Shown piece after piece: positions 1 to 64,000 of a stretch of DNA of 64,000 bases (the first letter of the stretch is position 1; every line of letters begins with the position of its first letter). The stretch is from contig PAQY01000003.1 in assembly GCA_002709955.1 (NCBI GenBank), forward strand, positions 1 through 64,000, written 5' to 3'. The notes under the pieces were generated by a model. The model saw nothing but the letters and a program-made list of their open reading frames with translations. It was not told where the DNA came from and ran no database searches. Both the position numbers and the translations under genes were made by a program. This stretch comes from Rhodospirillaceae bacterium. Its GTDB lineage: Bacteria; Pseudomonadota; Alphaproteobacteria; UBA8366; Aestuariispiraceae.

Positions 1-1
1 C

Positions 2-640
2 CGCCGCGCAATCTCCGAGGCCGGGGCATTGTTCAAGAAATCTGGCGCTATCGAAGATGAATTGCGCCGGACGACAGATGCTTATGCCGTAACGGAACTA
101 CTTGACCCGTACAGGCAGCGAAAGATTTTTGTAGAGTCTGTATCGCAGATTGAGTCTGTTCGGGATCAGGCGTTATCGGATATCTGGATTGGCAGCCCGG
201 ATATGATCGCTGAAAAGAAGGCCCGCAAGACGGCACACTACGACAAGATGATTTCCGAATTCACACGCCGCAAGGCTTTGCGGAAGGAATTGGAAGACTC
301 AACCGGGATTACCGATCTGAACCGCCGCGCCTTTGCTCTCATGGACCAGGAACGAAAATTAGACTTCATGATTGCCGACACTCCAGCCACAACGCTTGAA
401 GGGGCATATGTACAAGCTGTTATCCTGCATAAGTGGTTACATGACGGGACGCCGCGCCGTGACCCTGAAAACGTCCAGCTAACGACAGATGAACAAGAAC
501 TGATGAGCCTGTCATCGAGGGTAACGTCCACCCTTGCCGCCCTTGTTGGGAAGGATACGCACATCGGGTTCTCAAAGTATCAAAAGCTGAAAACGTATGA
601 GAGAGGAAAGATCAAAGCCAGCAAGGCCGCACTCTCATAG
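2..640 (+). CDS. Hypothetical protein, 5' end outside window
   Basis: The reading frame is open from base 2, so the gene very probably begins to the left of the window; the TTG at 29 is only the first possible start inside it. The visible 212 residues are charged and probably mostly helical, with no signal peptide, membrane segment or motif I recognise. It ends at the TAG at 638-640, about 30 bases before the end of a convergent membrane-protein gene. It lies in an AT-richer block with island features, so it may be element cargo. Function is unknown. Confidence 0.6.
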   Translation, partial: RRAISEAGALFKKSGAIEDELRRTTDAYAVTELLDPYRQRKIFVESVSQIESVRDQALSDIWIGSPDMIAEKKARKTAHYDKMISEFTRRKALRKELEDSTGITDLNRRAFALMDQERKLDFMIADTPATTLEGAYVQAVILHKWLHDGTPRRDPENVQLTTDEQELMSLSSRVTSTLAALVGKDTHIGFSKYQKLKTYERGKIKASKAALS

Positions 641-670
641 AACTGTATAGGACCTAGCATCGCCCCTGGA

Positions 671-1027
671 TCACGCTGGGGGCGATTTGCCGCCACCAGA
701 TTTCTTATCTAAAAACTGAATATGATCTGGGCTTGGCTCGAATAAAGGAAAAGGGTTTTGTGGAAGTGGAGGAAGTTTCCCATCCGATACCGGAAGCTTA
801 CCTCCCTTAGTTTCTGCTTTATCCGATAGATATGAAATCCAAAAAAACACGAGAACAGAAACCGCTATAAGACCGATAGCAGAGCAAAGTATCCACACCC
901 AATATGAATAAAAAAACGCCAACACTAACGCGAAGCCAACTACTATAACCTGGAGAATTATAGCGAATACGGGCCAAGCAAAAAATAAGCAAGCAATTGC
1001 AATAACTCCATACAATAATGATTTCAT
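671..1027 (-). CDS. Small membrane protein with proline-rich tail, hypothetical
   Basis: This 118-residue protein starts at an ATG preceded by AAAGGG on the minus strand. Residues 1 to about 70 are almost continuously hydrophobic and could form two or three membrane helices. The C-terminal 45 residues are polar and rich in Pro and Gly, with several PLP-type stretches, and probably lie in the cytoplasm or periplasm. No family is recognised. It is convergent with the partial gene at 2-640 and appears to be transcribed alone. Confidence 0.5.
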   Translation of the reverse strand: MKSLLYGVIAIACLFFAWPVFAIILQVIVVGFALVLAFFYSYWVWILCSAIGLIAVSVLVFFWISYLSDKAETKGGKLPVSDGKLPPLPQNPFPLFEPSPDHIQFLDKKSGGGKSPPA

Positions 1028-1295
1028 TGATGCGCCCTTTAAAAACTACTTTTGGAAGGCGGCCCATGCCTTCAACAAATTTCTCTTACTGACCTTCATT
1101 TTCACCCAATAGCCAGCCAAGTAGCATTCCAAGAAAGTCTTCAACACCCATACGCATTCAACGGATCCTATTTTTGGTTACGATGCAGGTATAGTCTAAT
1201 CATATTCCTGCGCTGCGTCCTAGTACCGTTGTAGATTCGAGTGTATATTCTGAGAAATGCTCTTAGCCTATTTTCTGGAGCAAAGTGGGAGATCG

Positions 1296-1790
1296 ATGCA
1301 CAAAGTTATTGGCCTGTTGTCGGTGCTCTTGGTTGCGCTATCCGCCGTTAGCGCCCGTGCTGATATACGTGACTTAGACATCTTGTCGTCACACATGCCA
1401 GTTTTGGGCACTATAAACGAAGCAAAAGACAACTGTTGGACGAACGAGAGTGCTGTTAAGAACGCAGCAGAACTTTCACTGCGCCGTGCCTACGACGAAG
1501 TTCATTTTTATCGAAAGGATCTTTTTTCATCTCTAAACAAACCATTCTATTTCCTGAATATAAATGTACATACTGCTCGAACAGAGAGTGGCTTATGCTT
1601 TGGGAACTATGAAGTGAATGCCTACATTATTCTTGAGGCATTGGAGGATCTTAGAGTTGTTTCGCTTTTTAAACGAGGTGGGATCGCAATCAGTCCACAG
1701 GACCTAAACGATTCTATCCGATCTTATGTGCAAGAGACTCTTGATGAACTTGCTTTAGAAGTTCTCCGCTATCGCTCAAAACAAAACTAG
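1296..1790 (+). CDS. Exported hypothetical protein
   Basis: The protein has 164 residues. The ATG at 1296 is preferred over the upstream in-frame start at 1257 because GGGAG lies 5 bases before it and the product then begins with a typical Sec signal peptide (K3, hydrophobic core, Ala-x-Ala cleavage near residue 22). The mature part has two cysteines (in DNCWTN and GLCFGN) that could form a disulfide in the periplasm. No catalytic motif is seen. It may be related to periplasmic hypothetical proteins of mobile regions; function is unknown. Confidence 0.6.
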   Translation: MHKVIGLLSVLLVALSAVSARADIRDLDILSSHMPVLGTINEAKDNCWTNESAVKNAAELSLRRAYDEVHFYRKDLFSSLNKPFYFLNINVHTARTESGLCFGNYEVNAYIILEALEDLRVVSLFKRGGIAISPQDLNDSIRSYVQETLDELALEVLRYRSKQN

Positions 1791-1848
1791 CCAAACATGG
1801 CAATGCGATGTTGAAAATCAACAAACAGCGCCGCAGTACACGGAATCA

Positions 1849-2085
1849 ATGTCCAGAGACGATCTTATCCCTCCGATTGGTCCGCACCACGTCGCAATCT
1901 TGTGCCGCATCCATGCCGGTGGTGTTGCACCTATCGTCCATGCCAGTGACCTAGCAGATATCCCTTTTCTTGATATCGAGGCTTTGTGCAGGGCTGGTTT
2001 GCTGGAACGCCTGACTATAGGCCGCTTCAAGGGGTATCGCCTGACAGACACGGGAAAGACCCTATTAATGAACCCCCTCGAATGA
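1849..2085 (+). CDS. Small winged-helix-like protein, hypothetical
   Basis: This is a 78-residue soluble protein. The C-terminal half (an ALCRAGLLERL-like helix followed by GYRLTDTGK) has the pattern of the recognition helix and wing of winged-helix proteins, where a leading 'L-x-x-x-G-L' helix is followed by 'Y-x-L-T-x-x-G'. That resemblance is inferred from pattern only. The ATG at 1849 has GGAA just upstream. It sits 15 bases before the endonuclease gene and may be co-transcribed with it. It may be a DNA-binding regulator or just a structural match. Confidence 0.5.
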   Translation: MSRDDLIPPIGPHHVAILCRIHAGGVAPIVHASDLADIPFLDIEALCRAGLLERLTIGRFKGYRLTDTGKTLLMNPLE

Positions 2086-2100
2086 ATTGGAGAATATCAT

Positions 2101-2862
2101 ATGCGCCGCTTTTTTATCATCCTTGCCTTTGCGTTCCTGACTTCTCCAGCCCTGGCAGATCGCGAAATCCATATTGTCCATTGCTTGCAGGGATGCCCAA
2201 CCGGTACGCCGGAAACAAACGATCTTATAGTCCGTCAAATTTACGCTCTGTCCTCGAATGACGATACCAAACTTGCTGCCTGGGTCGCCTATCTTGTCAC
2301 CCGCGAAACCATCGGCACGTCTGCAAGTCTCAATAGGGATTGGAAGTCAGACCCCGCCCTGGACGATAGCGAGACGCTGGAGAAGGACGACTACAAAGGC
2401 GCGCACAAGGCGATAAAGACCGACCGGGGGCATATGGCCCCGCTTGCCTCTTTTGCTGGTACGGTCTTTTGGAGAGACACTAACTATCTATCCAACATCA
2501 CCCCGCAACGCTCAGAATTGAATCAGGGGGCCTGGCTTGGGCTTGAAACCGCCGAACGCGAATTGACCTGGAAACAAGGTGAAGTTTGGGTACTTACGGG
2601 AACCCTATATGAGAAACCAGAAGACCCGCTTCCCGGTGCAGACGAACCGCACAAAGTCCCGTCCGGGTTCTGGAAAGTGGTTGCCCTGGAAAACGGCAAA
2701 ATGGCGGGTTTTATCTTTGATCAGGAACTCGACAGAGACGCCAACCACTGCGACCAGATTCAACCACTTCAAGAGATTGAACGTCGCTCTGGCTTGAACC
2801 TTTTCCCGAATGCTCCACTGTCTTGGGGTTCCCAAGAACTAGGATCAGACCTAGGCTGCTGA
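2101..2862 (+). CDS. Secreted DNA/RNA non-specific endonuclease
   Basis: This 253-residue protein has a clear Sec signal peptide (residues 1-19, cleavage after PALA). It carries the beta-beta-alpha metal nuclease signature DRGH at 108-111, where H111 is the expected general base. This is followed by the N-x3-Q-x4-N-x3-W-x3-E pattern at about 132-149, which supplies the Mg-binding Asn (N141) and surrounding residues. The family (Serratia nuclease/NucA type) cleaves single- and double-stranded nucleic acid, and here it would act in the periplasm or outside the cell. GGAG lies 8 bases before the ATG. A small gene starts one base after its stop. No immunity-inhibitor (NuiA-like) gene is recognised next to it. 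Confidence 0.9.
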   Translation: MRRFFIILAFAFLTSPALADREIHIVHCLQGCPTGTPETNDLIVRQIYALSSNDDTKLAAWVAYLVTRETIGTSASLNRDWKSDPALDDSETLEKDDYKGAHKAIKTDRGHMAPLASFAGTVFWRDTNYLSNITPQRSELNQGAWLGLETAERELTWKQGEVWVLTGTLYEKPEDPLPGADEPHKVPSGFWKVVALENGKMAGFIFDQELDRDANHCDQIQPLQEIERRSGLNLFPNAPLSWGSQELGSDLGC

Positions 2863-2863
2863 A

Positions 2864-3055
2864 ATGGAACCAATCGACTTATACCGCACCGCAAAGCTGC
2901 TTATAGACCAGCATGGGGACGACGCAGCTATCGAGGCAGCGATGAAAGCTGATAGATGCTTGGATTCAGGCGACTTGGACGGTGTTAGCGTTTGGAAGGG
3001 AGTGATCCGAGCAATTGGAGAACTCAATGGGACAGCCTATAGGGTGTTGAATTGA
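2864..3055 (+). CDS. Small conserved-type hypothetical protein
   Basis: This is a 63-residue, acidic, fully soluble protein. The pattern (LYRTAKLLIDQHG, then alternating Ala/Asp, then WKxVIRAIGEL) resembles short alphaproteobacterial hypothetical proteins that I associate with mobile regions; this comes from memory, not a search. Its ATG begins one base after the stop of the nuclease gene, so translation is probably coupled. No function is known. An inhibitor or accessory role for the nuclease would be speculation, especially as it has no signal peptide while the nuclease does. Confidence 0.6.
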   Translation: MEPIDLYRTAKLLIDQHGDDAAIEAAMKADRCLDSGDLDGVSVWKGVIRAIGELNGTAYRVLN

Positions 3056-3142
3056 TATAAATCTATTTAGGAATGCATAACTTAATAGCTTTTCATATGC
3101 CATTGTGTAACGATGTGACATCAACTTTCGGGAGTTTGGACA

Positions 3143-3373
3143 ATGAAAACGAAAACAATAACCATCGCAGCCGCACTTGTGCTGGCGACTTCGCTTGGGG
3201 CAGCCGCTGCCGTCCAGGGAAATTTTATGTATAATCCCCGTGCGTCAGAAATCACGCGGTACTTTCCATCCCATACTCACGATCAAAATGGGACCCACGG
3301 CGCGCCCGGTCACAGTGGTGGGACAGACATATATGGTTGCCACAATGCTTCTGTACCTTACCACTGTCACTAA
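3143..3373 (+). CDS. Small exported protein with GCH...YHCH motif
   Basis: This 76-residue protein has a signal peptide (MKTKT start, long Ala-rich core, cleavage near residue 23) and GGGAG 8 bases before the ATG. The mature part is His/Gly-rich (SHTHDQNGTHG, then HSGGTD) and ends in GCHNASVPYHCH. The GGTDxxGCHxN...YHCH pattern matches the short YHYH-type tail found on many exported bacterial proteins and nuclease-linked domains. The two Cys and several His could bind metal or form a disulfide. Family assignment is from pattern; function is unknown. Confidence 0.65.
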   Translation: MKTKTITIAAALVLATSLGAAAAVQGNFMYNPRASEITRYFPSHTHDQNGTHGAPGHSGGTDIYGCHNASVPYHCH

Positions 3374-3552
3374 TCCGTGACCTAATTGAGCTCGCGCCGG
3401 TCGGCGGTGCGTGGAATTGCTGAAACTGTTTGATCGGTCCACGCAAAACAATAGTCTGGACGGTGCCGCCTAGACATCTCGATACAATGATGGAATGTCC
3501 GAACGCCATGTTAAAGCCGCCGTTCGCGCAGCCAATGTCCCCGAGGATCAAT

Positions 3553-3786
3553 TCATTTGTACCATATATAAAGGAAGGCCGACCCTCCGAAAGCTGCAAG
3601 CGTAAACCCAGGAATGAGAATTGACCTTACGTCGCTAAACATCGCTCCTAAAATTGGGCCGAGAACAATGGTAATGATGGCTATTAAAAGTACCGTTTTT
3701 GTGACTCCTATCCTTGGACTCAGTTGACTGACCAAGGCCCATTGAACTCCAAAAACTAATACTGCACATAAAATAATAAAAAGCAT
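3553..3786 (-). CDS. Small two- or three-helix membrane protein
   Basis: This is a 77-residue, very hydrophobic protein with likely helices at about 1-20, 28-50 and 58-75. The start ATG is supported by AAGAGG 5 bases upstream on the minus strand. It has no recognisable family. The interval 3374-3552 between its end and the YHYH-type gene shows no coding signal that I trust. Confidence 0.45.
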   Translation of the reverse strand: MLFIILCAVLVFGVQWALVSQLSPRIGVTKTVLLIAIITIVLGPILGAMFSDVRSILIPGFTLAAFGGSAFLYIWYK

Positions 3787-3954
3787 CGCAACCTCTTGTT
3801 TTTCAAAATGAAGCTAAGGCTTTTTCCGCACCGTCTAGTTTCATGTAACCTGAACACCAGAGTCGGGGCGTACTATACATCAATCTCGCGACGAAATCAG
3901 TCCCCGTACTTAGTGGCAGCAGAATTCATCACGAAGCTATTTAACTCCGATAGA

Positions 3955-4335
3955 TCAACCTAGCGCCACTATCGCGACACTGAACGCGCACCCTGCAATG
4001 AAACAGGACAACGAACTCCATCCACTAATGTGCTGAAACAAGTTCGCTGTTACCCAAGTTGGAACGCCAGTCAAATTGGGGCCTATTTCATCGTTTGCTC
4101 TTACTGCGGTAAAAAACTGGCTACCCGAGTACATCAAAATTGATATCAGCCCGAGCGCGAAGCATCCCAAGGGAAGCGCCAGCCAGTTAAGCACATCGCC
4201 ATCATTAGATGTTGCGCCTATTATCGTCACTGTAGCCGCAACGCCTCCGCCGTTGACGACCGCGATAAAGCGCTGGAGCCTGATAAACGCGTCAATGATC
4301 TGGGTCTTTTGATCGTTGCTATCCAAGGCCCTCAT
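3955..4335 (-). CDS. Three-helix membrane protein, hypothetical
   Basis: This is a 126-residue protein. A polar N-terminus (about 18 residues) precedes hydrophobic segments at about 24-42, 50-72 and 103-125. The layout (short cytoplasmic start, a helix pair, a polar loop around the residues TAVRANDEIGPN, then a last helix) resembles small membrane proteins common in alphaproteobacteria, but I do not recognise the family. There is no strong ribosome-binding site. The 168 bases to its right-hand neighbour's end hold no gene. Confidence 0.45.
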   Translation of the reverse strand: MRALDSNDQKTQIIDAFIRLQRFIAVVNGGGVAATVTIIGATSNDGDVLNWLALPLGCFALGLISILMYSGSQFFTAVRANDEIGPNLTGVPTWVTANLFQHISGWSSLSCFIAGCAFSVAIVALG

Positions 4336-4399
4336 CCCATTTTTCAGTAAGCATTCTTAGCCTATGGTGAGTCCCCTAAATGCAAAAGGTTCATAGCGC

Positions 4400-4672
4400 A
4401 TGACAGATCGACCACGCCTCACAGCAGCACAGTGCCGGGAGACAGCCAAGAAATTGCGACGGGGAGCCCTGACGAATACGGCTATGTCCCAGGACGTGAA
4501 GCAGATGGGTATGGATATAGCTAGGAGCCTGGAGGGAATGGCCCGGATGGCAGAGGCGCGAGAGGCCAAATTAGGCCCAAAATCCACAAAGAATGACAGA
4601 AACCGTCGCGTAGCAATCGAACTCGACTGCAATGCGGATGATTCTCAGAACCCGACGCCAACGTCCTCATAG
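4400..4672 (+). CDS. Chimeric small protein: helical N-part plus copied OmpA tail
   Basis: This is a 90-residue ORF. Residues about 1-55 resemble the product of 6107-6322 (shared R-(K/R)-GAL..., then a M-K-Q/R-MG block). Residues 64-90 (KNDRNRRVAIELDC... ending TPTSS) match the extreme C-terminus of the OmpA-like protein at 8265-9005. The match continues at DNA level past both stop codons (CTGGTGGA in each). It therefore looks like a recombination product in which the 3' end of an ompA-type gene was joined to a small gene. It might still be translated, but nothing shows function. Confidence 0.5.
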   Translation: MTDRPRLTAAQCRETAKKLRRGALTNTAMSQDVKQMGMDIARSLEGMARMAEAREAKLGPKSTKNDRNRRVAIELDCNADDSQNPTPTSS

Positions 4673-4708
4673 ACATAAGACACGGGAAATCTCTGGTGGA
4701 GGCCGGGA
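4589..4708 (+). repeat. Truncated copy of OmpA-like gene 3' end
   Basis: This stretch is similar to 8922-9042. It covers the last 28 codons (KND(R/K)NRRV(A/V)IELDC...TSS), the stop codon, and some bases beyond, including CTGGTGGA. Only the tail of the OmpA domain is present here; the peptidoglycan-binding core is absent. The divergence is enough to show it is an old copy. Confidence 0.7.
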
Positions 4709-4819
4709 CCAGCCCCCCGATGCCGCGCGACATCCCGTCTTTCACCCTAACGGCCAGAGTGAGACAAATGTACCGCATCTCAAGGAAATTAAGAAGGGCC
4801 AAGGCTCGGTCTAGTAGAC

Positions 4820-4834
4820 AGTCACGGATTGTCA
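4820..4834. repeat. Copy 1 of AGTCAC-type intergenic motif
   Basis: AGTCACGGATTGTCA here and AGTCACAGACTGTCA at 6067-6081 differ at two bases and lie in comparable intergenic positions. The second contains the near-palindrome AGTC-ACA-GACT. It could be a shared operator or a leftover of the local duplication that also produced the two related small genes. Confidence 0.35.
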
Positions 4835-4860
4835 CGCGACGTCACATTTTCCAAACTAAC

Positions 4861-5496
4861 CTAATTAATCACATTTGTGATCCGCAGTTCAGCTTCATTA
4901 AAATAATATATTTTAAAATTTGGTGTTCCAGTCACATAGTCTAATAGTTTTGGCGAAACTCCCATGTCTAAAAGGTATATTACTTGATCCATTAAACTTT
5001 GCGCTCCAATTTGCTCAAATATGCTTACTAAAATAGATAACCGAACCTGCAAATCTACTGATTCATCCAATAATATATCTAAAACTTTTTGTCTGAATGT
5101 TTCTGACTGACTTAATGTTGCCATATGCATACCAATCTTGCCGCCTGCTTCAATAGTTCTGAAAAGTCCTCCAATAAAGATATAAGGGCAGGCGCTTAAG
5201 CACTCAGATTTAGACGAAACGATTGTTGCGATTTTGTTTCTACGAATTTCCCGACCGATGGAAATTGCCTCATACAAGTTTCCACCAGGGCTATTGAGTT
5301 GCAGATGAGTTATGTAACCGAACCGATTGAGCACTCTTTTAAACTTAACAAGATCGCCTTGTTCAATATCACCAATCATTCGTGCGACAACAATTTCACC
5401 ACTTCTGCTAACAGTGAATGTCGCTGCAAAAGATGTATGCGCGAATACTATAACTAAAATAATGATGCAGAGACCCAGCGACCTTCTTTTAAACAA
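4861..5496 (-). CDS. Periplasmic ClpP/crotonase-fold protein
   Basis: This 211-residue protein has a signal peptide (residues 1 to about 24, ending SFA) and then a ClpP/SppA-like fold region. The residues LNSPGGNLYEAISIGREIR (about 67-85) match the oxyanion-loop segment. SECLSACPYIFIGG (about 96-109) corresponds to the nucleophile region, with a C-L-S-A-C motif typical of small predicted periplasmic proteins of this fold. Whether it is a peptidase is unclear. It overlaps the upstream lipoprotein gene by 43 bases. Its only start that keeps the signal peptide is TTG at 5496 (GGAGA about 10 bases before), so translation is probably coupled. Confidence 0.65.
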   Translation of the reverse strand: MFKRRSLGLCIIILVIVFAHTSFAATFTVSRSGEIVVARMIGDIEQGDLVKFKRVLNRFGYITHLQLNSPGGNLYEAISIGREIRRNKIATIVSSKSECLSACPYIFIGGLFRTIEAGGKIGMHMATLSQSETFRQKVLDILLDESVDLQVRLSILVSIFEQIGAQSLMDQVIYLLDMGVSPKLLDYVTGTPNFKIYYFNEAELRITNVIN

Positions 5497-5957
5497 AATA
5501 TCTCTGTCTCCGATTCATGATGCCCTTCAGTATAGACAACACTCTTAACCTCTCGACAATTATCAATTTTTACAGTCGGATCGCGCAATGCGGGCAGATC
5601 CTCGTCTTCGTTTATATCTTTTTTTGTAACCTCAGAGTATCCGTGCGTTGTTTTGCGTGTTGGGCTTGTCCAATTCACCTTCTCTGCCTCAGGCTTACTT
5701 AAAACGGTCGATTGAGCGGCATTAGCTAACGCGACTTCTTCGTCATCCAAGCCTTGTCCTATTGAACTTCCAATTACCGTTCCAAGAAAACCACCTAAGC
5801 CTATGGCTATAGCTTTCCCTGCACCTTCTCCGAAAAATGCTCCAACAGCAGCACCTGTTACGGCACCAATACCAGCACCAATTTCCTTGTTTGTAGTTTG
5901 ACAGCTTGTGAGAAGACCCACTAGCGGTAACACTAGCATAATGCTTCTTAGCCTCAT
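5454..5957 (-). CDS. Glycine-zipper outer-membrane lipoprotein
   Basis: This is a 167-residue protein with a lipoprotein signal (lipobox LTSC, Cys at residue 19). It is followed by a glycine-zipper segment (about residues 26-70) with GxGxGxVxGxxxGxxxG spacing, as in the 17-kDa surface antigen/2TM glycine-zipper family. The C-terminal half is polar with two cysteines (NCRE and FCLK), matching the usual antigen-like tail. It is expected to anchor in the outer membrane. GAGG is placed about 9 bases before the ATG. It is the first gene of a two-gene unit with the ClpP-fold protein. Confidence 0.75.
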   Translation of the reverse strand: MRLRSIMLVLPLVGLLTSCQTTNKEIGAGIGAVTGAAVGAFFGEGAGKAIAIGLGGFLGTVIGSSIGQGLDDEEVALANAAQSTVLSKPEAEKVNWTSPTRKTTHGYSEVTKKDINEDEDLPALRDPTVKIDNCREVKSVVYTEGHHESETEIFCLKEGRWVSASLF

Positions 5958-6066
5958 CTATCTGTGCCTCTAGTTTCTCTCTATATGGAATATAGCAAAA
6001 TAATACCCGTCATAGTTAAAGAATCTGCATTTCGTGCAAAGAGGCTTTGCAGGCGGTCATCCAGAT

Positions 6067-6081
6067 AGTCACAGACTGTCA
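6067..6081. repeat. Copy 2 of AGTCAC-type intergenic motif
   Basis: AGTCACAGACTGTCA lies 26 bases upstream of the small gene at 6107 and matches the copy at 4820-4834 except at two positions. It contains AGTC and GACT as inverted arms around three bases. Confidence 0.35.
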
Positions 6082-6106
6082 AGCGCTGTAACAATGGACC
6101 CGAAGC

Positions 6107-6322
6107 ATGAAAGGTCGTTTGCGAAAGGCTTACCGCTCAAAGACATATCCGGCGAAATATCGTCAGATAACGAAGGCATTCCGCAAGGGAGCGCTGAATA
6201 CCTCGGATACCGACCCGGAAATGAAGCGGATGGGTATATTTACAGCCAAGATGCTGAACACGGTAGCTTCAATGCAGGATAAGCGGGACCAGACTAGGCC
6301 CGACTCAAAGAGAGATAAGTAA
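6107..6322 (+). CDS. Small basic helical protein
   Basis: This is a 71-residue, strongly basic protein. The middle (YRQITKAFRKGALNT... then EMKRMGIFTAKML) resembles the N-terminal part of the ORF at 4400-4672, and both recall short alphaproteobacterial proteins of unknown function. GGA sits 8 bases before the ATG. Its stop codon overlaps the first unit of the 12-bp repeat array. It could be a DNA-binding protein of the element, but this is only suggested by its charge and position. Confidence 0.45.
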   Translation: MKGRLRKAYRSKTYPAKYRQITKAFRKGALNTSDTDPEMKRMGIFTAKMLNTVASMQDKRDQTRPDSKRDK

Positions 6323-6380
6323 CCGTTCCGGCAACCGTTACCGAAACCGTTTGGCAAACCGTAACCCTAACCGTTTCGAC
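6321..6380 (+). repeat. Five 12-bp AACCGT iteron-like repeats
   Basis: AACCGTT or AACCGTA begins at 6321, 6333, 6345, 6357 and 6369, an exact 12-bp period with variable 5-bp spacers. Four copies read AACCGTT and the fourth AACCGTA. In one frame the array would encode N-R-x-x repeats, but no start codon leads into that frame. The regular phase and the position next to the attachment-like sequences suggest protein-binding sites. Confidence 0.75.
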
Positions 6381-6422
6381 GCTGCCAATGGTTCACGATA
6401 TGAGGGGGCACAAAACAAAATG

Positions 6423-6441
6423 TGTGGGTATAAATGTGGGT
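6423..6441 (+). other. Paired TGTGGGT, possible integrase arm sites
   Basis: TGTGGGT occurs at 6423-6429 and 6435-6441, 12 bases apart start to start, about 50 bases before the tRNA-like end. Direct repeats of this kind near a tRNA 3' end recall binding sites of P4-type tyrosine recombinases. No integrase gene is in the window. Confidence 0.4.
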
Positions 6442-6491
6442 TCATTCTCATAATTAATTATAACCCCTAAAAATAAGCACTATTGGTCGGA

Positions 6492-6506
6492 CACCCTCTC
6501 CGCCAT
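6492..6506 (+). other. tRNA-Ser-like 3' end, candidate attachment site 1
   Basis: CACCCTCTCCGCCAT looks like the acceptor-stem end plus CCA of a bacterial tRNA-Ser. No tRNA body precedes it. A second copy with one mismatch is at 8069-8083, consistent with att repeats bounding an inserted segment. Confidence 0.5.
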
Positions 6507-6683
6507 TATCCCTTGCCTAAAATCACAAAAAATGCCATATTTCTGTGGATTTCAGAGGATTTTTCCTCCTGCCCAGTCCGCTAGTTTTCATTTTTGGCAA
6601 ACAATAGCGAAAGTCTGCTTTTCCAGATTGTGAACGAACCGCCGGACTTCAGACACCAGGACTTGTGAGCCTTTGGCTGGCTC

Positions 6684-7643
6684 TCAGGTAAATTTTTCAG
6701 CGAGTTTTTGTTTTCCGGTCGGGTCTGTGTGTTCCAACTTATCGTTCTTTGGATAATAAAACCCCGAAACGGTCAAGTCGAAGTCTCCGATACTAACCCT
6801 TACCGAATATTCCATTCCATCTCCCCAAGTATCCCGGATGCGCACTTTGCAGGTCTCACCTCGCAGCTCGAACTTGAATTCGCGAGCCTCATCTGTGACG
6901 TTGACCAGTGGTGCTGCTGCTTCTAGTGCCGCGCGCATCAGTGTTTGACCGATTGTGCTGCGCTTCCGCTCTGGAAGCATGTCTAAAGACATTTCTTTGA
7001 TTGGACCAAAGATACCGCTGTCATTCAAGGTTTCGAGGATTTTCCGCATATACCGACCAGTGTAGTCGTTTACCAACAACGATGATCGCGCCCCATGGGG
7101 ACTACCAAGTGTAAGTTGCCGAACGTTCCACCACGTTTCTGCGACCTGTGCTTCTCGAGCGTGTTTGACAGTTGCCTGAACGAACCAAGCCAGCGCGTCC
7201 CGGCTCCTAATAGTTCCATCTGCTTCTAACTCGACTTCCCATGCCTCAATCAGAACAGGGAACGCGCTGTCCCTGTAGAGGGCACTCTCAAGACGTTCAG
7301 CGTTCAGTCCCTGCACCTGGTTCACAACTTCGACAAGTTTGTCAGCATCTACTTCACTATTGGGGCAAGTCAGAATTCCTCTCACGAATTCCCTCGTATT
7401 AACGCATAGATCATAGATTGGCAGTGACGAGTAATTGGACGCATGCCAGTGGTGTTGAGGGCGTTCAGGTGGTGCAGTAAGGATCGGGTGCCAATCAGGC
7501 AAGCTTTCAACCGCATTTCCTAGCCGCTCTCGAACTTGATTGAACAGCTCCAAGCCTATTACGCGGTCAGACAGATTTTCGGTAAAATAGTCTGCCGCCT
7601 GACTATTCAAGCGGGCAGCAGATTGGTTAGCTCTAAATTCCAT
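6684..7643 (-). CDS. Hypothetical protein, sole cargo of a possible mini-island
   Basis: This is a 319-residue soluble protein with AGGA 10 bases before its ATG. The N-terminal 90 residues include a His-rich patch (PQHHWH). The middle (about 100-200) is helical with an ALAWFVQATVKHAREAQ segment, and the C-terminal 70 residues read like a small beta domain (KVRIRDTWGDGMEYSVRV...). I do not recognise the family and see no nuclease, helicase or phosphodiesterase motif. It is the only gene between the two tRNA-like repeats, with AT-rich flanks. That placement would suit a defence or stress cargo gene, but that is inference. Confidence 0.6.
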   Translation of the reverse strand: MEFRANQSAARLNSQAADYFTENLSDRVIGLELFNQVRERLGNAVESLPDWHPILTAPPERPQHHWHASNYSSLPIYDLCVNTREFVRGILTCPNSEVDADKLVEVVNQVQGLNAERLESALYRDSAFPVLIEAWEVELEADGTIRSRDALAWFVQATVKHAREAQVAETWWNVRQLTLGSPHGARSSLLVNDYTGRYMRKILETLNDSGIFGPIKEMSLDMLPERKRSTIGQTLMRAALEAAAPLVNVTDEAREFKFELRGETCKVRIRDTWGDGMEYSVRVSIGDFDLTVSGFYYPKNDKLEHTDPTGKQKLAEKFT

Positions 7644-8068
7644 CTAATCGCATCCTAACGTCAGTTGTTTTATTCACGTAATATTATTATATCACGCAAA
7701 ATAGTCAATACATGTTTTGCCTGAAAGACTTTCAATCTAACTATCTACATCGGAACCGATCCGTTCCCTAAAGCAGCCATTAAAGGAACGACAGCTTCGT
7801 CCGCATAGCAGACATCCCCCAAAGGAGGTCAAACTTCCGAAGAGGGTCAGGTAGGGCCGTTCCGGCGCAAAGCGGCTGTTCGTCCGGTAGGACCCTGTGA
7901 GCGGACGGGACGCGGATCGACAGCCGATCCTTGATCGAACGCAAGGCCATCGCGAATCCAGCACTATACGTCAGCAATTCCAAGGTTACCTGTCAGAAAC
8001 CCTCTCCTATGCAATTCCACTAATCTGTTCCGTAGGCGCTGACGTTAGACAGTGGTTGAGCCGTATCC

Positions 8069-8083
8069 CACCCTCTCCACCAT
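8069..8083 (+). other. tRNA-Ser-like 3' end, candidate attachment site 2
   Basis: CACCCTCTCCACCAT differs from the copy at 6492-6506 at one base. The preceding GGTTGAGCCGTATCC recalls a decayed T-arm. It may mark the right end of the accessory region, since longer GC-richer genes begin soon after. Confidence 0.45.
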
Positions 8084-8090
8084 ATTTTCT

Positions 8091-8123
8091 ATGCGCGCCG
8101 CCGCCAGCCAACCCGGCGCGCAT
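8091..8123. other. 9-bp perfect hairpin
   Basis: ATGCGCGCC (8091-8099) and GGCGCGCAT (8115-8123) are exact inverted repeats around a 15-base loop. No T-run follows, so it is not a classical terminator; it lies right after the tRNA-like end. Confidence 0.5.
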
Positions 8124-8264
8124 GGCTTCGGGTTCGACCTTCGTCTCTTACCCTCTGAATGGAAGAAACTCGGGTCGCAGGTCAGTCAGATTAAATTGAC
8201 AGCGCGTCATGCACCCATAGTCTGAAAAATGCGCATGTATATTATGTGCTTAGGAGAAGACATT

Positions 8265-9005
8265 ATGAGCGAGAAAACTAAAATCTTTGGGACAGCTGCA
8301 TTATCCGCGTTACTTGTTTTGGCGGCTGGAGCCCCGTTGCTATATTTTGGACTTCCAACGATCCTAGAGAAGGCCCGCGATCCAAGTGTTGGCACCTCCA
8401 GCACCACGATCAAACTGACACCAGAAATCATTGAAGAAATTCAAACTGCCGCCAATCGATCTAAAGAAGAATTACAGTTAAATCTGTCAGAAAGCGAAGG
8501 TCGTCAATCTGCTATTCTTGCTGAACTTCAGAAAGCAGTAGTCGGTATACATGCCCAACAGGAAGATATCGTTGCGAAGCTGGAAAAGCTCAGCACACAG
8601 GAGCAAGAGACTGTCCCTGGCAAGCGTCAGGACACATACAATCAGACGATATTTTTTCCTATGGGCAAGGTTAGTGGCCCAACGATCGATTCACAGATTC
8701 AAGCCGCAATCCTAGAGTTGCGCGACCGTATCGACGATCAAAATTGTTCGGCAAATGTATTGGGTTTTTCGGACACGCTTGGGGGAGACATGGCAAACCT
8801 CAAACTATCTGAAGACAGAGCCTCATACGTCGCAGAAGAACTGAAATCGAATGGGATAAATCTGGACAAGGTTAAAGGATGGGGGGAGCGCTGGCTTAAC
8901 GTGCACACCCCAGATGCAACAAAAAATGACAAGAACCGTCGTGTCGTAATCGAACTTGACTGCAATAACGTCGACTCTGTCAATCTGACCTCAACATCCT
9001 CATAA
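8265..9005 (+). CDS. OmpA-like peptidoglycan-binding protein
   Basis: This is a 246-residue protein. The ATG at 8265 is chosen because AGGAG lies 7 bases before it; a start at 8229 would add 12 residues with no site. Residues about 7-32 form one membrane helix. A helical or coiled stretch (about 55-110) follows, and the C-terminal OmpA domain (about 125-235) contains VLGFSDTLGG and LSEDRASYVAEEL, plus ATKNDKNRRVVIE, which matches the usual N-(R/D)-R-R-V-x-I end. Such proteins tether membrane assemblies to peptidoglycan. No MotB-like partner is adjacent. Its 3' end exists in a truncated copy at 4589-4708. Confidence 0.8.
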   Translation: MSEKTKIFGTAALSALLVLAAGAPLLYFGLPTILEKARDPSVGTSSTTIKLTPEIIEEIQTAANRSKEELQLNLSESEGRQSAILAELQKAVVGIHAQQEDIVAKLEKLSTQEQETVPGKRQDTYNQTIFFPMGKVSGPTIDSQIQAAILELRDRIDDQNCSANVLGFSDTLGGDMANLKLSEDRASYVAEELKSNGINLDKVKGWGERWLNVHTPDATKNDKNRRVVIELDCNNVDSVNLTSTSS

Positions 9006-9174
9006 ACAATAAATACAGACTGTTCCTGGTGGACGACACCCCCACCTCGCCGCTTAGAATCAACCTTGCTGTGGGTCTGTGGACTGTCGTACGGTTTGGT
9101 GCGGGGATGCCAGCTTGGGTGCTGAGCATGGAGGCGTTTTTTGGGGCAAAATCTTTTTTAGAAAGCATTTCGGG

Positions 9175-10746
9175 ATGGGTCGATATTTTACGGTGTTTGC
9201 GTCCTTTATCGGCGCGGTGGTTGGGGTGGTTATGATTCTGGGGGATTGGTTTCCGGGATATTGGATCGCCGCCGTTTCCCTGCCCTTGCTGGCGCTGGGG
9301 ATATTTGACCTGCTGCAGACGCGCCATACCTTGTGGCGGAATTATCCGATCATTTCCCATATGCGCTGGCTGTTTGAAGGGATACGCCCGGAAATTCGCC
9401 AGTATCTTATCGAAAGCGATGGCGATTCCTTTCCTTTCAGCCGCGAACAACGGTCGCTGGTCTATCAGCGTGCAAAGAACCAGCTGCAAACCATCCCCTT
9501 TGGGACGCAGCAGGATGTGTATAGTTCAGGATATTCCTTTTTCAGCCATTCCCTGAAACCAGAGCATGTCGATGTCAGCAGCTTGCGGGTCCGCATCGGG
9601 GGGGATCGGTGCCTTCAGCCCTATAGCAGTTCCATCCTGAACATATCCGCCATGAGCTTTGGGTCGTTGAGCGGGAACGCCATTGCCGCCCTGAACCGCG
9701 GGGCCAAGCTGGGATCATTCGCCCATGATACCGGAGAGGGCGGATTGTCGCGCTATCACCGGCAGAATGGCGGCGATATCATCTGGGAGATCGGGTCGGG
9801 CTATTTTGGCTGTCGCACCGATGACGGGCATTTCGACCCGGCCAAGTTTCAGACAGTGGCCCAGGACCCCCAGGTCAAGATGATCGAAATCAAGCTGTCC
9901 CAGGGCGCAAAGCCAGGGCATGGCGGCATGTTGCCCGGCCCCAAGGTCAATGCAGAGATTGCTGAGGCCCGCGGCGTGCCGGAAGGGGTGGACTGTATCT
10001 CCCCCGCATCGCATTCGGCCTTTGATACCCCGATGGGGCTGATTGCCTTCATTGCGCGGCTGAGGGACTTGTCTGGCGGAAAACCGGTCGGGTTCAAATT
10101 GTGCATTGGTCACAAGCATGAATTCATGGCCATCGTGAAGGCGATGATCAAAAGCGATGTCTATCCGGATTTCATCGTTATCGATGGCAAGGAAGGCGGC
10201 ACCGGGGCCGCCCCTGTTGAATTTGCAAACAGCGTCGGCCTGCCCCTGCGCGATGGCCTGCATTTCGCAAATATGACCCTGATCGGGGCGGGCATTCGTA
10301 ACAAGATCCGCATTGGGGCCAGCGGCAAGATCGTATCGGGTGCCGACATGACGCAAGCCATGGCATTGGGGGCGGATTGGTGTAATTCCGCACGCGGCTT
10401 CATGTTTGCAATTGGCTGTATCCAGGCCCGCGCCTGTCACACAAATAAATGCCCGACGGGCGTCGCCACACAGGATAAAATGCGCCAGGCCGGGTTGAAT
10501 GTGGCCGATAAATCCGTGCGTGTTGCCAATTTCCACCGCAACACATTGTATGGATTTGCGGAAATGATCGGGGCCATGGGTCTGAAAGGCCCCCATGAAA
10601 TCACCTTCACCATGATCAATTTCCGCGAGGCCCATTTCAGCGGCGCATTGCTGGCCCGACTGGAACCAGGTCAATTGCTGAAAGACGATTGCCCCGAAGA
10701 CTATGCAAAGCCCTGGCGCGCCGCCAATCCGGAAAGCTTTCGCTAG
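9175..10746 (+). CDS. FMN-binding glutamate synthase-like membrane protein
   Basis: This is a 523-residue protein. I start it at the ATG at 9175, because the product then begins with two membrane helices (about 3-45) as in the family; the ORF extends to 9079. The rest is a GltB-type FMN domain. It has MSFGSLSGNA, the GEGGLSRYH loop, a KPGHGGMLPGPKV segment, a VIDGKEGGTGAAP loop, and C-x5-C-x4-C near residue 425, the pattern for a [3Fe-4S] cluster. The amidotransferase domain of full glutamate synthase is missing. Stand-alone members of this family have no firmly known substrate. The neighbour downstream is a mobile repeat element. Confidence 0.85.
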   Translation: MGRYFTVFASFIGAVVGVVMILGDWFPGYWIAAVSLPLLALGIFDLLQTRHTLWRNYPIISHMRWLFEGIRPEIRQYLIESDGDSFPFSREQRSLVYQRAKNQLQTIPFGTQQDVYSSGYSFFSHSLKPEHVDVSSLRVRIGGDRCLQPYSSSILNISAMSFGSLSGNAIAALNRGAKLGSFAHDTGEGGLSRYHRQNGGDIIWEIGSGYFGCRTDDGHFDPAKFQTVAQDPQVKMIEIKLSQGAKPGHGGMLPGPKVNAEIAEARGVPEGVDCISPASHSAFDTPMGLIAFIARLRDLSGGKPVGFKLCIGHKHEFMAIVKAMIKSDVYPDFIVIDGKEGGTGAAPVEFANSVGLPLRDGLHFANMTLIGAGIRNKIRIGASGKIVSGADMTQAMALGADWCNSARGFMFAIGCIQARACHTNKCPTGVATQDKMRQAGLNVADKSVRVANFHRNTLYGFAEMIGAMGLKGPHEITFTMINFREAHFSGALLARLEPGQLLKDDCPEDYAKPWRAANPESFR

Positions 10747-10761
10747 AGCAAATTCGCTCCA

Positions 10762-11020
10762 GTGTGGTGCGCGGTTATTTGGGATCGACCAGGACGCTGT
10801 TTGCTGCGCTCCGGTTAGGAGCGTTTCGCGAAGCGATGCGGGGCATCGCAAGCGGAAGGCGCCGCGGCCCGGAGCGCCGCAAACAGCGCCTTTGGTCCCT
10901 TTATCGGCCCGTCGGACGGCGTCGAGAGCGCTGGACGATGAACCACATCGCCTGCCGCTCTCTTCTAGCCGACAGGCCGATAAAGAGATCCTGGTGATTC
11001 CAAATAATCGCGCACCACAC
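10762..11020. mobile_element. Inverted-repeat element (MITE-like), copy 1
   Basis: This 259-bp non-coding element is bounded by inverted repeats starting GTGTGGTGCGCGGTTATT (left) and ending in its complement (right, two mismatches). The arms extend to about 32 bases. Inside are further complementary segments (CTGTTTGC...CTCCGG with CCGGAGCG...AAACAG; CCCTTTATCGGCC with GGCCGATAAAG; GAGAGCG with CGCTCTC; CGATG with CATCG). The right side is flanked by TA in a CTAGG context and the left by CA. This fits TA-targeting IS630-type ends with one decayed duplication. The last base is part of the stop codon of the deacetylase gene. By eye it differs from copy 2 at 14 places. Confidence 0.85.
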
Positions 11021-11670
11021 TAGGCGCTGACCAGGTCTGCAAGGTCAGGTCGGGTGACGCCCTGATCAATCGGCAGATAGGTGGGATCGAAATCCTGTGT
11101 GACCTCTACGCCCTGATCCAAAAGGTGGTCATGGAACTGTGTTAGGGTTTCCACCATATCGCCAATGAATTTGTCATGCAGCACCAGCAACGGCCAATCC
11201 AGGGTCTCAAGATCCTGCTTGGCCCGGTCCAGCCAGTCGCGATGCGGGTCGATCCAATCCTTGGGAACACTGTTCCAGGTGACCATCGTGTATTTGTTCT
11301 CAACCAGATAATCCCGCGCATCGGGGCTTAGGATATGGGACCCCAGGGACCCGCTGCCATTCGGGCGAAAGAACTTTCTGGGATGTGCCATATCGCCCAG
11401 CAATTGCTCTGTTTCACCGATTTCACGCTCAACCCGCGCCCTGTCGCCATCGCGACCCAGCGGCGTTGTATGGGTCAATGTGTGATTGCCAATCCAATGG
11501 CCCTCCCGCCAGGCCCGTTCCGTCAGGCGTCGGGACTCGGGGTCCTGCAAGCGTTCCCCAACCACAAAAAAGGTCGCCTTGATCTCCCGCTCTGCAAGGA
11601 AATCCAGCACCCTTTCGGTTGTTCCCGGCCAGGGGCCATTGTCAAATGTATAGGTCAGGCGACGGGCCAT
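11020..11670 (-). CDS. Polysaccharide deacetylase-like (NodB fold) with D-to-N change
   Basis: This is a 216-residue, single-domain NodB-fold protein without a signal peptide. Motif 1 reads TFDNGP (residues 8-13) in place of the usual TFDDGP, so the metal-binding second Asp is Asn11. Motif 2 is HTLTH (63-67) with both metal His. RPNGSG corresponds to motif 3 and LHD near residue 165 to motif 5. It may act on a small amide rather than on a polymer, or be altered in metal use. GGGAG lies 8 bases before the ATG. It follows the GntR gene by 12 bases, and its stop codon is shared with the end of the repeat element. Confidence 0.75.
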   Translation of the reverse strand: MARRLTYTFDNGPWPGTTERVLDFLAEREIKATFFVVGERLQDPESRRLTERAWREGHWIGNHTLTHTTPLGRDGDRARVEREIGETEQLLGDMAHPRKFFRPNGSGSLGSHILSPDARDYLVENKYTMVTWNSVPKDWIDPHRDWLDRAKQDLETLDWPLLVLHDKFIGDMVETLTQFHDHLLDQGVEVTQDFDPTYLPIDQGVTRPDLADLVSA

Positions 11671-11682
11671 CCGTATTCTCCC

Positions 11683-12384
11683 TTATGAGGTGCCTGCATC
11701 CGACAGGCTTGATTGCGCCTTGATGATCAGGGCATCCTGTAACATCTTGCCGGTGCGTCGGTAATGCTGCAGCAGCAGCGTTACAGCCAGATCCGCATCG
11801 CGCGCCAGAACCGCGTCCGTGATTGCTTCATGTTCACAGCCGACATCGCGACTGTCTGAACTGCTGGTGCGGGCAATGCTGCGATAGCGGTTGTTTTCGT
11901 CAAAGAACTGATTGCACAGCCGCAGCAGGATGCTGGAACCGCAGGCGGCAATCAGGGCCGTGTGAAAGCTTTTGTGACAACGTTCCCATTCCAGGTCGAA
12001 TTCGCCTGTCCGGGACGAAGATTTCAGGCGGTGCCGCGCCAGCACAATGCCTTCCACCCAATCCGAATCGCCCCGTTCAATCGCCAGACGCAACGCCCGT
12101 TCTTCGACCAGACAGCGGATATCCAGCAATTCCCCGAATTCACTGGCGCTGATTTCTGCAACGCGAAAGCCCCGCTGATCCTGTCGAACGACAAGGCCAT
12201 CAGAGGAAAGAGAGCTGAGGGCCTCGCGCACTGGCGTCGCACCGACATCCAGTGCGCGGGCTATTTCCTCAATCTTCAGCTTGGTACCTGGGGCGAATTT
12301 ACCGCTGATGACATCCTCTCGGATACGCGTGAACGTTTCACTGGTCCTGGATCGGAACCGGCTTTCATCCGTCGTCGTAGCCAT
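11683..12384 (-). CDS. GntR-family regulator (FCD type)
   Basis: This 233-residue protein has an N-terminal winged helix (about 15-80; IEEIARALDVGATPVREALSSL is the HTH). A helical FCD effector domain (about 95-220) carries the ligand or metal residues expected in this class (D/E in LLDIRCLVEERA, H in CHKSFHTALI and CEHEAI). Such regulators respond to small organic acids. It lies between the FAH-family gene and the deacetylase on the same strand, so it probably controls this cluster and perhaps the divergent tctCBA operon. Confidence 0.85.
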   Translation of the reverse strand: MATTTDESRFRSRTSETFTRIREDVISGKFAPGTKLKIEEIARALDVGATPVREALSSLSSDGLVVRQDQRGFRVAEISASEFGELLDIRCLVEERALRLAIERGDSDWVEGIVLARHRLKSSSRTGEFDLEWERCHKSFHTALIAACGSSILLRLCNQFFDENNRYRSIARTSSSDSRDVGCEHEAITDAVLARDADLAVTLLLQHYRRTGKMLQDALIIKAQSSLSDAGTS

Positions 12385-12464
12385 ACGGCCTATCCTTTCA
12401 GCCTGGTTGATACCATCGCGATAGTCTCACGCATTCGCGCCCTTAAACGATACACTGGTTCGGA

Positions 12465-13334
12465 CTAAACCTGCTCTGCAACGATCGGGTTGGACAGCAG
12501 GCCGATTTTTTCAATCTCAACTTCAACCCGGTCGCCGGCCTTCATCCAAACCTGCGGCCGCCGTGCATGGCCAACACCACTGGGCGTGCCCATGGCAATC
12601 AGATCCCCAGGTTCCAGTGTCATGATTTCAGACAGAATCTCAACGGTCCGAAAAGCATCGAAAATCATCTGATCGGTATTCGAGCTTTGCATAACCGTCC
12701 CATTCAGGCGCGTCTGAATTTTAAGACCGCTGGCAGCGGCTGGCAATTCATCTGCTGTGACCACACAGGGACCCAATGCGCCGGTACCATCAAAGTTCTT
12801 GCCCGCCGTCCATTGTGCTGATTTACGCTGATATTCACGGATACTGCCATCATTCATTGCAGTATAACCAAAAATTACCTCCGCCGCGTCGCTTTTCTTG
12901 ACATGGCGGCACCGTTTGCCAATCACGATTGTCAATTCTGCTTCCCAATCCAATTGTTCGGAACAGGCTGGCAGGATCATTGGGTCGTTGGGCCCAATCA
13001 TGGATGTGGTGCACCGCAGGAACATGGCCGGATAGTCAGGAATGGCATGGCCGCCTTCCTTGGCATGATCGGCATAGTTCAGACCAAGGCAGATGATTTT
13101 ACCCGGATCGGTCACTGGGGGCAGCAGCAGACAATCCGCCACTGGCAGACAGGCTTCCTTATCCACAGTGGCAACCGCAGCGGCAACTTGGTCCCGAACG
13201 GATACATCGGCGGCAATTAAAGCACGCAAGGTGGCCGGAGCCCCTGGCACCAGCGTCTGAATGTCAATAATTCCATTATCTGTAAATGCGCCAAGCCGTG
13301 GCGCGCCTTCTTTCTGATACGTTACGTAGCGCAT
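12465..13334 (-). CDS. Fumarylacetoacetate hydrolase-family enzyme
   Basis: This is a 289-residue FAH-fold protein. It has LGLNYADHA (about 83-91), then DWEAELTIVIGK (about 129-140, acidic metal ligands) and GTPSGVGHARRPQVWMKAGD near the C-terminus. This layout fits 2-keto-3-deoxy-acid dehydratases and 2-oxohept-3-enedioate or acylpyruvate hydrolases. The exact substrate is not readable from sequence. GAGGG precedes the ATG. It is divergent from tctC across about 247 bases, which hold the shared control region, so it may process the acid imported by TctABC. Confidence 0.85.
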   Translation of the reverse strand: MRYVTYQKEGAPRLGAFTDNGIIDIQTLVPGAPATLRALIAADVSVRDQVAAAVATVDKEACLPVADCLLLPPVTDPGKIICLGLNYADHAKEGGHAIPDYPAMFLRCTTSMIGPNDPMILPACSEQLDWEAELTIVIGKRCRHVKKSDAAEVIFGYTAMNDGSIREYQRKSAQWTAGKNFDGTGALGPCVVTADELPAAASGLKIQTRLNGTVMQSSNTDQMIFDAFRTVEILSEIMTLEPGDLIAMGTPSGVGHARRPQVWMKAGDRVEVEIEKIGLLSNPIVAEQV

Positions 13335-13581
13335 TTGCCCTCACTATAAATTGAATACAGCCAACAAGGTCTTTGTCAGCCTGGAACTGAGGGTGTCAAA
13401 AATAACGATGAACACGATAAAATCAATATAAATCAAAATATCGATTTTTTATTGACTCCCGCACGGCCTCCAATATTGTTTGCAGTAGCGGCAGGCTTTG
13501 GTTTGGCCGTAAAACAACAGTGCCAACAAGGAAGTCACCAACGGGTTTATCAAACATGTTGGGGTTCCAAAGGGAGGAAAT
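13335..13581. promoter_or_regulatory. Divergent control region, FAH gene / tctC
   Basis: This is 247 bases between two divergent genes. It has an AT-rich core at about 13400-13450, with AATCAATATAAATCAAAATATCGATTTTTTATTGACTC-type content, suitable for back-to-back promoters. TTGACT at 13453-13458 could be a -35 element for tctC. I cannot define the operators of the GntR regulator. Confidence 0.45.
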
Positions 13582-14553
13582 ATGAAACACGTATTCAAGA
13601 AAGTCCTGGCTGTGGCCGCAATTGCGTCCGCCAGCTTCGTCGGCAATGCAGCCGTCGCAGAATATCCAGAACGCCCCATCACCATGATTGTGCCATTTTC
13701 TGCTGGCACGTCTACGGATACGGTCAGCCGTCTGATCGCCAAGGTCATGTCTGACAATCTGGGCCAACCCATCGTCGTTGAAAACCGCGCCGGAGCCGGG
13801 GGTAGTGTCGGCACCAGCGAAGTGGTGAAGGCCGATCCGGACGGGTACACAATTGCCATGGGTACGGTTGGGACGCTTGCCATTAACAAGTCTATTTTCA
13901 CGGACCTGCCGTATGATCCGGAAGCGGATGTCACCCCTATTTCCTTTGTTGGCTATACGCCCACACTGTTGGTCGTTGGCGCAGACTCCAAATTCCAAAC
14001 ACTAGAAGACCTTGTTGCGGGCTCAAAGGCCGGCGATGGCATCACCTTTGCCTCAACTGGCAACGGCACATCCACCCATTTGGCGGGCGAACTGCTTAAG
14101 GTGCTGACCGGTGGCCAGATGATCCATGTCCCCTATAAATCCGGGGCAGTCGGACTGGCCGCTGTGATGTCGGGCGAAGTGGATTTCATGTTCAACCATC
14201 CGGTATCCGCAAAGAAAAATGTCGAGGCCGGTAAACTGCGCGCCCTGGGTGTCAGTGGCGCAAAGGGATCCGTTGTGGCCCCAGAAGTCCCACCAATCAA
14301 CGACAGCTATGACGGTTTTGACCTGATTGCATGGTGGTTGATCCATGGTCCAGCCAACATGCCCGATGATGTCACCAATAAGCTGAGTGCGGCTGTTACA
14401 GCAGCAATCAATGCCGGCGAAGTGCGTGAATATTTCGCCACCAGCGGGATCACGGAAGGCGATGTTCCTTTGGATGGTCTGAAGGGTTTCATTTCTGCTG
14501 AAGTGCAGAAATGGGGCGGTATTGCAGAATCCGCGAAGGCAAAAGCCGATTGA
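13582..14553 (+). CDS. tctC: TctC-type tricarboxylate-binding periplasmic protein
   Basis: This is a 323-residue Bug-family solute receptor with a Sec signal peptide (about 1-27). The mature protein starts EYPERPITMIVPFSAGTSTD, the typical first strand and ligand loop, and has the VVENRAGAGGSVG block and a YKSGAVGLAAVMSGEVDFMF segment. It would capture a carboxylated substrate for TctBA. GGGAGG lies 5 bases before the ATG. It is first in the tctCBA operon, and the 13-bp hairpin after it probably protects its message, giving more binding protein than permease. Confidence 0.95.
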   Translation: MKHVFKKVLAVAAIASASFVGNAAVAEYPERPITMIVPFSAGTSTDTVSRLIAKVMSDNLGQPIVVENRAGAGGSVGTSEVVKADPDGYTIAMGTVGTLAINKSIFTDLPYDPEADVTPISFVGYTPTLLVVGADSKFQTLEDLVAGSKAGDGITFASTGNGTSTHLAGELLKVLTGGQMIHVPYKSGAVGLAAVMSGEVDFMFNHPVSAKKNVEAGKLRALGVSGAKGSVVAPEVPPINDSYDGFDLIAWWLIHGPANMPDDVTNKLSAAVTAAINAGEVREYFATSGITEGDVPLDGLKGFISAEVQKWGGIAESAKAKAD

Positions 14554-14613
14554 TAAAACGCGCCAACAGTTGATAACTGTGGCAGTTTCATTCGGCACAC
14601 CAATGTCATGCTA

Positions 14614-14651
14614 GAGCATCCTGTGTCCCTATTGGTAAACACAGGATGCTC
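14614..14651 (+). terminator. Strong hairpin between tctC and tctB
   Basis: GAGCATCCTGTGT (14614-14626) and ACACAGGATGCTC (14639-14651) are exact inverted repeats around 12 bases. No T-run follows, so partial termination or 3' message stabilisation is more likely than full termination. Confidence 0.75.
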
Positions 14652-14684
14652 CGGCATCGATCTCTCACCCCATTGGAGCATCTG

Positions 14685-15158
14685 ATGATCCGTAAGAACG
14701 ATCTTTCCGAGGTGCTGTTCGCATTCGTGATCATCGCCTTTGGCCTGTTCCTGGTCTATAGCGGAATTGATCTGTCGATTGGAAAGATGAGCCGCATCGG
14801 GCCAGGGTTTCTGCCGCTTTGTCTGGGCGTGATCATTACCGTCCTGGGCATCGGAATCCTGTTCGAACGCCAGGAAAAGCATTTGGACATCCCGCCGAAT
14901 ATCCGTGGGTTGGCATTGATCACTCTGGCAATCGGGGCGTTTGCCGCCCTGGTCGAAACGACGGGCCTGTTTCCTGCGACGGCGGCCCTGGTGATCCTGA
15001 CGGCATTGGCCAATCACGAACGTATTCGACCGCTGACCCTGTTGGGCACAATCATCGGGCTGTGTGTTGTTGGATATCTGTTGTTTGTTGCCGCGCTTCA
15101 ACTTCCATTCAAACCTATTTCACCAGATCTTATCTCCTGGTTCACGGGAACGAATTAA
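14685..15158 (+). CDS. tctB: TctB-type small membrane subunit
   Basis: This is a 157-residue protein with four hydrophobic helices and a GPGFLPLCLG motif typical of the TctB family. The ATG at 14685 is preferred over 14646 because GGAG lies 8 bases before it and the product then matches family starts (MIRKNDLSE). It is the small membrane component of the TctABC importer. Its stop is 3 bases before the tctA start. Confidence 0.9.
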   Translation: MIRKNDLSEVLFAFVIIAFGLFLVYSGIDLSIGKMSRIGPGFLPLCLGVIITVLGIGILFERQEKHLDIPPNIRGLALITLAIGAFAALVETTGLFPATAALVILTALANHERIRPLTLLGTIIGLCVVGYLLFVAALQLPFKPISPDLISWFTGTN

Positions 15159-15161
15159 ATC

Positions 15162-16679
15162 ATGGAACTGTTGTCAAATCTCGCGCTTGGAATGGAAACC
15201 GCGTTTTCTTATGACGCGTTGTTGTATTGTTTTATCGGCGTGTCGATTGGCACCTTTGTCGGTGCATTGCCGGGCATTGGCCCAATGGTTACCATTTCAG
15301 TGGCCCTTCCTTTGACATTTGGCCTGGACCCGACGGTCGCCCTTATCATGCTGGCTGGGATTTTCTATGGTGCCCAATATGGCGGGTCTATTACATCCAT
15401 CCTGTTGAACCTGCCAGGAACAGCATCGACCGCTGTGACAGCCCTGGACGGCTATCCGATGACAAAGAACGGTCGCGCCGGGCTGGCCCTTTTCATCAAT
15501 GCCGTTGCGTCCTTTTGCGGCAGTTCGCTGGCGGTGCTGCTGGTTATGGGATTCGCCCCCACCATCGCCGATTTCGCCCTTGGCTTCAATTCAACGGAAT
15601 ATTTTTCCGTGATGCTGCTGGGCCTGATCGCGGCCTGTACCATGTCGAATGGGTCTACCCTGAAGGCGTTGGTTATGGTGGCATTCGGGTTGGTATTGGG
15701 CATAGTTGGCCTGGATCTGAATTCCGGCGTCCCCCGCTTCACCTTTGGATTTCTGGGCCTGACTGAGGGTGTCAGTTTGATTTCCATCGCTATGGGCCTG
15801 TTTGGCATTGCCGAAATTGTCACAAAACTGGCTGAATCCAAGAATGGGGGCAGCGCAGCGGAACCCAAAGTCACGCATGTCCCTTTCCGCGATATGTTGC
15901 CCAAACGCGATGAGTTACGCAGGCTTTGGGGACCCATCCTGCGCGGCACGGGGATTGGTTCGGTTATCGGGGCACTGCCAGGGTCTGGGCCGACCGTCGC
16001 CGCCTTCATGGCCTATGCCATGGAAAAGAAAGTCAGCCGCACGCCAGAAAAGTTCGGCACGGGCGCGCTGGAAGGTGTTGCCGCGCCAGAGGCCGCGAAT
16101 AATGCCTCCGTCCAGGCGGCGTTTATCCCGACACTCAGCCTTGGGATTCCAGGGGATGTGGTGATGGCGATCCTGTTAGGTGCCATGATCATGCACGGTA
16201 TCATTCCCGGGCCACAGTTCATTTCTGCGCAACCTGCTATGTTCTGGGGCCTGATTGTCAGTTTCTGGATTGGCAATGTCATGCTGTTGATCCTGAACTT
16301 GCCGTTGATCGGGCTGTTGGTGAAAATCATCACCGTGCCAGCGCGCATCCTGTATCCGGTCGTTATCTTCTTTATCTGTATCGGGTCCTACAGCGTTGCC
16401 AATAATGTCTTGGATGTTTTTGTAACCCTGGTCTTTGGCCTGGTTGGCTATTTGCTGTTGCGTCTGAACTATAATGCCGCGCCGGTCCTGCTGGGCTTTA
16501 TTCTAGGCCCGATGATGGAAGAAAACCTGCGGCGCTCGCTTGTCATATCACGCGGCGACCTGACGGTCTTTCTGGATCGACCGGTCAGTGTGGGCCTGTT
16601 GCTTGTCTGCCTGCTGCTGCTGTTGATGCCGCTGCGCAAGCCCTTGATGCGTTACATACGGATGGCCGGCCAACGCTAA
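15162..16679 (+). CDS. tctA: TctA-type large permease subunit
   Basis: This is a 505-residue polytopic membrane protein with about 12 helices. It contains the two family motifs GALPGIGPM (about 33-41) and GALPGSGPTV (about 269-278), which are thought to line the substrate path. It drives ion-coupled uptake of the carboxylate bound by TctC. It is followed by a convergent TetR gene; no clear terminator is seen in the 65-base gap, only weak 4-5 bp stems. Confidence 0.95.
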   Translation: MELLSNLALGMETAFSYDALLYCFIGVSIGTFVGALPGIGPMVTISVALPLTFGLDPTVALIMLAGIFYGAQYGGSITSILLNLPGTASTAVTALDGYPMTKNGRAGLALFINAVASFCGSSLAVLLVMGFAPTIADFALGFNSTEYFSVMLLGLIAACTMSNGSTLKALVMVAFGLVLGIVGLDLNSGVPRFTFGFLGLTEGVSLISIAMGLFGIAEIVTKLAESKNGGSAAEPKVTHVPFRDMLPKRDELRRLWGPILRGTGIGSVIGALPGSGPTVAAFMAYAMEKKVSRTPEKFGTGALEGVAAPEAANNASVQAAFIPTLSLGIPGDVVMAILLGAMIMHGIIPGPQFISAQPAMFWGLIVSFWIGNVMLLILNLPLIGLLVKIITVPARILYPVVIFFICIGSYSVANNVLDVFVTLVFGLVGYLLLRLNYNAAPVLLGFILGPMMEENLRRSLVISRGDLTVFLDRPVSVGLLLVCLLLLLMPLRKPLMRYIRMAGQR

Positions 16680-16744
16680 CAAAGGCTGGGAACCAAAGCC
16701 AATGGCCGCAAACCTGCGCCGCACTTACCGTGAGGCGGGATGCT

Positions 16745-17386
16745 CTATGCGGTTTCGACAGGAATGCCTAACTGCAAATCGATGTAATTCTGGCAGCATT
16801 TAATGGCGCGATCACGCGATGTCATGCGTTCATAGGTGGACAATACCAACCAGTGCCCGTCGATCATTGTTATCAGACCAATCGACGCCTGACGGGCATC
16901 AATGGTAACACCATGCTGTTTGGCGGCGGCGGCGAACAATGTTTCCGTTCGATCCTGATAGGCACGATAGCTTTCACTGTTCGCTTCCCGGACCAGCGGA
17001 TTAAACCGAATCTCATGCCAGAAAGTAATGAAGGCATTGCGTATCAAGGGCGTATTAACCTTGGGAGAGAAGACCGCCATTGGCAGGGCACGCAATTGCT
17101 TTTCCGGATCATCCCCGACAGCAGCCTGGCATTTAGCAACATAATTTGCCGCCGTGTCATAAAGGTGCCGAAACGCAATCTCCAGCAGGTGTTCCTTGCT
17201 TTCGAAATAATGGCTCATCAAGCCACGGGAACTGTCTGCCTCGGCACAGATAGAACGGACCGTAGTCCCAGCGACACCATGTTCCGCCAAAGACCGGATG
17301 GTGCCCTCAATCAGCGCATTGCGTCGATATTCATTAATCTCAGGATGCGTCCGCGGCCGTTCCTTCGCCTTGCGCTTTTCCAGCAT
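16745..17386 (-). CDS. TetR-family regulator (BetI-like)
   Basis: This is a 213-residue protein. The ATG at 17386 has GGAGAAG 3-9 bases before it and is preferred over the ORF start at 17416. The HTH region (about 20-65) reads GTTVRSICAEADSSRGLMSHYFESKEHLL, close to BetI-type repressors; the C-terminal domain binds the effector. A 20-bp palindrome-like site lies 45 bases upstream. The same motif occurs before the polyamine permease operon, the 2OG oxygenase and the binding-protein gene. I infer that it is their autoregulated repressor. Confidence 0.85.
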   Translation of the reverse strand: MLEKRKAKERPRTHPEINEYRRNALIEGTIRSLAEHGVAGTTVRSICAEADSSRGLMSHYFESKEHLLEIAFRHLYDTAANYVAKCQAAVGDDPEKQLRALPMAVFSPKVNTPLIRNAFITFWHEIRFNPLVREANSESYRAYQDRTETLFAAAAKQHGVTIDARQASIGLITMIDGHWLVLSTYERMTSRDRAIKCCQNYIDLQLGIPVETA

Positions 17387-17430
17387 TCTCTTCTCCCAGC
17401 AACGAAACACCAACACTTAAATCATTTTGA

Positions 17431-17450
17431 TAAGCTGGATGTCCGGCATA
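17431..17450. promoter_or_regulatory. Operator-like palindrome, site D (tetR promoter)
   Basis: TAAGCTGGATGTCCGGCATA agrees at 14 of 20 positions with the pattern TTTGTTGGACGTCCGACAAA. It lies upstream of the TetR gene, consistent with autoregulation. It is the weakest of the four copies. Confidence 0.45.
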
Positions 17451-17566
17451 TTTTCAACCAAGGTTAACAGTACCCTGTTCCACCGGACTATGGCAATTCC
17501 AGAAGCTGGTATGGGCCAGCTTGCCTAGAAGAGAGAACGTGCTGCCCGCCTGTTCTAGCCGCCTGG

Positions 17567-18478
17567 CTATTTTTGCCAATGCGGGATCCAATCTCCCTCC
17601 ATTTGCAAGGAAATGCCTGCGGCATCTTCCTCCAGTTTTACGACATGCAATTCCCCCTTGTCCCCGCCATAGGTGGTTTGCGCCTTCAGGAAGCGATCCC
17701 GTACCAAGCGCGTGACACTGGCTTCCGTCCCGGCGGCATCACAGGCCCCTACGATCAAGTTCAGGTCCTTCATGCATAGATCCAATGTAAAGGACGGATC
17801 ATAATGCCCTTGAAAGACAGAGGGCGCGTCGTGATGCATGCACCAACTTTCCGATGCCCCGATCTTTAATGCTTCCCAGGCGCGTTTCAGATCCACACCG
17901 GATTTCACGGCCATGACCAATGCTTCGCCCATGGCGGTCGCATGAATGGCCCACAGTTGATTGCTGGCCAGTTTGGTGATCGCCCCTGATCCATTCGGCC
18001 CCATAAAATGCACAGGTCCCATCAGTTCCATCATCGGGCGCAGGCGCTCAATCGTCGCCTCATCCCCGCCTGCAAATTGGGTCATATTGCCATTGCGCGC
18101 ACCATCCACAGCGCCAGTTACAGGCGCATCAATCGCGATGGCCCCCTTGGCATGAATGTCGGCTGCCAGCGCCCGGCTGAGAGTAGGTTCATTGGTGGTC
18201 ATATCAATCCAGACCTGCCCCGGCTGGATCGCAGAAAGCAGTCCATTCTCACTGCGCAATACAGATTCAATCTGTTTCGGGCCAAACACCATGGTGAATA
18301 TTACATCGGCACCCGCAGCGGCCAGGGCCGGTGTGTCCGCCCATTGTGCACCCAGTTCCAAATGCGCCTTGCCACGATGACGGTCCAAATCACAGACGGT
18401 CAGCTCATGCCCGCCCTTAATTAGATTCAAGGAGGCCGCGCCGCCCATTGTCCCAAGTCCGATAAAGCCAATACGCAT
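17567..18478 (-). CDS. 3-hydroxyisobutyrate dehydrogenase-family oxidoreductase
   Basis: This is a 303-residue NAD(P)-dependent beta-hydroxyacid dehydrogenase. The Rossmann motif GFIGLGTMGGAASLNL is at 4-19. A substrate loop DAPVTGAVDGARNGNMTQFAGG (about 118-139) follows, and the catalytic Lys lies in ITKLASNQL (K at about 169). It oxidises a hydroxy acid to its semialdehyde. It is the last gene of the permease operon, 55 bases after the ATPase gene. Methylmalonate-semialdehyde dehydrogenase is encoded nearby, so the two could act in series. Confidence 0.85.
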   Translation of the reverse strand: MRIGFIGLGTMGGAASLNLIKGGHELTVCDLDRHRGKAHLELGAQWADTPALAAAGADVIFTMVFGPKQIESVLRSENGLLSAIQPGQVWIDMTTNEPTLSRALAADIHAKGAIAIDAPVTGAVDGARNGNMTQFAGGDEATIERLRPMMELMGPVHFMGPNGSGAITKLASNQLWAIHATAMGEALVMAVKSGVDLKRAWEALKIGASESWCMHHDAPSVFQGHYDPSFTLDLCMKDLNLIVGACDAAGTEASVTRLVRDRFLKAQTTYGGDKGELHVVKLEEDAAGISLQMEGDWIPHWQK

Positions 18479-18533
18479 GAATATGTGTCCTGTTCTATTG
18501 TGTGTGTGAAAACGAGCCTGGGTCGAGAAAAAC

Positions 18534-19619
18534 TCACCCCATCTGGGGCAGAATCACGGCCGATTCAGGCACCAGTTGAACGGTCATTTGATCGCTGTCC
18601 ACGGCCTTGCCGTGCGCCCTGGCCACTGCAGAGGGGACAGATACGGTCAAAGGCGTTTCCAGGCCATCCCCGGTCATCATGAAGTGCAGATGTGTGCCGA
18701 AATAAGCGCGGTTGATGATCTTCAGGCTTAACCCATTCGAATCCGTGGCGATCGAAAAATTCTCCGGTCGGATGGCGACCAGCACCTTATCCCCCTTCGC
18801 AAACCGTCGACCGCCGGAGGGAAATTTCAAGTCCCCGAAACACGGCATGGCGATGGAAACAAATCCAGGCTCCTGCGCTTCTACGATGCCGGGGATCAGG
18901 TTCATCTCACCCACAAATTCTGCGACCTCTCGACTAACCGGCAGATCATACAAGTCGGTTGGCGGACAGCATTGCAGGACCTTTCCTTTGGACATGACCG
19001 CGATTTTATCGGACAGGGTCAGTGCCTCTTCCTGGTCGTGGGTTACAAAGACGAAAGTGATGCCAACTTCTCGCTGGATCGCCCGCAATTCTATCTGCAT
19101 GCTTTGACGCAGGCGCTTGTCCAGTGCCGATAAAGGTTCATCCAGTAACAGGACTTTAGGCTGTACAATAAGGGCGCGCGCCAGGGCGATACGCTGCATT
19201 TGCCCGCCCGATAATTGCGAGGGGCTGCGGTCGCCATATCCTTCCAAATGCACCAGTTCCAGCATTGCATCGACTCTGCGCTGCCATTCCGCCCGGGTCA
19301 GCTTTTGGCGGCGCAGGCCATACCCCACATTATCCGCGACGCTGAGATGGGGAAAAATTGCATAGCTTTGAAACACCATGTTGGTCGGGCGTCGATAGGA
19401 TGGAACCGACGTGACATCGACGCCATCGATCATGATCCGCCCCGACGTTGGCCTGTCCAAGCCGCCCAGCATAGTCAGCAATGTCGTCTTGCCACAGCCA
19501 GACGGCCCCAACAGGGAAAAGAAGGATCCTTTGGCGATATCCAGATCGACATTGTCCACCGCAATCACAGGCCCATAAGTCTTTCGGATCGACCGTAAGG
19601 AGATGAAATCATCCGTCAT
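18534..19619 (-). CDS. Polyamine-type ABC transporter ATPase
   Basis: This is a 361-residue PotA-like ATPase. Walker A is GPSGCGKTT (about 38-46), the signature LSGGQMQR is near 136-143, and Walker B is VLLLDEPLSALD followed by the switch His in FVTHDQEEA. A C-terminal TOBE domain (about 280-350) is typical of spermidine/putrescine and related importers. It energises the two permeases encoded immediately upstream. It is 18 bases from the preceding gene. Confidence 0.9.
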   Translation of the reverse strand: MTDDFISLRSIRKTYGPVIAVDNVDLDIAKGSFFSLLGPSGCGKTTLLTMLGGLDRPTSGRIMIDGVDVTSVPSYRRPTNMVFQSYAIFPHLSVADNVGYGLRRQKLTRAEWQRRVDAMLELVHLEGYGDRSPSQLSGGQMQRIALARALIVQPKVLLLDEPLSALDKRLRQSMQIELRAIQREVGITFVFVTHDQEEALTLSDKIAVMSKGKVLQCCPPTDLYDLPVSREVAEFVGEMNLIPGIVEAQEPGFVSIAMPCFGDLKFPSGGRRFAKGDKVLVAIRPENFSIATDSNGLSLKIINRAYFGTHLHFMMTGDGLETPLTVSVPSAVARAHGKAVDSDQMTVQLVPESAVILPQMG

Positions 19620-19637
19620 AGTAAAGTCCTTAAAAAA

Positions 19638-20408
19638 TTAAGCCTGTTTCGATCTTAGCCGCTGCGAGATCACAATCAGAATACTGGACACAATGATCAC
19701 GACACTGGCCAATGCGAGGACAAGCGGCAGACGGTCCGGGAACCGCATCTGGCTCCACATAAAGACCGGCAAGGTTGGTGAATTACTGGACAAAAAGAAG
19801 GCCAGAATGAACTCATCAAAGGAGATCGTGAATGTCAGCAAAAGGCTGGACACAATGCCAGGCATGGCCAGGGGCAATGTGACACGGAAGAAGGTTGCCA
19901 GGGGTGGCTCCCCCAAATCCATGGAAGCACGCTCAAAATCCGGGCTTAACCCGTCAAACCGGGAAACCAGAACGCCATAGGAAAACGGCGTGCAGATCAT
20001 CAGATGCCCCAAAATGACGGTCGCCAGCGACAGGCCTAGCCCCGTCATCATAAAGATCGACAATAATGCGACACCCGTCACCACTGTCGGCAAAGCCAAA
20101 GGCACAAAAAGTGAAACCGTCGCCAAAGACCGGCCCCGAAACCGATAGCGGGTGGTCGCCATGGCAGCCAGCATGCCGCTGAATGTCGCAAGAATTGCCG
20201 TTGTCACCGCGATGATCATGCTGTTGGAAAACGCCGACAACAGCTGTTGGTTCTCCATTGCCGCATGATACCAGCGCAGTGTGAACGCCTTCAATGGAAA
20301 GGCGATATAGACAGAATCATTGAACGAAAAGGCGATGATCAAGACGATGGGTAAATACAGCACAATGAAATAAATCATTGCATAGAAGAGTCTCACTTTG
20401 CGCATCAT
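19638..20408 (-). CDS. Polyamine-type ABC permease (PotC-like)
   Basis: This is a 256-residue, six-helix permease. The coupling EAA-type loop reads FERASMDLGEPPLATFFRVTLPLAMPG (about 155-181), containing the conserved D-L-G. It starts 3 bases after the stop of the PotB-like gene, with two adjacent ATG codons available (20408 and 20405). It forms the membrane channel with its partner. Confidence 0.9.
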   Translation of the reverse strand: MMRKVRLFYAMIYFIVLYLPIVLIIAFSFNDSVYIAFPLKAFTLRWYHAAMENQQLLSAFSNSMIIAVTTAILATFSGMLAAMATTRYRFRGRSLATVSLFVPLALPTVVTGVALLSIFMMTGLGLSLATVILGHLMICTPFSYGVLVSRFDGLSPDFERASMDLGEPPLATFFRVTLPLAMPGIVSSLLLTFTISFDEFILAFFLSSNSPTLPVFMWSQMRFPDRLPLVLALASVVIIVSSILIVISQRLRSKQA

Positions 20409-20411
20409 GAC

Positions 20412-21266
20412 CTACCGAATTGCCTTAATGGCGTGCCTGGAGCCCGCGATGAAAATGCAGACCAGCAGCGTTGCGACCAGCATGGCAAGCAGCGCGACAG
20501 CCGCGCCCAAAGGCCAATTGTTAGAAGCGCCAAACTGCATGGCGATAAAGTTTCCGATCATAACCCCGGTCGGCCCCCCCAATAAATGGGGCGTCACGTA
20601 ATCTCCAAAAGTCGGGATAAACACCAAGACAAAGGCCGCTGTCACCCCTGGCAGGGAAAGCGGCAGGATCACCCGAAAGAAGGTCTGCATCGGTGTGTCG
20701 CTTAAATCCCCCGATGCCCGGATCAGGGAGCGGTCTATTTTCTCCAGGCTTACATAAATCGGCAGAATCGCAAATGGTGCCCAGGCATGGGTCAATGCGA
20801 TCACCACGGATGTGGAGTTATACAGCAGGGCTTCTATCGGCTGGTCAATAATCCCCAACCCCATCAGACTGGTGTTTATCATCCCCTGATAACCCAGAAT
20901 CAGCTTCCAAGACAGGACACGCAAAAGATAACTGATCCAACACGGCAAGGTGAACAGCATCAACCACAGCAGCTTGTTGCGGGTCAGATCAAAGGCCAGC
21001 AGATACGCAATGGGATAGGCCAGCACCAGGGACAGAAGTGTCACCCCAAAGGAAATCAATGCTGACTTTACCATCAATTTTAATATCAGCGGACTGGTCA
21101 GGGCCAATTCGACATTATGCGTGGAGAATGTCAGGTCGATATCAAGATAACTCTGGCGCGCCACAGCCAGCACCATCAGCACCACCATACAGATCGCCAG
21201 CGTCGCAACGGTCGTCAGCATTGCTGGCGTCAATAAGAAATACGGGCTATTGGAACGCCGTGACAT
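20412..21266 (-). CDS. Polyamine-type ABC permease (PotB-like)
   Basis: This is a 284-residue, six-helix permease with a leading cytoplasmic stretch and a long first periplasmic loop. The EAA loop reads LIRASGDLSDTPMQTFFRVILPLSLPG (about 178-204). It is the first gene of the potB-potC-potA-dehydrogenase operon, with an operator-like palindrome about 97 bases upstream. The matching periplasmic protein is encoded apart, at 24679-25785, with an unrelated gene in between. Confidence 0.9.
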   Translation of the reverse strand: MSRRSNSPYFLLTPAMLTTVATLAICMVVLMVLAVARQSYLDIDLTFSTHNVELALTSPLILKLMVKSALISFGVTLLSLVLAYPIAYLLAFDLTRNKLLWLMLFTLPCWISYLLRVLSWKLILGYQGMINTSLMGLGIIDQPIEALLYNSTSVVIALTHAWAPFAILPIYVSLEKIDRSLIRASGDLSDTPMQTFFRVILPLSLPGVTAAFVLVFIPTFGDYVTPHLLGGPTGVMIGNFIAMQFGASNNWPLGAAVALLAMLVATLLVCIFIAGSRHAIKAIR

Positions 21267-21362
21267 GCGCTGTCCCCATCCTGACGAAATTCTCTTCCGT
21301 CCTTAGTTTTTCTATCTTGGGCTATTCATTTGGCGTAACGCAACACCGACTTTATTAAAAAA

Positions 21363-21382
21363 TTTGTCAGTCGTCCAACATA
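21363..21382. promoter_or_regulatory. Operator-like palindrome, site B (permease operon)
   Basis: TTTGTCAGTCGTCCAACATA closely follows the TTTGTYGGACGTCCRACAAA pattern. It lies upstream of the permease operon in an AT-rich interval and is followed by ACTTTATT-type sequence that is also found next to site C. Confidence 0.6.
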
Positions 21383-21513
21383 CTTTATTGGGGTTTATTA
21401 CCTTACCATTAAAAAATTGTCTTTAACGGCCCCTTTTCAAAGGTAGACGTCTTCCTGCTCTGAAGTGATTTTTGCTTCTTCAGAAAGCGATGCGGGCGGT
21501 GTAAAACCGTAAC

Positions 21514-23316
21514 TCAAACTGGACTCATTCCTGTTATTCTATCGCCCTCAATTTTCAACAGCATTGTCGTCGGCTGCCGACGCTCCATCATGAAAGCTTC
21601 AGCTGCGTTAAGATCACTCTCAACTTGCAGGCGGCAAAGTTCAATTTGCTTCAACAATTCATCATTCCATTCTAACAAAGACAACTTGCGCTCATTCAGT
21701 GTCAGCTTGGTGTTCCATACGGATGACAAACCGCCGATCGTGCGTTGCATTTTGCCGTCTGTTTGCTTTAACAGATCACCGCCCGCATCAAGCATGAGGA
21801 TTGCATCTTGAATGTCGCGCTTCCTAAACTGTTTCAATCGCTCTTCACCTGGAAAAACAGTCAGTAATTGCCAGCCACAGGCACGCGCGCGTATACATAG
21901 AAGTAAGGTATTATATAGATCGTACATGAGTTTCTGATGGTCCCGAATTATCGTTTCCAACCCCTTCGAACCGAACCCTTCTTTATCCTTCAGTTCCGAG
22001 ATTCGATCACTGTCACTGCGAATATCAGCAAGAATATGCTCCTGCACTTCCAGCAATCTTGCTTCATGGCTTTCGATCTGAACACGAATGCTTTCAGTCC
22101 ATTCTCCTTCCAAAACTGACTGCGCTACTTGCTCCATGTAACGAATTGCACCCGTAATAGCGGACCGCCGATGTTCTTCCTGAAAGCGTTGTATTTTCGT
22201 TACACCCGACTTGATATCATCCAGTTTTCGGCTGATATCAGCTAGGTGCTTTTGTGCAACGGCGACAGATACGATTTGGAATACTGCCCCAGCATTAACG
22301 ATGCTTGATAGCGTTGATGGATCGAACAATTTTGCATGTTCTGAAATTGTGCCATTGGACGCGCGAACAACGGCTGAAAAGGCTCCATCTTTTCCTTTCT
22401 GCAAACTTCCATTGACGACCACTTCCATATAATGGGTGTTTGCAACTTCAATTGCTGCCGCCATCCCAGGCACAACCGAAAGCAGAGGGGAGAGTCGGCT
22501 GATACAACTGTCTTCCTCACTAACACTATTCCATTGTACTAGGCCTGGGTCTGTAATTTGCGTCATCGACAAGCACGGGACATTTTGCGCGTCAGAAATC
22601 TCCAGTGAGTCGGAACGCTCGAACTTTAGTTCTCTTACCAACACTGGGAGAGTCGGATCAAAAGCATCTTCGATTTTTACGTCAGTCGGTGCGTGACTAT
22701 CGAGAATTCTTTTTCTCAAATAAGCTATGTGAAGAACACATGGAACAGTAACCCGAAAGGCGGGCTCGGCCAGATCGAAGACAAACGCGCCCCAACCAAT
22801 TGGGTGCAATCGGGTCAGTGCAAATAGAACAGTCGTTTTCGCGATGGCTTTAGTGGCCGTGAGCGTCCCTGAGGCCGTGCGTCGGGCTTCTGCCATCACC
22901 TCCTGTTGTTCCTCAGCGGTGAGATTTTTCCATTGACGCTCAAGATAAATCGTCAGCAGATTGTTCTCATTTTTCAGCAAATTGCCTTTCTCATAGGGTA
23001 TGTCGAGCTTCTTACACACATCGACTACAATTTCATCGTAAGGTGGCCCTTCATTCCCACGGAAGATATTACGAAAGGAGTTACCGCCGAATAGTCGAAT
23101 CTCATTCCCAATTTGGCGGTGATACTTGGAATGAGCAGGAGAATGTTTTTTATAATCATCATCTTGATCGAGAAAATTCGTAACACGACCAACAACGACC
23201 TCTACCAATGGTGCAAGATCATCATCACTACACACAGACAAAAGTGCATAAAGATCACCTGACTTTATAGCTTCAAGAGTATCTGCAGGAAGAGGCTCAG
23301 TCGTTAAATCCTTCAT
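21514..23316 (-). CDS. YaaW-domain protein with long C-terminal extension, unknown function
   Basis: This is a 600-residue soluble protein. Residues about 23-205 follow the YaaW/ubiquinol-cytochrome-c-chaperone-like pattern (IGNEIRLFGGNSFRNIFRG at 69-87, YDEIVVDVCKKL at 93-104, QWKNLTAEE, FRVTVPCVLHIAYLR near 187-201). The remaining about 395 residues have no family name I can give. They include a VAQKHLADISRKLDDIKSGV helix (about 350-370), a coiled-coil-like stretch with two HRRS/ESHEARLLEV segments, and a helical end. The gene stands alone in AT-rich flanks, splitting the polyamine permease operon from its binding-protein gene. This suggests later insertion. A stress or defence role is possible but unproven. 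Confidence 0.7.
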   Translation of the reverse strand: MKDLTTEPLPADTLEAIKSGDLYALLSVCSDDDLAPLVEVVVGRVTNFLDQDDDYKKHSPAHSKYHRQIGNEIRLFGGNSFRNIFRGNEGPPYDEIVVDVCKKLDIPYEKGNLLKNENNLLTIYLERQWKNLTAEEQQEVMAEARRTASGTLTATKAIAKTTVLFALTRLHPIGWGAFVFDLAEPAFRVTVPCVLHIAYLRKRILDSHAPTDVKIEDAFDPTLPVLVRELKFERSDSLEISDAQNVPCLSMTQITDPGLVQWNSVSEEDSCISRLSPLLSVVPGMAAAIEVANTHYMEVVVNGSLQKGKDGAFSAVVRASNGTISEHAKLFDPSTLSSIVNAGAVFQIVSVAVAQKHLADISRKLDDIKSGVTKIQRFQEEHRRSAITGAIRYMEQVAQSVLEGEWTESIRVQIESHEARLLEVQEHILADIRSDSDRISELKDKEGFGSKGLETIIRDHQKLMYDLYNTLLLCIRARACGWQLLTVFPGEERLKQFRKRDIQDAILMLDAGGDLLKQTDGKMQRTIGGLSSVWNTKLTLNERKLSLLEWNDELLKQIELCRLQVESDLNAAEAFMMERRQPTTMLLKIEGDRITGMSPV

Positions 23317-23733
23317 TATTACATCCGCCCATTTAGAGTGATTTCTATTATATAGAATTATACAAACATGCGCCTCTGTCGATTGTTAAATTAAAAATTC
23401 CGCAACCATTGATCATAGCAGATACGGTCAGACCTTGAGTATAAAGATCAGTGATTATATCTGGATCAAGATTGAGACGGTTTTGCTTAACAAACGAATA
23501 CTAACACGGCGATAGTCCCCGCACTCAATCAAGAGACCTCGATCCTTCAATGGTAACCTGCGCCCTTTTCATGCTGAAATCACCTAAGGTCCTAAAAATG
23601 CCACTAAATCTGTAAAATCTAAAACTGCTCTTAATTTTCTTTGTCGGACGTCCAACAAATTTCTATTGAATGTTGCAGCATTTTCTGTAACGCTCTGCCT
23701 CACTGTTAAGCGATATGAAAAGGAAATGCCTTT
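23317..23733. promoter_or_regulatory. Gene-free control region before the 2OG oxygenase
   Basis: This is 417 AT-rich bases between divergent genes. The left part should carry the promoter of the YaaW-fusion gene. The right part holds the near-perfect palindrome at 23640-23659 and leads into the oxygenase gene. No ORF of note is present. Confidence 0.5.
23640..23659. promoter_or_regulatory. Operator-like palindrome, site A (2OG oxygenase)
   Basis: TTTGTCGGACGTCCAACAAA is an inverted repeat with one mismatched pair (TTTGT-C/T-GGACGTCC-A/G-ACAAA). It lies 75 bases before the oxygenase start codon and is the best copy of the shared motif. Confidence 0.65.
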
Positions 23734-24549
23734 ATGCGCCCAGAAGATGTCATCAATCTTGATGCCTACCCCATTCAAGACCCGGCCAGCCCGGCGCGTG
23801 CTGAAATTGTGGCCCGGCTGAAGCGGGAACTGGACGCAAATCAATATGTATCGCTGCCTGATTTCATTCGCCCTGCGGCTTTGGAACGAGCCGTTGCGGA
23901 TGCAAAGGCCGCCAGGGTGAACGCCCATCACAACAAATCGCGCCGCAATTGTTATCTGCATCGCAAGGGGGATCCGTCTTTACCGGAAGACCACCCCCAC
24001 AACCTGATGATGGATGCCAGCACACGGATGATCGCCTATGACCTGATCCCGCAAGACTCCCCGGTGAAAACACTGTATCATTGGGATATTGCGCGGTCCT
24101 TCATCGCAGACATCGTCGGGGCTGAAAGGCTGTATGACAATGAAGATCCCTGCCAACCCGTAAACCTGTTATGTTATGAAAATGGGGATCGATCATCCTG
24201 GCATTTCGATTCCGTGAATGCGTTCACGATGACCCTGATGCTTCAGGCCCCGGACGCTGGTGGCGACTTCCAACTGGTGCCCAATACGCGCAGTGATGAC
24301 GATCAAAACTATGATTATGTGCGCAAGGTTGTGATGGGTGAATGCCCACAGGACGCAGTCTCTGTCGCCCGTCATGCGGGATCCCTGTGCATATTCCGGG
24401 GCTGTAACTCCCTGCACCGCGTTTCCGAAGTGAAGGGAGATAAAATGCGGATCATGGGTGTGTTTGTTTATGAGTTCGAACCCGGCGTAACCGGCGATCC
24501 GGAAGTCAACGCAACCATTTACGGGCGTGAAAGCACTGCGACGATGTAA
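23734..24549 (+). CDS. Fe(II)/2-oxoglutarate-dependent oxygenase
   Basis: This is a 271-residue protein. The iron triad is visible as H157-x-D159 (SWHFDS) and H228 (SLHRVSEV), with R239 (KMRIMG) in position to hold 2-oxoglutarate. The overall arrangement recalls the BesD/HalA-type group that acts on free amino acids. Halogenases in that group lack the acidic iron ligand; here Asp159 is present, so hydroxylation is expected. It sits between operator site A and the binding-protein gene on the same strand, so it probably modifies the amine or amino acid being imported. Confidence 0.8.
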   Translation: MRPEDVINLDAYPIQDPASPARAEIVARLKRELDANQYVSLPDFIRPAALERAVADAKAARVNAHHNKSRRNCYLHRKGDPSLPEDHPHNLMMDASTRMIAYDLIPQDSPVKTLYHWDIARSFIADIVGAERLYDNEDPCQPVNLLCYENGDRSSWHFDSVNAFTMTLMLQAPDAGGDFQLVPNTRSDDDQNYDYVRKVVMGECPQDAVSVARHAGSLCIFRGCNSLHRVSEVKGDKMRIMGVFVYEFEPGVTGDPEVNATIYGRESTATM

Positions 24550-24609
24550 CCTTCGGGCTGCCTCTTCTGGTGCCAGAGTTTAAGCATTCTACAGGTGTGG
24601 GAGAATAAA

Positions 24610-24629
24610 TTTGTTGAACATCCGTCAAA
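24610..24629. promoter_or_regulatory. Operator-like palindrome, site C (binding protein)
   Basis: TTTGTTGAACATCCGTCAAA matches the shared 20-bp pattern and lies 50 bases before the start codon of the polyamine-type binding protein. It is followed by CTTTATT, as at site B. Confidence 0.6.
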
Positions 24630-24678
24630 CTTTATTTTATGGTTTGACTGGGAGACACATAAAGCTAGGGAGGATGAC

Positions 24679-25785
24679 ATGAAAGGTGGTCTACAGCGTT
24701 GGTTGATTGACGAGTTGGAATGCGGGCGCGTTACACGTCGGCGTTTACTTCAGATGATGGGGGCCGTCGGTGTTGGTCTTGCGACGACAACACGGTCCGG
24801 CAGCGCACTTGCCGATGGATCTTTGACCATCCTTTCCTGGTCTGGATATGACATTCCCGAAATGGCCCCGGCCTATTTTGATGCCCATCCTGCACCTAAC
24901 TTCACGTTGATGGGGTCTGATGAGGAGGGCTTCCAGAAAGTCCATGCGGGCTTCCGTCCGGATCTTGGTCACCATACCAGTTTTATCGTCGGAAAGTATC
25001 GCGATGCCGGGCTGTTAAAGCCGATAGATCGCGCACGCCTGACCCATATCGATGACTATTTTCCTGAGTTGTCACAGATCGTTACGATGGACGGCCAATT
25101 GTGGGAAGCCCCACTGAGCTGGGGGAATTCCTCGGTCATCTATCGCCGCGACAAGGTGGAAGTGACAGAGGAATCCTGGGGCTTGTTGTGGGATGAACGC
25201 TATAAGGGGCGCATCGCGTCACGCGATTCTCTGGAAGGCCTGTTGATTGTCGGGGGGCTTTATACCGGGGCGGCGGATCCCTGGGCGATGAGTGATGAGG
25301 AACTGACCAAAGCGAAAACAGCCCTGTTGGCGCAAAAGGAACTGGTCCGCTTCTATTGGTCCAGCCAGACCGATATGGAACAGGCTTTCGCGAATGGCGA
25401 GATCGTTGCGGCCTATGGCTGGAATGCGTCTGTCGCCATGCTGCGCAAGCAGGGTATCGATATGGCCCTGATGAAATGCAAGGAAGGCATCGTGACCTGG
25501 ACGGACGGTCTTGTCATGATGAATGGCGGCAGCGGATCAGAGGATCTGGCCTATGAATTCATCAATGCCTATATGTCACCAGAGGTCGGGGCTTTCCTGA
25601 TCAATTCTTATGGCTATGGCAGCGGTAATGCCAAAGCATATGAGTCTGTAACCGATGAACGGCTCGCCGAATTGGGGATCACAGATCCGGACGTCGTCAT
25701 CTCAACCTCAAAGTTTCAGCGTGAAATTTCTTCAAACACTCGCCAAAAATATCAGGCTGTGTTTGACGAAGTGAAGCTGTCGTAA
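24679..25785 (+). CDS. Polyamine-type binding protein with Tat signal
   Basis: This is a 368-residue PotD/PotF-like periplasmic receptor. The ATG at 24679 has AGGGAGGA 4 bases before it; the ORF start at 24595 would precede the operator-like site. The N-terminus contains RRRLLQMMG (about 19-27), a twin-arginine export signal, with cleavage after SALA. The mature part has the family's WSGYD start, a WGNSSVIYRRDKV segment and a WNASVAML region. It would serve the PotBCA-like permease encoded at 18534-21266. A strong hairpin follows its stop. Confidence 0.85.
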   Translation: MKGGLQRWLIDELECGRVTRRRLLQMMGAVGVGLATTTRSGSALADGSLTILSWSGYDIPEMAPAYFDAHPAPNFTLMGSDEEGFQKVHAGFRPDLGHHTSFIVGKYRDAGLLKPIDRARLTHIDDYFPELSQIVTMDGQLWEAPLSWGNSSVIYRRDKVEVTEESWGLLWDERYKGRIASRDSLEGLLIVGGLYTGAADPWAMSDEELTKAKTALLAQKELVRFYWSSQTDMEQAFANGEIVAAYGWNASVAMLRKQGIDMALMKCKEGIVTWTDGLVMMNGGSGSEDLAYEFINAYMSPEVGAFLINSYGYGSGNAKAYESVTDERLAELGITDPDVVISTSKFQREISSNTRQKYQAVFDEVKLS

Positions 25786-25791
25786 CAAGGC

Positions 25792-25824
25792 CGCGCGCGT
25801 CGGAAGGAGGGGCTGACGCGCGCG
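25792..25824 (+). terminator. GC-rich hairpin after binding-protein gene
   Basis: CGCGCGCGTC (25792-25801) pairs with GACGCGCGCG (25815-25824) around 13 bases. No T-run follows directly. A second candidate with GCCC/GGGC arms and a run of seven T lies at about 25890-25911. Confidence 0.65.
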
Positions 25825-25970
25825 CCTTACCCTGTTTGCTTAAATACCTGATTGCCTCACCTCACTTAGGCACCTTAGCCCTGCCATACCGGTGGGGCAT
25901 TTTTTTCACAAGCTGTATCAGCAGAACAGACAAAAGCATCCTGCCGTTGCCTTGCCTCTAACACAGTATG

Positions 25971-26561
25971 CTACAGCGTCACGCTGGGATTGCGGATATT
26001 CTGGTCACAGTTCAGCAGATTCACCTGCTTTGCCATGATCTGGAAACCTGCGGCGTCAATCTGTTGAACGCGATGCACAGTGTATCCAGCCCAGGGCCGC
26101 GATTCGCCGTTCCAGAATTCCGTCATGTGAAAATTTGACCGGATCATGAAGACATCGGCCTGATCGGTCCGAAAGATTTCGATATTCGATACAAGACGGC
26201 TGGTGCGGCTTGCGGGCTGTTGCGACCAGGCATAGCCCGTTTCCAGGCGGTACACACGGTCTTCCAACTGGCGCCTGTCGTGAAAGGCGAAGGTGATTTC
26301 GCGCCTTGGATCACCCCGGTTCCAGGTGCCTGGGATCCAATAGGCACATTGCGGGGCAAACAGGTCCAGCCACTTCTTGAATTGACCCTGATCCAGATAG
26401 CGTGCCTCCTGATACAACAGCGCATACGCCCTGCCCTGAACAACGGGATCCAGGCACAGCCTGTCCGTATCATCCCAACCCGTAAAAGCCGCCATAAGGT
26501 CTGAATAATACGCATCTGTCACATAATGCGATGTTTCTGAGGGGTTTTGGATGTCGCCCAT
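25971..26561 (-). CDS. Ring-hydroxylating dioxygenase beta subunit
   Basis: This is a 196-residue SnoaL/NTF2-fold small subunit. YLDQGQFKKWLDLFAPQCAYWIPG (about 53-76) and RRQLEDRVYRLETGYAWSQQPASRTSRLVSNIEI (about 94-127) are typical of aromatic-dioxygenase beta chains. The ATG at 26561 has GGGGAGA before it; the ORF start at 26567 is a TTG overlapping the stop of the alpha gene. It assembles with the alpha subunit, usually as alpha3beta3. Confidence 0.9.
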   Translation of the reverse strand: MGDIQNPSETSHYVTDAYYSDLMAAFTGWDDTDRLCLDPVVQGRAYALLYQEARYLDQGQFKKWLDLFAPQCAYWIPGTWNRGDPRREITFAFHDRRQLEDRVYRLETGYAWSQQPASRTSRLVSNIEIFRTDQADVFMIRSNFHMTEFWNGESRPWAGYTVHRVQQIDAAGFQIMAKQVNLLNCDQNIRNPSVTL

Positions 26562-26563
26562 GA

Positions 26564-27901
26564 TCAATTCTCCCCTCCCCGCGAAATTGATAAGGTCGGA
26601 TTGGCCATCATCAGCGTTTTATAGTGTTTCATATATTCACGCATAAACACCTCATCCGTCGCAGGGCCCGATATCACACCATCCTGTTCCGTGAACCGGT
26701 CTGGCAGTCCCAATCCCCGGTCCATATAGACCCAGGGGTCTTCTTCGGCCCCCAGACCGACCTGAATTTCTTCAAAATTGGTCAGGTCATCGACTTCCCC
26801 AAACAGGGGGAATTGTTCCTGTGTGCGCATGCGCAGGGCATTGATGGCATCCACCGCACCGTTCAGCGCATTTTCCTCATCCACCACGGCGGTCCCGTAC
26901 CAAGTCGTTGCCGTTTCCGTATGGGACAGCGGTTCCAGAACCTGGATGTGATTTCCCAGGATCAGAAGGTTTGGGAACACATTGATGTTCATTGGAATGC
27001 CCGCCGCGAGGTCAAGATAATAGTCTGCGTCCTTGCCATACTTCTCTCGCAACTCGGCCTCATACCCTTCCATGCCTGGATGTTTCCCCTCAATCTGCCA
27101 CAGCGCCCCTGGATGGTTCGCCAGGGTCGGGCGCTTGTCTTTGAAATGATGGCCGTTGCCATAGTAATGCACGCGGATCGGGCCATCATCAGGATGTTGC
27201 TTATAGAAAGACATCCCCTTTTCATCATCGGGGGAGAAGCGGTTTTCCATCATCAGCAGGGACCGATGGGAAAAGATCACATGATAGCCATCAGCACTGT
27301 TGTCATAGGCAAGCTTCCAATTGCCTTTGAATTTCATACGGTTCGCCTCACAGACGGCGATTTTGCCGCCCGGATGACGGTCAAGCCAATCATCGATCGG
27401 CTTTCGTATGCCGGCCAGATGCTGAACCAGCGGCGCAGCCTCCAAATTCAACGTGCCAAAAATAAAGCCGCGATAGGAGTCGACCCGTGAGATCCGGGCC
27501 AGGTTGAACCGGTTGTCTTCCTTGTGATTACGGGCATAGCCTTCACGCCAGGGCACCCCGGCCAGATCGCCTGCAATGCTGTAGGACCATCCGTGATAGG
27601 GGCATCGAAAGGATCGTGTTGACCCTTTCGCCTGACGGCATACTGTCGCCCCGCGATGGGTGCATCGATTGTACAGGGCATGGATTTGGTTATCCCCGTC
27701 TCGTGTGACGATGATCGGGCGCAATCCTAACTTTGTTTGAAAGAAATCAAACGGGTTGGGAATCTGGCTTTCATGGGCCAGATAAACCCAGGTCGCGCCG
27801 AAAATCCGCGTCAATTCCAGGGCAAAGATATCCGGGTCCGTGTAAAGGCTGCGATGCACCTTTTCTTCATGGATAAGAGCCTCAAAATCAAAATCAGGCA
27901 T
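26564..27901 (-). CDS. Rieske ring-hydroxylating oxygenase alpha subunit
   Basis: This is a 445-residue protein; the ATG at 27901 has GGGGAGGA upstream and follows the GS-like gene's stop by 25 bases. The Rieske centre is C-x-H (CTHRGA) and C-x2-H (CPYHGW). The mononuclear iron site is N-SAD-G-YHVIFSH, with His pair and bridging Asp. Such enzymes add O2 to aromatic rings or demethylate amines. Its grouping with a glutamine-synthetase-like ligase and a beta subunit parallels aniline-type dioxygenase clusters. No ferredoxin gene is present in the window. Confidence 0.92.
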   Translation of the reverse strand: MPDFDFEALIHEEKVHRSLYTDPDIFALELTRIFGATWVYLAHESQIPNPFDFFQTKLGLRPIIVTRDGDNQIHALYNRCTHRGATVCRQAKGSTRSFRCPYHGWSYSIAGDLAGVPWREGYARNHKEDNRFNLARISRVDSYRGFIFGTLNLEAAPLVQHLAGIRKPIDDWLDRHPGGKIAVCEANRMKFKGNWKLAYDNSADGYHVIFSHRSLLMMENRFSPDDEKGMSFYKQHPDDGPIRVHYYGNGHHFKDKRPTLANHPGALWQIEGKHPGMEGYEAELREKYGKDADYYLDLAAGIPMNINVFPNLLILGNHIQVLEPLSHTETATTWYGTAVVDEENALNGAVDAINALRMRTQEQFPLFGEVDDLTNFEEIQVGLGAEEDPWVYMDRGLGLPDRFTEQDGVISGPATDEVFMREYMKHYKTLMMANPTLSISRGGEN

Positions 27902-27926
27902 CCTGTCATCCTCCCCGGTTCTGGAT

Positions 27927-29438
27927 TTAGAAGGCATCGAAATACTCCCGCATTTCCCATGCGGTGACACCTTTGGTCGGATCCACCCGATCCGCATTTA
28001 AAAACGCCTCATATCGCGCCACTTCGGCCCGTTTCATCCGCAGGAAATAGTCGATATAGATGTCCCCGAAGGTCTGCCGATAAAAACTGGATTGCTGCAG
28101 CCCATCCAGTGCATCCTTCAGGGATGTCGGCAGCATCGGGCGGTCCGATTGATAGGGATTGTCATCCGCGGCCCAGGGGGTCAGGTTCCGCTCCATCCCA
28201 TCCAATCCCGCTGCGATCTGGGCTGCGATGAACAGATAGGGATTTGCACACGGTTCCCCCACGCGGTTTTCAATCCTGCTGGCGGGATCCTGCGCACCGC
28301 CCAGCACCCGTAGCATCACCCCGCGATGTTGAACATTCCAGGACACCCGATCAGGGGCCAGTGAATTCATCCGAAACCGCCGATATCCGTTCACGCTGGG
28401 CGTTGCAAAAGCAATCCCCTCCTGCGCATGGGCCAATTGCCCGGCCAGAAATTTCATCCCCATTGGCGAAAGGCAGGTCTCCCCCTCCACTGGCATGAAC
28501 AGGTTTCGACCGCTCTTCGTATCGGTCAGGGACAGGTGCAAATGCCACCCGCTGGGGAACAGGCCCGCCCCGTCCGGGAAGGTCATGAAGCTGGCCAGAT
28601 GACCATGACGGCGGCAAATCTGACGCGTCGCGCTGCGGAAGATCAGGGCGTCCGTCGCCGCTTCCCAGGCGGGTTTCGGAAAGAATGTGCATTCGATTTG
28701 ACCCGCCCCCAATTCATTGTCCAGGGACCGCAACCCAAGGTCCAGATCAGAATAATGCGTCGTCAAGGTGGTCAAAAGTGACTGGACGCGATCCAGGTTC
28801 GTTTCAGAATCATAGGAAAATCCAGGCTCTGCGGGCAGGCAATTGGGGGGTGCGCCGCGCTGTCCCGGACCATTGATTTCTGGTGCTGTGATCGCGCCAT
28901 CATCGGAAAGGCGCATCAGCGTCCATTCAATTTCAAGCCCGATCAGCGGCGTGATCCCGCGATCAACCAATGGGGTCAGCGCCTTGCGCAGGATGTGGCG
29001 GGGGGAGAAATAAAACGGCCGTCCATCGCGGAAGTAATCATCACAAACCACCAGGGCGACACCCGGTGCCCAGGTTGCCAGGCGGAAGCTGGTCAGGTCG
29101 GGCACCAAAATCAGATTGGGCGATCCTGTCATCTCTGACAGGCCCATGCCGCCGCCTGCAGTGAACGTCTGAAACACACGCCCACCAGACGCATCCAGAC
29201 TCCAACTGCCCGCCCCGATGCTATAGCCATTGACCAGCACCGATTTGAATGCCTGCGGCGTTACCGCCTTTGCCCGGGTTATGCCATGGGTATCGCACCA
29301 GATTAACCGGATCAGCGTGATTTGTTCGTTTTGTATTTGATCCAGACAGTCCTGGACCAGCCCGTGCTGCTGTGCATCCCATAATCCGTACCGCGCAATG
29401 AAACCCTCCGCGCCAGATTGACCCTTTGCATTCCCCAT
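27927..29438 (-). CDS. Glutamine synthetase-like ligase (gamma-glutamyl-amine type)
   Basis: This is a 503-residue GS-family enzyme. It keeps the acidic metal site GLEIEW (about 150-155), SLDNELGAGQIE (about 222-233), WHLHLS with the catalytic His, NGYRRFR (Arg for glutamate), and ASRIENRVGEPCANPYLFIAA near the end. Divergent members of this type (PuuA, TdnQ, IpuC) join glutamate to amines instead of ammonia. The adjacent Rieske oxygenase and nearby amine transporters support that, but the substrate is unknown. It is the first gene of the operon and divergent from an AraC regulator. Confidence 0.85.
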   Translation of the reverse strand: MGNAKGQSGAEGFIARYGLWDAQQHGLVQDCLDQIQNEQITLIRLIWCDTHGITRAKAVTPQAFKSVLVNGYSIGAGSWSLDASGGRVFQTFTAGGGMGLSEMTGSPNLILVPDLTSFRLATWAPGVALVVCDDYFRDGRPFYFSPRHILRKALTPLVDRGITPLIGLEIEWTLMRLSDDGAITAPEINGPGQRGAPPNCLPAEPGFSYDSETNLDRVQSLLTTLTTHYSDLDLGLRSLDNELGAGQIECTFFPKPAWEAATDALIFRSATRQICRRHGHLASFMTFPDGAGLFPSGWHLHLSLTDTKSGRNLFMPVEGETCLSPMGMKFLAGQLAHAQEGIAFATPSVNGYRRFRMNSLAPDRVSWNVQHRGVMLRVLGGAQDPASRIENRVGEPCANPYLFIAAQIAAGLDGMERNLTPWAADDNPYQSDRPMLPTSLKDALDGLQQSSFYRQTFGDIYIDYFLRMKRAEVARYEAFLNADRVDPTKGVTAWEMREYFDAF

Positions 29439-29633
29439 GATTGAGCGGCTCCTTACCAGATACTGCTGGCAGATTACGGGCGCGCGCGCCTATATCCTAG
29501 TGCCGAAGCCCGGCAAAATTAGCAAAAAGTCTGATTTTCTGGATTAAACCATGTGACTGGAATCCCAAGACGCATTGTGCCCGGCCCCCGGTATGCTAGG
29601 CTGCCCACAGATCGCAACAGGCAAGACAGAAGA
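29439..29633. promoter_or_regulatory. Divergent control region, GS-like gene / AraC
   Basis: This is 195 bases with an AT-rich core near 29515-29550 (AAAATTAGCAAAAAGTC...). It should carry the promoters of the GS-Rieske operon and of the AraC regulator that probably controls it. No repeat that I can assign as an AraC half-site pair is evident. Confidence 0.4.
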
Positions 29634-30485
29634 ATGTCCGACCCTATCGCAACCGCATTTGGCCCCTTTGGCCGTATCGGCGTCATGGATATGGATGCGC
29701 CGCTGGCGATCCATGTGCACCATCATCTGCATATCATTCTGAAAGTCGGGGGATCTAATACCGGATTTGCCGTCAAGGGACGCCTGTACCCCGCAACACA
29801 CGCCACCGCCATCCTGATCAATCGCTGGGAACCCCATGCCTGGTCGCCGGTTCCTGGACAGGCCCCAACGCGGTTTCTGACATTGTATCTGGAACCGGAA
29901 TGGCTGCGTGATATGGGTCTGGGGACTGGCCTGGACAGTTTTGGGCGGTTTTTCCCCTCCCCTGTCGCTGAACGGTCTGACTGGGCCAATTGCATCACCG
30001 ATCATCTGCATGATCTGATTCTGTCTTCGACCCATTCCATCCACCCAGTCTCCATCACTGGTGATCTATCTGGCCTGTTGGTGGATCTGGTTCGGGCCTT
30101 GCAGGAAGGAACCCTGCGATCCCCATCACAAGAGGGGGGACGGGTTGCCTATGACTATCGCATCCGGCGCGCGATGCACCTGTTGCACAGGTCCGATGCA
30201 CCGCCCCAACTGGACGACGTCGCACAGGAAGTTGGCCTGTCGCGCCCGCACTTCTTTGATCTTTTCAAGAAATGCACTGGTGTAACGCCAAACCGCGTCA
30301 GCAATGCCATCCGGATGGAACGGGCCATCACCCTGTTGACGCAATCGTCATATCCAATGGCGGATCTGGCAGAGGACCTTCATTTCGCAACGCCAGGAAA
30401 TTTTTCCCGGTTCTTCAAATCTCAGATCGGCATAAACCCGAATGCCTTCCGACGCACAATGATTGCGGACGGATTGCATCGTTAG
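29634..30485 (+). CDS. AraC-family regulator
   Basis: This is a 283-residue protein. The ATG at 29634 (GAAGA upstream) is preferred to the in-frame start at 29553, which would add a poorly conserved, Arg-rich leader. It has an N-terminal cupin-like ligand domain with HVHHHLHI (about 26-33). The C-terminal double HTH has QLDDVAQEVGLSRPHFFDLFKKCTG and the second helix pair ending in PNAFRR. It is divergent from the GS-Rieske operon and is likely its activator. Confidence 0.85.
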   Translation: MSDPIATAFGPFGRIGVMDMDAPLAIHVHHHLHIILKVGGSNTGFAVKGRLYPATHATAILINRWEPHAWSPVPGQAPTRFLTLYLEPEWLRDMGLGTGLDSFGRFFPSPVAERSDWANCITDHLHDLILSSTHSIHPVSITGDLSGLLVDLVRALQEGTLRSPSQEGGRVAYDYRIRRAMHLLHRSDAPPQLDDVAQEVGLSRPHFFDLFKKCTGVTPNRVSNAIRMERAITLLTQSSYPMADLAEDLHFATPGNFSRFFKSQIGINPNAFRRTMIADGLHR

Positions 30486-30492
30486 TCCAATC

Positions 30493-30524
30493 GGGGGCGG
30501 CAGTGAATTCAACTGCACGCCCCC
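30493..30524. terminator. Bidirectional terminator-like hairpin
   Basis: GGGGGCGGCAGT pairs with ACTGCACGCCCCC (one bulged base) around GAATTCA. It lies between the convergent AraC and aldehyde dehydrogenase genes. Confidence 0.8.
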
Positions 30525-30541
30525 AATGACCAAATACTGTT

Positions 30542-32041
30542 TTATCCCATCAGCGGAATGGTGAATTCCGATCCGTCTTTAATGCCTGACGGCCAGCGGG
30601 ATGTGATGGTCTTGGTCCGCGTATAGAAGCGGAAGGCATCCGGTCCATGCTGGTTCAAGTCACCAAAGCCGGACCGCTTCCAGCCGCCAAAGGTATAATA
30701 GGCGATTGGAACCGGGATCGGCACATTGATCCCCACCATGCCGACATTAATGCGGCTGGAGAAATCCCGGGCCGCATCGCCGTCCCGCGTGAACAGGGCA
30801 ACGCCATTGCCATATTCATGGGTCATCGCCAGGTCCAGCGCTTCTTCATAGGTATCTGTGCGCGCAACGGCCAGAACCGGGCCAAAGATTTCCTCTTTAT
30901 AAATCCGCATTTCCTTGGTCACATGATCGAACAGACAGCCGCCCATGAAATTGCCGTTCTCATAGCCCTGCAATTTGAAATCGCGGCCATCGACGACAAG
31001 TTCAGCGCCTTCCTTCACCCCGATATCCACATAGTTGCGGACACGGTCATAGGCTTCGCGCGTTACCAGCGGGCCGAAATCAACATCATCGCCCGCGGTA
31101 TAGGGGGCAATTTTCAGGGCTTCGACACGGGGTTTCAATTTCGCAACCAAACGATCCGCCGTTTCCTGACCAATCGGCACGGCAACCGATACTGCCATGC
31201 AGCGTTCCCCGGCGGCACCATAGCCCGCCCCGATCAGGGCATCGACAGCCTGATCCATATCGGCGTCGGGCATGATCAGCATGTGGTTTTTGGCCCCGCC
31301 AAAGCACTGTACCCGTTTGCCATTGGCGCATCCGCGTGAATACACATATTCGGCAATCGGTGTGGACCCAACGAAGCCAACCGCCATGACATCGGGATGA
31401 TCCAGGATACCATCCACAGCCTCTTTATCGCCATTGACGACATTTAAAATCCCGGCCGGCAGTCCGGCTTCCATCAGCAGTTCCGCCAACATCAGGGGAA
31501 CACTTGGGTCCCGTTCCGATGGTTTCAGAATAAAGGCGTTGCCACAGGCGATTGCCGGGCAGAATTTCCACATCGGGATCATGGCAGGGAAGTTGAACGG
31601 TGTGATCCCGGCGACCACACCCAAGGGCTGGCGCACAGAATGAATATCAATGCCAGGACCAGCCCCTTCGGAAAATTCACCCTTAAGCAGATGCGGCGCG
31701 CCGATGCAGAATTCCGCAACTTCCAGGCCCCGGATCACGTCGCCCTTGGCATCGGGGATGGTCTTGCCATGTTCCCGCGACAGGGCCTCTGCCAGTTTAT
31801 CCATATCCCGGTGCAACAGGCGCACGAATTCCATCATTACGCGGGCGCGCTTCTGTGGGTTTTGCGCGGCCCAGGCGGGCTGTGCAGCTTTTGCATTCTC
31901 AATCGCGGCATTCAGCTCATCCGCATTGGCCAGGGCGACTTTGGCCTGGACCTCACCGGTTGCCGGATTAAAAACATCCGTGGTGCGTCCGCTTTTCCCA
32001 GCGACGCGCTGCCCGTTAATAAAATGCCCGATATTCTGCAT
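30542..32041 (-). CDS. mmsA: Methylmalonate-semialdehyde dehydrogenase (CoA-acylating)
   Basis: This is a 499-residue aldehyde dehydrogenase of the MmsA/IolA type. GAGYGAAGERCMA (catalytic Cys near 288) and FVGSTPIAEYVYSRGC (NAD-binding region) are visible. PFNFPAMIPMWKFCPAIACGN is characteristic of the CoA-dependent group, as is the MVGINVPIPVPIAYYTFGGWK end. It converts methylmalonate semialdehyde or malonate semialdehyde to propionyl- or acetyl-CoA, as in valine, beta-alanine or polyamine breakdown. It fits with the 3-hydroxyisobutyrate-dehydrogenase-like gene at 17567-18478. AAAGGA lies about 10 bases before the ATG. Confidence 0.92.
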   Translation of the reverse strand: MQNIGHFINGQRVAGKSGRTTDVFNPATGEVQAKVALANADELNAAIENAKAAQPAWAAQNPQKRARVMMEFVRLLHRDMDKLAEALSREHGKTIPDAKGDVIRGLEVAEFCIGAPHLLKGEFSEGAGPGIDIHSVRQPLGVVAGITPFNFPAMIPMWKFCPAIACGNAFILKPSERDPSVPLMLAELLMEAGLPAGILNVVNGDKEAVDGILDHPDVMAVGFVGSTPIAEYVYSRGCANGKRVQCFGGAKNHMLIMPDADMDQAVDALIGAGYGAAGERCMAVSVAVPIGQETADRLVAKLKPRVEALKIAPYTAGDDVDFGPLVTREAYDRVRNYVDIGVKEGAELVVDGRDFKLQGYENGNFMGGCLFDHVTKEMRIYKEEIFGPVLAVARTDTYEEALDLAMTHEYGNGVALFTRDGDAARDFSSRINVGMVGINVPIPVPIAYYTFGGWKRSGFGDLNQHGPDAFRFYTRTKTITSRWPSGIKDGSEFTIPLMG

Positions 32042-32296
32042 GTTGAACTCTTCCTTTTTAAGTGCTGCTAAGTTTCACCCGATTATGCTCGATATCATGA
32101 TTGCACACCCCGGTTCAGCGCGCAGCAACCACTCTCCCCCCGGCCTGGCAGAACACAATCATACGTGGATAAACTGTTGAAGATTATGCTAAATCCAGCA
32201 ACGGCACAGCGGGAATGTTTGACATCACTGTCTTTTCAATAGCCTTGATATCAGCAACATTCAACCCTGTGCATGGCCAAGAACATGCTGTGGAGA

Positions 32297-33658
32297 TCAA
32301 ACGGCAAGGGATGTCTGTCCGTCAGTATCTTCCAAAAGCTTTAGCTTCTGCCAGGATCGATAGCGCCATCGCAAAACCATGGCCGTGGCCTTAAGAATCT
32401 CTTCCAGGATCAAGGCATACCATAACCCCTGAACCCCAAGATCCAACACGCCGGTGAAAAGCCAGGCCAAAGGCAAGGCAAAGGCCAGGGTGATTGTAAG
32501 GTTCAGGATTACCGGGCGATTGACATCACCGGTGGCTTTCAATGAATTGAACAGAATAAGGTTAATCGCCTGGAAGGGTGTCACAATCATATGCAGCAAC
32601 AGGATAGAATGCACGGATGCGATAACCGCGGCATCCTGCGTGAACAATGCCACCAGAAAATCACTGAAGAACCAAAGCAGACCAGCGATGGCCATCGACC
32701 CCCCTGCCGTCATCACGGCGGTTTTCAGACCCCGCCGAAAGGCGGTTTCGTTCTCCGACGCCCCCTTGTAATAGCCGATCAGCACTTCGTTTCCGTAGGA
32801 CATCACCACAATAATCATCGCCAAAAGCTGTGTGATGGTCAGCGCATAGGATCGCGTCAGGATCGCCGTCACCCCCAACCCCGCAATCAGGGACACGAGA
32901 AACAGCTGATAGAATTGATAGCCCAGTGCCTCCCCAACACTGGGATAGGAAAGTTTCAATATTCGAATAGAATTGGGCCAGATGTCCTTTGGGATGCGCA
33001 GGATGGTCAGTCCCAGCTTGACCTTCATGAACCAGATCAACAGGCATAAATTAACGCCGCGAATGACGACTGTTGATAAAGCTGCGCCATAGATCCCCAT
33101 TTCAGGGAAAATCCAGAAGCCATAGACCAGCGCATATTCCGCCCCAAGATAAACAACATTACCGATCACGCCCAGCCAGAGGATCTCCATCGTGCGGCCA
33201 AACCCACGCAATGTGGCAATCGCTGTGTTGATAAAGCCATAAAGGATCAGCGTCACCGAAATGCTGTAAATATAGATTAAAACACCATCGCGGATCTCCG
33301 GCGGCGTATTGATCCAGTCTGTGTAAAAGGTGGCACCGCCTGCCAGCCCTACCGCAATCAACACCCCAAAACACGCGCTGGCGATGAATCCGATCTGGGC
33401 GATTTCGCGGGCACGGGCGACGTCGTTTCGACCCAGAAATTGTGCAATCAGGATCAGGACCCCAACGGACATCAATCCGGATAGATCATAGCCAATGCCA
33501 AGCACCTGATTTGCCATGCTGACAGAGGCTGCCAGATCATCCGAATAATTCGCCAATAGCATCGTATCCGCGAATGTCACACCGACCGACATGATGCCAA
33601 ACAAGAACAAAGGCAGCGTCAGTTGAAAAAGGGATTTGCGCTGGAAAGCCTCACCCAT
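32297..33658 (-). CDS. MATE-family efflux transporter
   Basis: This is a 453-residue, 12-helix transporter of the multidrug and toxic compound extrusion family. It shows the family's internal duplication (two six-helix halves, the second beginning near residue 235), with SVGVTFADTMLLANYSDDLAASVSMA typical of helices 1-2. It exports cationic or organic compounds by Na+ or H+ exchange. It follows the reductase gene by 12 bases, so it is probably in the same unit. It may export amine intermediates. Confidence 0.88.
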   Translation of the reverse strand: MGEAFQRKSLFQLTLPLFLFGIMSVGVTFADTMLLANYSDDLAASVSMANQVLGIGYDLSGLMSVGVLILIAQFLGRNDVARAREIAQIGFIASACFGVLIAVGLAGGATFYTDWINTPPEIRDGVLIYIYSISVTLILYGFINTAIATLRGFGRTMEILWLGVIGNVVYLGAEYALVYGFWIFPEMGIYGAALSTVVIRGVNLCLLIWFMKVKLGLTILRIPKDIWPNSIRILKLSYPSVGEALGYQFYQLFLVSLIAGLGVTAILTRSYALTITQLLAMIIVVMSYGNEVLIGYYKGASENETAFRRGLKTAVMTAGGSMAIAGLLWFFSDFLVALFTQDAAVIASVHSILLLHMIVTPFQAINLILFNSLKATGDVNRPVILNLTITLAFALPLAWLFTGVLDLGVQGLWYALILEEILKATAMVLRWRYRSWQKLKLLEDTDGQTSLAV

Positions 33659-33670
33659 ATCCGGTCTCCC

Positions 33671-34393
33671 TCAATCGGTGAAGTTTTCTGTATGAATGGA
33701 CTCGACCGGAATTCCCTGCGCAACCAGGAATGCACCAATATCGCGGATGAAGTCACCGCCGCCGCAGACATAGACCAGGGGGTCCCGTCCTCTTTGAAGG
33801 GATGCTTCAATCGACGTGAATACTGTCTGACGATTGGCCAGTGAAACCTGGTCCGTAAAGGGTGACCAGAAGTCCTTATACAGGTAATCCCGACCGGCAT
33901 AGACAAGGGACCATTCGGGGGTGCCCTGTGCCGCGGCATGACTGATCAGGGATCGGATGGGGGCAATGCCTATCCCCCCCGCGATGAACAGCACTGGCCG
34001 ACCCTGCACCTGCGCGTCCAGGGTAAACGCGCCCTTGACGGAAAACAGACCCACCGTGTCGTTAATCGCCGCGTTCTGAAACCGCCGCTTGAACCGGGAA
34101 CCGGACGCTAGGTCCATGCTGATCATAATCTGATCCTCATGGGGTGCGCTGGCGAACGAGATATGCTGGACGTGATGATTGTCCAGGATCGCGCCCGGGG
34201 CGATGACATGGCAATATTGCCCCGCCTGAAAATCCAGATTTACCGGCCTATCCAGGATGAATGTGTGGACATCATCATATTCATGAATGACCTCCCTAAT
34301 CGCCAGCGTGTAAATTTCCCGTCCAGGATTTCCGCGCCAGTGATTGACGCGGAAATATGCCGGACGCAGCAGCCGTTTCAGCCATTCAGGCAT
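33671..34393 (-). CDS. Ferredoxin-NADP reductase-like flavoenzyme
   Basis: This is a 240-residue protein with an FAD domain (about 30-120; FQAGQYCHV, then HISFAS where the family usually has R-x-Y-S) and an NAD(P) domain (FIAGGIGIAPIRSL, then YVCGGGDF). No plant-type [2Fe-2S] domain is fused at either end. It could pass electrons to the Rieske oxygenase, which would need a ferredoxin from elsewhere. It could also reduce iron, as it sits just after a TonB-receptor gene. The Shine-Dalgarno is GGGGAAA. Confidence 0.8.
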   Translation of the reverse strand: MPEWLKRLLRPAYFRVNHWRGNPGREIYTLAIREVIHEYDDVHTFILDRPVNLDFQAGQYCHVIAPGAILDNHHVQHISFASAPHEDQIMISMDLASGSRFKRRFQNAAINDTVGLFSVKGAFTLDAQVQGRPVLFIAGGIGIAPIRSLISHAAAQGTPEWSLVYAGRDYLYKDFWSPFTDQVSLANRQTVFTSIEASLQRGRDPLVYVCGGGDFIRDIGAFLVAQGIPVESIHTENFTD

Positions 34394-34410
34394 GGCATTT
34401 CCCCATCATG

Positions 34411-34444
34411 ACAACAAGGTGGGGGCGCACCCCCACCTTGTTGT
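34411..34444. terminator. Perfect 15-bp hairpin between receptor and reductase
   Basis: ACAACAAGGTGGGGG (34411-34425) and CCCCCACCTTGTTGT (34430-34444) are exact inverted repeats around CGCA. It lies just after the receptor stop codon on the minus strand and probably ends the iron-module transcript, although no T-run follows. Confidence 0.8.
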
Positions 34445-34461
34445 ATCCCCCAACAATACTT

Positions 34462-36876
34462 TCAGAATTTGGCATTCAATTGCAGGCCAACCGTCCGTCC
34501 GTCGCCAATGGTGGCCTGGGTTCGGTTGTTGGTGCTGCTTGTCAGATATTCCTTGTCGAACAGATTATCGACATAGGCGATCAGCCGAACCCCTTCGAAC
34601 TGGTACCCCGCCCGAACGTTTGTCAGGAAGAAATCATTCAGCCGTTGTGTATCATTATTCGTCAGGGCCGAATTTGAATAAAACTCCCCCGCATAGTTCA
34701 CATCCGCAGCGGCGAACAAACCGGACCTGCTTTCCCAGGCACCCCCAAGCGATGCGGTAATGGCAGGGGCCTCAGGGAAATCATTCCCTTCACAACTGTT
34801 GCTCGCGCAGGATGACGCATTGACTTCACCCAGTTGCGTCTTCAACAGCCCCAGGGCCCCAAAGGCGCTGAATTCGTCCCAAATCGTTGCACGCCCCTCA
34901 AGTTCCGCCCCGTAGGAATAAGAGCCCTTGGCATTGAAGGAAGACAGGACATTGTTGTTGGAGATCGTGACCTGCTGGTTCTCATAGGAATTATAAAACA
35001 GGTTCGCGCCCCAGCTCAGTGACTTTGCACTCTCGTCACGCCACGATAATTCAGTGGTCCAGACATATTCCGGCTCAACCTCACGGATAGTGGAATTGGT
35101 TTCATCGGCAACCTGGCTAAACCCCTGTCGATACCCCCGAGCGACGGTCAGACCTGCAACCTGGCTGTTGGTCACATCATAGGTGACACCCAGCTTTGGC
35201 AATACGGCGACATCGGTTCTTTCCGCGTCCATATCCTTGGCAAAGGTTATATCCTGACCGGCCGTGTTTGCTGCAAGAGAGGTTACGTCCCGATCAATAT
35301 AATTGGCCACGGTATCCTGCTGAATGCGACCGCCACCAAGCAGAGAAAAGCCACTTCCCAGATCGTAGCGCAAATCACTGTAGATTGCCCTGGTATCAAT
35401 CGTGTTCCTGGCTTCCGATTTGACATCAACGGTCACCCCAAGCCCGGCCCCAAGACCAACGAATATGCTACCGACGGACTTTTTATCCTGCCGGGCGAGA
35501 TACATCCCAACCGTCCCTGTCAGGGCATTCGCCCCATCCAGTGTCAGTCGCAGATCCTGTGTGACGTTTTCGTCATCGCGGATATCTGACCGGACATAGG
35601 CTGTGTTGCCCGGCGCGGTATTGATCGACAAGGCGGCATCGTGAAAGGTTGTCACGGATGTCAAAGACAGGCCGTCATCAAAATCATACGCCATTTCAGC
35701 GCTATAGTTATTGGCATTCATCGCGCGGGTTTCGTCAGTGGAAAACCCAGACGATCCCGAATTGTATTTGCGCGCGAACAAATCGCTGCCATTGACTGTC
35801 GATGTTGACGGCTTGTCATAAACATCATTGGCCATCAGCGTCACGCTAAGGCCATCCAACCGACGCGGTTCAATCAGCACCTTGCCGCGAATGGATCGAT
35901 AGTCATCATCGTTCAGAACGCGATCATCTTCATTGGCCTGTTCAATATCCTTAAACTGGCTTCTGCTTTCCGCCGCCACACGAATGGCAAGCTGGTCTTC
36001 CACAAGCGGGGCGTTGACCATCAAGGCACCATCCCGTCGTTCATAGGTGCCATAAACACCTTTGGCCGCAGCCTCCCAGTCATAGGTGGGATCGCTGCTT
36101 TCCATGACGATGGCACCGGCCATCGCATTGGGACCGTGAATGGTTGATTGCGGGCCCCGAAGAACCTCAACCTGTTCCATGTCCCAGGTGCCCCGCGATC
36201 CGCGCCGCAAGGCTTCTGACGACTGGGCCACACCGTCAATGATGACAGAAATTGTCGGTGCTGAATTTTCCGGTTCAGAAACGCCATCAGCACTGACGCC
36301 GCGAATTTGCATTCCCTTATTGCCCTGGCTGCTGGGAAAATGCCGGACATTGGCCATTGTGTTAAAGATATCCGACAATTCATCCAGCTTGTATGTGTCT
36401 ATATCATCAGTCGTGGCGACACCCACGCTGGTTGTGGTGTCCAGATAGCTGCGATTGAACTTTTCGCCCTGAATGGTCAGCGGAGACAGGATCAAGGGTC
36501 CCGTCGCCAGATTCTGCACGATGGCGATGCCATTTTCATCGCTGCGCCAAACGAAATCAGTACCATTCAGCAGCGTGGCAAGCCCCTCTTCGATAGACAT
36601 TGTGCCATTCACGCCCGTCGTCCGCACACCTTCCACAAGGGAGGGGCTGACCGAAATCTGGATATTGGCCTGCATCCCAAAAGCCGTGATCGCATCGGCA
36701 AGGGGTTGTGCGGCGATGGTAAAGTTTTTGCGCGCCTGCACTTCTGTCTGTGCAATTGCCTGTTGCAAGCTGGTGATACCCGTTGTGCAAAGAAGTGCTG
36801 CGGTTAGGACAGACGCCCTGATTGGAACAGCACAGAACCGACCTGCCAATCGAATGGTGGTGGTGAAAACAGTCAT
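34462..36876 (-). CDS. TonB-dependent receptor with signalling (STN) domain
   Basis: This is an 804-residue outer-membrane receptor. The ATG at 36876 has AGGAGG 9 bases before it; the ORF start at 36930 is unlikely. After the signal peptide comes an STN domain (FTIAAQPLADAITAFGMQANIQISVS...), then a plug (about 150-270, with VEVLRGPQSTIHGPNAMAGAIV), then a beta-barrel ending in VGLQLNAKF, with terminal Phe for BAM recognition. The STN domain signals occupancy to the FecR protein encoded upstream. The cargo is probably a siderophore or another iron chelate. Confidence 0.92.
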   Translation of the reverse strand: MTVFTTTIRLAGRFCAVPIRASVLTAALLCTTGITSLQQAIAQTEVQARKNFTIAAQPLADAITAFGMQANIQISVSPSLVEGVRTTGVNGTMSIEEGLATLLNGTDFVWRSDENGIAIVQNLATGPLILSPLTIQGEKFNRSYLDTTTSVGVATTDDIDTYKLDELSDIFNTMANVRHFPSSQGNKGMQIRGVSADGVSEPENSAPTISVIIDGVAQSSEALRRGSRGTWDMEQVEVLRGPQSTIHGPNAMAGAIVMESSDPTYDWEAAAKGVYGTYERRDGALMVNAPLVEDQLAIRVAAESRSQFKDIEQANEDDRVLNDDDYRSIRGKVLIEPRRLDGLSVTLMANDVYDKPSTSTVNGSDLFARKYNSGSSGFSTDETRAMNANNYSAEMAYDFDDGLSLTSVTTFHDAALSINTAPGNTAYVRSDIRDDENVTQDLRLTLDGANALTGTVGMYLARQDKKSVGSIFVGLGAGLGVTVDVKSEARNTIDTRAIYSDLRYDLGSGFSLLGGGRIQQDTVANYIDRDVTSLAANTAGQDITFAKDMDAERTDVAVLPKLGVTYDVTNSQVAGLTVARGYRQGFSQVADETNSTIREVEPEYVWTTELSWRDESAKSLSWGANLFYNSYENQQVTISNNNVLSSFNAKGSYSYGAELEGRATIWDEFSAFGALGLLKTQLGEVNASSCASNSCEGNDFPEAPAITASLGGAWESRSGLFAAADVNYAGEFYSNSALTNNDTQRLNDFFLTNVRAGYQFEGVRLIAYVDNLFDKEYLTSSTNNRTQATIGDGRTVGLQLNAKF

Positions 36877-36994
36877 AAGAGAACCCCTCCTGGAAACAGA
36901 CAATGGATTGATTTTGACAATCAATCGCAATTACTACTGCTTCGTTGACGCTGAGGGGGCGGCGATGTTCAGAAAAATCTGAAAGTATTTTTGG

Positions 36995-37984
36995 TCAACT
37001 GCGGCTGACGACCATAATCCAGGGGGATATCATCCGGACCTGGAACCCGTGCGAGCGCGCCATGACATTCAACGCTTTCTCTGGCTGCTGAAGGTCAAAG
37101 ACGCCCGTCACCAATTCATGTTCCAGCGCCTCATCAGCAACCAGAATATATCCTTTGAAATAGTGGGACAGTTCATCGACCACCGATTCCAGTTTCTCAT
37201 TCTCTGCAATCAACTGGCTGCGACGCCAGGGCGCAATTTTCTGAAGGGTTACGGTGCTGTTCTTCCAGTCACCGGACGCCTGCAGCACCAATTGTTCCCC
37301 AGGCCGCAGCGGGTATGGACCCTCTTGAAGGCCCGGCGCAGTGACAGAAACGAGCCCGTGGGCCACCGCCACCGCATAATCACCATCTTCCATATCCACC
37401 GCGAAGGCGGTTCCGCGTACCGTCACTTCCAGTGTACCGGCGTTCACGATAAAGGGACGCGACTGGTCCGACGTGACATTGAAAAAGGCGCGCCCCTGAT
37501 GCAGCGAGACAATGCGCGCGCCAGACGTGAAGGACACTGACACGGACGAATTTGGTGCCAGGACAATTTCTGACCGATCCTCAAGCGTGATCGCCCGCGA
37601 TTCCGCCGTGTGTGTTTCGTAATCACCTAACGATGAGAATGGATCAACGACCACAATGGTCAGCAAAAGAGCAAGGGCGAGGCCCAGGCCATAGCCAAGG
37701 ATCCTGCCCCTGTATCGGGAAACGCCGGACTGTTGCGGGGGGCCTGACCCATTACCAGACATTGGCACGGAACCGTCCGCATTATCTGCCATCGGGTCAT
37801 AAATCGCTGCCAGCATTGTTGCGGTGCGCTGTGTCTGATCCCATTCGACGCGGTTACCAGGATCGGCCATCAGCCATGCCTGAAACCGCTGTTCAAGCGC
37901 AGGATCGTCGGGCTGCTCCCGCAGGGCTATCAGCCAATCAGATGCTGATTCAGGGTCGCCAATATCTTTGGAAATATCGATCAT
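36995..37984 (-). CDS. FecR-type anti-sigma/signal protein
   Basis: This is a 329-residue inner-membrane protein; the ATG at 37984 is preferred to a TTG at 37993. It has an N-terminal anti-sigma part with WLIALREQPDDPALEQRFQAWLMADPGNRVEW, one helix at about 90-112, and a periplasmic FecR beta domain (TAESRAITLEDRSEIVLAPNSSVSV..., GTAFAVDMEDGDYAVAVAHGLVSV). It relays receptor occupancy to the sigma factor encoded 113 bases upstream. The C-terminal end has an STN-like fold. Confidence 0.92.
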   Translation of the reverse strand: MIDISKDIGDPESASDWLIALREQPDDPALEQRFQAWLMADPGNRVEWDQTQRTATMLAAIYDPMADNADGSVPMSGNGSGPPQQSGVSRYRGRILGYGLGLALALLLTIVVVDPFSSLGDYETHTAESRAITLEDRSEIVLAPNSSVSVSFTSGARIVSLHQGRAFFNVTSDQSRPFIVNAGTLEVTVRGTAFAVDMEDGDYAVAVAHGLVSVTAPGLQEGPYPLRPGEQLVLQASGDWKNSTVTLQKIAPWRRSQLIAENEKLESVVDELSHYFKGYILVADEALEHELVTGVFDLQQPEKALNVMARSHGFQVRMISPWIMVVSRS

Positions 37985-38097
37985 TGTTCTCAAATATTAT
38001 CTTTGCCCAGCCAGAACGGAAGGGCTGTTAGGTAGACGCTCAACCCCACCCAAATGTTCAAATTCAAATCCAAACAACACCCGCCTGCGCCCCTGTT

Positions 38098-38637
38098 TCA
38101 GTGCATCTTTGGTCGATTCAAACGCTGCCGACAATGCTCAACACCATGCTTGACCAGGGCATGAGCCTGCCCAAGGGACACATCCAGTGCCACCGCGACG
38201 TCACGAAGCGTCCTTTCCTCTTGCCAGTAAAGCTTCAGGGCCCGTTGCGTCCGATCCGGCAATTCCGCGATGGCCTGGCGCAACAGCGCAATCTCATTGC
38301 GGTCTATGGCAATCTGCTCTGGATCTGGACGTAAGGGATCAACCACGGCATCCAAATCCGTGGAGTCCTGAACCACGCGCAGCGTATCGCGGGTGATTTT
38401 CCGTCTTGCATCCAGCGACAAGGTGCGAACGATGGTCCGCAAATAGGCCAAGGGCTCTTCAATATGTTGCTTTCGGGCGGCCCGAACAAACTTCATCCAG
38501 GCCTCTTGCAGGACATCTTCCGCCGCAGCCATATCCCCGACGATAGACATGGAAAAGCGCACAAGCTCATCTCTGTTCCGATCATAGATTGACAAAAGCT
38601 CGTTGTGCGAATGCATGGGCGCCAAATATAAGTGCAT
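38098..38637 (-). CDS. ECF sigma factor (FecI-like)
   Basis: This is a 179-residue sigma-70 family protein. Region 2 holds GDMAAAEDVLQEAWMKFVRA and region 4 holds ELPDRTQRALKLYWQEERTLRDVAVALDVSLGQAHALVKHG. The ATG at 38637 has AGGGG 6 bases before it; the ORF start at 38643 is a GTG. It is the first gene of the sigma-FecR-receptor module. A weak Fur-box-like sequence lies at 38655-38673. Confidence 0.92.
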   Translation of the reverse strand: MHLYLAPMHSHNELLSIYDRNRDELVRFSMSIVGDMAAAEDVLQEAWMKFVRAARKQHIEEPLAYLRTIVRTLSLDARRKITRDTLRVVQDSTDLDAVVDPLRPDPEQIAIDRNEIALLRQAIAELPDRTQRALKLYWQEERTLRDVAVALDVSLGQAHALVKHGVEHCRQRLNRPKMH

Positions 38638-38654
38638 GATCACCCCTTGATATC

Positions 38655-38673
38655 GCGAATGGTTCTTAATTGC
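38655..38673. promoter_or_regulatory. Weak Fur-box candidate
   Basis: GCGAATGGTTCTTAATTGC, read on the minus strand, agrees with the 19-bp Fur consensus at about 11 positions. Its position just before the sigma-factor start supports it, but the match alone would not. Confidence 0.35.
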
Positions 38674-38727
38674 AATGCGGTGGTGACCTAGCCCCTGGAT
38701 ATCATCCAGTCACACCACACTAAGGCC

Positions 38728-39633
38728 TTACACGTCCGGCTGCGTATTGGGTAAGGCACGCCGCAGGTCAGACAAAAAGGCCTGGGCGGGATGCGGCAAT
38801 TCCTGTTCCGGATTGGTCAGGATCGCCAATTCAAAATAGATTGCCGGCTGAAATGGACGCCAGACGATACCATCCCCCAAATCAGCCATACCATTGACCG
38901 CATCGATAATCGCCAACCCCGCCCCCGCGCGCACCATATTGCGCGCAATCGCAAAATAGGATGCCGATACGCGCCGATATATGGTCACATGCTCTGCCGC
39001 ACAGATCCCATTGACCTGACGATCAATGCTGTGATCGCCCGTAATGGCAATGATCGACTGATCCTGCAAATGATGCGGATACAGCACCGTTTCTTGGGCA
39101 AGCGGATGGTCCTGGGGAAGGACCACAACGCATCGTGACCGAATGATTTCCGTGGTCAGGCCCGGAATTGAAACCGGGGCGTCAATCAAGCCAATATCCG
39201 ACTGTCGCCCGGCAACCCAGGACGCAATCTTGCGGGAACTGCGGACCAGCAAGTCTATCCGCACACCGGTATGAACCTTCTGAAAATCCGCAATAACCCA
39301 GGGCAGCAGATTAATGGCACATGCCCCGTTGCTGGAAATATTGATAACACCGACGCCCCCACCACGGATCTGCATCGCACGGGTCTTGATCCGTTCAATC
39401 GACAGCAACCCTTGCTCTGTCTCATGATGCAGCAATTGCGCTTCATCTGTCGGTTCAAAATAACCTTTAGAGCGATGAAACAGCTGAAAACCCAGGTCTT
39501 GTTCAAATTTGGACAAGGCGATGCTGACCGCCGGGCGTGTCAGGTTCAACAATTCCGCCGCCCTGGAAACAGAGCCCATTTCCATAACCGCATGAAAAAC
39601 CTCTAAAGACCGTAAAGAAATATGCATATCCAT
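38728..39633 (-). CDS. LysR-family regulator
   Basis: This is a 301-residue protein with an N-terminal winged HTH (SLEVFHAVMEMGSVSRAAELLNLTRPAVSIALSKFEQDLG, about 8-47) and a two-lobed effector domain. The start could be either of two ATG codons six bases apart (39633 or 39627). It is divergent from the PuuB-like oxidase gene and probably controls the 39.8-48.6 kb cluster. An inverted repeat in the shared region may be its site. Confidence 0.88.
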   Translation of the reverse strand: MDMHISLRSLEVFHAVMEMGSVSRAAELLNLTRPAVSIALSKFEQDLGFQLFHRSKGYFEPTDEAQLLHHETEQGLLSIERIKTRAMQIRGGGVGVINISSNGACAINLLPWVIADFQKVHTGVRIDLLVRSSRKIASWVAGRQSDIGLIDAPVSIPGLTTEIIRSRCVVVLPQDHPLAQETVLYPHHLQDQSIIAITGDHSIDRQVNGICAAEHVTIYRRVSASYFAIARNMVRAGAGLAIIDAVNGMADLGDGIVWRPFQPAIYFELAILTNPEQELPHPAQAFLSDLRRALPNTQPDV

Positions 39634-39695
39634 CCTGTCCCGCGAAACGCCCCCATTCGGGTTGGTTTCACTCTCTCGCTTGTTAAATCAATCGA

Positions 39696-39715
39696 AATTA
39701 TACGATACAATAATT
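39696..39715. promoter_or_regulatory. Inverted repeat in LysR/oxidase control region
   Basis: AATTAT (39696-39701) and ATAATT (39710-39715) flank ACGATACA. The spacing suits a LysR-type site. TTGACG at 39718-39723 could be a -35 element for the oxidase gene. Confidence 0.4.
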
Positions 39716-39831
39716 AAATTGACGATATAGGAAAAGGCCGCCGATAGTGGCGTCACGGTCAATGTCCAAAAAAAAGATACTGGGACGATTACGCGGCGCA
39801 TGGAATGCGCTATCAGGGGGAATAGGGTATT

Positions 39832-41244
39832 TTGGTTACCGATACATTTGGCGCATCCACGAATAGGAATGCAGCAGCCCGATCACAATCGGATGGATTA
39901 TTTGCGGCCGGTTTCAAGGAAACACCGCTTTGGTGGGACGATGCCCAGCCGCTGGACCTAACACCCCGCAATGACAATGGGGGGCTGCATAACAGCAGTT
40001 TGCCCAATCGCGTCGATGTCGCCGTCATCGGATCGGGCTATACCGGGCTGAATGCCGCGCTGGAAACGGTCCGGGGGGGCCGCAGCACGTTGGTCCTGGA
40101 TGCAGAGCAGGCCGGATGGGGCTGTAGCTCACGCAATGGCGGACAGATCAGCACAAGCATAAAGCCCAGCATCGAAAAGCTGGCGAAAAAATTCGGTGTC
40201 GAGCGCGCCGTCGCCATTCACCGCGAAGGTCAATCCGCCCTGGAATGGATCGCTGACTTTATTCGCAGCGAGGCCATTGATTGTGATTTCAGCCATGTTG
40301 GTCGTTTCCACGCCGCCCACACGCCCGCGCATTATGAAATGCTGGCGCGGGAGGCGAAGCGAAACACCGTAGAGACGGCTGGCGTCGAAATGATACCGCG
40401 CAGCGAACAACGCAAAGAGCTGGGGTCCAACGCCTATTTCGGGGGCGCGCTGTATCCCAATCATGCTTCATTGCATCCAGCGAAATATCATTCGGAACTG
40501 CTGAAGCGCGTGCTGAATGCGGGTGCGACAGTGCTTGCCCACACGCCCGTCCTGCAAATTGAGAAAACCAGTGATGGCTATATTTTGACGACAAACCGCG
40601 GATCTGTCGTCGCCCGGGATGTTGTCGTTGCAACCAATGGCTATTCCGGGAAAATCCTGCCCTGGCTGCGGCGGCGTATTATCCCGATTGGCAGCTATAT
40701 CATCGCAACGGAAGTGCTTCCCGCAGCCCTGGTCAATGACCTGTTTCCCAAAAACAGGATTGCCAGCGACACATGCCGGGTCGTGTATTATTACAGGGCG
40801 TCACCGGATCGCCGCCGCATTGTCTTTGGCGGGCGTGTCAGCGCGCGCGAAACGGATCCAAAGCTCAGCGCACCCGCATTGTATAAGGATATGACCCGCA
40901 TATTCCCGGAATTGCGGGATTACAGAATTTCGCATTCCTGGGCGGGAACTGTTGCCTACAGCTTTGATACATTAGCGCATTGCGGGCGGCATGACGGGAT
41001 GTATTACGCGGCCAGTTACTGCGGGTCCGGTGTTTCTATGGCCAGCTATCTGGGCATGCGGACCGGCAAGCGGATACTGGGTCTAGAGTCTGGCAAAACA
41101 GCGTTTGATGATCTGCCCTTCCCAACACGCCCCCTATACTATGGAACGCCATGGTTTCTGCCAGCGACAGTGGCCTGGTACCGCTGGTGCGATACGCGCG
41201 CCAGCGAAAAGGCCAAACGACACGCGACCCCTTTGGGTCGATAA
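39832..41244 (+). CDS. FAD-dependent amine oxidase (PuuB/DadA-like)
   Basis: This is a 470-residue DAO-family flavoprotein. The dinucleotide site is VAVIGSGYTGLNAALE (about 63-78), followed by GWGCSSRNGGQ, which resembles the flavin-proximal loop of gamma-glutamylputrescine oxidase. A C-terminal GXXG-type FAD contact lies in YYAASYCGSGVSMASYLG. The start is a TTG at 39832; there is an in-frame stop just upstream and AGGGGG 11 bases before. It oxidises an amine or amino acid, releasing H2O2. It is the first gene of the LysR-linked cluster. Confidence 0.8.
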   Translation: MVTDTFGASTNRNAAARSQSDGLFAAGFKETPLWWDDAQPLDLTPRNDNGGLHNSSLPNRVDVAVIGSGYTGLNAALETVRGGRSTLVLDAEQAGWGCSSRNGGQISTSIKPSIEKLAKKFGVERAVAIHREGQSALEWIADFIRSEAIDCDFSHVGRFHAAHTPAHYEMLAREAKRNTVETAGVEMIPRSEQRKELGSNAYFGGALYPNHASLHPAKYHSELLKRVLNAGATVLAHTPVLQIEKTSDGYILTTNRGSVVARDVVVATNGYSGKILPWLRRRIIPIGSYIIATEVLPAALVNDLFPKNRIASDTCRVVYYYRASPDRRRIVFGGRVSARETDPKLSAPALYKDMTRIFPELRDYRISHSWAGTVAYSFDTLAHCGRHDGMYYAASYCGSGVSMASYLGMRTGKRILGLESGKTAFDDLPFPTRPLYYGTPWFLPATVAWYRWCDTRASEKAKRHATPLGR

Positions 41245-41383
41245 AGGTCTCCCATTCTGCACATCCGCCGGATTGGGATTTAAGGAAGTCGACGCACCAG
41301 TCTTTTGGGGATTGGAATAAGCGGCGGCGAATAAGAAATCGGGGGACGGCTGTCGTACCGCCGATCTAACACAGAGGAGTGAT

Positions 41384-42445
41384 ATGATGAAGCACAAGAT
41401 GATTCTGGCCAGTGCGGCAGCGGCCCTGCTGGCCAATGCGGCGTTTAGCGGCGGTGCCTTTGCCCAAGAAAAATCCGTTACAATCGCGTCCTGGGGCGGA
41501 TCCTATCAGGATGCCCAGAGCAAGGCCCTGTTTGTGCCCGCAAGCGCGGCAATGGGTGTCACGGTCAAGGAAGAAACCTATGGCGGCATGTCTGATGTGC
41601 GCCTGCAGGTCAACACCGGCGCGGTAACGCTGGATATCGTGGTCAGCGGGTCCGGCAGCGCCGCGCGCGCAGGCGCGGAAGGCTTGCTGGAGCCTTTGGA
41701 TTACTCCGTGATCGACGTATCCAATTTCTATCCGGGTCTGTATGACGAATATTGCGTTGGCGGGGATGTGTTCTCCGTTGTTGCCGCATGGAACACGGAA
41801 ACCTATGGCGAAAATGGCCCACAAAGCTGGGCTGACTTCTTTGACACCGAAAAATTCCCCGGCAAACGTGCCTATCGTGGCAAGGCCGCCGGTGCGCTTG
41901 AACCGGCCCTGATGGCCGATGGTGTGCCGATGGAAGATGTCTATAAGGTCCTGGATTCAGAAGAAGGCATTGATCGCGCCATCAACAAAATCCGCAGCAT
42001 CAAGGATCATATTGCGGTCTTCTGGTCGTCAGGCGCGCAACAGGCACAGCTGATGAAAGATGGCGAAGTTGACATGACCACCGGCTGGAACGGCCGCTTT
42101 GACGTCGCGAAAGCAGATGGTGCCAAAGTATCCTATACCTTCAACCAGGCCTTGCTGGATTACGATTGCTTCGCGGTGCCAAAAGGTGCCCCGAACAAAG
42201 ATCTGGCGATGCAGTTCCTGGCCGAAATTTCCAAACCGGAATATCAGGCCAACCTGCCCAAATACATCACCTATGGCCCGACCAACAAAGCCGCCTATGA
42301 TCTGGGTACAATCGATCCGGCTGTGGCAATGGCACTGCCATCACATCCAGACAATGCGGCAAAGCAACTGCCGATCAGCCTTGAATGGTATGAAAAGTGG
42401 GAAACCATTGCGGATGAAAAATACCAGGAAATGCTGACAGAATAA
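41384..42445 (+). CDS. Polyamine-type ABC binding protein
   Basis: This is a 353-residue PotD/PotF-like periplasmic receptor with a Sec signal (about 1-27, cleavage AFA). The mature part starts KSVTIASWGGSYQDAQSKA, and has WNTETYG, then FWSSGAQQAQLMKDGEVDMTTGWNGR, and ends in a Trp/Glu-rich helix. GAGGAG lies 4 bases before the ATG. It is followed by a strong hairpin and then by the ATPase and permease genes of the same importer. Confidence 0.9.
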   Translation: MMKHKMILASAAAALLANAAFSGGAFAQEKSVTIASWGGSYQDAQSKALFVPASAAMGVTVKEETYGGMSDVRLQVNTGAVTLDIVVSGSGSAARAGAEGLLEPLDYSVIDVSNFYPGLYDEYCVGGDVFSVVAAWNTETYGENGPQSWADFFDTEKFPGKRAYRGKAAGALEPALMADGVPMEDVYKVLDSEEGIDRAINKIRSIKDHIAVFWSSGAQQAQLMKDGEVDMTTGWNGRFDVAKADGAKVSYTFNQALLDYDCFAVPKGAPNKDLAMQFLAEISKPEYQANLPKYITYGPTNKAAYDLGTIDPAVAMALPSHPDNAAKQLPISLEWYEKWETIADEKYQEMLTE

Positions 42446-42452
42446 CGTCGGC

Positions 42453-42496
42453 ACAGAGTGGGGTGCGGATGTCTGGTGGGACATCCGCACCTCTGT
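42453..42496 (+). terminator. Strong hairpin between binding protein and ATPase genes
   Basis: GTGCGGATGTC (42463-42473) and GACATCCGCAC (42480-42490) pair exactly, extended by ACAGAG (42453-42458) with CTCTGT (42491-42496) after a four-base bulge. A short T-rich stretch (TTTCCTT) follows. Partial termination would raise binding protein over permease. Confidence 0.75.
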
Positions 42497-42533
42497 TTCC
42501 TTAACCATCATTTCGCCTAAAGGGAGTTCGCGT

Positions 42534-43619
42534 GTGACCAATCAAGACAGAGAAGCGCTGCCCATTACGATCCGTGGCGTGACCAAAGCCTATGGCCGCA
42601 CAAAAGCCCTGGATGCGGTCGATCTGGATATCAAAGAGGGTGAGTTCCTGACCCTGTTGGGACCGTCTGGATCCGGCAAGACAACGCTGTTGATGGTTCT
42701 GGCCGGGTTTACCAGACCCGATTGCGGCAGCGTCTTGTTCGGGGACAAGGAAGTCATCCATATGCCCCCGCATCTGCGCGATGTCGGTATGGTATTCCAA
42801 AGCTATGCCCTGTTCCCGCATATGACGGTAGCAGGCAATATCGGATATCCGCTGCGTGTGCGCGGCATATCAAAAGACGAAATTCAGAAGCGCTGTGAAT
42901 GGGCGCTGGAAACCGTCCAATTGGGCGGTTATGGCGAACGCCGCGTTGAACAATTGTCCGGCGGGCAAAAGCAGCGTGTCGCGCTTGCCCGATCCATTGT
43001 GTTTGAACCCCAGATTTTGTTGATGGACGAACCCCTGTCCGCGCTGGACAAAAAGCTGCGCGATCATATGCAAATTGAACTGCGCCGCCTGCATGAGAAA
43101 CTGGGCATGACAACGGTTTACGTCACCCATGATCAACGAGAAGCACTGACCATGTCCGACCGTATTGCGGTTGTGAACCATGGCAAGCTGATGCAGGTCG
43201 ATACACCGGCCCGGATTTATGACCAGCCCGCCAATCGCTTTGTTGCGGATTTCATCGGGGATTCCGCCTTTCTGCCGGTCACGCGGTCAGGCAATACAGC
43301 CTCTTATGCAGGAACGGTCCTTAAAATCGATCACGCCCTGCCAGACGGCGACCTGCTGCTGATGATCCGCCCGGAGCGTCTGAAAATTCAATCCGGAACC
43401 ATTTCAGAAGACAGCAACAGCTTTGACGGCATTGTCAGTGATGTTGTGTATCAGGGCGACAGTTTCGCCCTATACGCAACCCTGCCCGATGGACAATCTG
43501 TCAGTTTGCGCGGTGTCATTCGGTCTTCTACCTTATCGGCCTTACCAAAAGTCGGCGCCCCTATAAAATTATATCTGGAGCGTGAAGACACCGTCCTGAT
43601 TTCTGCAGCGGAGGTGTGA
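42534..43619 (+). CDS. Polyamine-type ABC transporter ATPase (second system)
   Basis: This is a 361-residue PotA/PotG-like ATPase that starts with GTG (AAGGGAG about 7 bases before). Walker A is GPSGSGKTT, the signature is LSGGQKQR, and Walker B is ILLMDEPLSALD with the switch His in YVTHDQREA. A TOBE domain lies at about 275-355. Its stop is 2 bases before the ATG of the first permease. Confidence 0.9.
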   Translation: MTNQDREALPITIRGVTKAYGRTKALDAVDLDIKEGEFLTLLGPSGSGKTTLLMVLAGFTRPDCGSVLFGDKEVIHMPPHLRDVGMVFQSYALFPHMTVAGNIGYPLRVRGISKDEIQKRCEWALETVQLGGYGERRVEQLSGGQKQRVALARSIVFEPQILLMDEPLSALDKKLRDHMQIELRRLHEKLGMTTVYVTHDQREALTMSDRIAVVNHGKLMQVDTPARIYDQPANRFVADFIGDSAFLPVTRSGNTASYAGTVLKIDHALPDGDLLLMIRPERLKIQSGTISEDSNSFDGIVSDVVYQGDSFALYATLPDGQSVSLRGVIRSSTLSALPKVGAPIKLYLEREDTVLISAAEV

Positions 43620-43621
43620 CG

Positions 43622-44539
43622 ATGACAGCCAACAGCATGTCGGATACATCCTCGACCTGCCACAGCCTGAATGCGACCGTTCTGAAACGGAATGCATGGT
43701 GGGAACAATTTGCTCAGTTCGGATTATGCTCCCCCGCGCTGTTGTTGGTTCTGATCATTCTCGTCCTGCCAGTCGGGTGGCTGTTCTCCGTCTCTTTCGT
43801 TGGTGCGAATGGTGGATTCTCGCTTGAGAACTATTCCCGCATGGTGGAGAGCAAATCCTATTATCGCATCTTCATCACCACCTTTCAGGTCAGCCTGCTG
43901 AGTACAGGATTGTGTATCCTGATTGGCTACCCGTTTTCATATTTCCTATCGCAACTGCCAAGCCGCCTTGCCTCCCTGTGTTTGATCACGGTTTTGCTGC
44001 CATTCTGGACATCCCTGCTGGTGCGCACCTATGCCTGGCTGGTCCTGTTACAGCGCAAAGGCCTGGTCAATGATTGGGCGATCCAGTTGGGGTTGTGGGA
44101 AGAGCCCATCAAACTGGTGCATAACATGACGGGAACGCTGATTGGCATGGTCCATATCATGCTGCCGTTTCTGGTCCTGCCCCTGTATAATTCGATGAAG
44201 GCGATTGATCGCAGCTATTTGAATGCCGCGTCCAATCTGGGGGCCTCGCCTGTTCGCATTTTCTGGACCGTGTTTTTCCCATTATCGACACCGGGACTTT
44301 TCGCCGGGGCCTTGATCGTTTTTGTTCTGTGCCTTGGCTTCTTCGTGACGCCTGCTGTCCTGGGCGGTGGTAAAGTCATCATGGTCTCCATGAAGATCGC
44401 ATCCAATATTGAGCTTTTTGTGAATTGGGGGGCGGCCAGTGCGCTGGGCGTCATCTTGTTGCTGCTGACAATGATAATCCTGTGGTTCGCCGGGCGTTTC
44501 CTGGGATTTGACAGAATGGCGGGGAGTGGCGTCGGATGA
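43622..44539 (+). CDS. Polyamine-type ABC permease (PotB/PotH-like, second system)
   Basis: This is a 305-residue, six-helix permease. The ATG at 43622 has GGAGG 7 bases upstream and is preferred over the GTG at 43616 inside the ATPase gene. The EAA loop reads YLNAASNLGASPVRIFWTVFFPLSTPG (about 197-223). Its end overlaps the next permease by four bases (ATGA). Confidence 0.9.
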   Translation: MTANSMSDTSSTCHSLNATVLKRNAWWEQFAQFGLCSPALLLVLIILVLPVGWLFSVSFVGANGGFSLENYSRMVESKSYYRIFITTFQVSLLSTGLCILIGYPFSYFLSQLPSRLASLCLITVLLPFWTSLLVRTYAWLVLLQRKGLVNDWAIQLGLWEEPIKLVHNMTGTLIGMVHIMLPFLVLPLYNSMKAIDRSYLNAASNLGASPVRIFWTVFFPLSTPGLFAGALIVFVLCLGFFVTPAVLGGGKVIMVSMKIASNIELFVNWGAASALGVILLLLTMIILWFAGRFLGFDRMAGSGVG

Positions 44540-45366
44540 GAAACTGGTTAAACCGTTCGGTCTCGGACACACAGATTACGGTGCGACAGCGCCTGTGGCT
44601 GTATGTCTTTTCCACCATCATCATGATTTTGCTGGTGGCACCGACCCTGATCGTGATCCCGATGTCCTTTTCAGACTCTCAATATCTGGAATTCCCGCCC
44701 AGGGTCCTGTCCACCCGGTGGTATGAAAACTATTTTGGGTCTCCAGAATGGATGTCAGCGACGGTAACATCCTTTCTGGCTGCCTTTCTGACCATGCTGG
44801 TGGCAACCCCAATCGGGGTCCTGGCCGCCTATGGCCTGCACAATTCCAGCAGAAAGATCAGCAAATTCGTGTTCATCCTGCTGATCACTCCGATGATGGT
44901 GCCCCTGATCCTGATCGCGATTGGGACCTTCTATATCTATGTGAAACTGCAAATCCTGTACACACTGACGGGGCTGGTCTTGGCGCATTCCCTGTTGGCA
45001 TTGCCGCTGGTGCTGATCGTCACAGCATCCGCCTTGAAAAGCTACGACATGAATTTGGAAATGGCGGCGCGCAGTTTGGGGGCCGCCCGCTGGTGGGCAT
45101 TCCTGACCATCACGCTGCCGCAAATACGGTTTGCTGTGATCACATCGGCCTTGCTGTCGTTTCTGACATCCTTTGATGAAGTGGTGATCGCGATGTTCAT
45201 TTCTGGTGGCGACAATCCGACCCTGACGCGAAACATGTTCAACGCCTTGCGCGATCAGATTGATCCCACCATTGCATCGATTTCCACGATAATGATCGTC
45301 GTGACATCCCTGCTGATGACCATTGCCCTGTTGTTCGGCAAAACAGATACAAAGAGTTCAAAGTGA
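44536..45366 (+). CDS. Polyamine-type ABC permease (PotC/PotI-like, second system)
   Basis: This is a 276-residue, six-helix permease with the EAA loop LEMAARSLGAARWWAFLTITLPQIR (about 174-198). The ATG overlaps the stop of the preceding permease and has GGGAG upstream. Its own stop overlaps the GTG of the GMC oxidoreductase gene, so transporter and enzyme are translationally linked. Confidence 0.9.
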   Translation: MRNWLNRSVSDTQITVRQRLWLYVFSTIIMILLVAPTLIVIPMSFSDSQYLEFPPRVLSTRWYENYFGSPEWMSATVTSFLAAFLTMLVATPIGVLAAYGLHNSSRKISKFVFILLITPMMVPLILIAIGTFYIYVKLQILYTLTGLVLAHSLLALPLVLIVTASALKSYDMNLEMAARSLGAARWWAFLTITLPQIRFAVITSALLSFLTSFDEVVIAMFISGGDNPTLTRNMFNALRDQIDPTIASISTIMIVVTSLLMTIALLFGKTDTKSSK

Positions 45367-47000
45367 TCCCAGAAACAGGTGCGGCGGACTATGACTTTAT
45401 CATAGTCGGGGCGGGGTCAGCAGGATGTGTGCTGGCCAGCCGCCTGTCAGAAAATGGCAAATATACAGTTTGCGTATTAGAGGCCGGAGGAACGGATCGC
45501 CGATTCTGGGTCGCCGTCCCTTTGGGCTATGGCAAGCTGTTCTATGACCAGACGGTCAACTGGTGCTATCGAACAGAGCCCAGCGATGGATTTGCCGGGC
45601 GTTCGGACTACTGGCCCCGTGGCAAGCTGTTGGGCGGGTCCAGCTCCATCAATGCGATGGTCTTCATCCGGGGGCAGAAGGAAGATTTTGATGATTGGGC
45701 ATCCGCCGGAAATCCCGGTTGGGATTGGGCGTCGGTCCTGCCCGTCTTCAAGGAATTGGAAACCTATGAGGCAGGCGGCGATGCCTATCGCGGTGCGGCG
45801 GGGCCCTTATCCGTGTCCCGTGCGGATCGCAATGCTCACCCCCTTTGTGCCGCCTATTTTCAGGCCGCGAAAGAGGTTGGATTGCCATTTAACCCGGATT
45901 TCAATGCCGCCGATCAGGAAGGCGTTGGCTTCTATCAGGTAACGACAAAGAACGGTCGTCGGCATTCCGCCGCAAAGGCCTTTCTGCGCCCCGCCATGGG
46001 CCGCAAGAATTTAACCGTGATCACCGGGGCCTTGACGACACGCATTGATTTTGATGGCACCCGTGCGGTAGGCGTGACCTATCGCAAGAACGGCACGGAT
46101 TGTACACTGCGGGCCAGGCGATCCGTCATCCTGTCGGCGGGCGCGATCAATTCCCCGCAATTGCTGCAATTGTCTGGGGTCGGACCGGCAGAACTGCTGC
46201 GAAAACACGGCATTACACCGGTGCTGGACCAGCCCCATGTCGGGGCCAATCTGATGGATCATATTGGTATCAATTATACCTATCGTGCGACCATACCCAC
46301 CCTGAATACAATTCTGCGACCCTGGTGGGGCAAACTATGGGTTGGTCTGCAATATCTACTGACCCGCACCGGCCCCTTGAGCCGCAGCATCAATCAAGCA
46401 GGCGGTTTTTTCAAAACTGATCCAGCCAAACCGCGACCGAACATGCAGCTGTACCTGCAAGCACTTTCAACCCTGAAGCCGAAACAGGGGGAGCGCCCCC
46501 TGCTGACGCCCGATCCTTATCCCGGCTTTTCAATCGGCCTGTCGAATTGCCATCCCTATAGTCGGGGATATCTGGAGATTTCCTCCCCCGATCCGACCGC
46601 CGCGCCGCGTATTGTCGCAAACCCCTATGATGACGAGCGCGATGTGCAGGAGATGTTGAAAGCCGTCAAACTTGTCAGGCAGATTGCAGCCCAGCCTGCG
46701 ATGGCGTCCTTGATTGAAGAAGAACTGCTGCCCGGGTCGTGGTGCCAAACGGATGATGAAATGATTGCCGATATCAAACGGCGCAGCGGGACCGTTTATC
46801 ATCCCAGCGGCACCTGTCGTATGGGTCCAGATGCCGCCAATGCCGTCGTTGATTCAAGACTGCGCGTCCATGGCCTGTCAGGCCTTCACGTTGTTGATAC
46901 ATCAATTTTTCCCAGTATTGTCTCTGGCAACACCAATGCATCGGCTATGATGATTGGGGCCAAGGGGGCTGCGATGATCTTAGAGGATGCCCAATCATGA
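45363..47000 (+). CDS. GMC-family oxidoreductase (choline dehydrogenase-like)
   Basis: This is a 545-residue FAD enzyme. The N-terminal Rossmann motif is DFIIVGAGSAGCVLASRLSE (11-30), GMC signature 1 is in GKLLGGSSSINAMVFIRGQ, and the C-terminal catalytic region is YHPSGTCRMG followed by HVVDTSIFPS and NTNASAMMIG. It oxidises a primary alcohol such as an amino-alcohol. It starts with a GTG that overlaps the permease stop, and it ends in an ATGA overlap with the enolase-family gene. Confidence 0.9.
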   Translation: MIPETGAADYDFIIVGAGSAGCVLASRLSENGKYTVCVLEAGGTDRRFWVAVPLGYGKLFYDQTVNWCYRTEPSDGFAGRSDYWPRGKLLGGSSSINAMVFIRGQKEDFDDWASAGNPGWDWASVLPVFKELETYEAGGDAYRGAAGPLSVSRADRNAHPLCAAYFQAAKEVGLPFNPDFNAADQEGVGFYQVTTKNGRRHSAAKAFLRPAMGRKNLTVITGALTTRIDFDGTRAVGVTYRKNGTDCTLRARRSVILSAGAINSPQLLQLSGVGPAELLRKHGITPVLDQPHVGANLMDHIGINYTYRATIPTLNTILRPWWGKLWVGLQYLLTRTGPLSRSINQAGGFFKTDPAKPRPNMQLYLQALSTLKPKQGERPLLTPDPYPGFSIGLSNCHPYSRGYLEISSPDPTAAPRIVANPYDDERDVQEMLKAVKLVRQIAAQPAMASLIEEELLPGSWCQTDDEMIADIKRRSGTVYHPSGTCRMGPDAANAVVDSRLRVHGLSGLHVVDTSIFPSIVSGNTNASAMMIGAKGAAMILEDAQS

Positions 47001-48103
47001 AAATCACCAAACTGGAAACCTTCAGCATACCCGCCGTCGCCTTCACACGGCTGACCACAGAAGACGGATCGACCGGATGGGGACAGGTATCGACCTATAA
47101 TGCCGATATCACCGCCCAGGTCTTTCATCGTCAGGTTGCCCGGTGGGCCATAGGGCGCGATACCGGCGATCTGGGCGTTCTGGTGTCCGAGATTCCGGAG
47201 CGGGAACATAAATTTCCAGGCTCTTACCTGTATCGCGCAATCGGTGGATTGGACACGGCGATCTGGGATTGGCGTGGCAAGCAGGCGGGTAAGCCGGTTG
47301 CTGAGCTTCTGGGCGGCAGCGCGGGGACGATCCGCGCCTATGCCTCTTCCATGAAGCGCGACATCACGCCCAAGGATGAGGCCGCACGGTTCAGACGCCT
47401 TCAGGATGCCCATGGCTTCGATGCGTTCAAATTCCGGGTCGGATCAGAATGCGGTCATGACAAGGATGAATGGCCGGGGCGCAGCGAGGAAATCGTGCCA
47501 ACAATCCGCAAGGCCTTGGGTGAGTCCGCAACCCTGCTGGTCGATGCCAATTCCTGTTATTCCCCCGCCCGCGCGATCGAACTGGGCGCGATGCTGGAAG
47601 ACAATGGCGTCAGCCATTTTGAAGAACCCTGCCCTTATTGGGAAATGGAACAGACCGCAGAGGTGACAAAGGCCCTGTCCCTGGATGTGACAGGCGGGGA
47701 ACAGGATTGGGACCTGCACCATTGGAAGCGCATGATCGATATGCGCGCCGTCGATATCATCCAGCCAGATGTCATGTATATGGGCGGGATGGAACGCATT
47801 CTGAAAGTTGCCGCCATGGGGGCGGAGGCTGGCCTGCCCTGCACGCCCCATTGTGCCAATCTGTCCCTGGTGACCTTGTTTACCATGCATTTGTTAAGGG
47901 CCATTCCCAATGCCGGGAAATATCTGGAATTCTCTATTGAGGAGGCGGATTACTATCCCTGGCAATATGACCTGTTCGTGGAATCCCCCTATACCATCAC
48001 CGATGGCAAGGCGACGGTCACTGACGCGCCGGGCTGGGGTGTTGAAATCAATCCGGACTGGCTGGCCCGCGCCGCCTATCAAGTCACCAAGCTGGAGGCT
48101 TAG
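46997..48103 (+). CDS. Mandelate racemase/muconate lactonizing enzyme-family protein
   Basis: This is a 368-residue enolase-superfamily protein. Metal ligands are visible as Asp in LLVDAN (about 178-183), Glu in HFEEPCP and Glu in VTGGEQDW. A K-F-R motif (FKFRVG) stands where the K-x-K base is usually found. A C-terminal PHCAN His supplies the opposite base. It abstracts a proton next to a carboxylate, for dehydration or epimerisation of a sugar acid or related acid. The exact substrate is not readable. Confidence 0.87.
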   Translation: MKITKLETFSIPAVAFTRLTTEDGSTGWGQVSTYNADITAQVFHRQVARWAIGRDTGDLGVLVSEIPEREHKFPGSYLYRAIGGLDTAIWDWRGKQAGKPVAELLGGSAGTIRAYASSMKRDITPKDEAARFRRLQDAHGFDAFKFRVGSECGHDKDEWPGRSEEIVPTIRKALGESATLLVDANSCYSPARAIELGAMLEDNGVSHFEEPCPYWEMEQTAEVTKALSLDVTGGEQDWDLHHWKRMIDMRAVDIIQPDVMYMGGMERILKVAAMGAEAGLPCTPHCANLSLVTLFTMHLLRAIPNAGKYLEFSIEEADYYPWQYDLFVESPYTITDGKATVTDAPGWGVEINPDWLARAAYQVTKLEA

Positions 48104-48194
48104 CGCGCTTTAAACTATTGTTATAATACCGAAAAACTGTAGAAATAGCGTTAGACGTTCGTCTCTCCCTCTTTGCATCCTTTAAGGACCCGCC

Positions 48195-48554
48195 ATGATT
48201 GATTTGAAAACCTTCGCCGATTTGTCCAGTCAACCTGTTGGTGAATTCTCCCCCAAGCCGACGACTGTAACGCCTGGCCAGAAGGAAGCTTCCAGCCCGC
48301 TTTGGACCTCTGCCGATGGGTTGACGCATATTGGCGTATGGGAATGCACGCCTGGTGTCTTTACCGCCGACCGCACGAAATCAGCGGAATATTGTCACAT
48401 CATTTCAGGGACTGCGACCGTCAAGAATAGTGACGGCAGCGGTCAGCGCGATATTGGCCCGGGCGACCTGCTTATCCTTCCGCTGGGCTGGACCGGTGAA
48501 TGGACGATCCATACCCATATTCGGAAGCTGTATGTAATCAACGCGGTGGCATAA
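48195..48554 (+). CDS. Cupin-domain protein (DUF861/EutQ-like)
   Basis: This is a 119-residue single cupin. LTHIGVWECTPGVF and AEYCHIISGTATVKNSDG form the first half, followed by IGPGDLLILPLGWTGEWTI. Such small cupins often bind or isomerise sugars or amino-group compounds. AAGGA lies 6 bases before the ATG. It is 91 bases after the enolase-family gene and may end the operon. Confidence 0.8.
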   Translation: MIDLKTFADLSSQPVGEFSPKPTTVTPGQKEASSPLWTSADGLTHIGVWECTPGVFTADRTKSAEYCHIISGTATVKNSDGSGQRDIGPGDLLILPLGWTGEWTIHTHIRKLYVINAVA

Positions 48555-48598
48555 GTTCCAGTTCAGCCTGAAAGGCTACCGGGCTCAATTGATCCCCC

Positions 48599-48655
48599 TA
48601 GAGCATCATGCGCTCGCATGAGCTCACACATGATACTCTAACCACTTATTTTTTC
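48599..48655 (+). terminator. Terminator for the 39.8-48.6 kb operon
   Basis: TAGAGCATCATG pairs with CATGATACTCTA (one mismatch), with a smaller GCTC/GAGC hairpin inside. It is followed within ten bases by TTATTTTTT. The T-run is on the plus strand, matching the cupin transcript. Confidence 0.7.
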
Positions 48656-48700
48656 AGCAAATGCGTCGTCGCAAACGATTCCGTTTGCTCGGGATTTGCT
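48656..48700. other. Nested hairpin at acyl-CoA dehydrogenase end
   Basis: The outer arms are AGCAAAT (48656-48662) and ATTTGCT (48694-48700), and the inner arms GCAAACG (48671-48677) and CGTTTGC (48682-48688). It abuts the dehydrogenase stop. The bases on the minus side after it are A-rich, so it is not a classical terminator for that gene. Confidence 0.6.
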
Positions 48701-49873
48701 CTAATACGAGCGGGGCATGCCAAGCACATGCTCCGCCAAGTAACTTAGGATCAAATTCGAGGATATCGGCGCGACCTGATACAGGCGCGTCTCCCGAAAC
48801 TTGCGCTCGATGTCATATTCCTCGGCAAAGCCAAAGCCACCATGTGTCTGAACACAGGCTTCTGCCGCCATCCAGGACGCCTCTGCGGCCAGCATCTTGG
48901 CGATATTCGCTTCCTCGCCACAATCTGCGCCAGCCTCATACAGACCGGCTGCGTGATGGACCATCAATTCAGCGGTTCGCATATGCGCATAGGCCTTGGC
49001 CAAAGGAAACTGGATGCCCTGATTCTGGCCGATCGGACGCCCGAACACGACCCGTTCACAGGCATAGGCCGATGCCTTTTCCAGGAACCATTTCGCATCC
49101 CCAATGCATTCCGCCGCAATCAATATGCGCTCCGCATTCATGCCAGACAGGATATAGCGAAAACCCTTCCCCTCTTCGCCCAGCAGGTTTTCGACAGGGA
49201 CCTTAACATTTTCAAAAAAGACTTCCGTCGTTGAGTGATTCATCATCGTGCGGATCGGCTTAATGGTCATGCCGTCCTTCTTTGCCTCACGCATATCGAC
49301 GATCAGGACGGACAATCCGTCAGAGCGCTTCTTAACGTCCTCTTTCGGGGTTGTCCGCACCAGCAGCAGCATAAGGTCTGAATGTTCCGCGCGGCTGGTC
49401 CAAACCTTCTGACCATTGACGATGTAATGACCCCCCTCTCGCCGCGCAAAGGTGCGCAGGGACAGCGTATCGGTGCCACTGGTCGGCTCTGTCACGCCAA
49501 AGGCTTGCAGTCGCAATTCACCAGAGGCTATTTGCGGCAGATAGCGCTGTTTCTGTTCCGCATTTCCATGCCGCAGGACTGCCCCCATCATGTAAATCTG
49601 GGCGTGACAGGCGGCCCCATTGCCACCCTGTCTTTGAATTTCCTCAAGGATCGCAACGGCCCCGGACAGCGCCATGCCGGAACCACCATATTCTTCAGGA
49701 ATCAAAACGGATAAATATCCCGCGTCAGACAAGGCCTTCACAAATTCGCTGGGATAGGCCGACTCCCGGTCCATCTCCCGCCAGTATTCTGGGGGAAAGC
49801 CTTGGCACAGCTTCGCGATACTCTCTCGGATTTGAACAATCTCTTCATCATCATTAACAAATTTGAACTGCAT
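48701..49873 (-). CDS. Acyl-CoA dehydrogenase-family protein
   Basis: This is a 390-residue flavoprotein of the acyl-CoA dehydrogenase fold. LRLQAFGVTEPTSGTDTLSLRTFA (about 131-154) is the flavin region with a typical TEPxxGSD-like segment. The C-terminal EACVQTHGGFGFAEEYDIERKFRETRLYQV region carries the CoA and FAD contacts. The catalytic base would be the Glu in FAEEYDIE. It stands alone on the minus strand and is convergent with the cupin operon. Its substrate chain length is not readable. Confidence 0.9.
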   Translation of the reverse strand: MQFKFVNDDEEIVQIRESIAKLCQGFPPEYWREMDRESAYPSEFVKALSDAGYLSVLIPEEYGGSGMALSGAVAILEEIQRQGGNGAACHAQIYMMGAVLRHGNAEQKQRYLPQIASGELRLQAFGVTEPTSGTDTLSLRTFARREGGHYIVNGQKVWTSRAEHSDLMLLLVRTTPKEDVKKRSDGLSVLIVDMREAKKDGMTIKPIRTMMNHSTTEVFFENVKVPVENLLGEEGKGFRYILSGMNAERILIAAECIGDAKWFLEKASAYACERVVFGRPIGQNQGIQFPLAKAYAHMRTAELMVHHAAGLYEAGADCGEEANIAKMLAAEASWMAAEACVQTHGGFGFAEEYDIERKFRETRLYQVAPISSNLILSYLAEHVLGMPRSY

Positions 49874-50118
49874 GGAATCCTCTTACATCTTGGAACGGTT
49901 CCCGTGCATCATGCGGGTACAGAAAGCCCAAGAAAAGCCGAAACGAGGCGGATCAACCCATAGGATAAAAATAGCTAAACTATTATGGATGCATCGAAAA
50001 TTCTAGATACCCCTGTATCGTGCAATGCCGGACAGATTGCGCGAATAACCGACCGGAACACAGACCAGCCATACAGCCGGATCCCGCCATTTCCTATCAT
50101 AAGGACAATACCGGAGGC
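49874..50118. other. 245-base interval without a gene
   Basis: No feature stands out here. It should contain the promoter of the acyl-CoA dehydrogenase gene (AT-rich near 49965-50010) and the end of the PepSY operon. Confidence 0.5.
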
Positions 50119-50331
50119 TTAATCCCCGCCCTTGTCGCCCGCTATGCGTCGGTATTTGAATGCCCATACAATGGCCGCAAGGGGAAAGAAAAGCCCGGCC
50201 CAGGACAGAATGTCCGACAGCCCGTCCCCCAACAATCCAGCGATCAGCCCCACCAGCGTCAAGAGTGCCAGGAACAAAGGGATCGCGAAAATCTGCCAGT
50301 TGGTTTTTGCGGTAACCCGACGTTGTTTCAT
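50119..50331 (-). CDS. Small membrane protein after PepSY gene
   Basis: This is a 70-residue protein with two hydrophobic segments (about 12-34 and 40-58) and charged ends. It overlaps the PepSY gene stop by four bases (ATGA), so it is almost certainly co-translated and may act with it. Its family is not recognised. Confidence 0.65.
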   Translation of the reverse strand: MKQRRVTAKTNWQIFAIPLFLALLTLVGLIAGLLGDGLSDILSWAGLFFPLAAIVWAFKYRRIAGDKGGD

Positions 50332-51560
50332 GATCGACTACCAGAAAGCCTGGCGGATTGGGGGGCTGGTGCGGTCTGTGTGTCGGCGCGCACCGTCTTC
50401 ATTTTCCCCAACCAAAGATACAATCCGCTGATCAGGATGACGATGGCCAGGATATCCAATATGGCCCATAGGACCTTCATCGGCATCCCACCATAATCCC
50501 CGAAATGCAGCGGAGAGGATAAGCGAAGCGCCGTCATATACCACGGCATGGTGCGCATCGCGGTGAATTCGCCCGTTTCCGCATCTATCAGGGCTGGGGT
50601 CAACAATTGACTGGTTGCTGGCGTCGCCCCGCGCAGCCAGACGGCATAATGATGATCACTGCTGAACCGGACGCCTGGAAAGGCCACAAATTGCGGGCGC
50701 ATGCCGGGGCTTGCAGATTTTGCCGTCGCAACAGCGTCATGCAGAGACGAGAATGTTTCAGGCGTGGCCTTGCCGCCATAAATCTGGGTCAATTCTGAAA
50801 GCTGCTGCCAGCGCCACAGATCAACCAGCGGCGTCGATATTGTCTGGATCACACCGGTCACCGTAACAACGGTCAGCCACATCACGGTCACGATGCCCAA
50901 TAGATTGTGCAGGTCCAGCCAGGTCTTTCGGGCCACCCGCTTGGCAGGGGCAGGACCCGCCGGGACTGTCGCACTGGCGGATTGTGCATCGCCTGCGGGC
51001 GTGGGGACATCCCGCCTGCCGCGAACACGCAGCGTCCCGAAATCCAACCGCCGCATGAAGGGCGTATAGACGACCACGCCAGAAACAATCGCCAGGATCA
51101 TAAGAAAGCCCATCAGGCCCAGGAAATATTCTCCCCACGGCCCAAGGAACATATCAGTATGCAGATCCAGGATGAAATGCATGATCCCGTCATCGGTAAT
51201 CGCACCAACAATTTCTGCCGTGCGCAAGTCGATTGAAGTGATGTGCATTTGTTCCAACGTCGATCGCGCCACCGGACCGGTCGTGACATTTACGACCGGT
51301 CGATCAATGTCAAAACTCATGAACAGGCCACGCTCCCCCGGATAGGCATCCAATGCTGTCTGCAAAGCCTCGTCCAAAGACTTCAAAGGCGTTCCGTCCG
51401 GCATTTCAGGCAGGGCCTGATCCTCTTCCAGAAGACTTTCGATCTCGTCATGAAAGATCAGCGGCAGGCCTGTCAGGCACAGCATCAACATGAATACTGT
51501 GCAGACAAGGCTGGTCCATTTATGCAACCAGATCCAGACTTTCAGCGAACGGTTAGACAT
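50328..51560 (-). CDS. PepSY-domain membrane protein (siderophore-reductase-like)
   Basis: This is a 410-residue protein; the ATG at 51560 has GGAG 9 bases before it and is preferred over the GTG at 51587. It has four membrane helices with a PepSY-type region. HKWTSLVCTVFMLMLCLTGLPLIFHDEIE is the first helix, and LHNLLGIVTVMWLTVVTVTGVI is a later one with His residues that could bind heme. Proteins of this class (FoxB/FsrB type) reduce ferric siderophores at the inner membrane. It follows the receptor gene directly, fitting an iron role. Confidence 0.82.
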   Translation of the reverse strand: MSNRSLKVWIWLHKWTSLVCTVFMLMLCLTGLPLIFHDEIESLLEEDQALPEMPDGTPLKSLDEALQTALDAYPGERGLFMSFDIDRPVVNVTTGPVARSTLEQMHITSIDLRTAEIVGAITDDGIMHFILDLHTDMFLGPWGEYFLGLMGFLMILAIVSGVVVYTPFMRRLDFGTLRVRGRRDVPTPAGDAQSASATVPAGPAPAKRVARKTWLDLHNLLGIVTVMWLTVVTVTGVIQTISTPLVDLWRWQQLSELTQIYGGKATPETFSSLHDAVATAKSASPGMRPQFVAFPGVRFSSDHHYAVWLRGATPATSQLLTPALIDAETGEFTAMRTMPWYMTALRLSSPLHFGDYGGMPMKVLWAILDILAIVILISGLYLWLGKMKTVRADTQTAPAPQSARLSGSRS

Positions 51561-51591
51561 TGGCGGCGGCTCCGGCTTCCCTCTCACCCCA

Positions 51592-54123
51592 TCAGAAATT
51601 GGTGGAGACCGAGAGTTTCCCTGTCAGGGGCGCCCCTTGCGTCAGGTATCCACCCTGCACGGAAGCCCAGTAGGCATTGTTCGTCACGTTTTCGATATTC
51701 GCCCGGAACGTAACGTCCTGACCGTCAATGGTCTGGGTCGTGCGCGCGCCGATATCCAACCGCGACCACTCGGGAACCCGCTTTGTATTCGCCGTATCCT
51801 GATATTGCGTTCCGGTATAAATCATCCGGGCGCTTAGCGTGGTTGCACTGAGATAGGGAAGGTCCCATTCGACACCCATATTGGCCTGATATTGTGGCGC
51901 GCCGACTGCGAAATTGCCGTCATTGTTGCCACCCGCCGTTTTAGACAATTCGGCCTGGGTATAGGTCACGCCGCCTAGAAGATGGAGATCCGGGGTCAGG
52001 TCCCCAAAGGCTAACAGTTCGATACCACGGTTGCGCTGTTCCCCATCAATGCCAAAGACATTTGTGGTCGGATCGGTGATCCCGCTGGGCTGGCTGGTCT
52101 GAAACACGGCGGCAGACCCACCGATTGTTCCATAATCTAGCTTAACCCCAGCTTCATACTGCACAGAGACATAGGGGGGGAAGACTTCCCCCGTATTTGC
52201 CGCCGTGGTCGGTGCAGTTGGTCCCTGGGCCAAACCTTCAATTCTGTTGGCATAGAGAGAAATCTGTTCCGTCGGACGGATCACCAGACCGACAACTGGG
52301 GATAGTTTGGATTCATTATAGTTCGACGTTTCCCGAAGGCTGGCCCGGTTATACCCCTTAACCTTCACGGTCTGGTGGCGCGCACCCAGCGTGACCAGCA
52401 CTTGATCGTCGACAAAACCCAGCGTATCGGACAGGAAATAGCTATTCAGCCAGGATTCACTGACTTTTGGCAGGTCCTGCAAATCCCCACCGGTGGATGT
52501 CGCGTTGGGAATGGACACGCTGACTGGATTATAGATGTTCGTATTTTGATTTGACCCAAAAACGAAGGAGTTGCGATTGACCGTATGGAAAGCAGACATG
52601 CCCGCATTTATCTGATGTGTGACATCACCGGTTTCCGCCTGTGCACGCCCCCCAAACTGACCGCTTAAGGTCTGATCCTCACGCGGAACGTCCAATCGCC
52701 CGATTGTGGCATCCCCGGCAACATTCGTTACTGTTGGGCTGGCATAAATTCCGTCCTCTCGCATGAAGCGATAGCCAACCGCGCCATATAAGGTCAACGA
52801 GTCCAGCACATCATATTCACCCCGCATTTGGATGAACCGATCTTCCAGATTGGAAAAGGAGTAATCTGTCCCATAATTGGTGCTGGCATCTGGCGCATCA
52901 GGAATGACCGAAGAACTGACATTGACGACCGGGCGCCCCTTGTCGATCCGTTGCGATTGCAACAGCGTATCCAGGGTCAACCGCACCTTTTCACCGCGAT
53001 AATCCAAGGCCGCAGAGGCAAGGCGAGAGGTGCGTTCCTCGTCGTCAATCGCAGTTTCCCCGTCCCGAGAGGAGAGATTGACCCGTATGCCGAACGCATT
53101 GTCTGAACCGAACCGGCGACCGACATCTGCATGACCGCCAATTTCTGACGTCATCCCATATTTACCGGTCACGGACGTGATTGGTGTGTCTTCGGCACGC
53201 TTTGGCACCAGATTGATGGTACCACCCGTTCCGGTACTGCCCGGTGGGATACCGTTTACAAAGGCACTGGCCCCGCGAAACACTTCCACCCGTTCATAAG
53301 CATCGATATTGGCAATCTGCCGCGGTGTGGTCCCGTACAGCCCGTCCATCGACACATCTTCCATGGCCAATGGGAAACCACGCACCACAAAAAGTTCTGA
53401 AAAGTTACCAAATCCATACCCGCTTCGAACCGACGGATCATTCGCCATCACATCTGCAATCGATTCCGCCTGCTGATTGCGGATTGCCTGTTCTGTATAT
53501 CCTGTCGCGCTGAAAGGGGTGTCCATCATATCCTGGTTTCCCAGCACCCCGATCCGGGCACCCCGCGCCACCTGACCACCGGCATAGGGGCTGGGCAGGT
53601 TTTCAATGTCCGACAACGGGGATGCGCCGGTTCCTGCCACAGTGACAGGATCCAGCAGGATCGTTGATCCGGTCTGCTGTGCCCGCTTTTCGATGGCGAT
53701 GGTCGAACCATCCGCCATGCGATAGGTCAGGTCGCTGCCCGCCAGAAGGGTCGCAACGGCTTCGTCTGAGGTCATTTCGCCCGTAACGGCAGGGGATTGA
53801 AGACCCCGCACAAGCGCCCCATCCACCGTTACCTGAAGCCCGGATTGTTGCCCGAATATGGCCAGCGCACTGGCCAATGGCTGTGCCGGAATATCATAGA
53901 TCTGCACAGATCCATTTCCGGCCTGGGCCAGTTGCAATGGCGTCACGCCCCATAGCTGTGACTGTGGGGCAGAAAGTATCTGTTCTTGATTCCCCTGAAG
54001 CCGCGCTTCTTCTGCCGCCACGGGGCGGTTGCTCAGAACAGCGACCAGCGCTGTTGTCACCAGCAGGGCGCTGACTCTCAAGCGTCGACTGCCGCGAAGT
54101 GTGTTTGCAACGTTTATCGCCAT
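51592..54123 (-). CDS. TonB-dependent siderophore receptor with signalling domain
   Basis: This is an 843-residue outer-membrane receptor. The ATG at 54123 has CGGAGAG 5 bases before it; the ORF start at 54207 lacks a site. The order is signal peptide (ending about residue 37), then an STN domain (YDIPAQPLASALAIFGQQSGLQVTVD...), then a plug with VEVFRGASAFVNGIPPGSTGTGGTINLVPKRA, then a beta-barrel ending KLSVSTNF. The plug sequence fits the siderophore (FpvA/FhuE-like) group. It signals through the adjacent FecR and sigma factor. Confidence 0.93.
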   Translation of the reverse strand: MAINVANTLRGSRRLRVSALLVTTALVAVLSNRPVAAEEARLQGNQEQILSAPQSQLWGVTPLQLAQAGNGSVQIYDIPAQPLASALAIFGQQSGLQVTVDGALVRGLQSPAVTGEMTSDEAVATLLAGSDLTYRMADGSTIAIEKRAQQTGSTILLDPVTVAGTGASPLSDIENLPSPYAGGQVARGARIGVLGNQDMMDTPFSATGYTEQAIRNQQAESIADVMANDPSVRSGYGFGNFSELFVVRGFPLAMEDVSMDGLYGTTPRQIANIDAYERVEVFRGASAFVNGIPPGSTGTGGTINLVPKRAEDTPITSVTGKYGMTSEIGGHADVGRRFGSDNAFGIRVNLSSRDGETAIDDEERTSRLASAALDYRGEKVRLTLDTLLQSQRIDKGRPVVNVSSSVIPDAPDASTNYGTDYSFSNLEDRFIQMRGEYDVLDSLTLYGAVGYRFMREDGIYASPTVTNVAGDATIGRLDVPREDQTLSGQFGGRAQAETGDVTHQINAGMSAFHTVNRNSFVFGSNQNTNIYNPVSVSIPNATSTGGDLQDLPKVSESWLNSYFLSDTLGFVDDQVLVTLGARHQTVKVKGYNRASLRETSNYNESKLSPVVGLVIRPTEQISLYANRIEGLAQGPTAPTTAANTGEVFPPYVSVQYEAGVKLDYGTIGGSAAVFQTSQPSGITDPTTNVFGIDGEQRNRGIELLAFGDLTPDLHLLGGVTYTQAELSKTAGGNNDGNFAVGAPQYQANMGVEWDLPYLSATTLSARMIYTGTQYQDTANTKRVPEWSRLDIGARTTQTIDGQDVTFRANIENVTNNAYWASVQGGYLTQGAPLTGKLSVSTNF

Positions 54124-54294
54124 TGTATCTCTCCGGTCAAAATTCAGGATGGTAGAAACAGATCGATTTCGCATGGCGATGGCTGTGCGAATGCGTCTTA
54201 TTTCCAATATTCTCCTGCAGAGACGATGACCGAGAGCATCTTTCTAAAAAAAACTTTCAGAAAACGGGCAGAATATTGATTTTAATGGATTCTT

Positions 54295-55314
54295 TTATGT
54301 CTCTGATAAGATCAATATCCAGGGCGTAACGCGCCACAGCGTCAGGTTATGGGCCAAAGCGACGGCCCGAACTGCATTTTCTGGATCAGACAGGCTGTAA
54401 TACCCCGTGATCGGTCGATCCGCCATACTTGGATTGGCCAGGATTACCGCGCCGGGCAGGTAGTCCTGGAGTTGATCAAGGACTGCGCCCAATGGTTCAT
54501 CCTGAACAACCAGTCGGTTTTCCCGCCAGGCCGCGACCTGAGACGGGGATATTGTCCTCAGCGCCACTGCGCCTAATCGGTCAATCGACGCAGATTGTCC
54601 CGCGATCAATGTTTCTGAAACCATTCTGGTGGCTGAATGATAGTCGATCCGCACACTGCCTTCCCGGACGGCCACGGTATTGGCGTGATCATTCACGCGA
54701 ACCGCAAATTGGGTTCCGGTGACAGTCGTGACCAGATCACCGCTGAGCACACGAAACGGGCGGTGCGGATTTGTTTCAACGTCAAAATAAGCGCTGCCGG
54801 AAAGCAGATCGATCCGCCGTTCGTTTGGCGTAAAATCGATCGCAAGGGACGTTCCTGGTGCCATCGTGACCGTGCTGCCATCCTGCAATGTGATGGTGCG
54901 CGTTTCGGCTGTTCCGGTCATGTAATCTGATTGAAGCACTGTTGAGATGGTTGGCAGAAACACAAGCAACAGACAGGCCGCCACCGCCATCCCCGCCAAA
55001 GCCCCCCAGCCCCGGCGGACATGACTTTCGCGCCCGGCAGGCCGCGCAGACATTCCTGCTGTGGCAGTGATCGCAGGTTTAGCCAGTGTCCCCTGACGCC
55101 CCCAAACATTCTGAAATTCCGGGATGCTGTCGCGAATTAAACCGTCAACTTGTCCGGTTGCCTGCCAGGCCTGAAAATGAAGGGGAGAGGCATTCACCCA
55201 GGCCGCAAACTCTTTCTGCAAGTCAGGGTCATCTGGATCATCCTGCAACAGGATCAACCAGTTTGTCGCCTCCCGCGACGCGGTTTCCAGTGCTTGGGTC
55301 GGGTCGTCGGTCAT
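54295..55314 (-). CDS. FecR-type anti-sigma/signal protein (second module)
   Basis: This is a 339-residue protein. The ATG at 55314 is preferred because the ORF start at 55326 is a TTG that forms part of the GAGGAA ribosome-binding site. It has an N-terminal DUF4880-like segment (NWLILLQDDPDDPDLQKEFAAWVNASPLHFQAW), a membrane helix at about 105-125 and a FecR domain (GTAETRTITLQDGSTVTMAPGTSLAIDF..., GTQFAVRVNDHANTVAVREGSVRI). Confidence 0.92.
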   Translation of the reverse strand: MTDDPTQALETASREATNWLILLQDDPDDPDLQKEFAAWVNASPLHFQAWQATGQVDGLIRDSIPEFQNVWGRQGTLAKPAITATAGMSARPAGRESHVRRGWGALAGMAVAACLLLVFLPTISTVLQSDYMTGTAETRTITLQDGSTVTMAPGTSLAIDFTPNERRIDLLSGSAYFDVETNPHRPFRVLSGDLVTTVTGTQFAVRVNDHANTVAVREGSVRIDYHSATRMVSETLIAGQSASIDRLGAVALRTISPSQVAAWRENRLVVQDEPLGAVLDQLQDYLPGAVILANPSMADRPITGYYSLSDPENAVRAVALAHNLTLWRVTPWILILSET

Positions 55315-55440
55315 GCTGTTCCTCAAACTGCGGTATTGGACGGAAGCCGGGCGAATGCCGACCCTGTGATAAAAGAAGCCGTCTATTAATAATGGACGGT
55401 TATCGAGCGGTGTTTTCTAGAAAATAATCGAGTTACAGGA

Positions 55441-56004
55441 TCAAGGCCACCCCAAGCGTCGCTTGCAATGGTCTACACCTTCCGCAACCAGAATATGAGC
55501 CATTGGCAAGGATATGTTCAATGTGGCCGCAATCTCGCGCAGTTTGTATCCACCGATCCTGTGCATTTCCAGCGCAATGCGGGTGCGCTGGGGCAATTCC
55601 GCCATCGCATCCTGAACCTGCGAAAGCTGGTCCCGATACAGGGCAATAGTCTCTGGCGTCGCGGTCGACGGTGCGTCGTGCACCCCGTGTATATCGTCTT
55701 TTTGGTTCAACAGGGTCCGCTGTTCCCGCGCGGTTTTGCGATGACCATCAATCGCCAGATTGCGCACGATGCGATACAGATAGTTTCGGGGTTCATCCAG
55801 TCGCCGCCGGTCTGTCGCCTGGGACAGGCGCATCCAGGCTTCCTGTACCAGATCTTCCGCATTGGCGCGATTGCCCGTTAATCCAGACGCATAATCGACC
55901 AATGCCGCCCTATGCGTCAGAAAAAGGTCCTGAATGTTGGCATTCTGTCGCAATCTTTGCGATCCTTTATCGATCCTGAATCCGACAGACAGCCTGTGAC
56001 CCAA
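55441..56004 (-). CDS. ECF sigma factor (FecI-like, second module)
   Basis: This is an up-to-187-residue sigma factor. Region 2 includes NRANAEDLVQEAWMRLSQA and region 4 includes ELPQRTRIALEMHRIGGYKLREIAATLNISLPMAHILVAEG. There is no ATG before the conserved part. The start is either TTG at 56004 or, more likely, TTG at 55953 with AAAGGA 9 bases before it. A good Fur-box match lies upstream at 56034-56052. Confidence 0.88.
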   Translation of the reverse strand: MGHRLSVGFRIDKGSQRLRQNANIQDLFLTHRAALVDYASGLTGNRANAEDLVQEAWMRLSQATDRRRLDEPRNYLYRIVRNLAIDGHRKTAREQRTLLNQKDDIHGVHDAPSTATPETIALYRDQLSQVQDAMAELPQRTRIALEMHRIGGYKLREIAATLNISLPMAHILVAEGVDHCKRRLGWP

Positions 56005-56033
56005 CTGTCAGCCTGATAGAAACCAAACGTATT

Positions 56034-56052
56034 AATACTGATAATCATTCGC
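56034..56052. promoter_or_regulatory. Fur box
   Basis: AATACTGATAATCATTCGC agrees with the 19-bp consensus GATAATGATAATCATTATC at 15 positions, including 11 in a row. It lies just upstream of the second sigma-factor gene, so iron repression of the module is expected. Confidence 0.75.
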
Positions 56053-56209
56053 AAATTAACCTTGTAACGATACATATCCCGCATTGCAACAGCCGTATAT
56101 CCAGGGATTGCAATCGGTACCGTATCCAGCGATAGACCATTGGGATTCCGCACGGCACAACGATATCGGTCGTGCCGGGCGGAAGCTTCCAATTTAGGAC
56201 CGTGTCTTA

Positions 56210-56469
56210 GTGTGGTGCGCGGTTATTTGGGATCGATCAGGACGCTGTTTGCTGCGCTCCGGTTAGGAGCGTTTCGCGAAGCGATGCGGGGCATCGCAAG
56301 CGGAAGGCGACGCGGCCCGGAGCGCCGCAAACAGCGCCTTTGGTCCCTTTATCGGCCTGTCGGACAGCGTCGAGGGTGCTTGACGATGAACCACATCGCC
56401 TGCGCGCCCTCTCCTAGCCGACAGGCCGATAAAGGGATCCTGATGATCCCAAATAACCGCGCACCACAC
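56210..56469. mobile_element. Inverted-repeat element (MITE-like), copy 2
   Basis: This 260-bp element has perfect 25-bp terminal repeats (GTGTGGTGCGCGGTTATT...), extending to about 32 bases with one gap. It is flanked by TA on both sides (56208-56209 and 56470-56471), as for TA-duplicating IS630-type insertions. The internal paired segments are as in copy 1 at 10762-11020, with which it differs at 13 substitutions and one indel by eye. Its right end supplies the last base of the amidohydrolase stop codon. Confidence 0.88.
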
Positions 56470-57824
56470 TAGGCTGAAAGCAACATCCCCTGGGCCTGAT
56501 TGTTGGGCGCGCGATGAAACTTTCCATCCTGCATGATCGCAACAATCCGCTTCTTGTCCTGCAATATGCGAACATCCCGCAACGGGTCGCCATCGACCAA
56601 CAGCATGTCAGCCAGATAGCCTTCCTTGATCTGACCCAACTCGTGGCCCATGCCCATGATTTGCCCGCCCAGTTGGGTGGCAGACTGAATTGCTTCCATC
56701 GGGGTCATGCCGATCAGATCGACAAAATATTCAATATCCTTGGCATTGGTGCCATGCGGTGTCCAGGCAAAGCCATAATCACCACCGATCAGCACACGAA
56801 TACCCCGCTTGCGCATTTTCTGCATGGACTCGACGGCATGTTCCAATTCACGCTCATAGGCATCGGTAATCGGTGTACCGGGTTTAATGCCATACTCACC
56901 TGCATTGCGGGCTGTATTCAGCAACCAGGCCAGGCCCGGTGCGACGAAATGCTTGTCCTTGTTCGCCTCCAACATATCCAGTGCTTCTTCATCGGTGAAC
57001 GAGGCGTGATAGATATTATGAATGCCGAATTGGACGCATTTCTTGATCGATTCCTTGGACCTGGCATGGGCGGCAAGGCGGCGTCCCCGGCTGCGGGCCT
57101 CGTCACAAGCGACCTTGATTTCATCATCGGTGAACTGATTTTCTTCAGCCCCCATGCCCGTAATCTCTTCCCCCGACAGGTTCAGCTTGATCGTATCAAC
57201 GCCCCATTTCATCAAAATCCGAACATTGCGGCGCATGTCTTCAACGCCCGATACCACAATGCCCAGGTTAAGGCCTTCATGATCAATATGCGGCAGGGAT
57301 GCATCCCCCAGGCCCCCGACAGAAGTAAGCTCCGGCCCGGCGGCGGTATAGCGTGGGCCCGGCACCTTGCCGGACCGAATGGCGTCACGGATTACGACAT
57401 CCAAACGTGGCTTAGCTGCCGCCGCCCCGCAGCCAGCGGTGAAGCCTGCATCGAGCACGATTTTGGACATATAGACGCAATTGAGCATATGCTCTTCAAT
57501 CGGCATCATCTGAATGGGATTGATCCCCGGCGCATTGTTCCAGCTTAGATGCAGATGCGCGTCAATCAGCCCCGGCATCAGGGTCATGCCCCGCCCATCA
57601 ATCCGGGTGCTGCCCGTGGTCGACCAACTGTTCAGGCTGCCACCAAAGCCACTGCCCGTCCGGGTGATGGATTTGATCCGATTGCCCGATACCGTAACCT
57701 CCCCAGAAAAGGGTGGCTCACCCGATCCATTCAGGACCTGTACATTGCTAAAGACGATATCGGATGGACCCGCAGCAGCATCGCCACCCTTGCCGCCCCA
57801 GCCACTGAACCGGTTCTCTGCCAT
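56469..57824 (-). CDS. Amidohydrolase-family metal enzyme
   Basis: This is a 451-residue TIM-barrel amidohydrolase. H-x-H in DAHLHLSWN (about 89-97) supplies the first metal ligands. Later candidates are VDTIKLNLSG, HARSKE, IHNIYHASF and IGGDYGF. It belongs with the imidazolonepropionase/prolidase-like group that cleaves cyclic amides or dipeptides. Its stop codon TAG is completed by the inverted-repeat element. It is the last gene of the minus-strand operon. Confidence 0.87.
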   Translation of the reverse strand: MAENRFSGWGGKGGDAAAGPSDIVFSNVQVLNGSGEPPFSGEVTVSGNRIKSITRTGSGFGGSLNSWSTTGSTRIDGRGMTLMPGLIDAHLHLSWNNAPGINPIQMMPIEEHMLNCVYMSKIVLDAGFTAGCGAAAAKPRLDVVIRDAIRSGKVPGPRYTAAGPELTSVGGLGDASLPHIDHEGLNLGIVVSGVEDMRRNVRILMKWGVDTIKLNLSGEEITGMGAEENQFTDDEIKVACDEARSRGRRLAAHARSKESIKKCVQFGIHNIYHASFTDEEALDMLEANKDKHFVAPGLAWLLNTARNAGEYGIKPGTPITDAYERELEHAVESMQKMRKRGIRVLIGGDYGFAWTPHGTNAKDIEYFVDLIGMTPMEAIQSATQLGGQIMGMGHELGQIKEGYLADMLLVDGDPLRDVRILQDKKRIVAIMQDGKFHRAPNNQAQGMLLSA

Positions 57825-57859
57825 GATTTCTCTCCCTTTCTAACGGGGTCCCCTCAGGC

Positions 57860-58639
57860 TCAGGCCTGGGCGGCCTCCAATGTTTCCAGCAACAGGGCGG
57901 ATGACCGCGCCGGTGCCTCAATCATCATCCAATGCCCAACATTGGGCAGCACTTCCAACCGTGCGCCCGCAATCCGGTTCTTCAACTCTGTTCCCATTGC
58001 AACAGGGGCAACCGGGTCCGCGTCACCGGCAATCAGAAGTGTCGGGCATCGAATGGCGCTGTGATCTGCAGGCTCCATCGCAGACAAGGCCTCACAATGA
58101 TGGGCATATCCCACCGCATCCTGACGCATCAGGCTTTCGCGCACAAAGGCTGTCGTAACCGGGTTTTCAGTCCGGGAGGCGGCAGACACGCTGCCCTTGC
58201 AAACAGCATCCGCAATCCCCGCCATGCCGTCTTTGCGTGCAGCAGCGGCGCGTTCCTTCAACCCCTGACGGGCCGCGACAGGTGGCTCCAGAATGGCACC
58301 GAACAGGGTCAGACTGCGCACAAGTTTCGGGTTATTTGCAGCAAGGTACTGACACAGGATCGTCCCCATGGAATGGCCGACGAAATGCGCGGACTCAACC
58401 CCGGTCGCGCGCAGGGCATCCTGAATCGCTTGTGCCAGACCTGGCAGGCCCTTTAATCCGGGGCGCAATCCAGACCGACCGGCACCGGGCAGATCCGGGC
58501 GCAACACACGATAGTCCCCCAGATCCCCCATCAGCGGCTGGAAGCTGTTTGAACTGCCACCAAGGCCATGGACCATGACCACGGCCTCGCCAGACCCTGT
58601 ATCTTCGATCACCATGCTGCCCAGTCTTACATCCGCCAT
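57860..58639 (-). CDS. Alpha/beta-fold hydrolase
   Basis: This is a 259-residue hydrolase. The oxyanion segment is VVMVHGLGGSSNSF (about 20-33) and the nucleophile elbow GHSMGT (Ser at about 94). An Asp in LIAGDADPV and a His in LPNVGHWMMIE complete the triad. The ATG at 58639 starts two bases before the stop of the FAH-family gene. It is similar to ester or enol-lactone hydrolases of aromatic pathways. Confidence 0.9.
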   Translation of the reverse strand: MADVRLGSMVIEDTGSGEAVVMVHGLGGSSNSFQPLMGDLGDYRVLRPDLPGAGRSGLRPGLKGLPGLAQAIQDALRATGVESAHFVGHSMGTILCQYLAANNPKLVRSLTLFGAILEPPVAARQGLKERAAAARKDGMAGIADAVCKGSVSAASRTENPVTTAFVRESLMRQDAVGYAHHCEALSAMEPADHSAIRCPTLLIAGDADPVAPVAMGTELKNRIAGARLEVLPNVGHWMMIEAPARSSALLLETLEAAQA

Positions 58640-58641
58640 GA

Positions 58642-59508
58642 TCAATACGCCTCAACCGGGTTTTCCAGGGTTCCGATCCCCGATACCTCAACCCGCACGA
58701 CATCCCCCGGCACCATATATTTCGGCGGCTTGAAGCCAATGCCCACACCCGCTGGCGTTCCCGTGGCAATCACGTCCCCCGGCTGCAAGGTAATGCCATT
58801 GGACAAGGCGGCGATGATCGTCGGAACATCGAATATCAGAAGCTTGGTGTTCGAATCCTGCCGTATCTCACCATTCACCCAGCATTTCACAGTCGTATCG
58901 GCCAGATCCACGGCATCGGCGGTTACAGCCCAGGGACCCATGGGACAGAAACTGTCCTGCGATTTCCCGATCAGCCATTGGCTGTGCTGACCCTGGAGAT
59001 CCCGCGCGGTGATATCATTAACGATGGTATATCCCCAAACATGGGACAGTGCCGCTTCTGGTGTGATGTTACGACCGCCCTTGCCGATGATCACGGCAAG
59101 CTCTGCCTCATAATCGATGGCGGTGGAGACGCTGGCATCAATGCGGATCGGGTCACCCGTCCGCACGACACATTCCGGTACCTTTGAGAAAATGATCGGT
59201 GCTTCCGGGATCGCCCCTTTTGCCGCCGAACTGTCAAAGCCGGAGGAGGCGAATTCATGCGCATGATCGAAATAATTCTTCCCAACGCAGAAAATATTGC
59301 GCCGTGGGCGGGGAACAGGGGCCAACAAGGACACATCCGACAGCGCCAGAACTTCTGCCGTGGCGGGCAGGTCGCGGCCAATCAAGGCGGTGACCCCGGC
59401 CTCTGCGACCGCATCGGATGCGATATCCAGACGTGTCACCGTGTCTTCTGTTTCCGACACAACGCCGATATGACGCGCACCCTTCCATTCAAATACTGCT
59501 AGTTTCAT
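58642..59508 (-). CDS. Fumarylacetoacetate hydrolase-family enzyme (second)
   Basis: This is a 288-residue FAH-fold protein with FCVGKNYFDHAHEF (about 73-86), then DYEAELAVIIGKGGRNI (about 132-148) and a GTPAGVGIGFKPPKYMVPGD end. It is more like 2-hydroxyhepta-2,4-diene-1,7-dioate isomerase or acylpyruvate hydrolase than the copy at 12465-13334. It lies between the oxidoreductase fusion and an alpha/beta hydrolase, suggesting ring-cleavage product processing. Confidence 0.9.
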   Translation of the reverse strand: MKLAVFEWKGARHIGVVSETEDTVTRLDIASDAVAEAGVTALIGRDLPATAEVLALSDVSLLAPVPRPRRNIFCVGKNYFDHAHEFASSGFDSSAAKGAIPEAPIIFSKVPECVVRTGDPIRIDASVSTAIDYEAELAVIIGKGGRNITPEAALSHVWGYTIVNDITARDLQGQHSQWLIGKSQDSFCPMGPWAVTADAVDLADTTVKCWVNGEIRQDSNTKLLIFDVPTIIAALSNGITLQPGDVIATGTPAGVGIGFKPPKYMVPGDVVRVEVSGIGTLENPVEAY

Positions 59509-59519
59509 GATCGGCCTTT

Positions 59520-60992
59520 CTATCGATACAAATCGTCTGGAATTAAGATGGAAGCCCCGGTGGTCTGGCGACCTTCCAGGGCGCGATGGGCCTGGGCCGC
59601 ATCGCTGAGCTTGTAACGGCGGGCTGGTTCAATTGCGACAATGCGCTGATCGATAGCCTGGAACAGCCGTTGCGTAATTGCCTGCACCTTTTCTGGTGTG
59701 TCGGTATAGTGGGCGAAATTCGGACGCGACAGGGTGATCGATTTCGCCGCCAGAGACCCAATATCCCATGTCCCGATATCGCCGGAAGCCTGGCCAAAAC
59801 TGATCAGGTGACCACAGGGCGCTAATGCTTCCACAGAATGCGCGAAGCTGTCGCGACCAACCGCATCATAGATCACATCTACGCCCCGCCCCTTGGTGAT
59901 CGCGCGAACCTGGTCTTCCAGGCTGTCTGAACCGGGCAGAATGACATGATGCGCACCCGATGCCCGGGCAAGCCGTGCTTTCTCTTCCGATGAGGTCGCA
60001 CCAATAACGGTCGCCCCAAGATAAGCCGCCCATTGGCACAACAACCGCCCGACACCGCCTGCAGGCGCATAGATCAATACCGTCTCCCCCTTTTTCACCG
60101 GATGGACCCGATGCAGCAGGAATTCAGCACTCATCCCCTTCAATAGGCCCGCCGCAGCGGTCGCGTCGTCAATGCGATCTGGCAATGGAATGACCAAAGC
60201 CGCGGACATGGTGCGGACCGTTGCATAGGCACCAACAGGCGGACAGGCATAGCCAACCCGCTGACCAACGGAGAGATGGCGCACACCGGGGCCGATATCG
60301 ATCACCGTGCCCACAGCTTCCATTCCCGGCACGCCCGGTGGCGATAACAGTTTGAAATATCCGGTCCGGCAGTAGACATCGATGTAATTCACCCCGATGG
60401 CGGTCTGCGCCAGCCGAACCTCGCCGGGACCTGGAACAGGGGCTTTAATCTCGACCGGCTGCAATTCGTCCGGCCCGCCATAGCGTTTGATCCCCATGGC
60501 CATGCCATCCATACCCGGACCGACCTGCGACCGAACAGACGGGGCACTGGGGGGGGCTGATGTGACCCGCTTGCGGATCGCCTCAAACCCCGCGACATAG
60601 ACACCATCGGCGACCAGTGCCGCCAATTCATCCGCCCGCCCCTTTGGCGCATCAAAGCGTGAGGTCCAGGTGCAAAAGGTGCCATTCCCATCCGTAACAG
60701 GCTTTAGCTTGATTTCGGCAATGTAATTCTGAAGCGGCACATCGCTTTCAACAATGGCATAGCGCAGGCTGTGGTCCTTGTCGGATAGGGATAGCAATTG
60801 CTCGCGCAGGGCCTCCCCCGTCTCTAGCCTGAAATTTCGCACTGCCCCGATCTGATCGGTTTTCCGCCCGGCCTCCAGGTCGCTGCGCGCGACGGCAGGG
60901 TGCCAGCGGTCATGACCGTTAAAGTCCCGCAGAATCGCCCATACCGCCGCAAGGGGCGCCTGGATGACAGTGCTGCGGTGTACCGTGACCAT
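59520..60992 (-). CDS. Fusion: SRPBCC domain plus quinone-oxidoreductase-type dehydrogenase
   Basis: This is a 490-residue two-domain protein. Residues 1 to about 143 form a START/SRPBCC (polyketide cyclase-like) ligand pocket, clearly related to the separate protein encoded next (60996-61433). After a short Ser/Pro linker, residues about 163-490 are a zinc-independent MDR reductase of the quinone oxidoreductase type, with VNYIDVYCRTGYF, PGMEAVGTVIDIG and the NADPH motif APAGGVGRLLCQWA. I do not recall this fusion as a standard architecture. The first domain may hand a hydrophobic substrate to the second. Confidence 0.85.
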   Translation of the reverse strand: MVTVHRSTVIQAPLAAVWAILRDFNGHDRWHPAVARSDLEAGRKTDQIGAVRNFRLETGEALREQLLSLSDKDHSLRYAIVESDVPLQNYIAEIKLKPVTDGNGTFCTWTSRFDAPKGRADELAALVADGVYVAGFEAIRKRVTSAPPSAPSVRSQVGPGMDGMAMGIKRYGGPDELQPVEIKAPVPGPGEVRLAQTAIGVNYIDVYCRTGYFKLLSPPGVPGMEAVGTVIDIGPGVRHLSVGQRVGYACPPVGAYATVRTMSAALVIPLPDRIDDATAAAGLLKGMSAEFLLHRVHPVKKGETVLIYAPAGGVGRLLCQWAAYLGATVIGATSSEEKARLARASGAHHVILPGSDSLEDQVRAITKGRGVDVIYDAVGRDSFAHSVEALAPCGHLISFGQASGDIGTWDIGSLAAKSITLSRPNFAHYTDTPEKVQAITQRLFQAIDQRIVAIEPARRYKLSDAAQAHRALEGRQTTGASILIPDDLYR

Positions 60993-60995
60993 GGG

Positions 60996-61433
60996 TCAGC
61001 CCCCGAACCGGCTCTTCAGGGCATCAAATCCACCCTGAAACACGCCGCCACCAATAGAAGCGGTCAATTCCGCTTCCCGTTCTGGCGCACAGTCGAAATC
61101 AGCATACCATTCTGCGAAGCATCGATTGCCATCCGTGACGGGGCTCAATTTCATCACGGCGACATAGTTTTCCACGCCCATCGGACTTTCCAGAATCGCA
61201 TAGCTGCAACTGAAGTCATAGTCCGACAGGGCCAGAAGTTGTTCGCGGATGAACCCGCCGTCTTTCAGGCGGAAGGCGCGCACGCAGCCGACCTGATCGG
61301 CGGGGCGGCCTTCTTCGATGCGGCTTTCCGCAATGGCCGGGTGCCAGCCAGGCAGTGCATTGAAGTCACGAACCACCTTCCAAACCTGATCCACAGATGC
61401 CGGTATGATGGAAGACGCATAGACATGGGTCAT
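60996..61433 (-). CDS. SRPBCC-family ligand-binding protein
   Basis: This is a 145-residue single START/Bet v1-like domain (VWKVVRDFNALPGWHPAIAESRIEEG at about 17-42, then VRAFRLKDGG). It is a paralogue of the N-terminal domain of the neighbouring fusion. The gene starts in an ATGA overlap with the flotillin stop and ends 3 bases before the fusion gene, so all three are tightly coupled. Confidence 0.88.
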   Translation of the reverse strand: MTHVYASSIIPASVDQVWKVVRDFNALPGWHPAIAESRIEEGRPADQVGCVRAFRLKDGGFIREQLLALSDYDFSCSYAILESPMGVENYVAVMKLSPVTDGNRCFAEWYADFDCAPEREAELTASIGGGVFQGGFDALKSRFGG

Positions 61434-63502
61434 TCATCATCCCCCGATTTCTTCTTGCCGCCCTGGGCACTGGCAGCCAGGCTTTGGGCATCCTTGGCGG
61501 ACCGGAAGATATCCCCCATTTTCGCGACATTGGGATTTTCCACACCGATCTGCTTCATCATCTCATCGATCAGCGGGGCCTGTGCGCGATACCGTAATGC
61601 GCTTTCAATCACCTCATCGGTGGGGGACCGACTGCCACCGCCATTACCGTTGCCGCCGCCCAGACCATCGACATGCAGAATCTTGATCCCTTCGATGTTT
61701 TCCAGCGGCCGCACGCTTTCGCGCACGATGCCTTCCAGGCGATCAATCATCTTGCCACGCAAGGCACCGGCGCGGGCATCCTCGCTGAGCACATTGTCGG
61801 CTTCGTTCAGCAGACGTTTGGCCTCTGCCGTAACGCTGGCTGTAATCTTCTCAGCCTCTGCTGCGATGACGGCTGCATCCGCATCCTTCTTCGCCAGCAA
61901 CCGATCCACAGCCGCAATGCGTTCAGCCATTTCGGTCTCACGGACGGTGCCCACCTTCTCTTCTGCGGCAACGGCTTTGGCGCGGGCATTCTCCGTTTCG
62001 ACCATCGCCTCAGCTTCCGCCGCCTGCTTCTGCAAGACACCGATATGTTTCTCTATTTCCGCCAATTCCAAGGCCAGGGCGCGCTCAATCTCCAGGCGTT
62101 TCAAATCACGCTGCTGCAGAATGCGTGCTTCTTCCAGGCCACGATTGGAGGCAATGCGCGCCCGCTCGACCTCTTCCTGAGCGGAAATTTCAGTCTCTTC
62201 GATGGCCTGACGCTGGGCAATCTGTTGCGCGCGCAACAGTCGATCCCGTTCGATGCGGGCCTTATCCAACACCTGCTCCTGGGCAATACGCGCCGATTCC
62301 ACCGCCTTGTTTGCAGAAATCCGTGCGGTTTCCACTTGCTGGCCCCGGGCGATTTCATGGGCCTCAATTTCCTCATCCGCCGTGATCCGCGCATCGCGCA
62401 ATTGACGTTCAGAAACGATCTTCGCCCGTTCCACATCCTCACTGGATGCAATTTCGGCTGTTTCAATTTCATGGCGTTGTTTGATCTGTTGCGTGCGGAT
62501 TTGTCTTTCGCGCGCGATCCGGGCCGCTTCCAGGGCCTCTTCTTGGGCAATACGGGCCTGTTCGATTTCCAACTGCGCCTTGATTTCCGATCCTTCCAGG
62601 GCGCGGCGACGGTCAATATCGTATTCGCGGGTTTCGCGTTCACTGGCGATCCGGGATTTTTCCGCCTCGGCCTCCATTGCGACACGATTGCGCACGATCT
62701 CCATCCGCTGTTCCGCACGCAGGGCTTCCAGCGCACGTTCCTGGTTCAGGCGCGAATTCTCGCTTTCCTGTTCCAGTTGCAGCGTCTCTTTCTCTGCCGC
62801 CAGATTGCGTGTGCGAATGGCAACCATCGACGATTGTTCGATGTCATTGCGCAGCTTGCGCCGTGACTCGATGGTTTCGATCAGCTGCGTCAAACCTTCA
62901 GCGTCAAAGCGGTTGGCCGGGTTAAAGAATTCCAGATTGGTCTGGTCCAAATCCGTAATCGCAACGGATTCCAACTCCAGCCCATTGCGCGCCAGCGCCC
63001 CAGCAGCACGCTCTTCAACGATGGAAACAAAGTCGCCGCGCTTCTCATGCATTTCATCCAAGGACATCTCAGCAGCAACCGACCGCAGGGCCCCGACAAA
63101 TTTCCCGTTCAGCAGATCTGCCAATCCCGCTGGATCCATCGTTCGACGGCCCAGGGTTGAAGCGGCTGCCGCGACGGCGTCGGGCTTCTGGATAACACGG
63201 ACGAAAAATTCAGCCTCGATATCCACACGCATGCGATCGCGTGTGATGACAGCAGCCTCTTTCGTTCGCGCGACGGAGATGCGCACCACGTTCAGATTGA
63301 CGGGCGTTACCTCGTGTATGATCGGCAGGACCAGGGCCCCCCCATTGATCACCACTGTCTCCCCCCCAAAGCCGGTGCGCACAAAGGCGACCTCTTTGGT
63401 TGAGCGATGATAAAGCCAGTTCAATAGATAGACGACCACCGCTATTGCGATGATGCCTATGATGAGCCACAGGATTATTGATCCAATCAGACCGGTTGTC
63501 AT
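61430..63502 (-). CDS. Flotillin-family SPFH membrane scaffold protein
   Basis: This is a 690-residue protein. The ATG at 63502 has GGAGGAGG 7 bases before it; the GTG at 63508 is less likely. It has one N-terminal membrane helix (about 4-30), an SPFH/PHB domain (about 35-195) and then a very long helical region. Residues about 272-491 consist of 20 uninterrupted 11-residue repeats with Ile or Val at position 3 (for example ARIAQEEALEA, ARIARERQIRT). A Gly-rich linker (GLGGGNGNGGG) and a short C-terminal tail follow. It is expected to organise membrane microdomains. Its place in a catabolic operon is unusual. Confidence 0.92.
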   Translation of the reverse strand: MTTGLIGSIILWLIIGIIAIAVVVYLLNWLYHRSTKEVAFVRTGFGGETVVINGGALVLPIIHEVTPVNLNVVRISVARTKEAAVITRDRMRVDIEAEFFVRVIQKPDAVAAAASTLGRRTMDPAGLADLLNGKFVGALRSVAAEMSLDEMHEKRGDFVSIVEERAAGALARNGLELESVAITDLDQTNLEFFNPANRFDAEGLTQLIETIESRRKLRNDIEQSSMVAIRTRNLAAEKETLQLEQESENSRLNQERALEALRAEQRMEIVRNRVAMEAEAEKSRIASERETREYDIDRRRALEGSEIKAQLEIEQARIAQEEALEAARIARERQIRTQQIKQRHEIETAEIASSEDVERAKIVSERQLRDARITADEEIEAHEIARGQQVETARISANKAVESARIAQEQVLDKARIERDRLLRAQQIAQRQAIEETEISAQEEVERARIASNRGLEEARILQQRDLKRLEIERALALELAEIEKHIGVLQKQAAEAEAMVETENARAKAVAAEEKVGTVRETEMAERIAAVDRLLAKKDADAAVIAAEAEKITASVTAEAKRLLNEADNVLSEDARAGALRGKMIDRLEGIVRESVRPLENIEGIKILHVDGLGGGNGNGGGSRSPTDEVIESALRYRAQAPLIDEMMKQIGVENPNVAKMGDIFRSAKDAQSLAASAQGGKKKSGDDE
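62030..62689 (-). repeat. Coding region for 20 hendecad repeats
   Basis: In the flotillin gene this segment encodes twenty successive 11-residue units (33 bp each) with a fixed aliphatic third residue. The unbroken phase indicates a right-handed or straight coiled coil rather than a heptad one. Confidence 0.85.
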
Positions 63503-63519
63503 GGTCACACCTCCTCCCT

Positions 63520-64000
63520 TCAGGCGGTTCGAATTGCCTTGAAGGCTTTCGTTTGTTCGGTAAGCGCTATTTCTGTCGGCAGACGCTCCATAGAAGATGC
63601 GCCATAGAACCCGTGACAGTTTTCAGTATTGTTCAGAACGTATTCAGCATCCTGTGGCATCGCGACCGGGCCGCCATGAACCAGGACAATGGCATCCGGA
63701 TTGACCTTCAGCGCCGCTTCGGACCAGGCATTGACCAACGCCGGACATTCTTCCAGCGTCAACGCCGTGCCCGCCCCGATGGACCCGCCCGTGGTCAGCC
63801 CCAGATGGCAGACAATGATATCAGCCCCCGCCTTTGCCATCGCCGTCGCGTCATCTTCATTAAAGACATAGGGCGTGGTGAACATGTCTTTTTCATGCGC
63901 CAGTCGGATCACATCCACTTCCTGGCCATAAGACATGCCGGTCGCTTCCAGATTGGCCCGGAATGTCCCATCAATCAGCCCGACTGTTGGAAAATTCTGA
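63520..64000 (-). CDS. Phosphoenolpyruvate hydrolase-like TIM-barrel protein, 5' end cut
   Basis: The frame is open to the right edge, upstream of the ATG at 63936. The added residues [20 protein letters not shown] lead directly into [16 protein letters not shown], as in the family, so the gene extends beyond the window. The visible 160 residues include [18 protein letters not shown] and [11 protein letters not shown]. They match the TIM-barrel PEP-hydrolase/Tm-1-like group, whose function is poorly known. It is the first visible gene of the minus-strand operon, 17 bases before flotillin. Confidence 0.8.

Follow-up and report, generated by a model that had tools for sequence, protein, structure and literature searches.

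With two copies in the window, the whole 64-kb stretch of DNA analysed here, the repeat element described below is best explained overall as a non-autonomous, MITE-like transposon that inserts at TA dinucleotides and carries as its cargo two conserved arms in inverted orientation, perhaps acting as RNA at the 3' ends of genes, an account to which we give an even chance. The preliminary description had located both copies correctly, and their boundaries are exact, GTGTGG...CCACAC standing between TA dinucleotides (Table 1); the alignment likewise has 14 differing columns, the number of differences first counted by eye. Several features of a MITE are present, namely terminal inverted repeats, a TA target-site duplication and the lack of a conserved protein. 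As to the last of these, inspection revealed frames of 102, 106 and 110 aa crossing the copies and a 1-base indel between them, and homologues in another genome (G005) show a 2-base loop insertion, which also counts against a conserved protein. Directly upstream of copy 2 (window positions 51592-56004) is a set of TonB-receptor-like, FecR-like and ECF-sigma-like genes, named from their translations by eye.

Table 1. Position of the two element copies in the window, with their parts and the genes that they touch
Feature	Position	Strand	Remark
Copy 1, left target-site duplication	10760..10761	.	decayed to CA
Copy 1 of the element, 259 bp	10762..11020	+	same site occupied in same-genus genome G009
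Copy 1, left terminal repeat = outer stem	10762..10793	+	
Copy 1, arm A, motif-sense on + strand	10795..10888	+	match to model R1
Copy 1, arm A, conserved internal-loop motif TTAGGAG	10815..10821	+	
Copy 1, arm A, conserved tip GCGATGCGGGGCATCGC	10833..10849	+	
Copy 1, arm B, inverted relative of arm A	10894..10989	- (motif-sense)	R2 match on +, R1 match on -
Copy 1, right terminal repeat	10990..11020	+	
Copy 1, right TA	11021..11022	.	with the element's last base forms TAG stop 11020-11022 (- strand)
216-aa gene ended by copy 1's TAG	11020-11670	-	polysaccharide-deacetylase-like, named by eye
Copy 2, left TA duplication	56208..56209	.	
Copy 2 of the element, 260 bp	56210..56469	+	same site empty in G009
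Copy 2, left terminal repeat	56210..56241	+	
Copy 2, arm A	56243..56336	+	
Copy 2, arm B, inverted	56342..56438	-	
Copy 2, right terminal repeat	56439..56469	+	
Copy 2, right TA duplication	56470..56471	.	with the element's last base forms TAG stop 56469-56471 (- strand)
451-aa gene ended by copy 2's TAG	56469-57824	-	amidohydrolase-like, named by eye

BLAST analyses of the genome from which the window was taken (G000) revealed 43 matching pieces, comprising 11 full-length copies, one of which carries an inverted inner arm, five copies at contig ends, and deletion or rearranged derivatives for the rest. The inverted ends match at 19-22 of 22 bases in each of the 11 full copies and, with boundaries taken from BLAST without any bonus for TA flanks, TA occurs on both sides of 8/11 and on one side of 3/11. 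In a genome of the same genus (G009), five copies are full, one of them having an arm inverted, and nine lie at contig ends. There, the site of copy 2 is an uninterrupted sequence with a single TA, recovered as two abutting matches whose joined flanks show a one-base gap just before the site, and the 451-aa gene ends with TAA. In the window, this gene ends with a TAG made of the duplicated TA and the terminal base of the element, and the end of the protein is thus unchanged. The site of copy 1 is also occupied in G009, where contig C70 ends inside the element; since this copy is common to both genomes and its left TA has decayed, it is the older insertion. These observations leave next to no doubt that the element is a mobile, TA-inserting DNA transposon. 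The earlier view that it was not just a dead transposon remnant was right in that the element is not dead, copy 2 being absent from the congener site, but a transposon it still is. Six one-armed derivatives with good ends (L119, L145, L146, L148, L217 and L224), three of them of one design in a single genome (L145, L146 and L148 in G007), suggest that the element can move without having both arms, in which case the kept fold needs another reason.

A scan for element ends and TA-flanked inverted repeats at 18 loci with IS630 DDE_3 (PF13358) and 18 loci with DUF4096 (PF13340, IS5/IS427-type) from 14 mostly incomplete genomes revealed no transposase between matching ends. These represent 18 of the 20 and 18 of the 19 places listed for each family, the others overlapping scanned loci or being weak (L362). 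The only paired end match (L324) results from a copy of the element next to a fragment of an IS630. As neither of the two families scanned provided a transposase with matching ends, the element is filed as MITE-like only. Its TA target is a feature of the IS630/Tc1-mariner group, and its ends are not common with those of the resident IS630: the IS630 end of the window's genome, GAGCATGATGATATTAGACGG, is unlike the ends of the window's element and resembles the element ends of G007, GAGCATGATGATATC, which belongs to another genus. An IS630-type element with transposase matches in two overlapping frames (L060, G000:C7:17953-18385 plus flanks) has an end, GAGCATGATGATAT, that is identical to the tip of the element ends in that genus. 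A transposase supplied in trans would move the element by its ends, which would do the moving while the arms ride as cargo.

The multi-branched fold that had been proposed for the element was recovered as a predicted Y, composed of an outer terminal-repeat stem and two hairpin arms, and lies far beyond chance. The MFE is -172.7 kcal/mol for copy 1 and -185.8 kcal/mol for copy 2 (z of -14.1 and -16.4; 0/200 shuffles as good), and single element copies have fold z values from -12.8 to -16.4. Both paired changes first noticed between the two copies are real, one in the outer arm (C-G to T-A at alignment columns 36/267) and one in an inner arm (A-T to G-C at columns 199/232). These two compensated pairs represent four of the 14 differing columns; four others are one-sided changes within pairs (C-G to a T.G wobble at column 201, a C.A mismatch in copy 1 that is C-G in copy 2 at column 259, and G.T to G-C at columns 273 and 282), and the remaining six fall outside predicted pairs. 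Further copies were found and aligned, and an excess of paired changes is present among them. G000 and G009 together have 16 full copies; once the two that carry an inverted arm are set aside, the other 14 show nine double-changed cells, all still paired. Independence would predict 3.6 (0.0015 for doubles and none for paired doubles in 2000 permutations). The nine cells fall in only five pairs, three in the outer stem and two in the inner arms (44/147 and 199/232), and may in part share one event. Because terminal repeats must match for any transposase, covariation in the outer arm proves little, and the case rests on the two inner arms.

Both arms have CTAGGAG on one side of an internal loop and CGACG on the opposite side, a tip GCGATG...CATCGC that is kept in sequence, and covarying stems between them, the overall motif being CTAGGAG...GCGATGCGGGGCATCGC...CGACG. 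The covariance model built for arm A (R1) also matches arm B on the opposite strand and, given the motifs in common, the element is an inverted pair of one hairpin, since diverged. Each arm spans 94-97 model positions and includes several stems as well as internal loops. Matches to R1 were found in 20/43 genomes of the order and 31/385 of a class sample (the window's genome counted in each), as well as in 7/398 genomes of a phylum sample whose share outside the class is not given, these seven including the window's genome and all belonging to the same class.

In an alignment of 35 diverged elements chosen from the genus and family (MAFFT, not fitted to structure; 7/60 loci with fewer than 18/22 matching end bases were left out), 63/91 predicted pairs have double changes that keep pairing. 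The covariation score, for a structure derived from the same alignment, was 0.511 versus 0.079-0.102 for slid versions, and all five measures were above those of shuffles and slid versions, with 1/500 shuffles reaching the pair-type count. The class-wide alignments took the best 150 of 220 and the best 150 of 228 arm matches at 100 chosen loci. Among 150 such arms, 94.4% of cells are paired versus 63.6% when shuffled and 35.2-45.7% when slid, figures that are favoured by the fitting of the alignment to structure; 32/34 pairs have double changes, and many flip between G-C and C-G. Element size is also kept, 82/96 class-wide elements measuring 250-275 bp. TA is found on both sides in 80/96, a count biased upward by the choice of boundaries with a bonus for TA flanks. 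For this set, 12/108 loci with no detectable terminal repeat, several at contig ends, were left out, and some boundaries are wrong (e.g. L226 and L148). The selection for a fold that was suggested from two copies is thus supported by their homologues, and we are confident, short of certainty, that arm folding is maintained by selection. The arms have retained this folding in numerous alphaproteobacterial genera despite extensive sequence change.

Complementarity might also be kept by template switching or gene conversion between palindrome halves, with no selection on the fold and the element being a selfish MITE. Many of the G-C/C-G flips seen across the class would each be possible by one template switch in one event, distinct double changes in related arms (144 Watson-Crick, 3 G.T and 8 unpaired) outnumber the 82 single ones, and single arms have been inverted in place in L013 and L104/L087, all of which agree with such self-correction. 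However, the internal loops (TAGGA opposite CGACG) are non-complementary and conserved beside well paired stems in both arms, when homogenisation should have paired them. Moreover, the 14 close copies display mostly one-sided changes, 59 in number (31 pair-breaking, 12 to G.T, and 16 from G.T or another consensus pair to Watson-Crick), versus nine doubled cells, and the mismatch asymmetry described next occurs in arm A, not in the outer stem. Self-correction without fold selection is therefore considered unlikely.

Selection on a duplex or cruciform is blind to the difference between G.T and A.C, whereas selection on a single strand is not, and the mismatch asymmetry can thus be used as a test. 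On the motif strand, the model-based count gave 201 G.T versus 29 A.C in the first arm per locus and 93 versus 28 in the second, while the antisense model reverses the asymmetry (90 versus 112 and 62 versus 107, 108 of these G.T cells lying in one junction pair). Because the covariance model itself prefers G.U, the count was repeated with strand-symmetric helix finding, and the asymmetry is larger in the model-based counts. The strand-symmetric procedure gave 81 G.T versus 30 A.C in arm A (genomes 21 to 3), a weak 55 versus 35 on the motif strand of arm B (genomes 15 to 11), and 121 versus 48 in motif-defined arms (139 arms in 133 elements; genomes 17 versus 4 of 25). The outer stem, taken as a control, gave 73 versus 53 (genomes 13 to 12). 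With an unrestricted walk that includes the internal loops, the asymmetry is nearly gone (389 versus 323 and 348 versus 312 on the element's + strand). It is possible that strand-biased C-to-T deamination of the exposed strand makes the asymmetry without selection; substitutions in groups of related arms number 34 C>T versus 11 G>A, and 7 A>G versus 2 T>C, the latter being too few. Overall, what has been kept is probably a folded single strand, either RNA or ssDNA, rather than a duplex or cruciform. Where selection for a folded RNA or cruciform had been proposed, selection on a fold is supported, and the asymmetry of the inner arms favours a folded single strand over the cruciform.

Arms serving as DNA, whether as a cruciform or as a duplex bound by a protein of the host or of transposition, would be consistent with the occurrence of the motif once on each strand and with the tip stem GCGATG/CATCGC, which is kept in sequence and not for pairing alone. 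Long palindromes can extrude. Yet a role at the duplex level predicts no preference for G.T over A.C by strand, and one-armed copies seem to have moved too, which makes it very improbable that the arms act in this form.

The motif strand could also fold as ssDNA at the replication fork and be the target of an enzyme, much as has been proposed for REP hairpins and RAYT transposases, the inverted pair keeping one motif strand always on the lagging-strand template. The arms form an inverted pair like REP dimers, and the strand asymmetry fits ssDNA too. HUH transposition proceeds without TA duplication and paired terminal repeats, unlike the insertion of this element, which leaves both. Furthermore, no Y1_Tnp (PF01797) match was found in 6/14 genomes searched, including the window's and the one-contig G010, all of which carry elements, while 8/14 have a match. 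The antisense-strand CGTC beside the hairpin, as in the CGTC REPs of alphaproteobacteria (PMC3733652), speaks for the ssDNA reading, to which we attach a low probability. A REP/BIME mobilised by RAYT was rejected as an identity for the element, the window's genome having no PF01797 match.

RNA at gene 3' ends is the job that we tentatively assign to the kept fold, at slightly less than an even chance, from the way in which the elements contact genes. Counting open frames rather than verified genes, and related copies apart, a frame of at least 100 codons runs into the element at 92/176 testable flank sides. The junction codon is in frame at 53 of them, while the other two frames account for 25 and 14. 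Of those 53, 51 have TA at the junction, as part of TAG (48), TAA (2) or TAT (1). With 2005 TA dinucleotides in the window, stop codons are a small part of possible targets, and we infer that the contact with stop codons results from the survival of harmless insertions, not from targeting. The element base G that follows the duplicated TA would restore a TAG stop, and insertion at a gene end would spare the protein. Gene arrangement around the elements, deduced from an open-frame heuristic (n=31), was tandem in 15, convergent in 10 and divergent in 6, with no clear signal; at divergent sites, no gene runs into the element. Owing to the inversion of the arms, any transcript that enters the element, whichever side it comes from, encounters a motif-sense hairpin before the other one, about 33 nt past the junction. 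Considered with how often the elements touch stop codons, this suggests RNA at transcript 3' ends. The fold would most likely have been kept for a job done by single-stranded RNA where the upstream transcript has its 3' end, namely end formation, processing or protection. No T run was found after either arm, which makes a classical intrinsic terminator unlikely. Alternatively, the internal loop (CTAGGAG/CGACG) and the tip (GCGATG...CATCGC) may bind a host protein. Such RNA jobs would make insertions harmless or useful.

One arm model matches elements whose terminal repeats are of three or more seemingly unrelated kinds. Among 16 elements picked from 10 genomes, the 12 that were not used to build R1 each have an arm scoring at least 56.7 bits (E of at most 4.7e-11). 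Different ends coexist in five genomes, and six same-genome pairs agree at 2-7/24 end bases. Single linkage of 128 elements (five of 133 were left out as mis-bounded) produced 11 end clusters, five of which have at least three members. Since two of these five look alike and the largest cluster is a chain of gradually diverging sequences, the number of unrelated kinds of ends is put at no fewer than three, and part of the diversity is ordinary divergence. Arm percent identity was rejected as proof that the core outlives the ends, with 63-87% over 120 pairs versus a shuffled mean of 61% and maximum of 67% at the same gap costs. A further step, which is doubtful but conceivable, is that the twin-hairpin core is a structured RNA passenger. 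Transposon ends of several unrelated kinds would have carried it through much of the class and would deliver it to gene 3' ends, where transcripts coming from the one side or the other would always run into a sense hairpin first. If so, the core would amount to an RNA device that is mobile and independent of direction, unlike those MITEs that are merely worn-down insertion sequences. The folds of bacterial MITEs may be either selected devices or a side effect of palindromic ends. Here, arms keep pairing while ends turn over, some genomes have many copies, and sister species offer both occupied and empty sites, so that the question of a selected device becomes directly testable by transcript comparison.

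RIME and Sm repeats are intergenic palindromic mosaic elements of alphaproteobacteria. The present element is also intergenic, palindromic, mosaic and alphaproteobacterial, a likeness of description and not of compared sequences. Both are repeats of Sinorhizobium, named in PMC2245857. Correia/NEMIS, ERIC and RUP are described as MITEs with TA ends and folding transcripts (PMC2229807, PMC3733652). The present element resembles these in being short, TA-flanked, multi-copy and near genes, with inverted ends and a strong fold. It differs from them by its size of ca. 260 bp, its three helices, a cargo that is an inverted pair of conserved hairpins, the occurrence of the arm motif under several kinds of ends, and the lack of a matching IS among those scanned. 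In its way of working, it is like a MITE of the NEMIS/ERIC type (PMC2229807, PMC10969869, PMC3733652). The CIR repeats of Caulobacter and Brucella are likewise alphaproteobacterial and intergenic, with two arms, a linker and TA at the ends, and differ by their size of ca. 110 bp, the absence of terminal repeats and a GANTC methylation site in a terminal loop (PMC2229807). GANTC, required in the arm loop of a CIR, occurs anywhere in the arms of 7/133 elements and in the terminal 32 bp of 49/133, and this identity was rejected. The CGTC REPs resemble the element by the CGTC beside a hairpin, their inverted dimers, the lack of a known transposase and a frequent location downstream of genes, and differ by their size of 20-40 bp, stems of 8-9 bp, loops of 4-5 and a CCA tail (Di Nocera 2013, PMC3733652). 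With arms of ca. 95 nt in several stems and internal loops, inside a TA-inserting element, the present structure is unlike a CGTC REP and was not classified as one. Membership of an Rfam 15 family was also rejected, the window having 0 matches at the gathering score and 12 homologous loci a single family, suhB, which lies some 1 kb away from the element; the four sub-threshold matches in five loci were all to eukaryotic RNAs. Among the papers listed by searches of open-licence literature, none describes the element in its title or abstract start, and an earlier description under another name is possible.

Several rearranged loci were encountered. One arm is inverted in place in L013 (arm B, G000:C22:153243-153502) and in L104/L087 (arm A, G009:C51:29678-29937), presumably by recombination between the stem halves of the arm itself. 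In L004 and L014, the element has to its immediate left, in the reading direction of the locus, another such end, truncated and in back-to-back orientation; it looks as though an older element had offered its TA (GA in L014) as the target of a younger one. Two element-like ends at G000:C4:101389-101423, in direct repeat, 22 bp apart and without arms, possibly belong to another element sharing the tip. L091 (PAKU01000002.1, from a MAG labelled Polycyclovorans sp. SAT60) reads, where compared by eye, almost exactly like the G000:C16:68737 region of the window's genome, and its gammaproteobacterial label looks like mis-binning. Finally, six elements were compared with 72,556 plasmid records by blastn, with no match for the window element or three others; L273 had one match, in Terrarubrum flagellatum, and L218 one weak match, in Sinorhizobium fredii GR64, which was confirmed as an arm.
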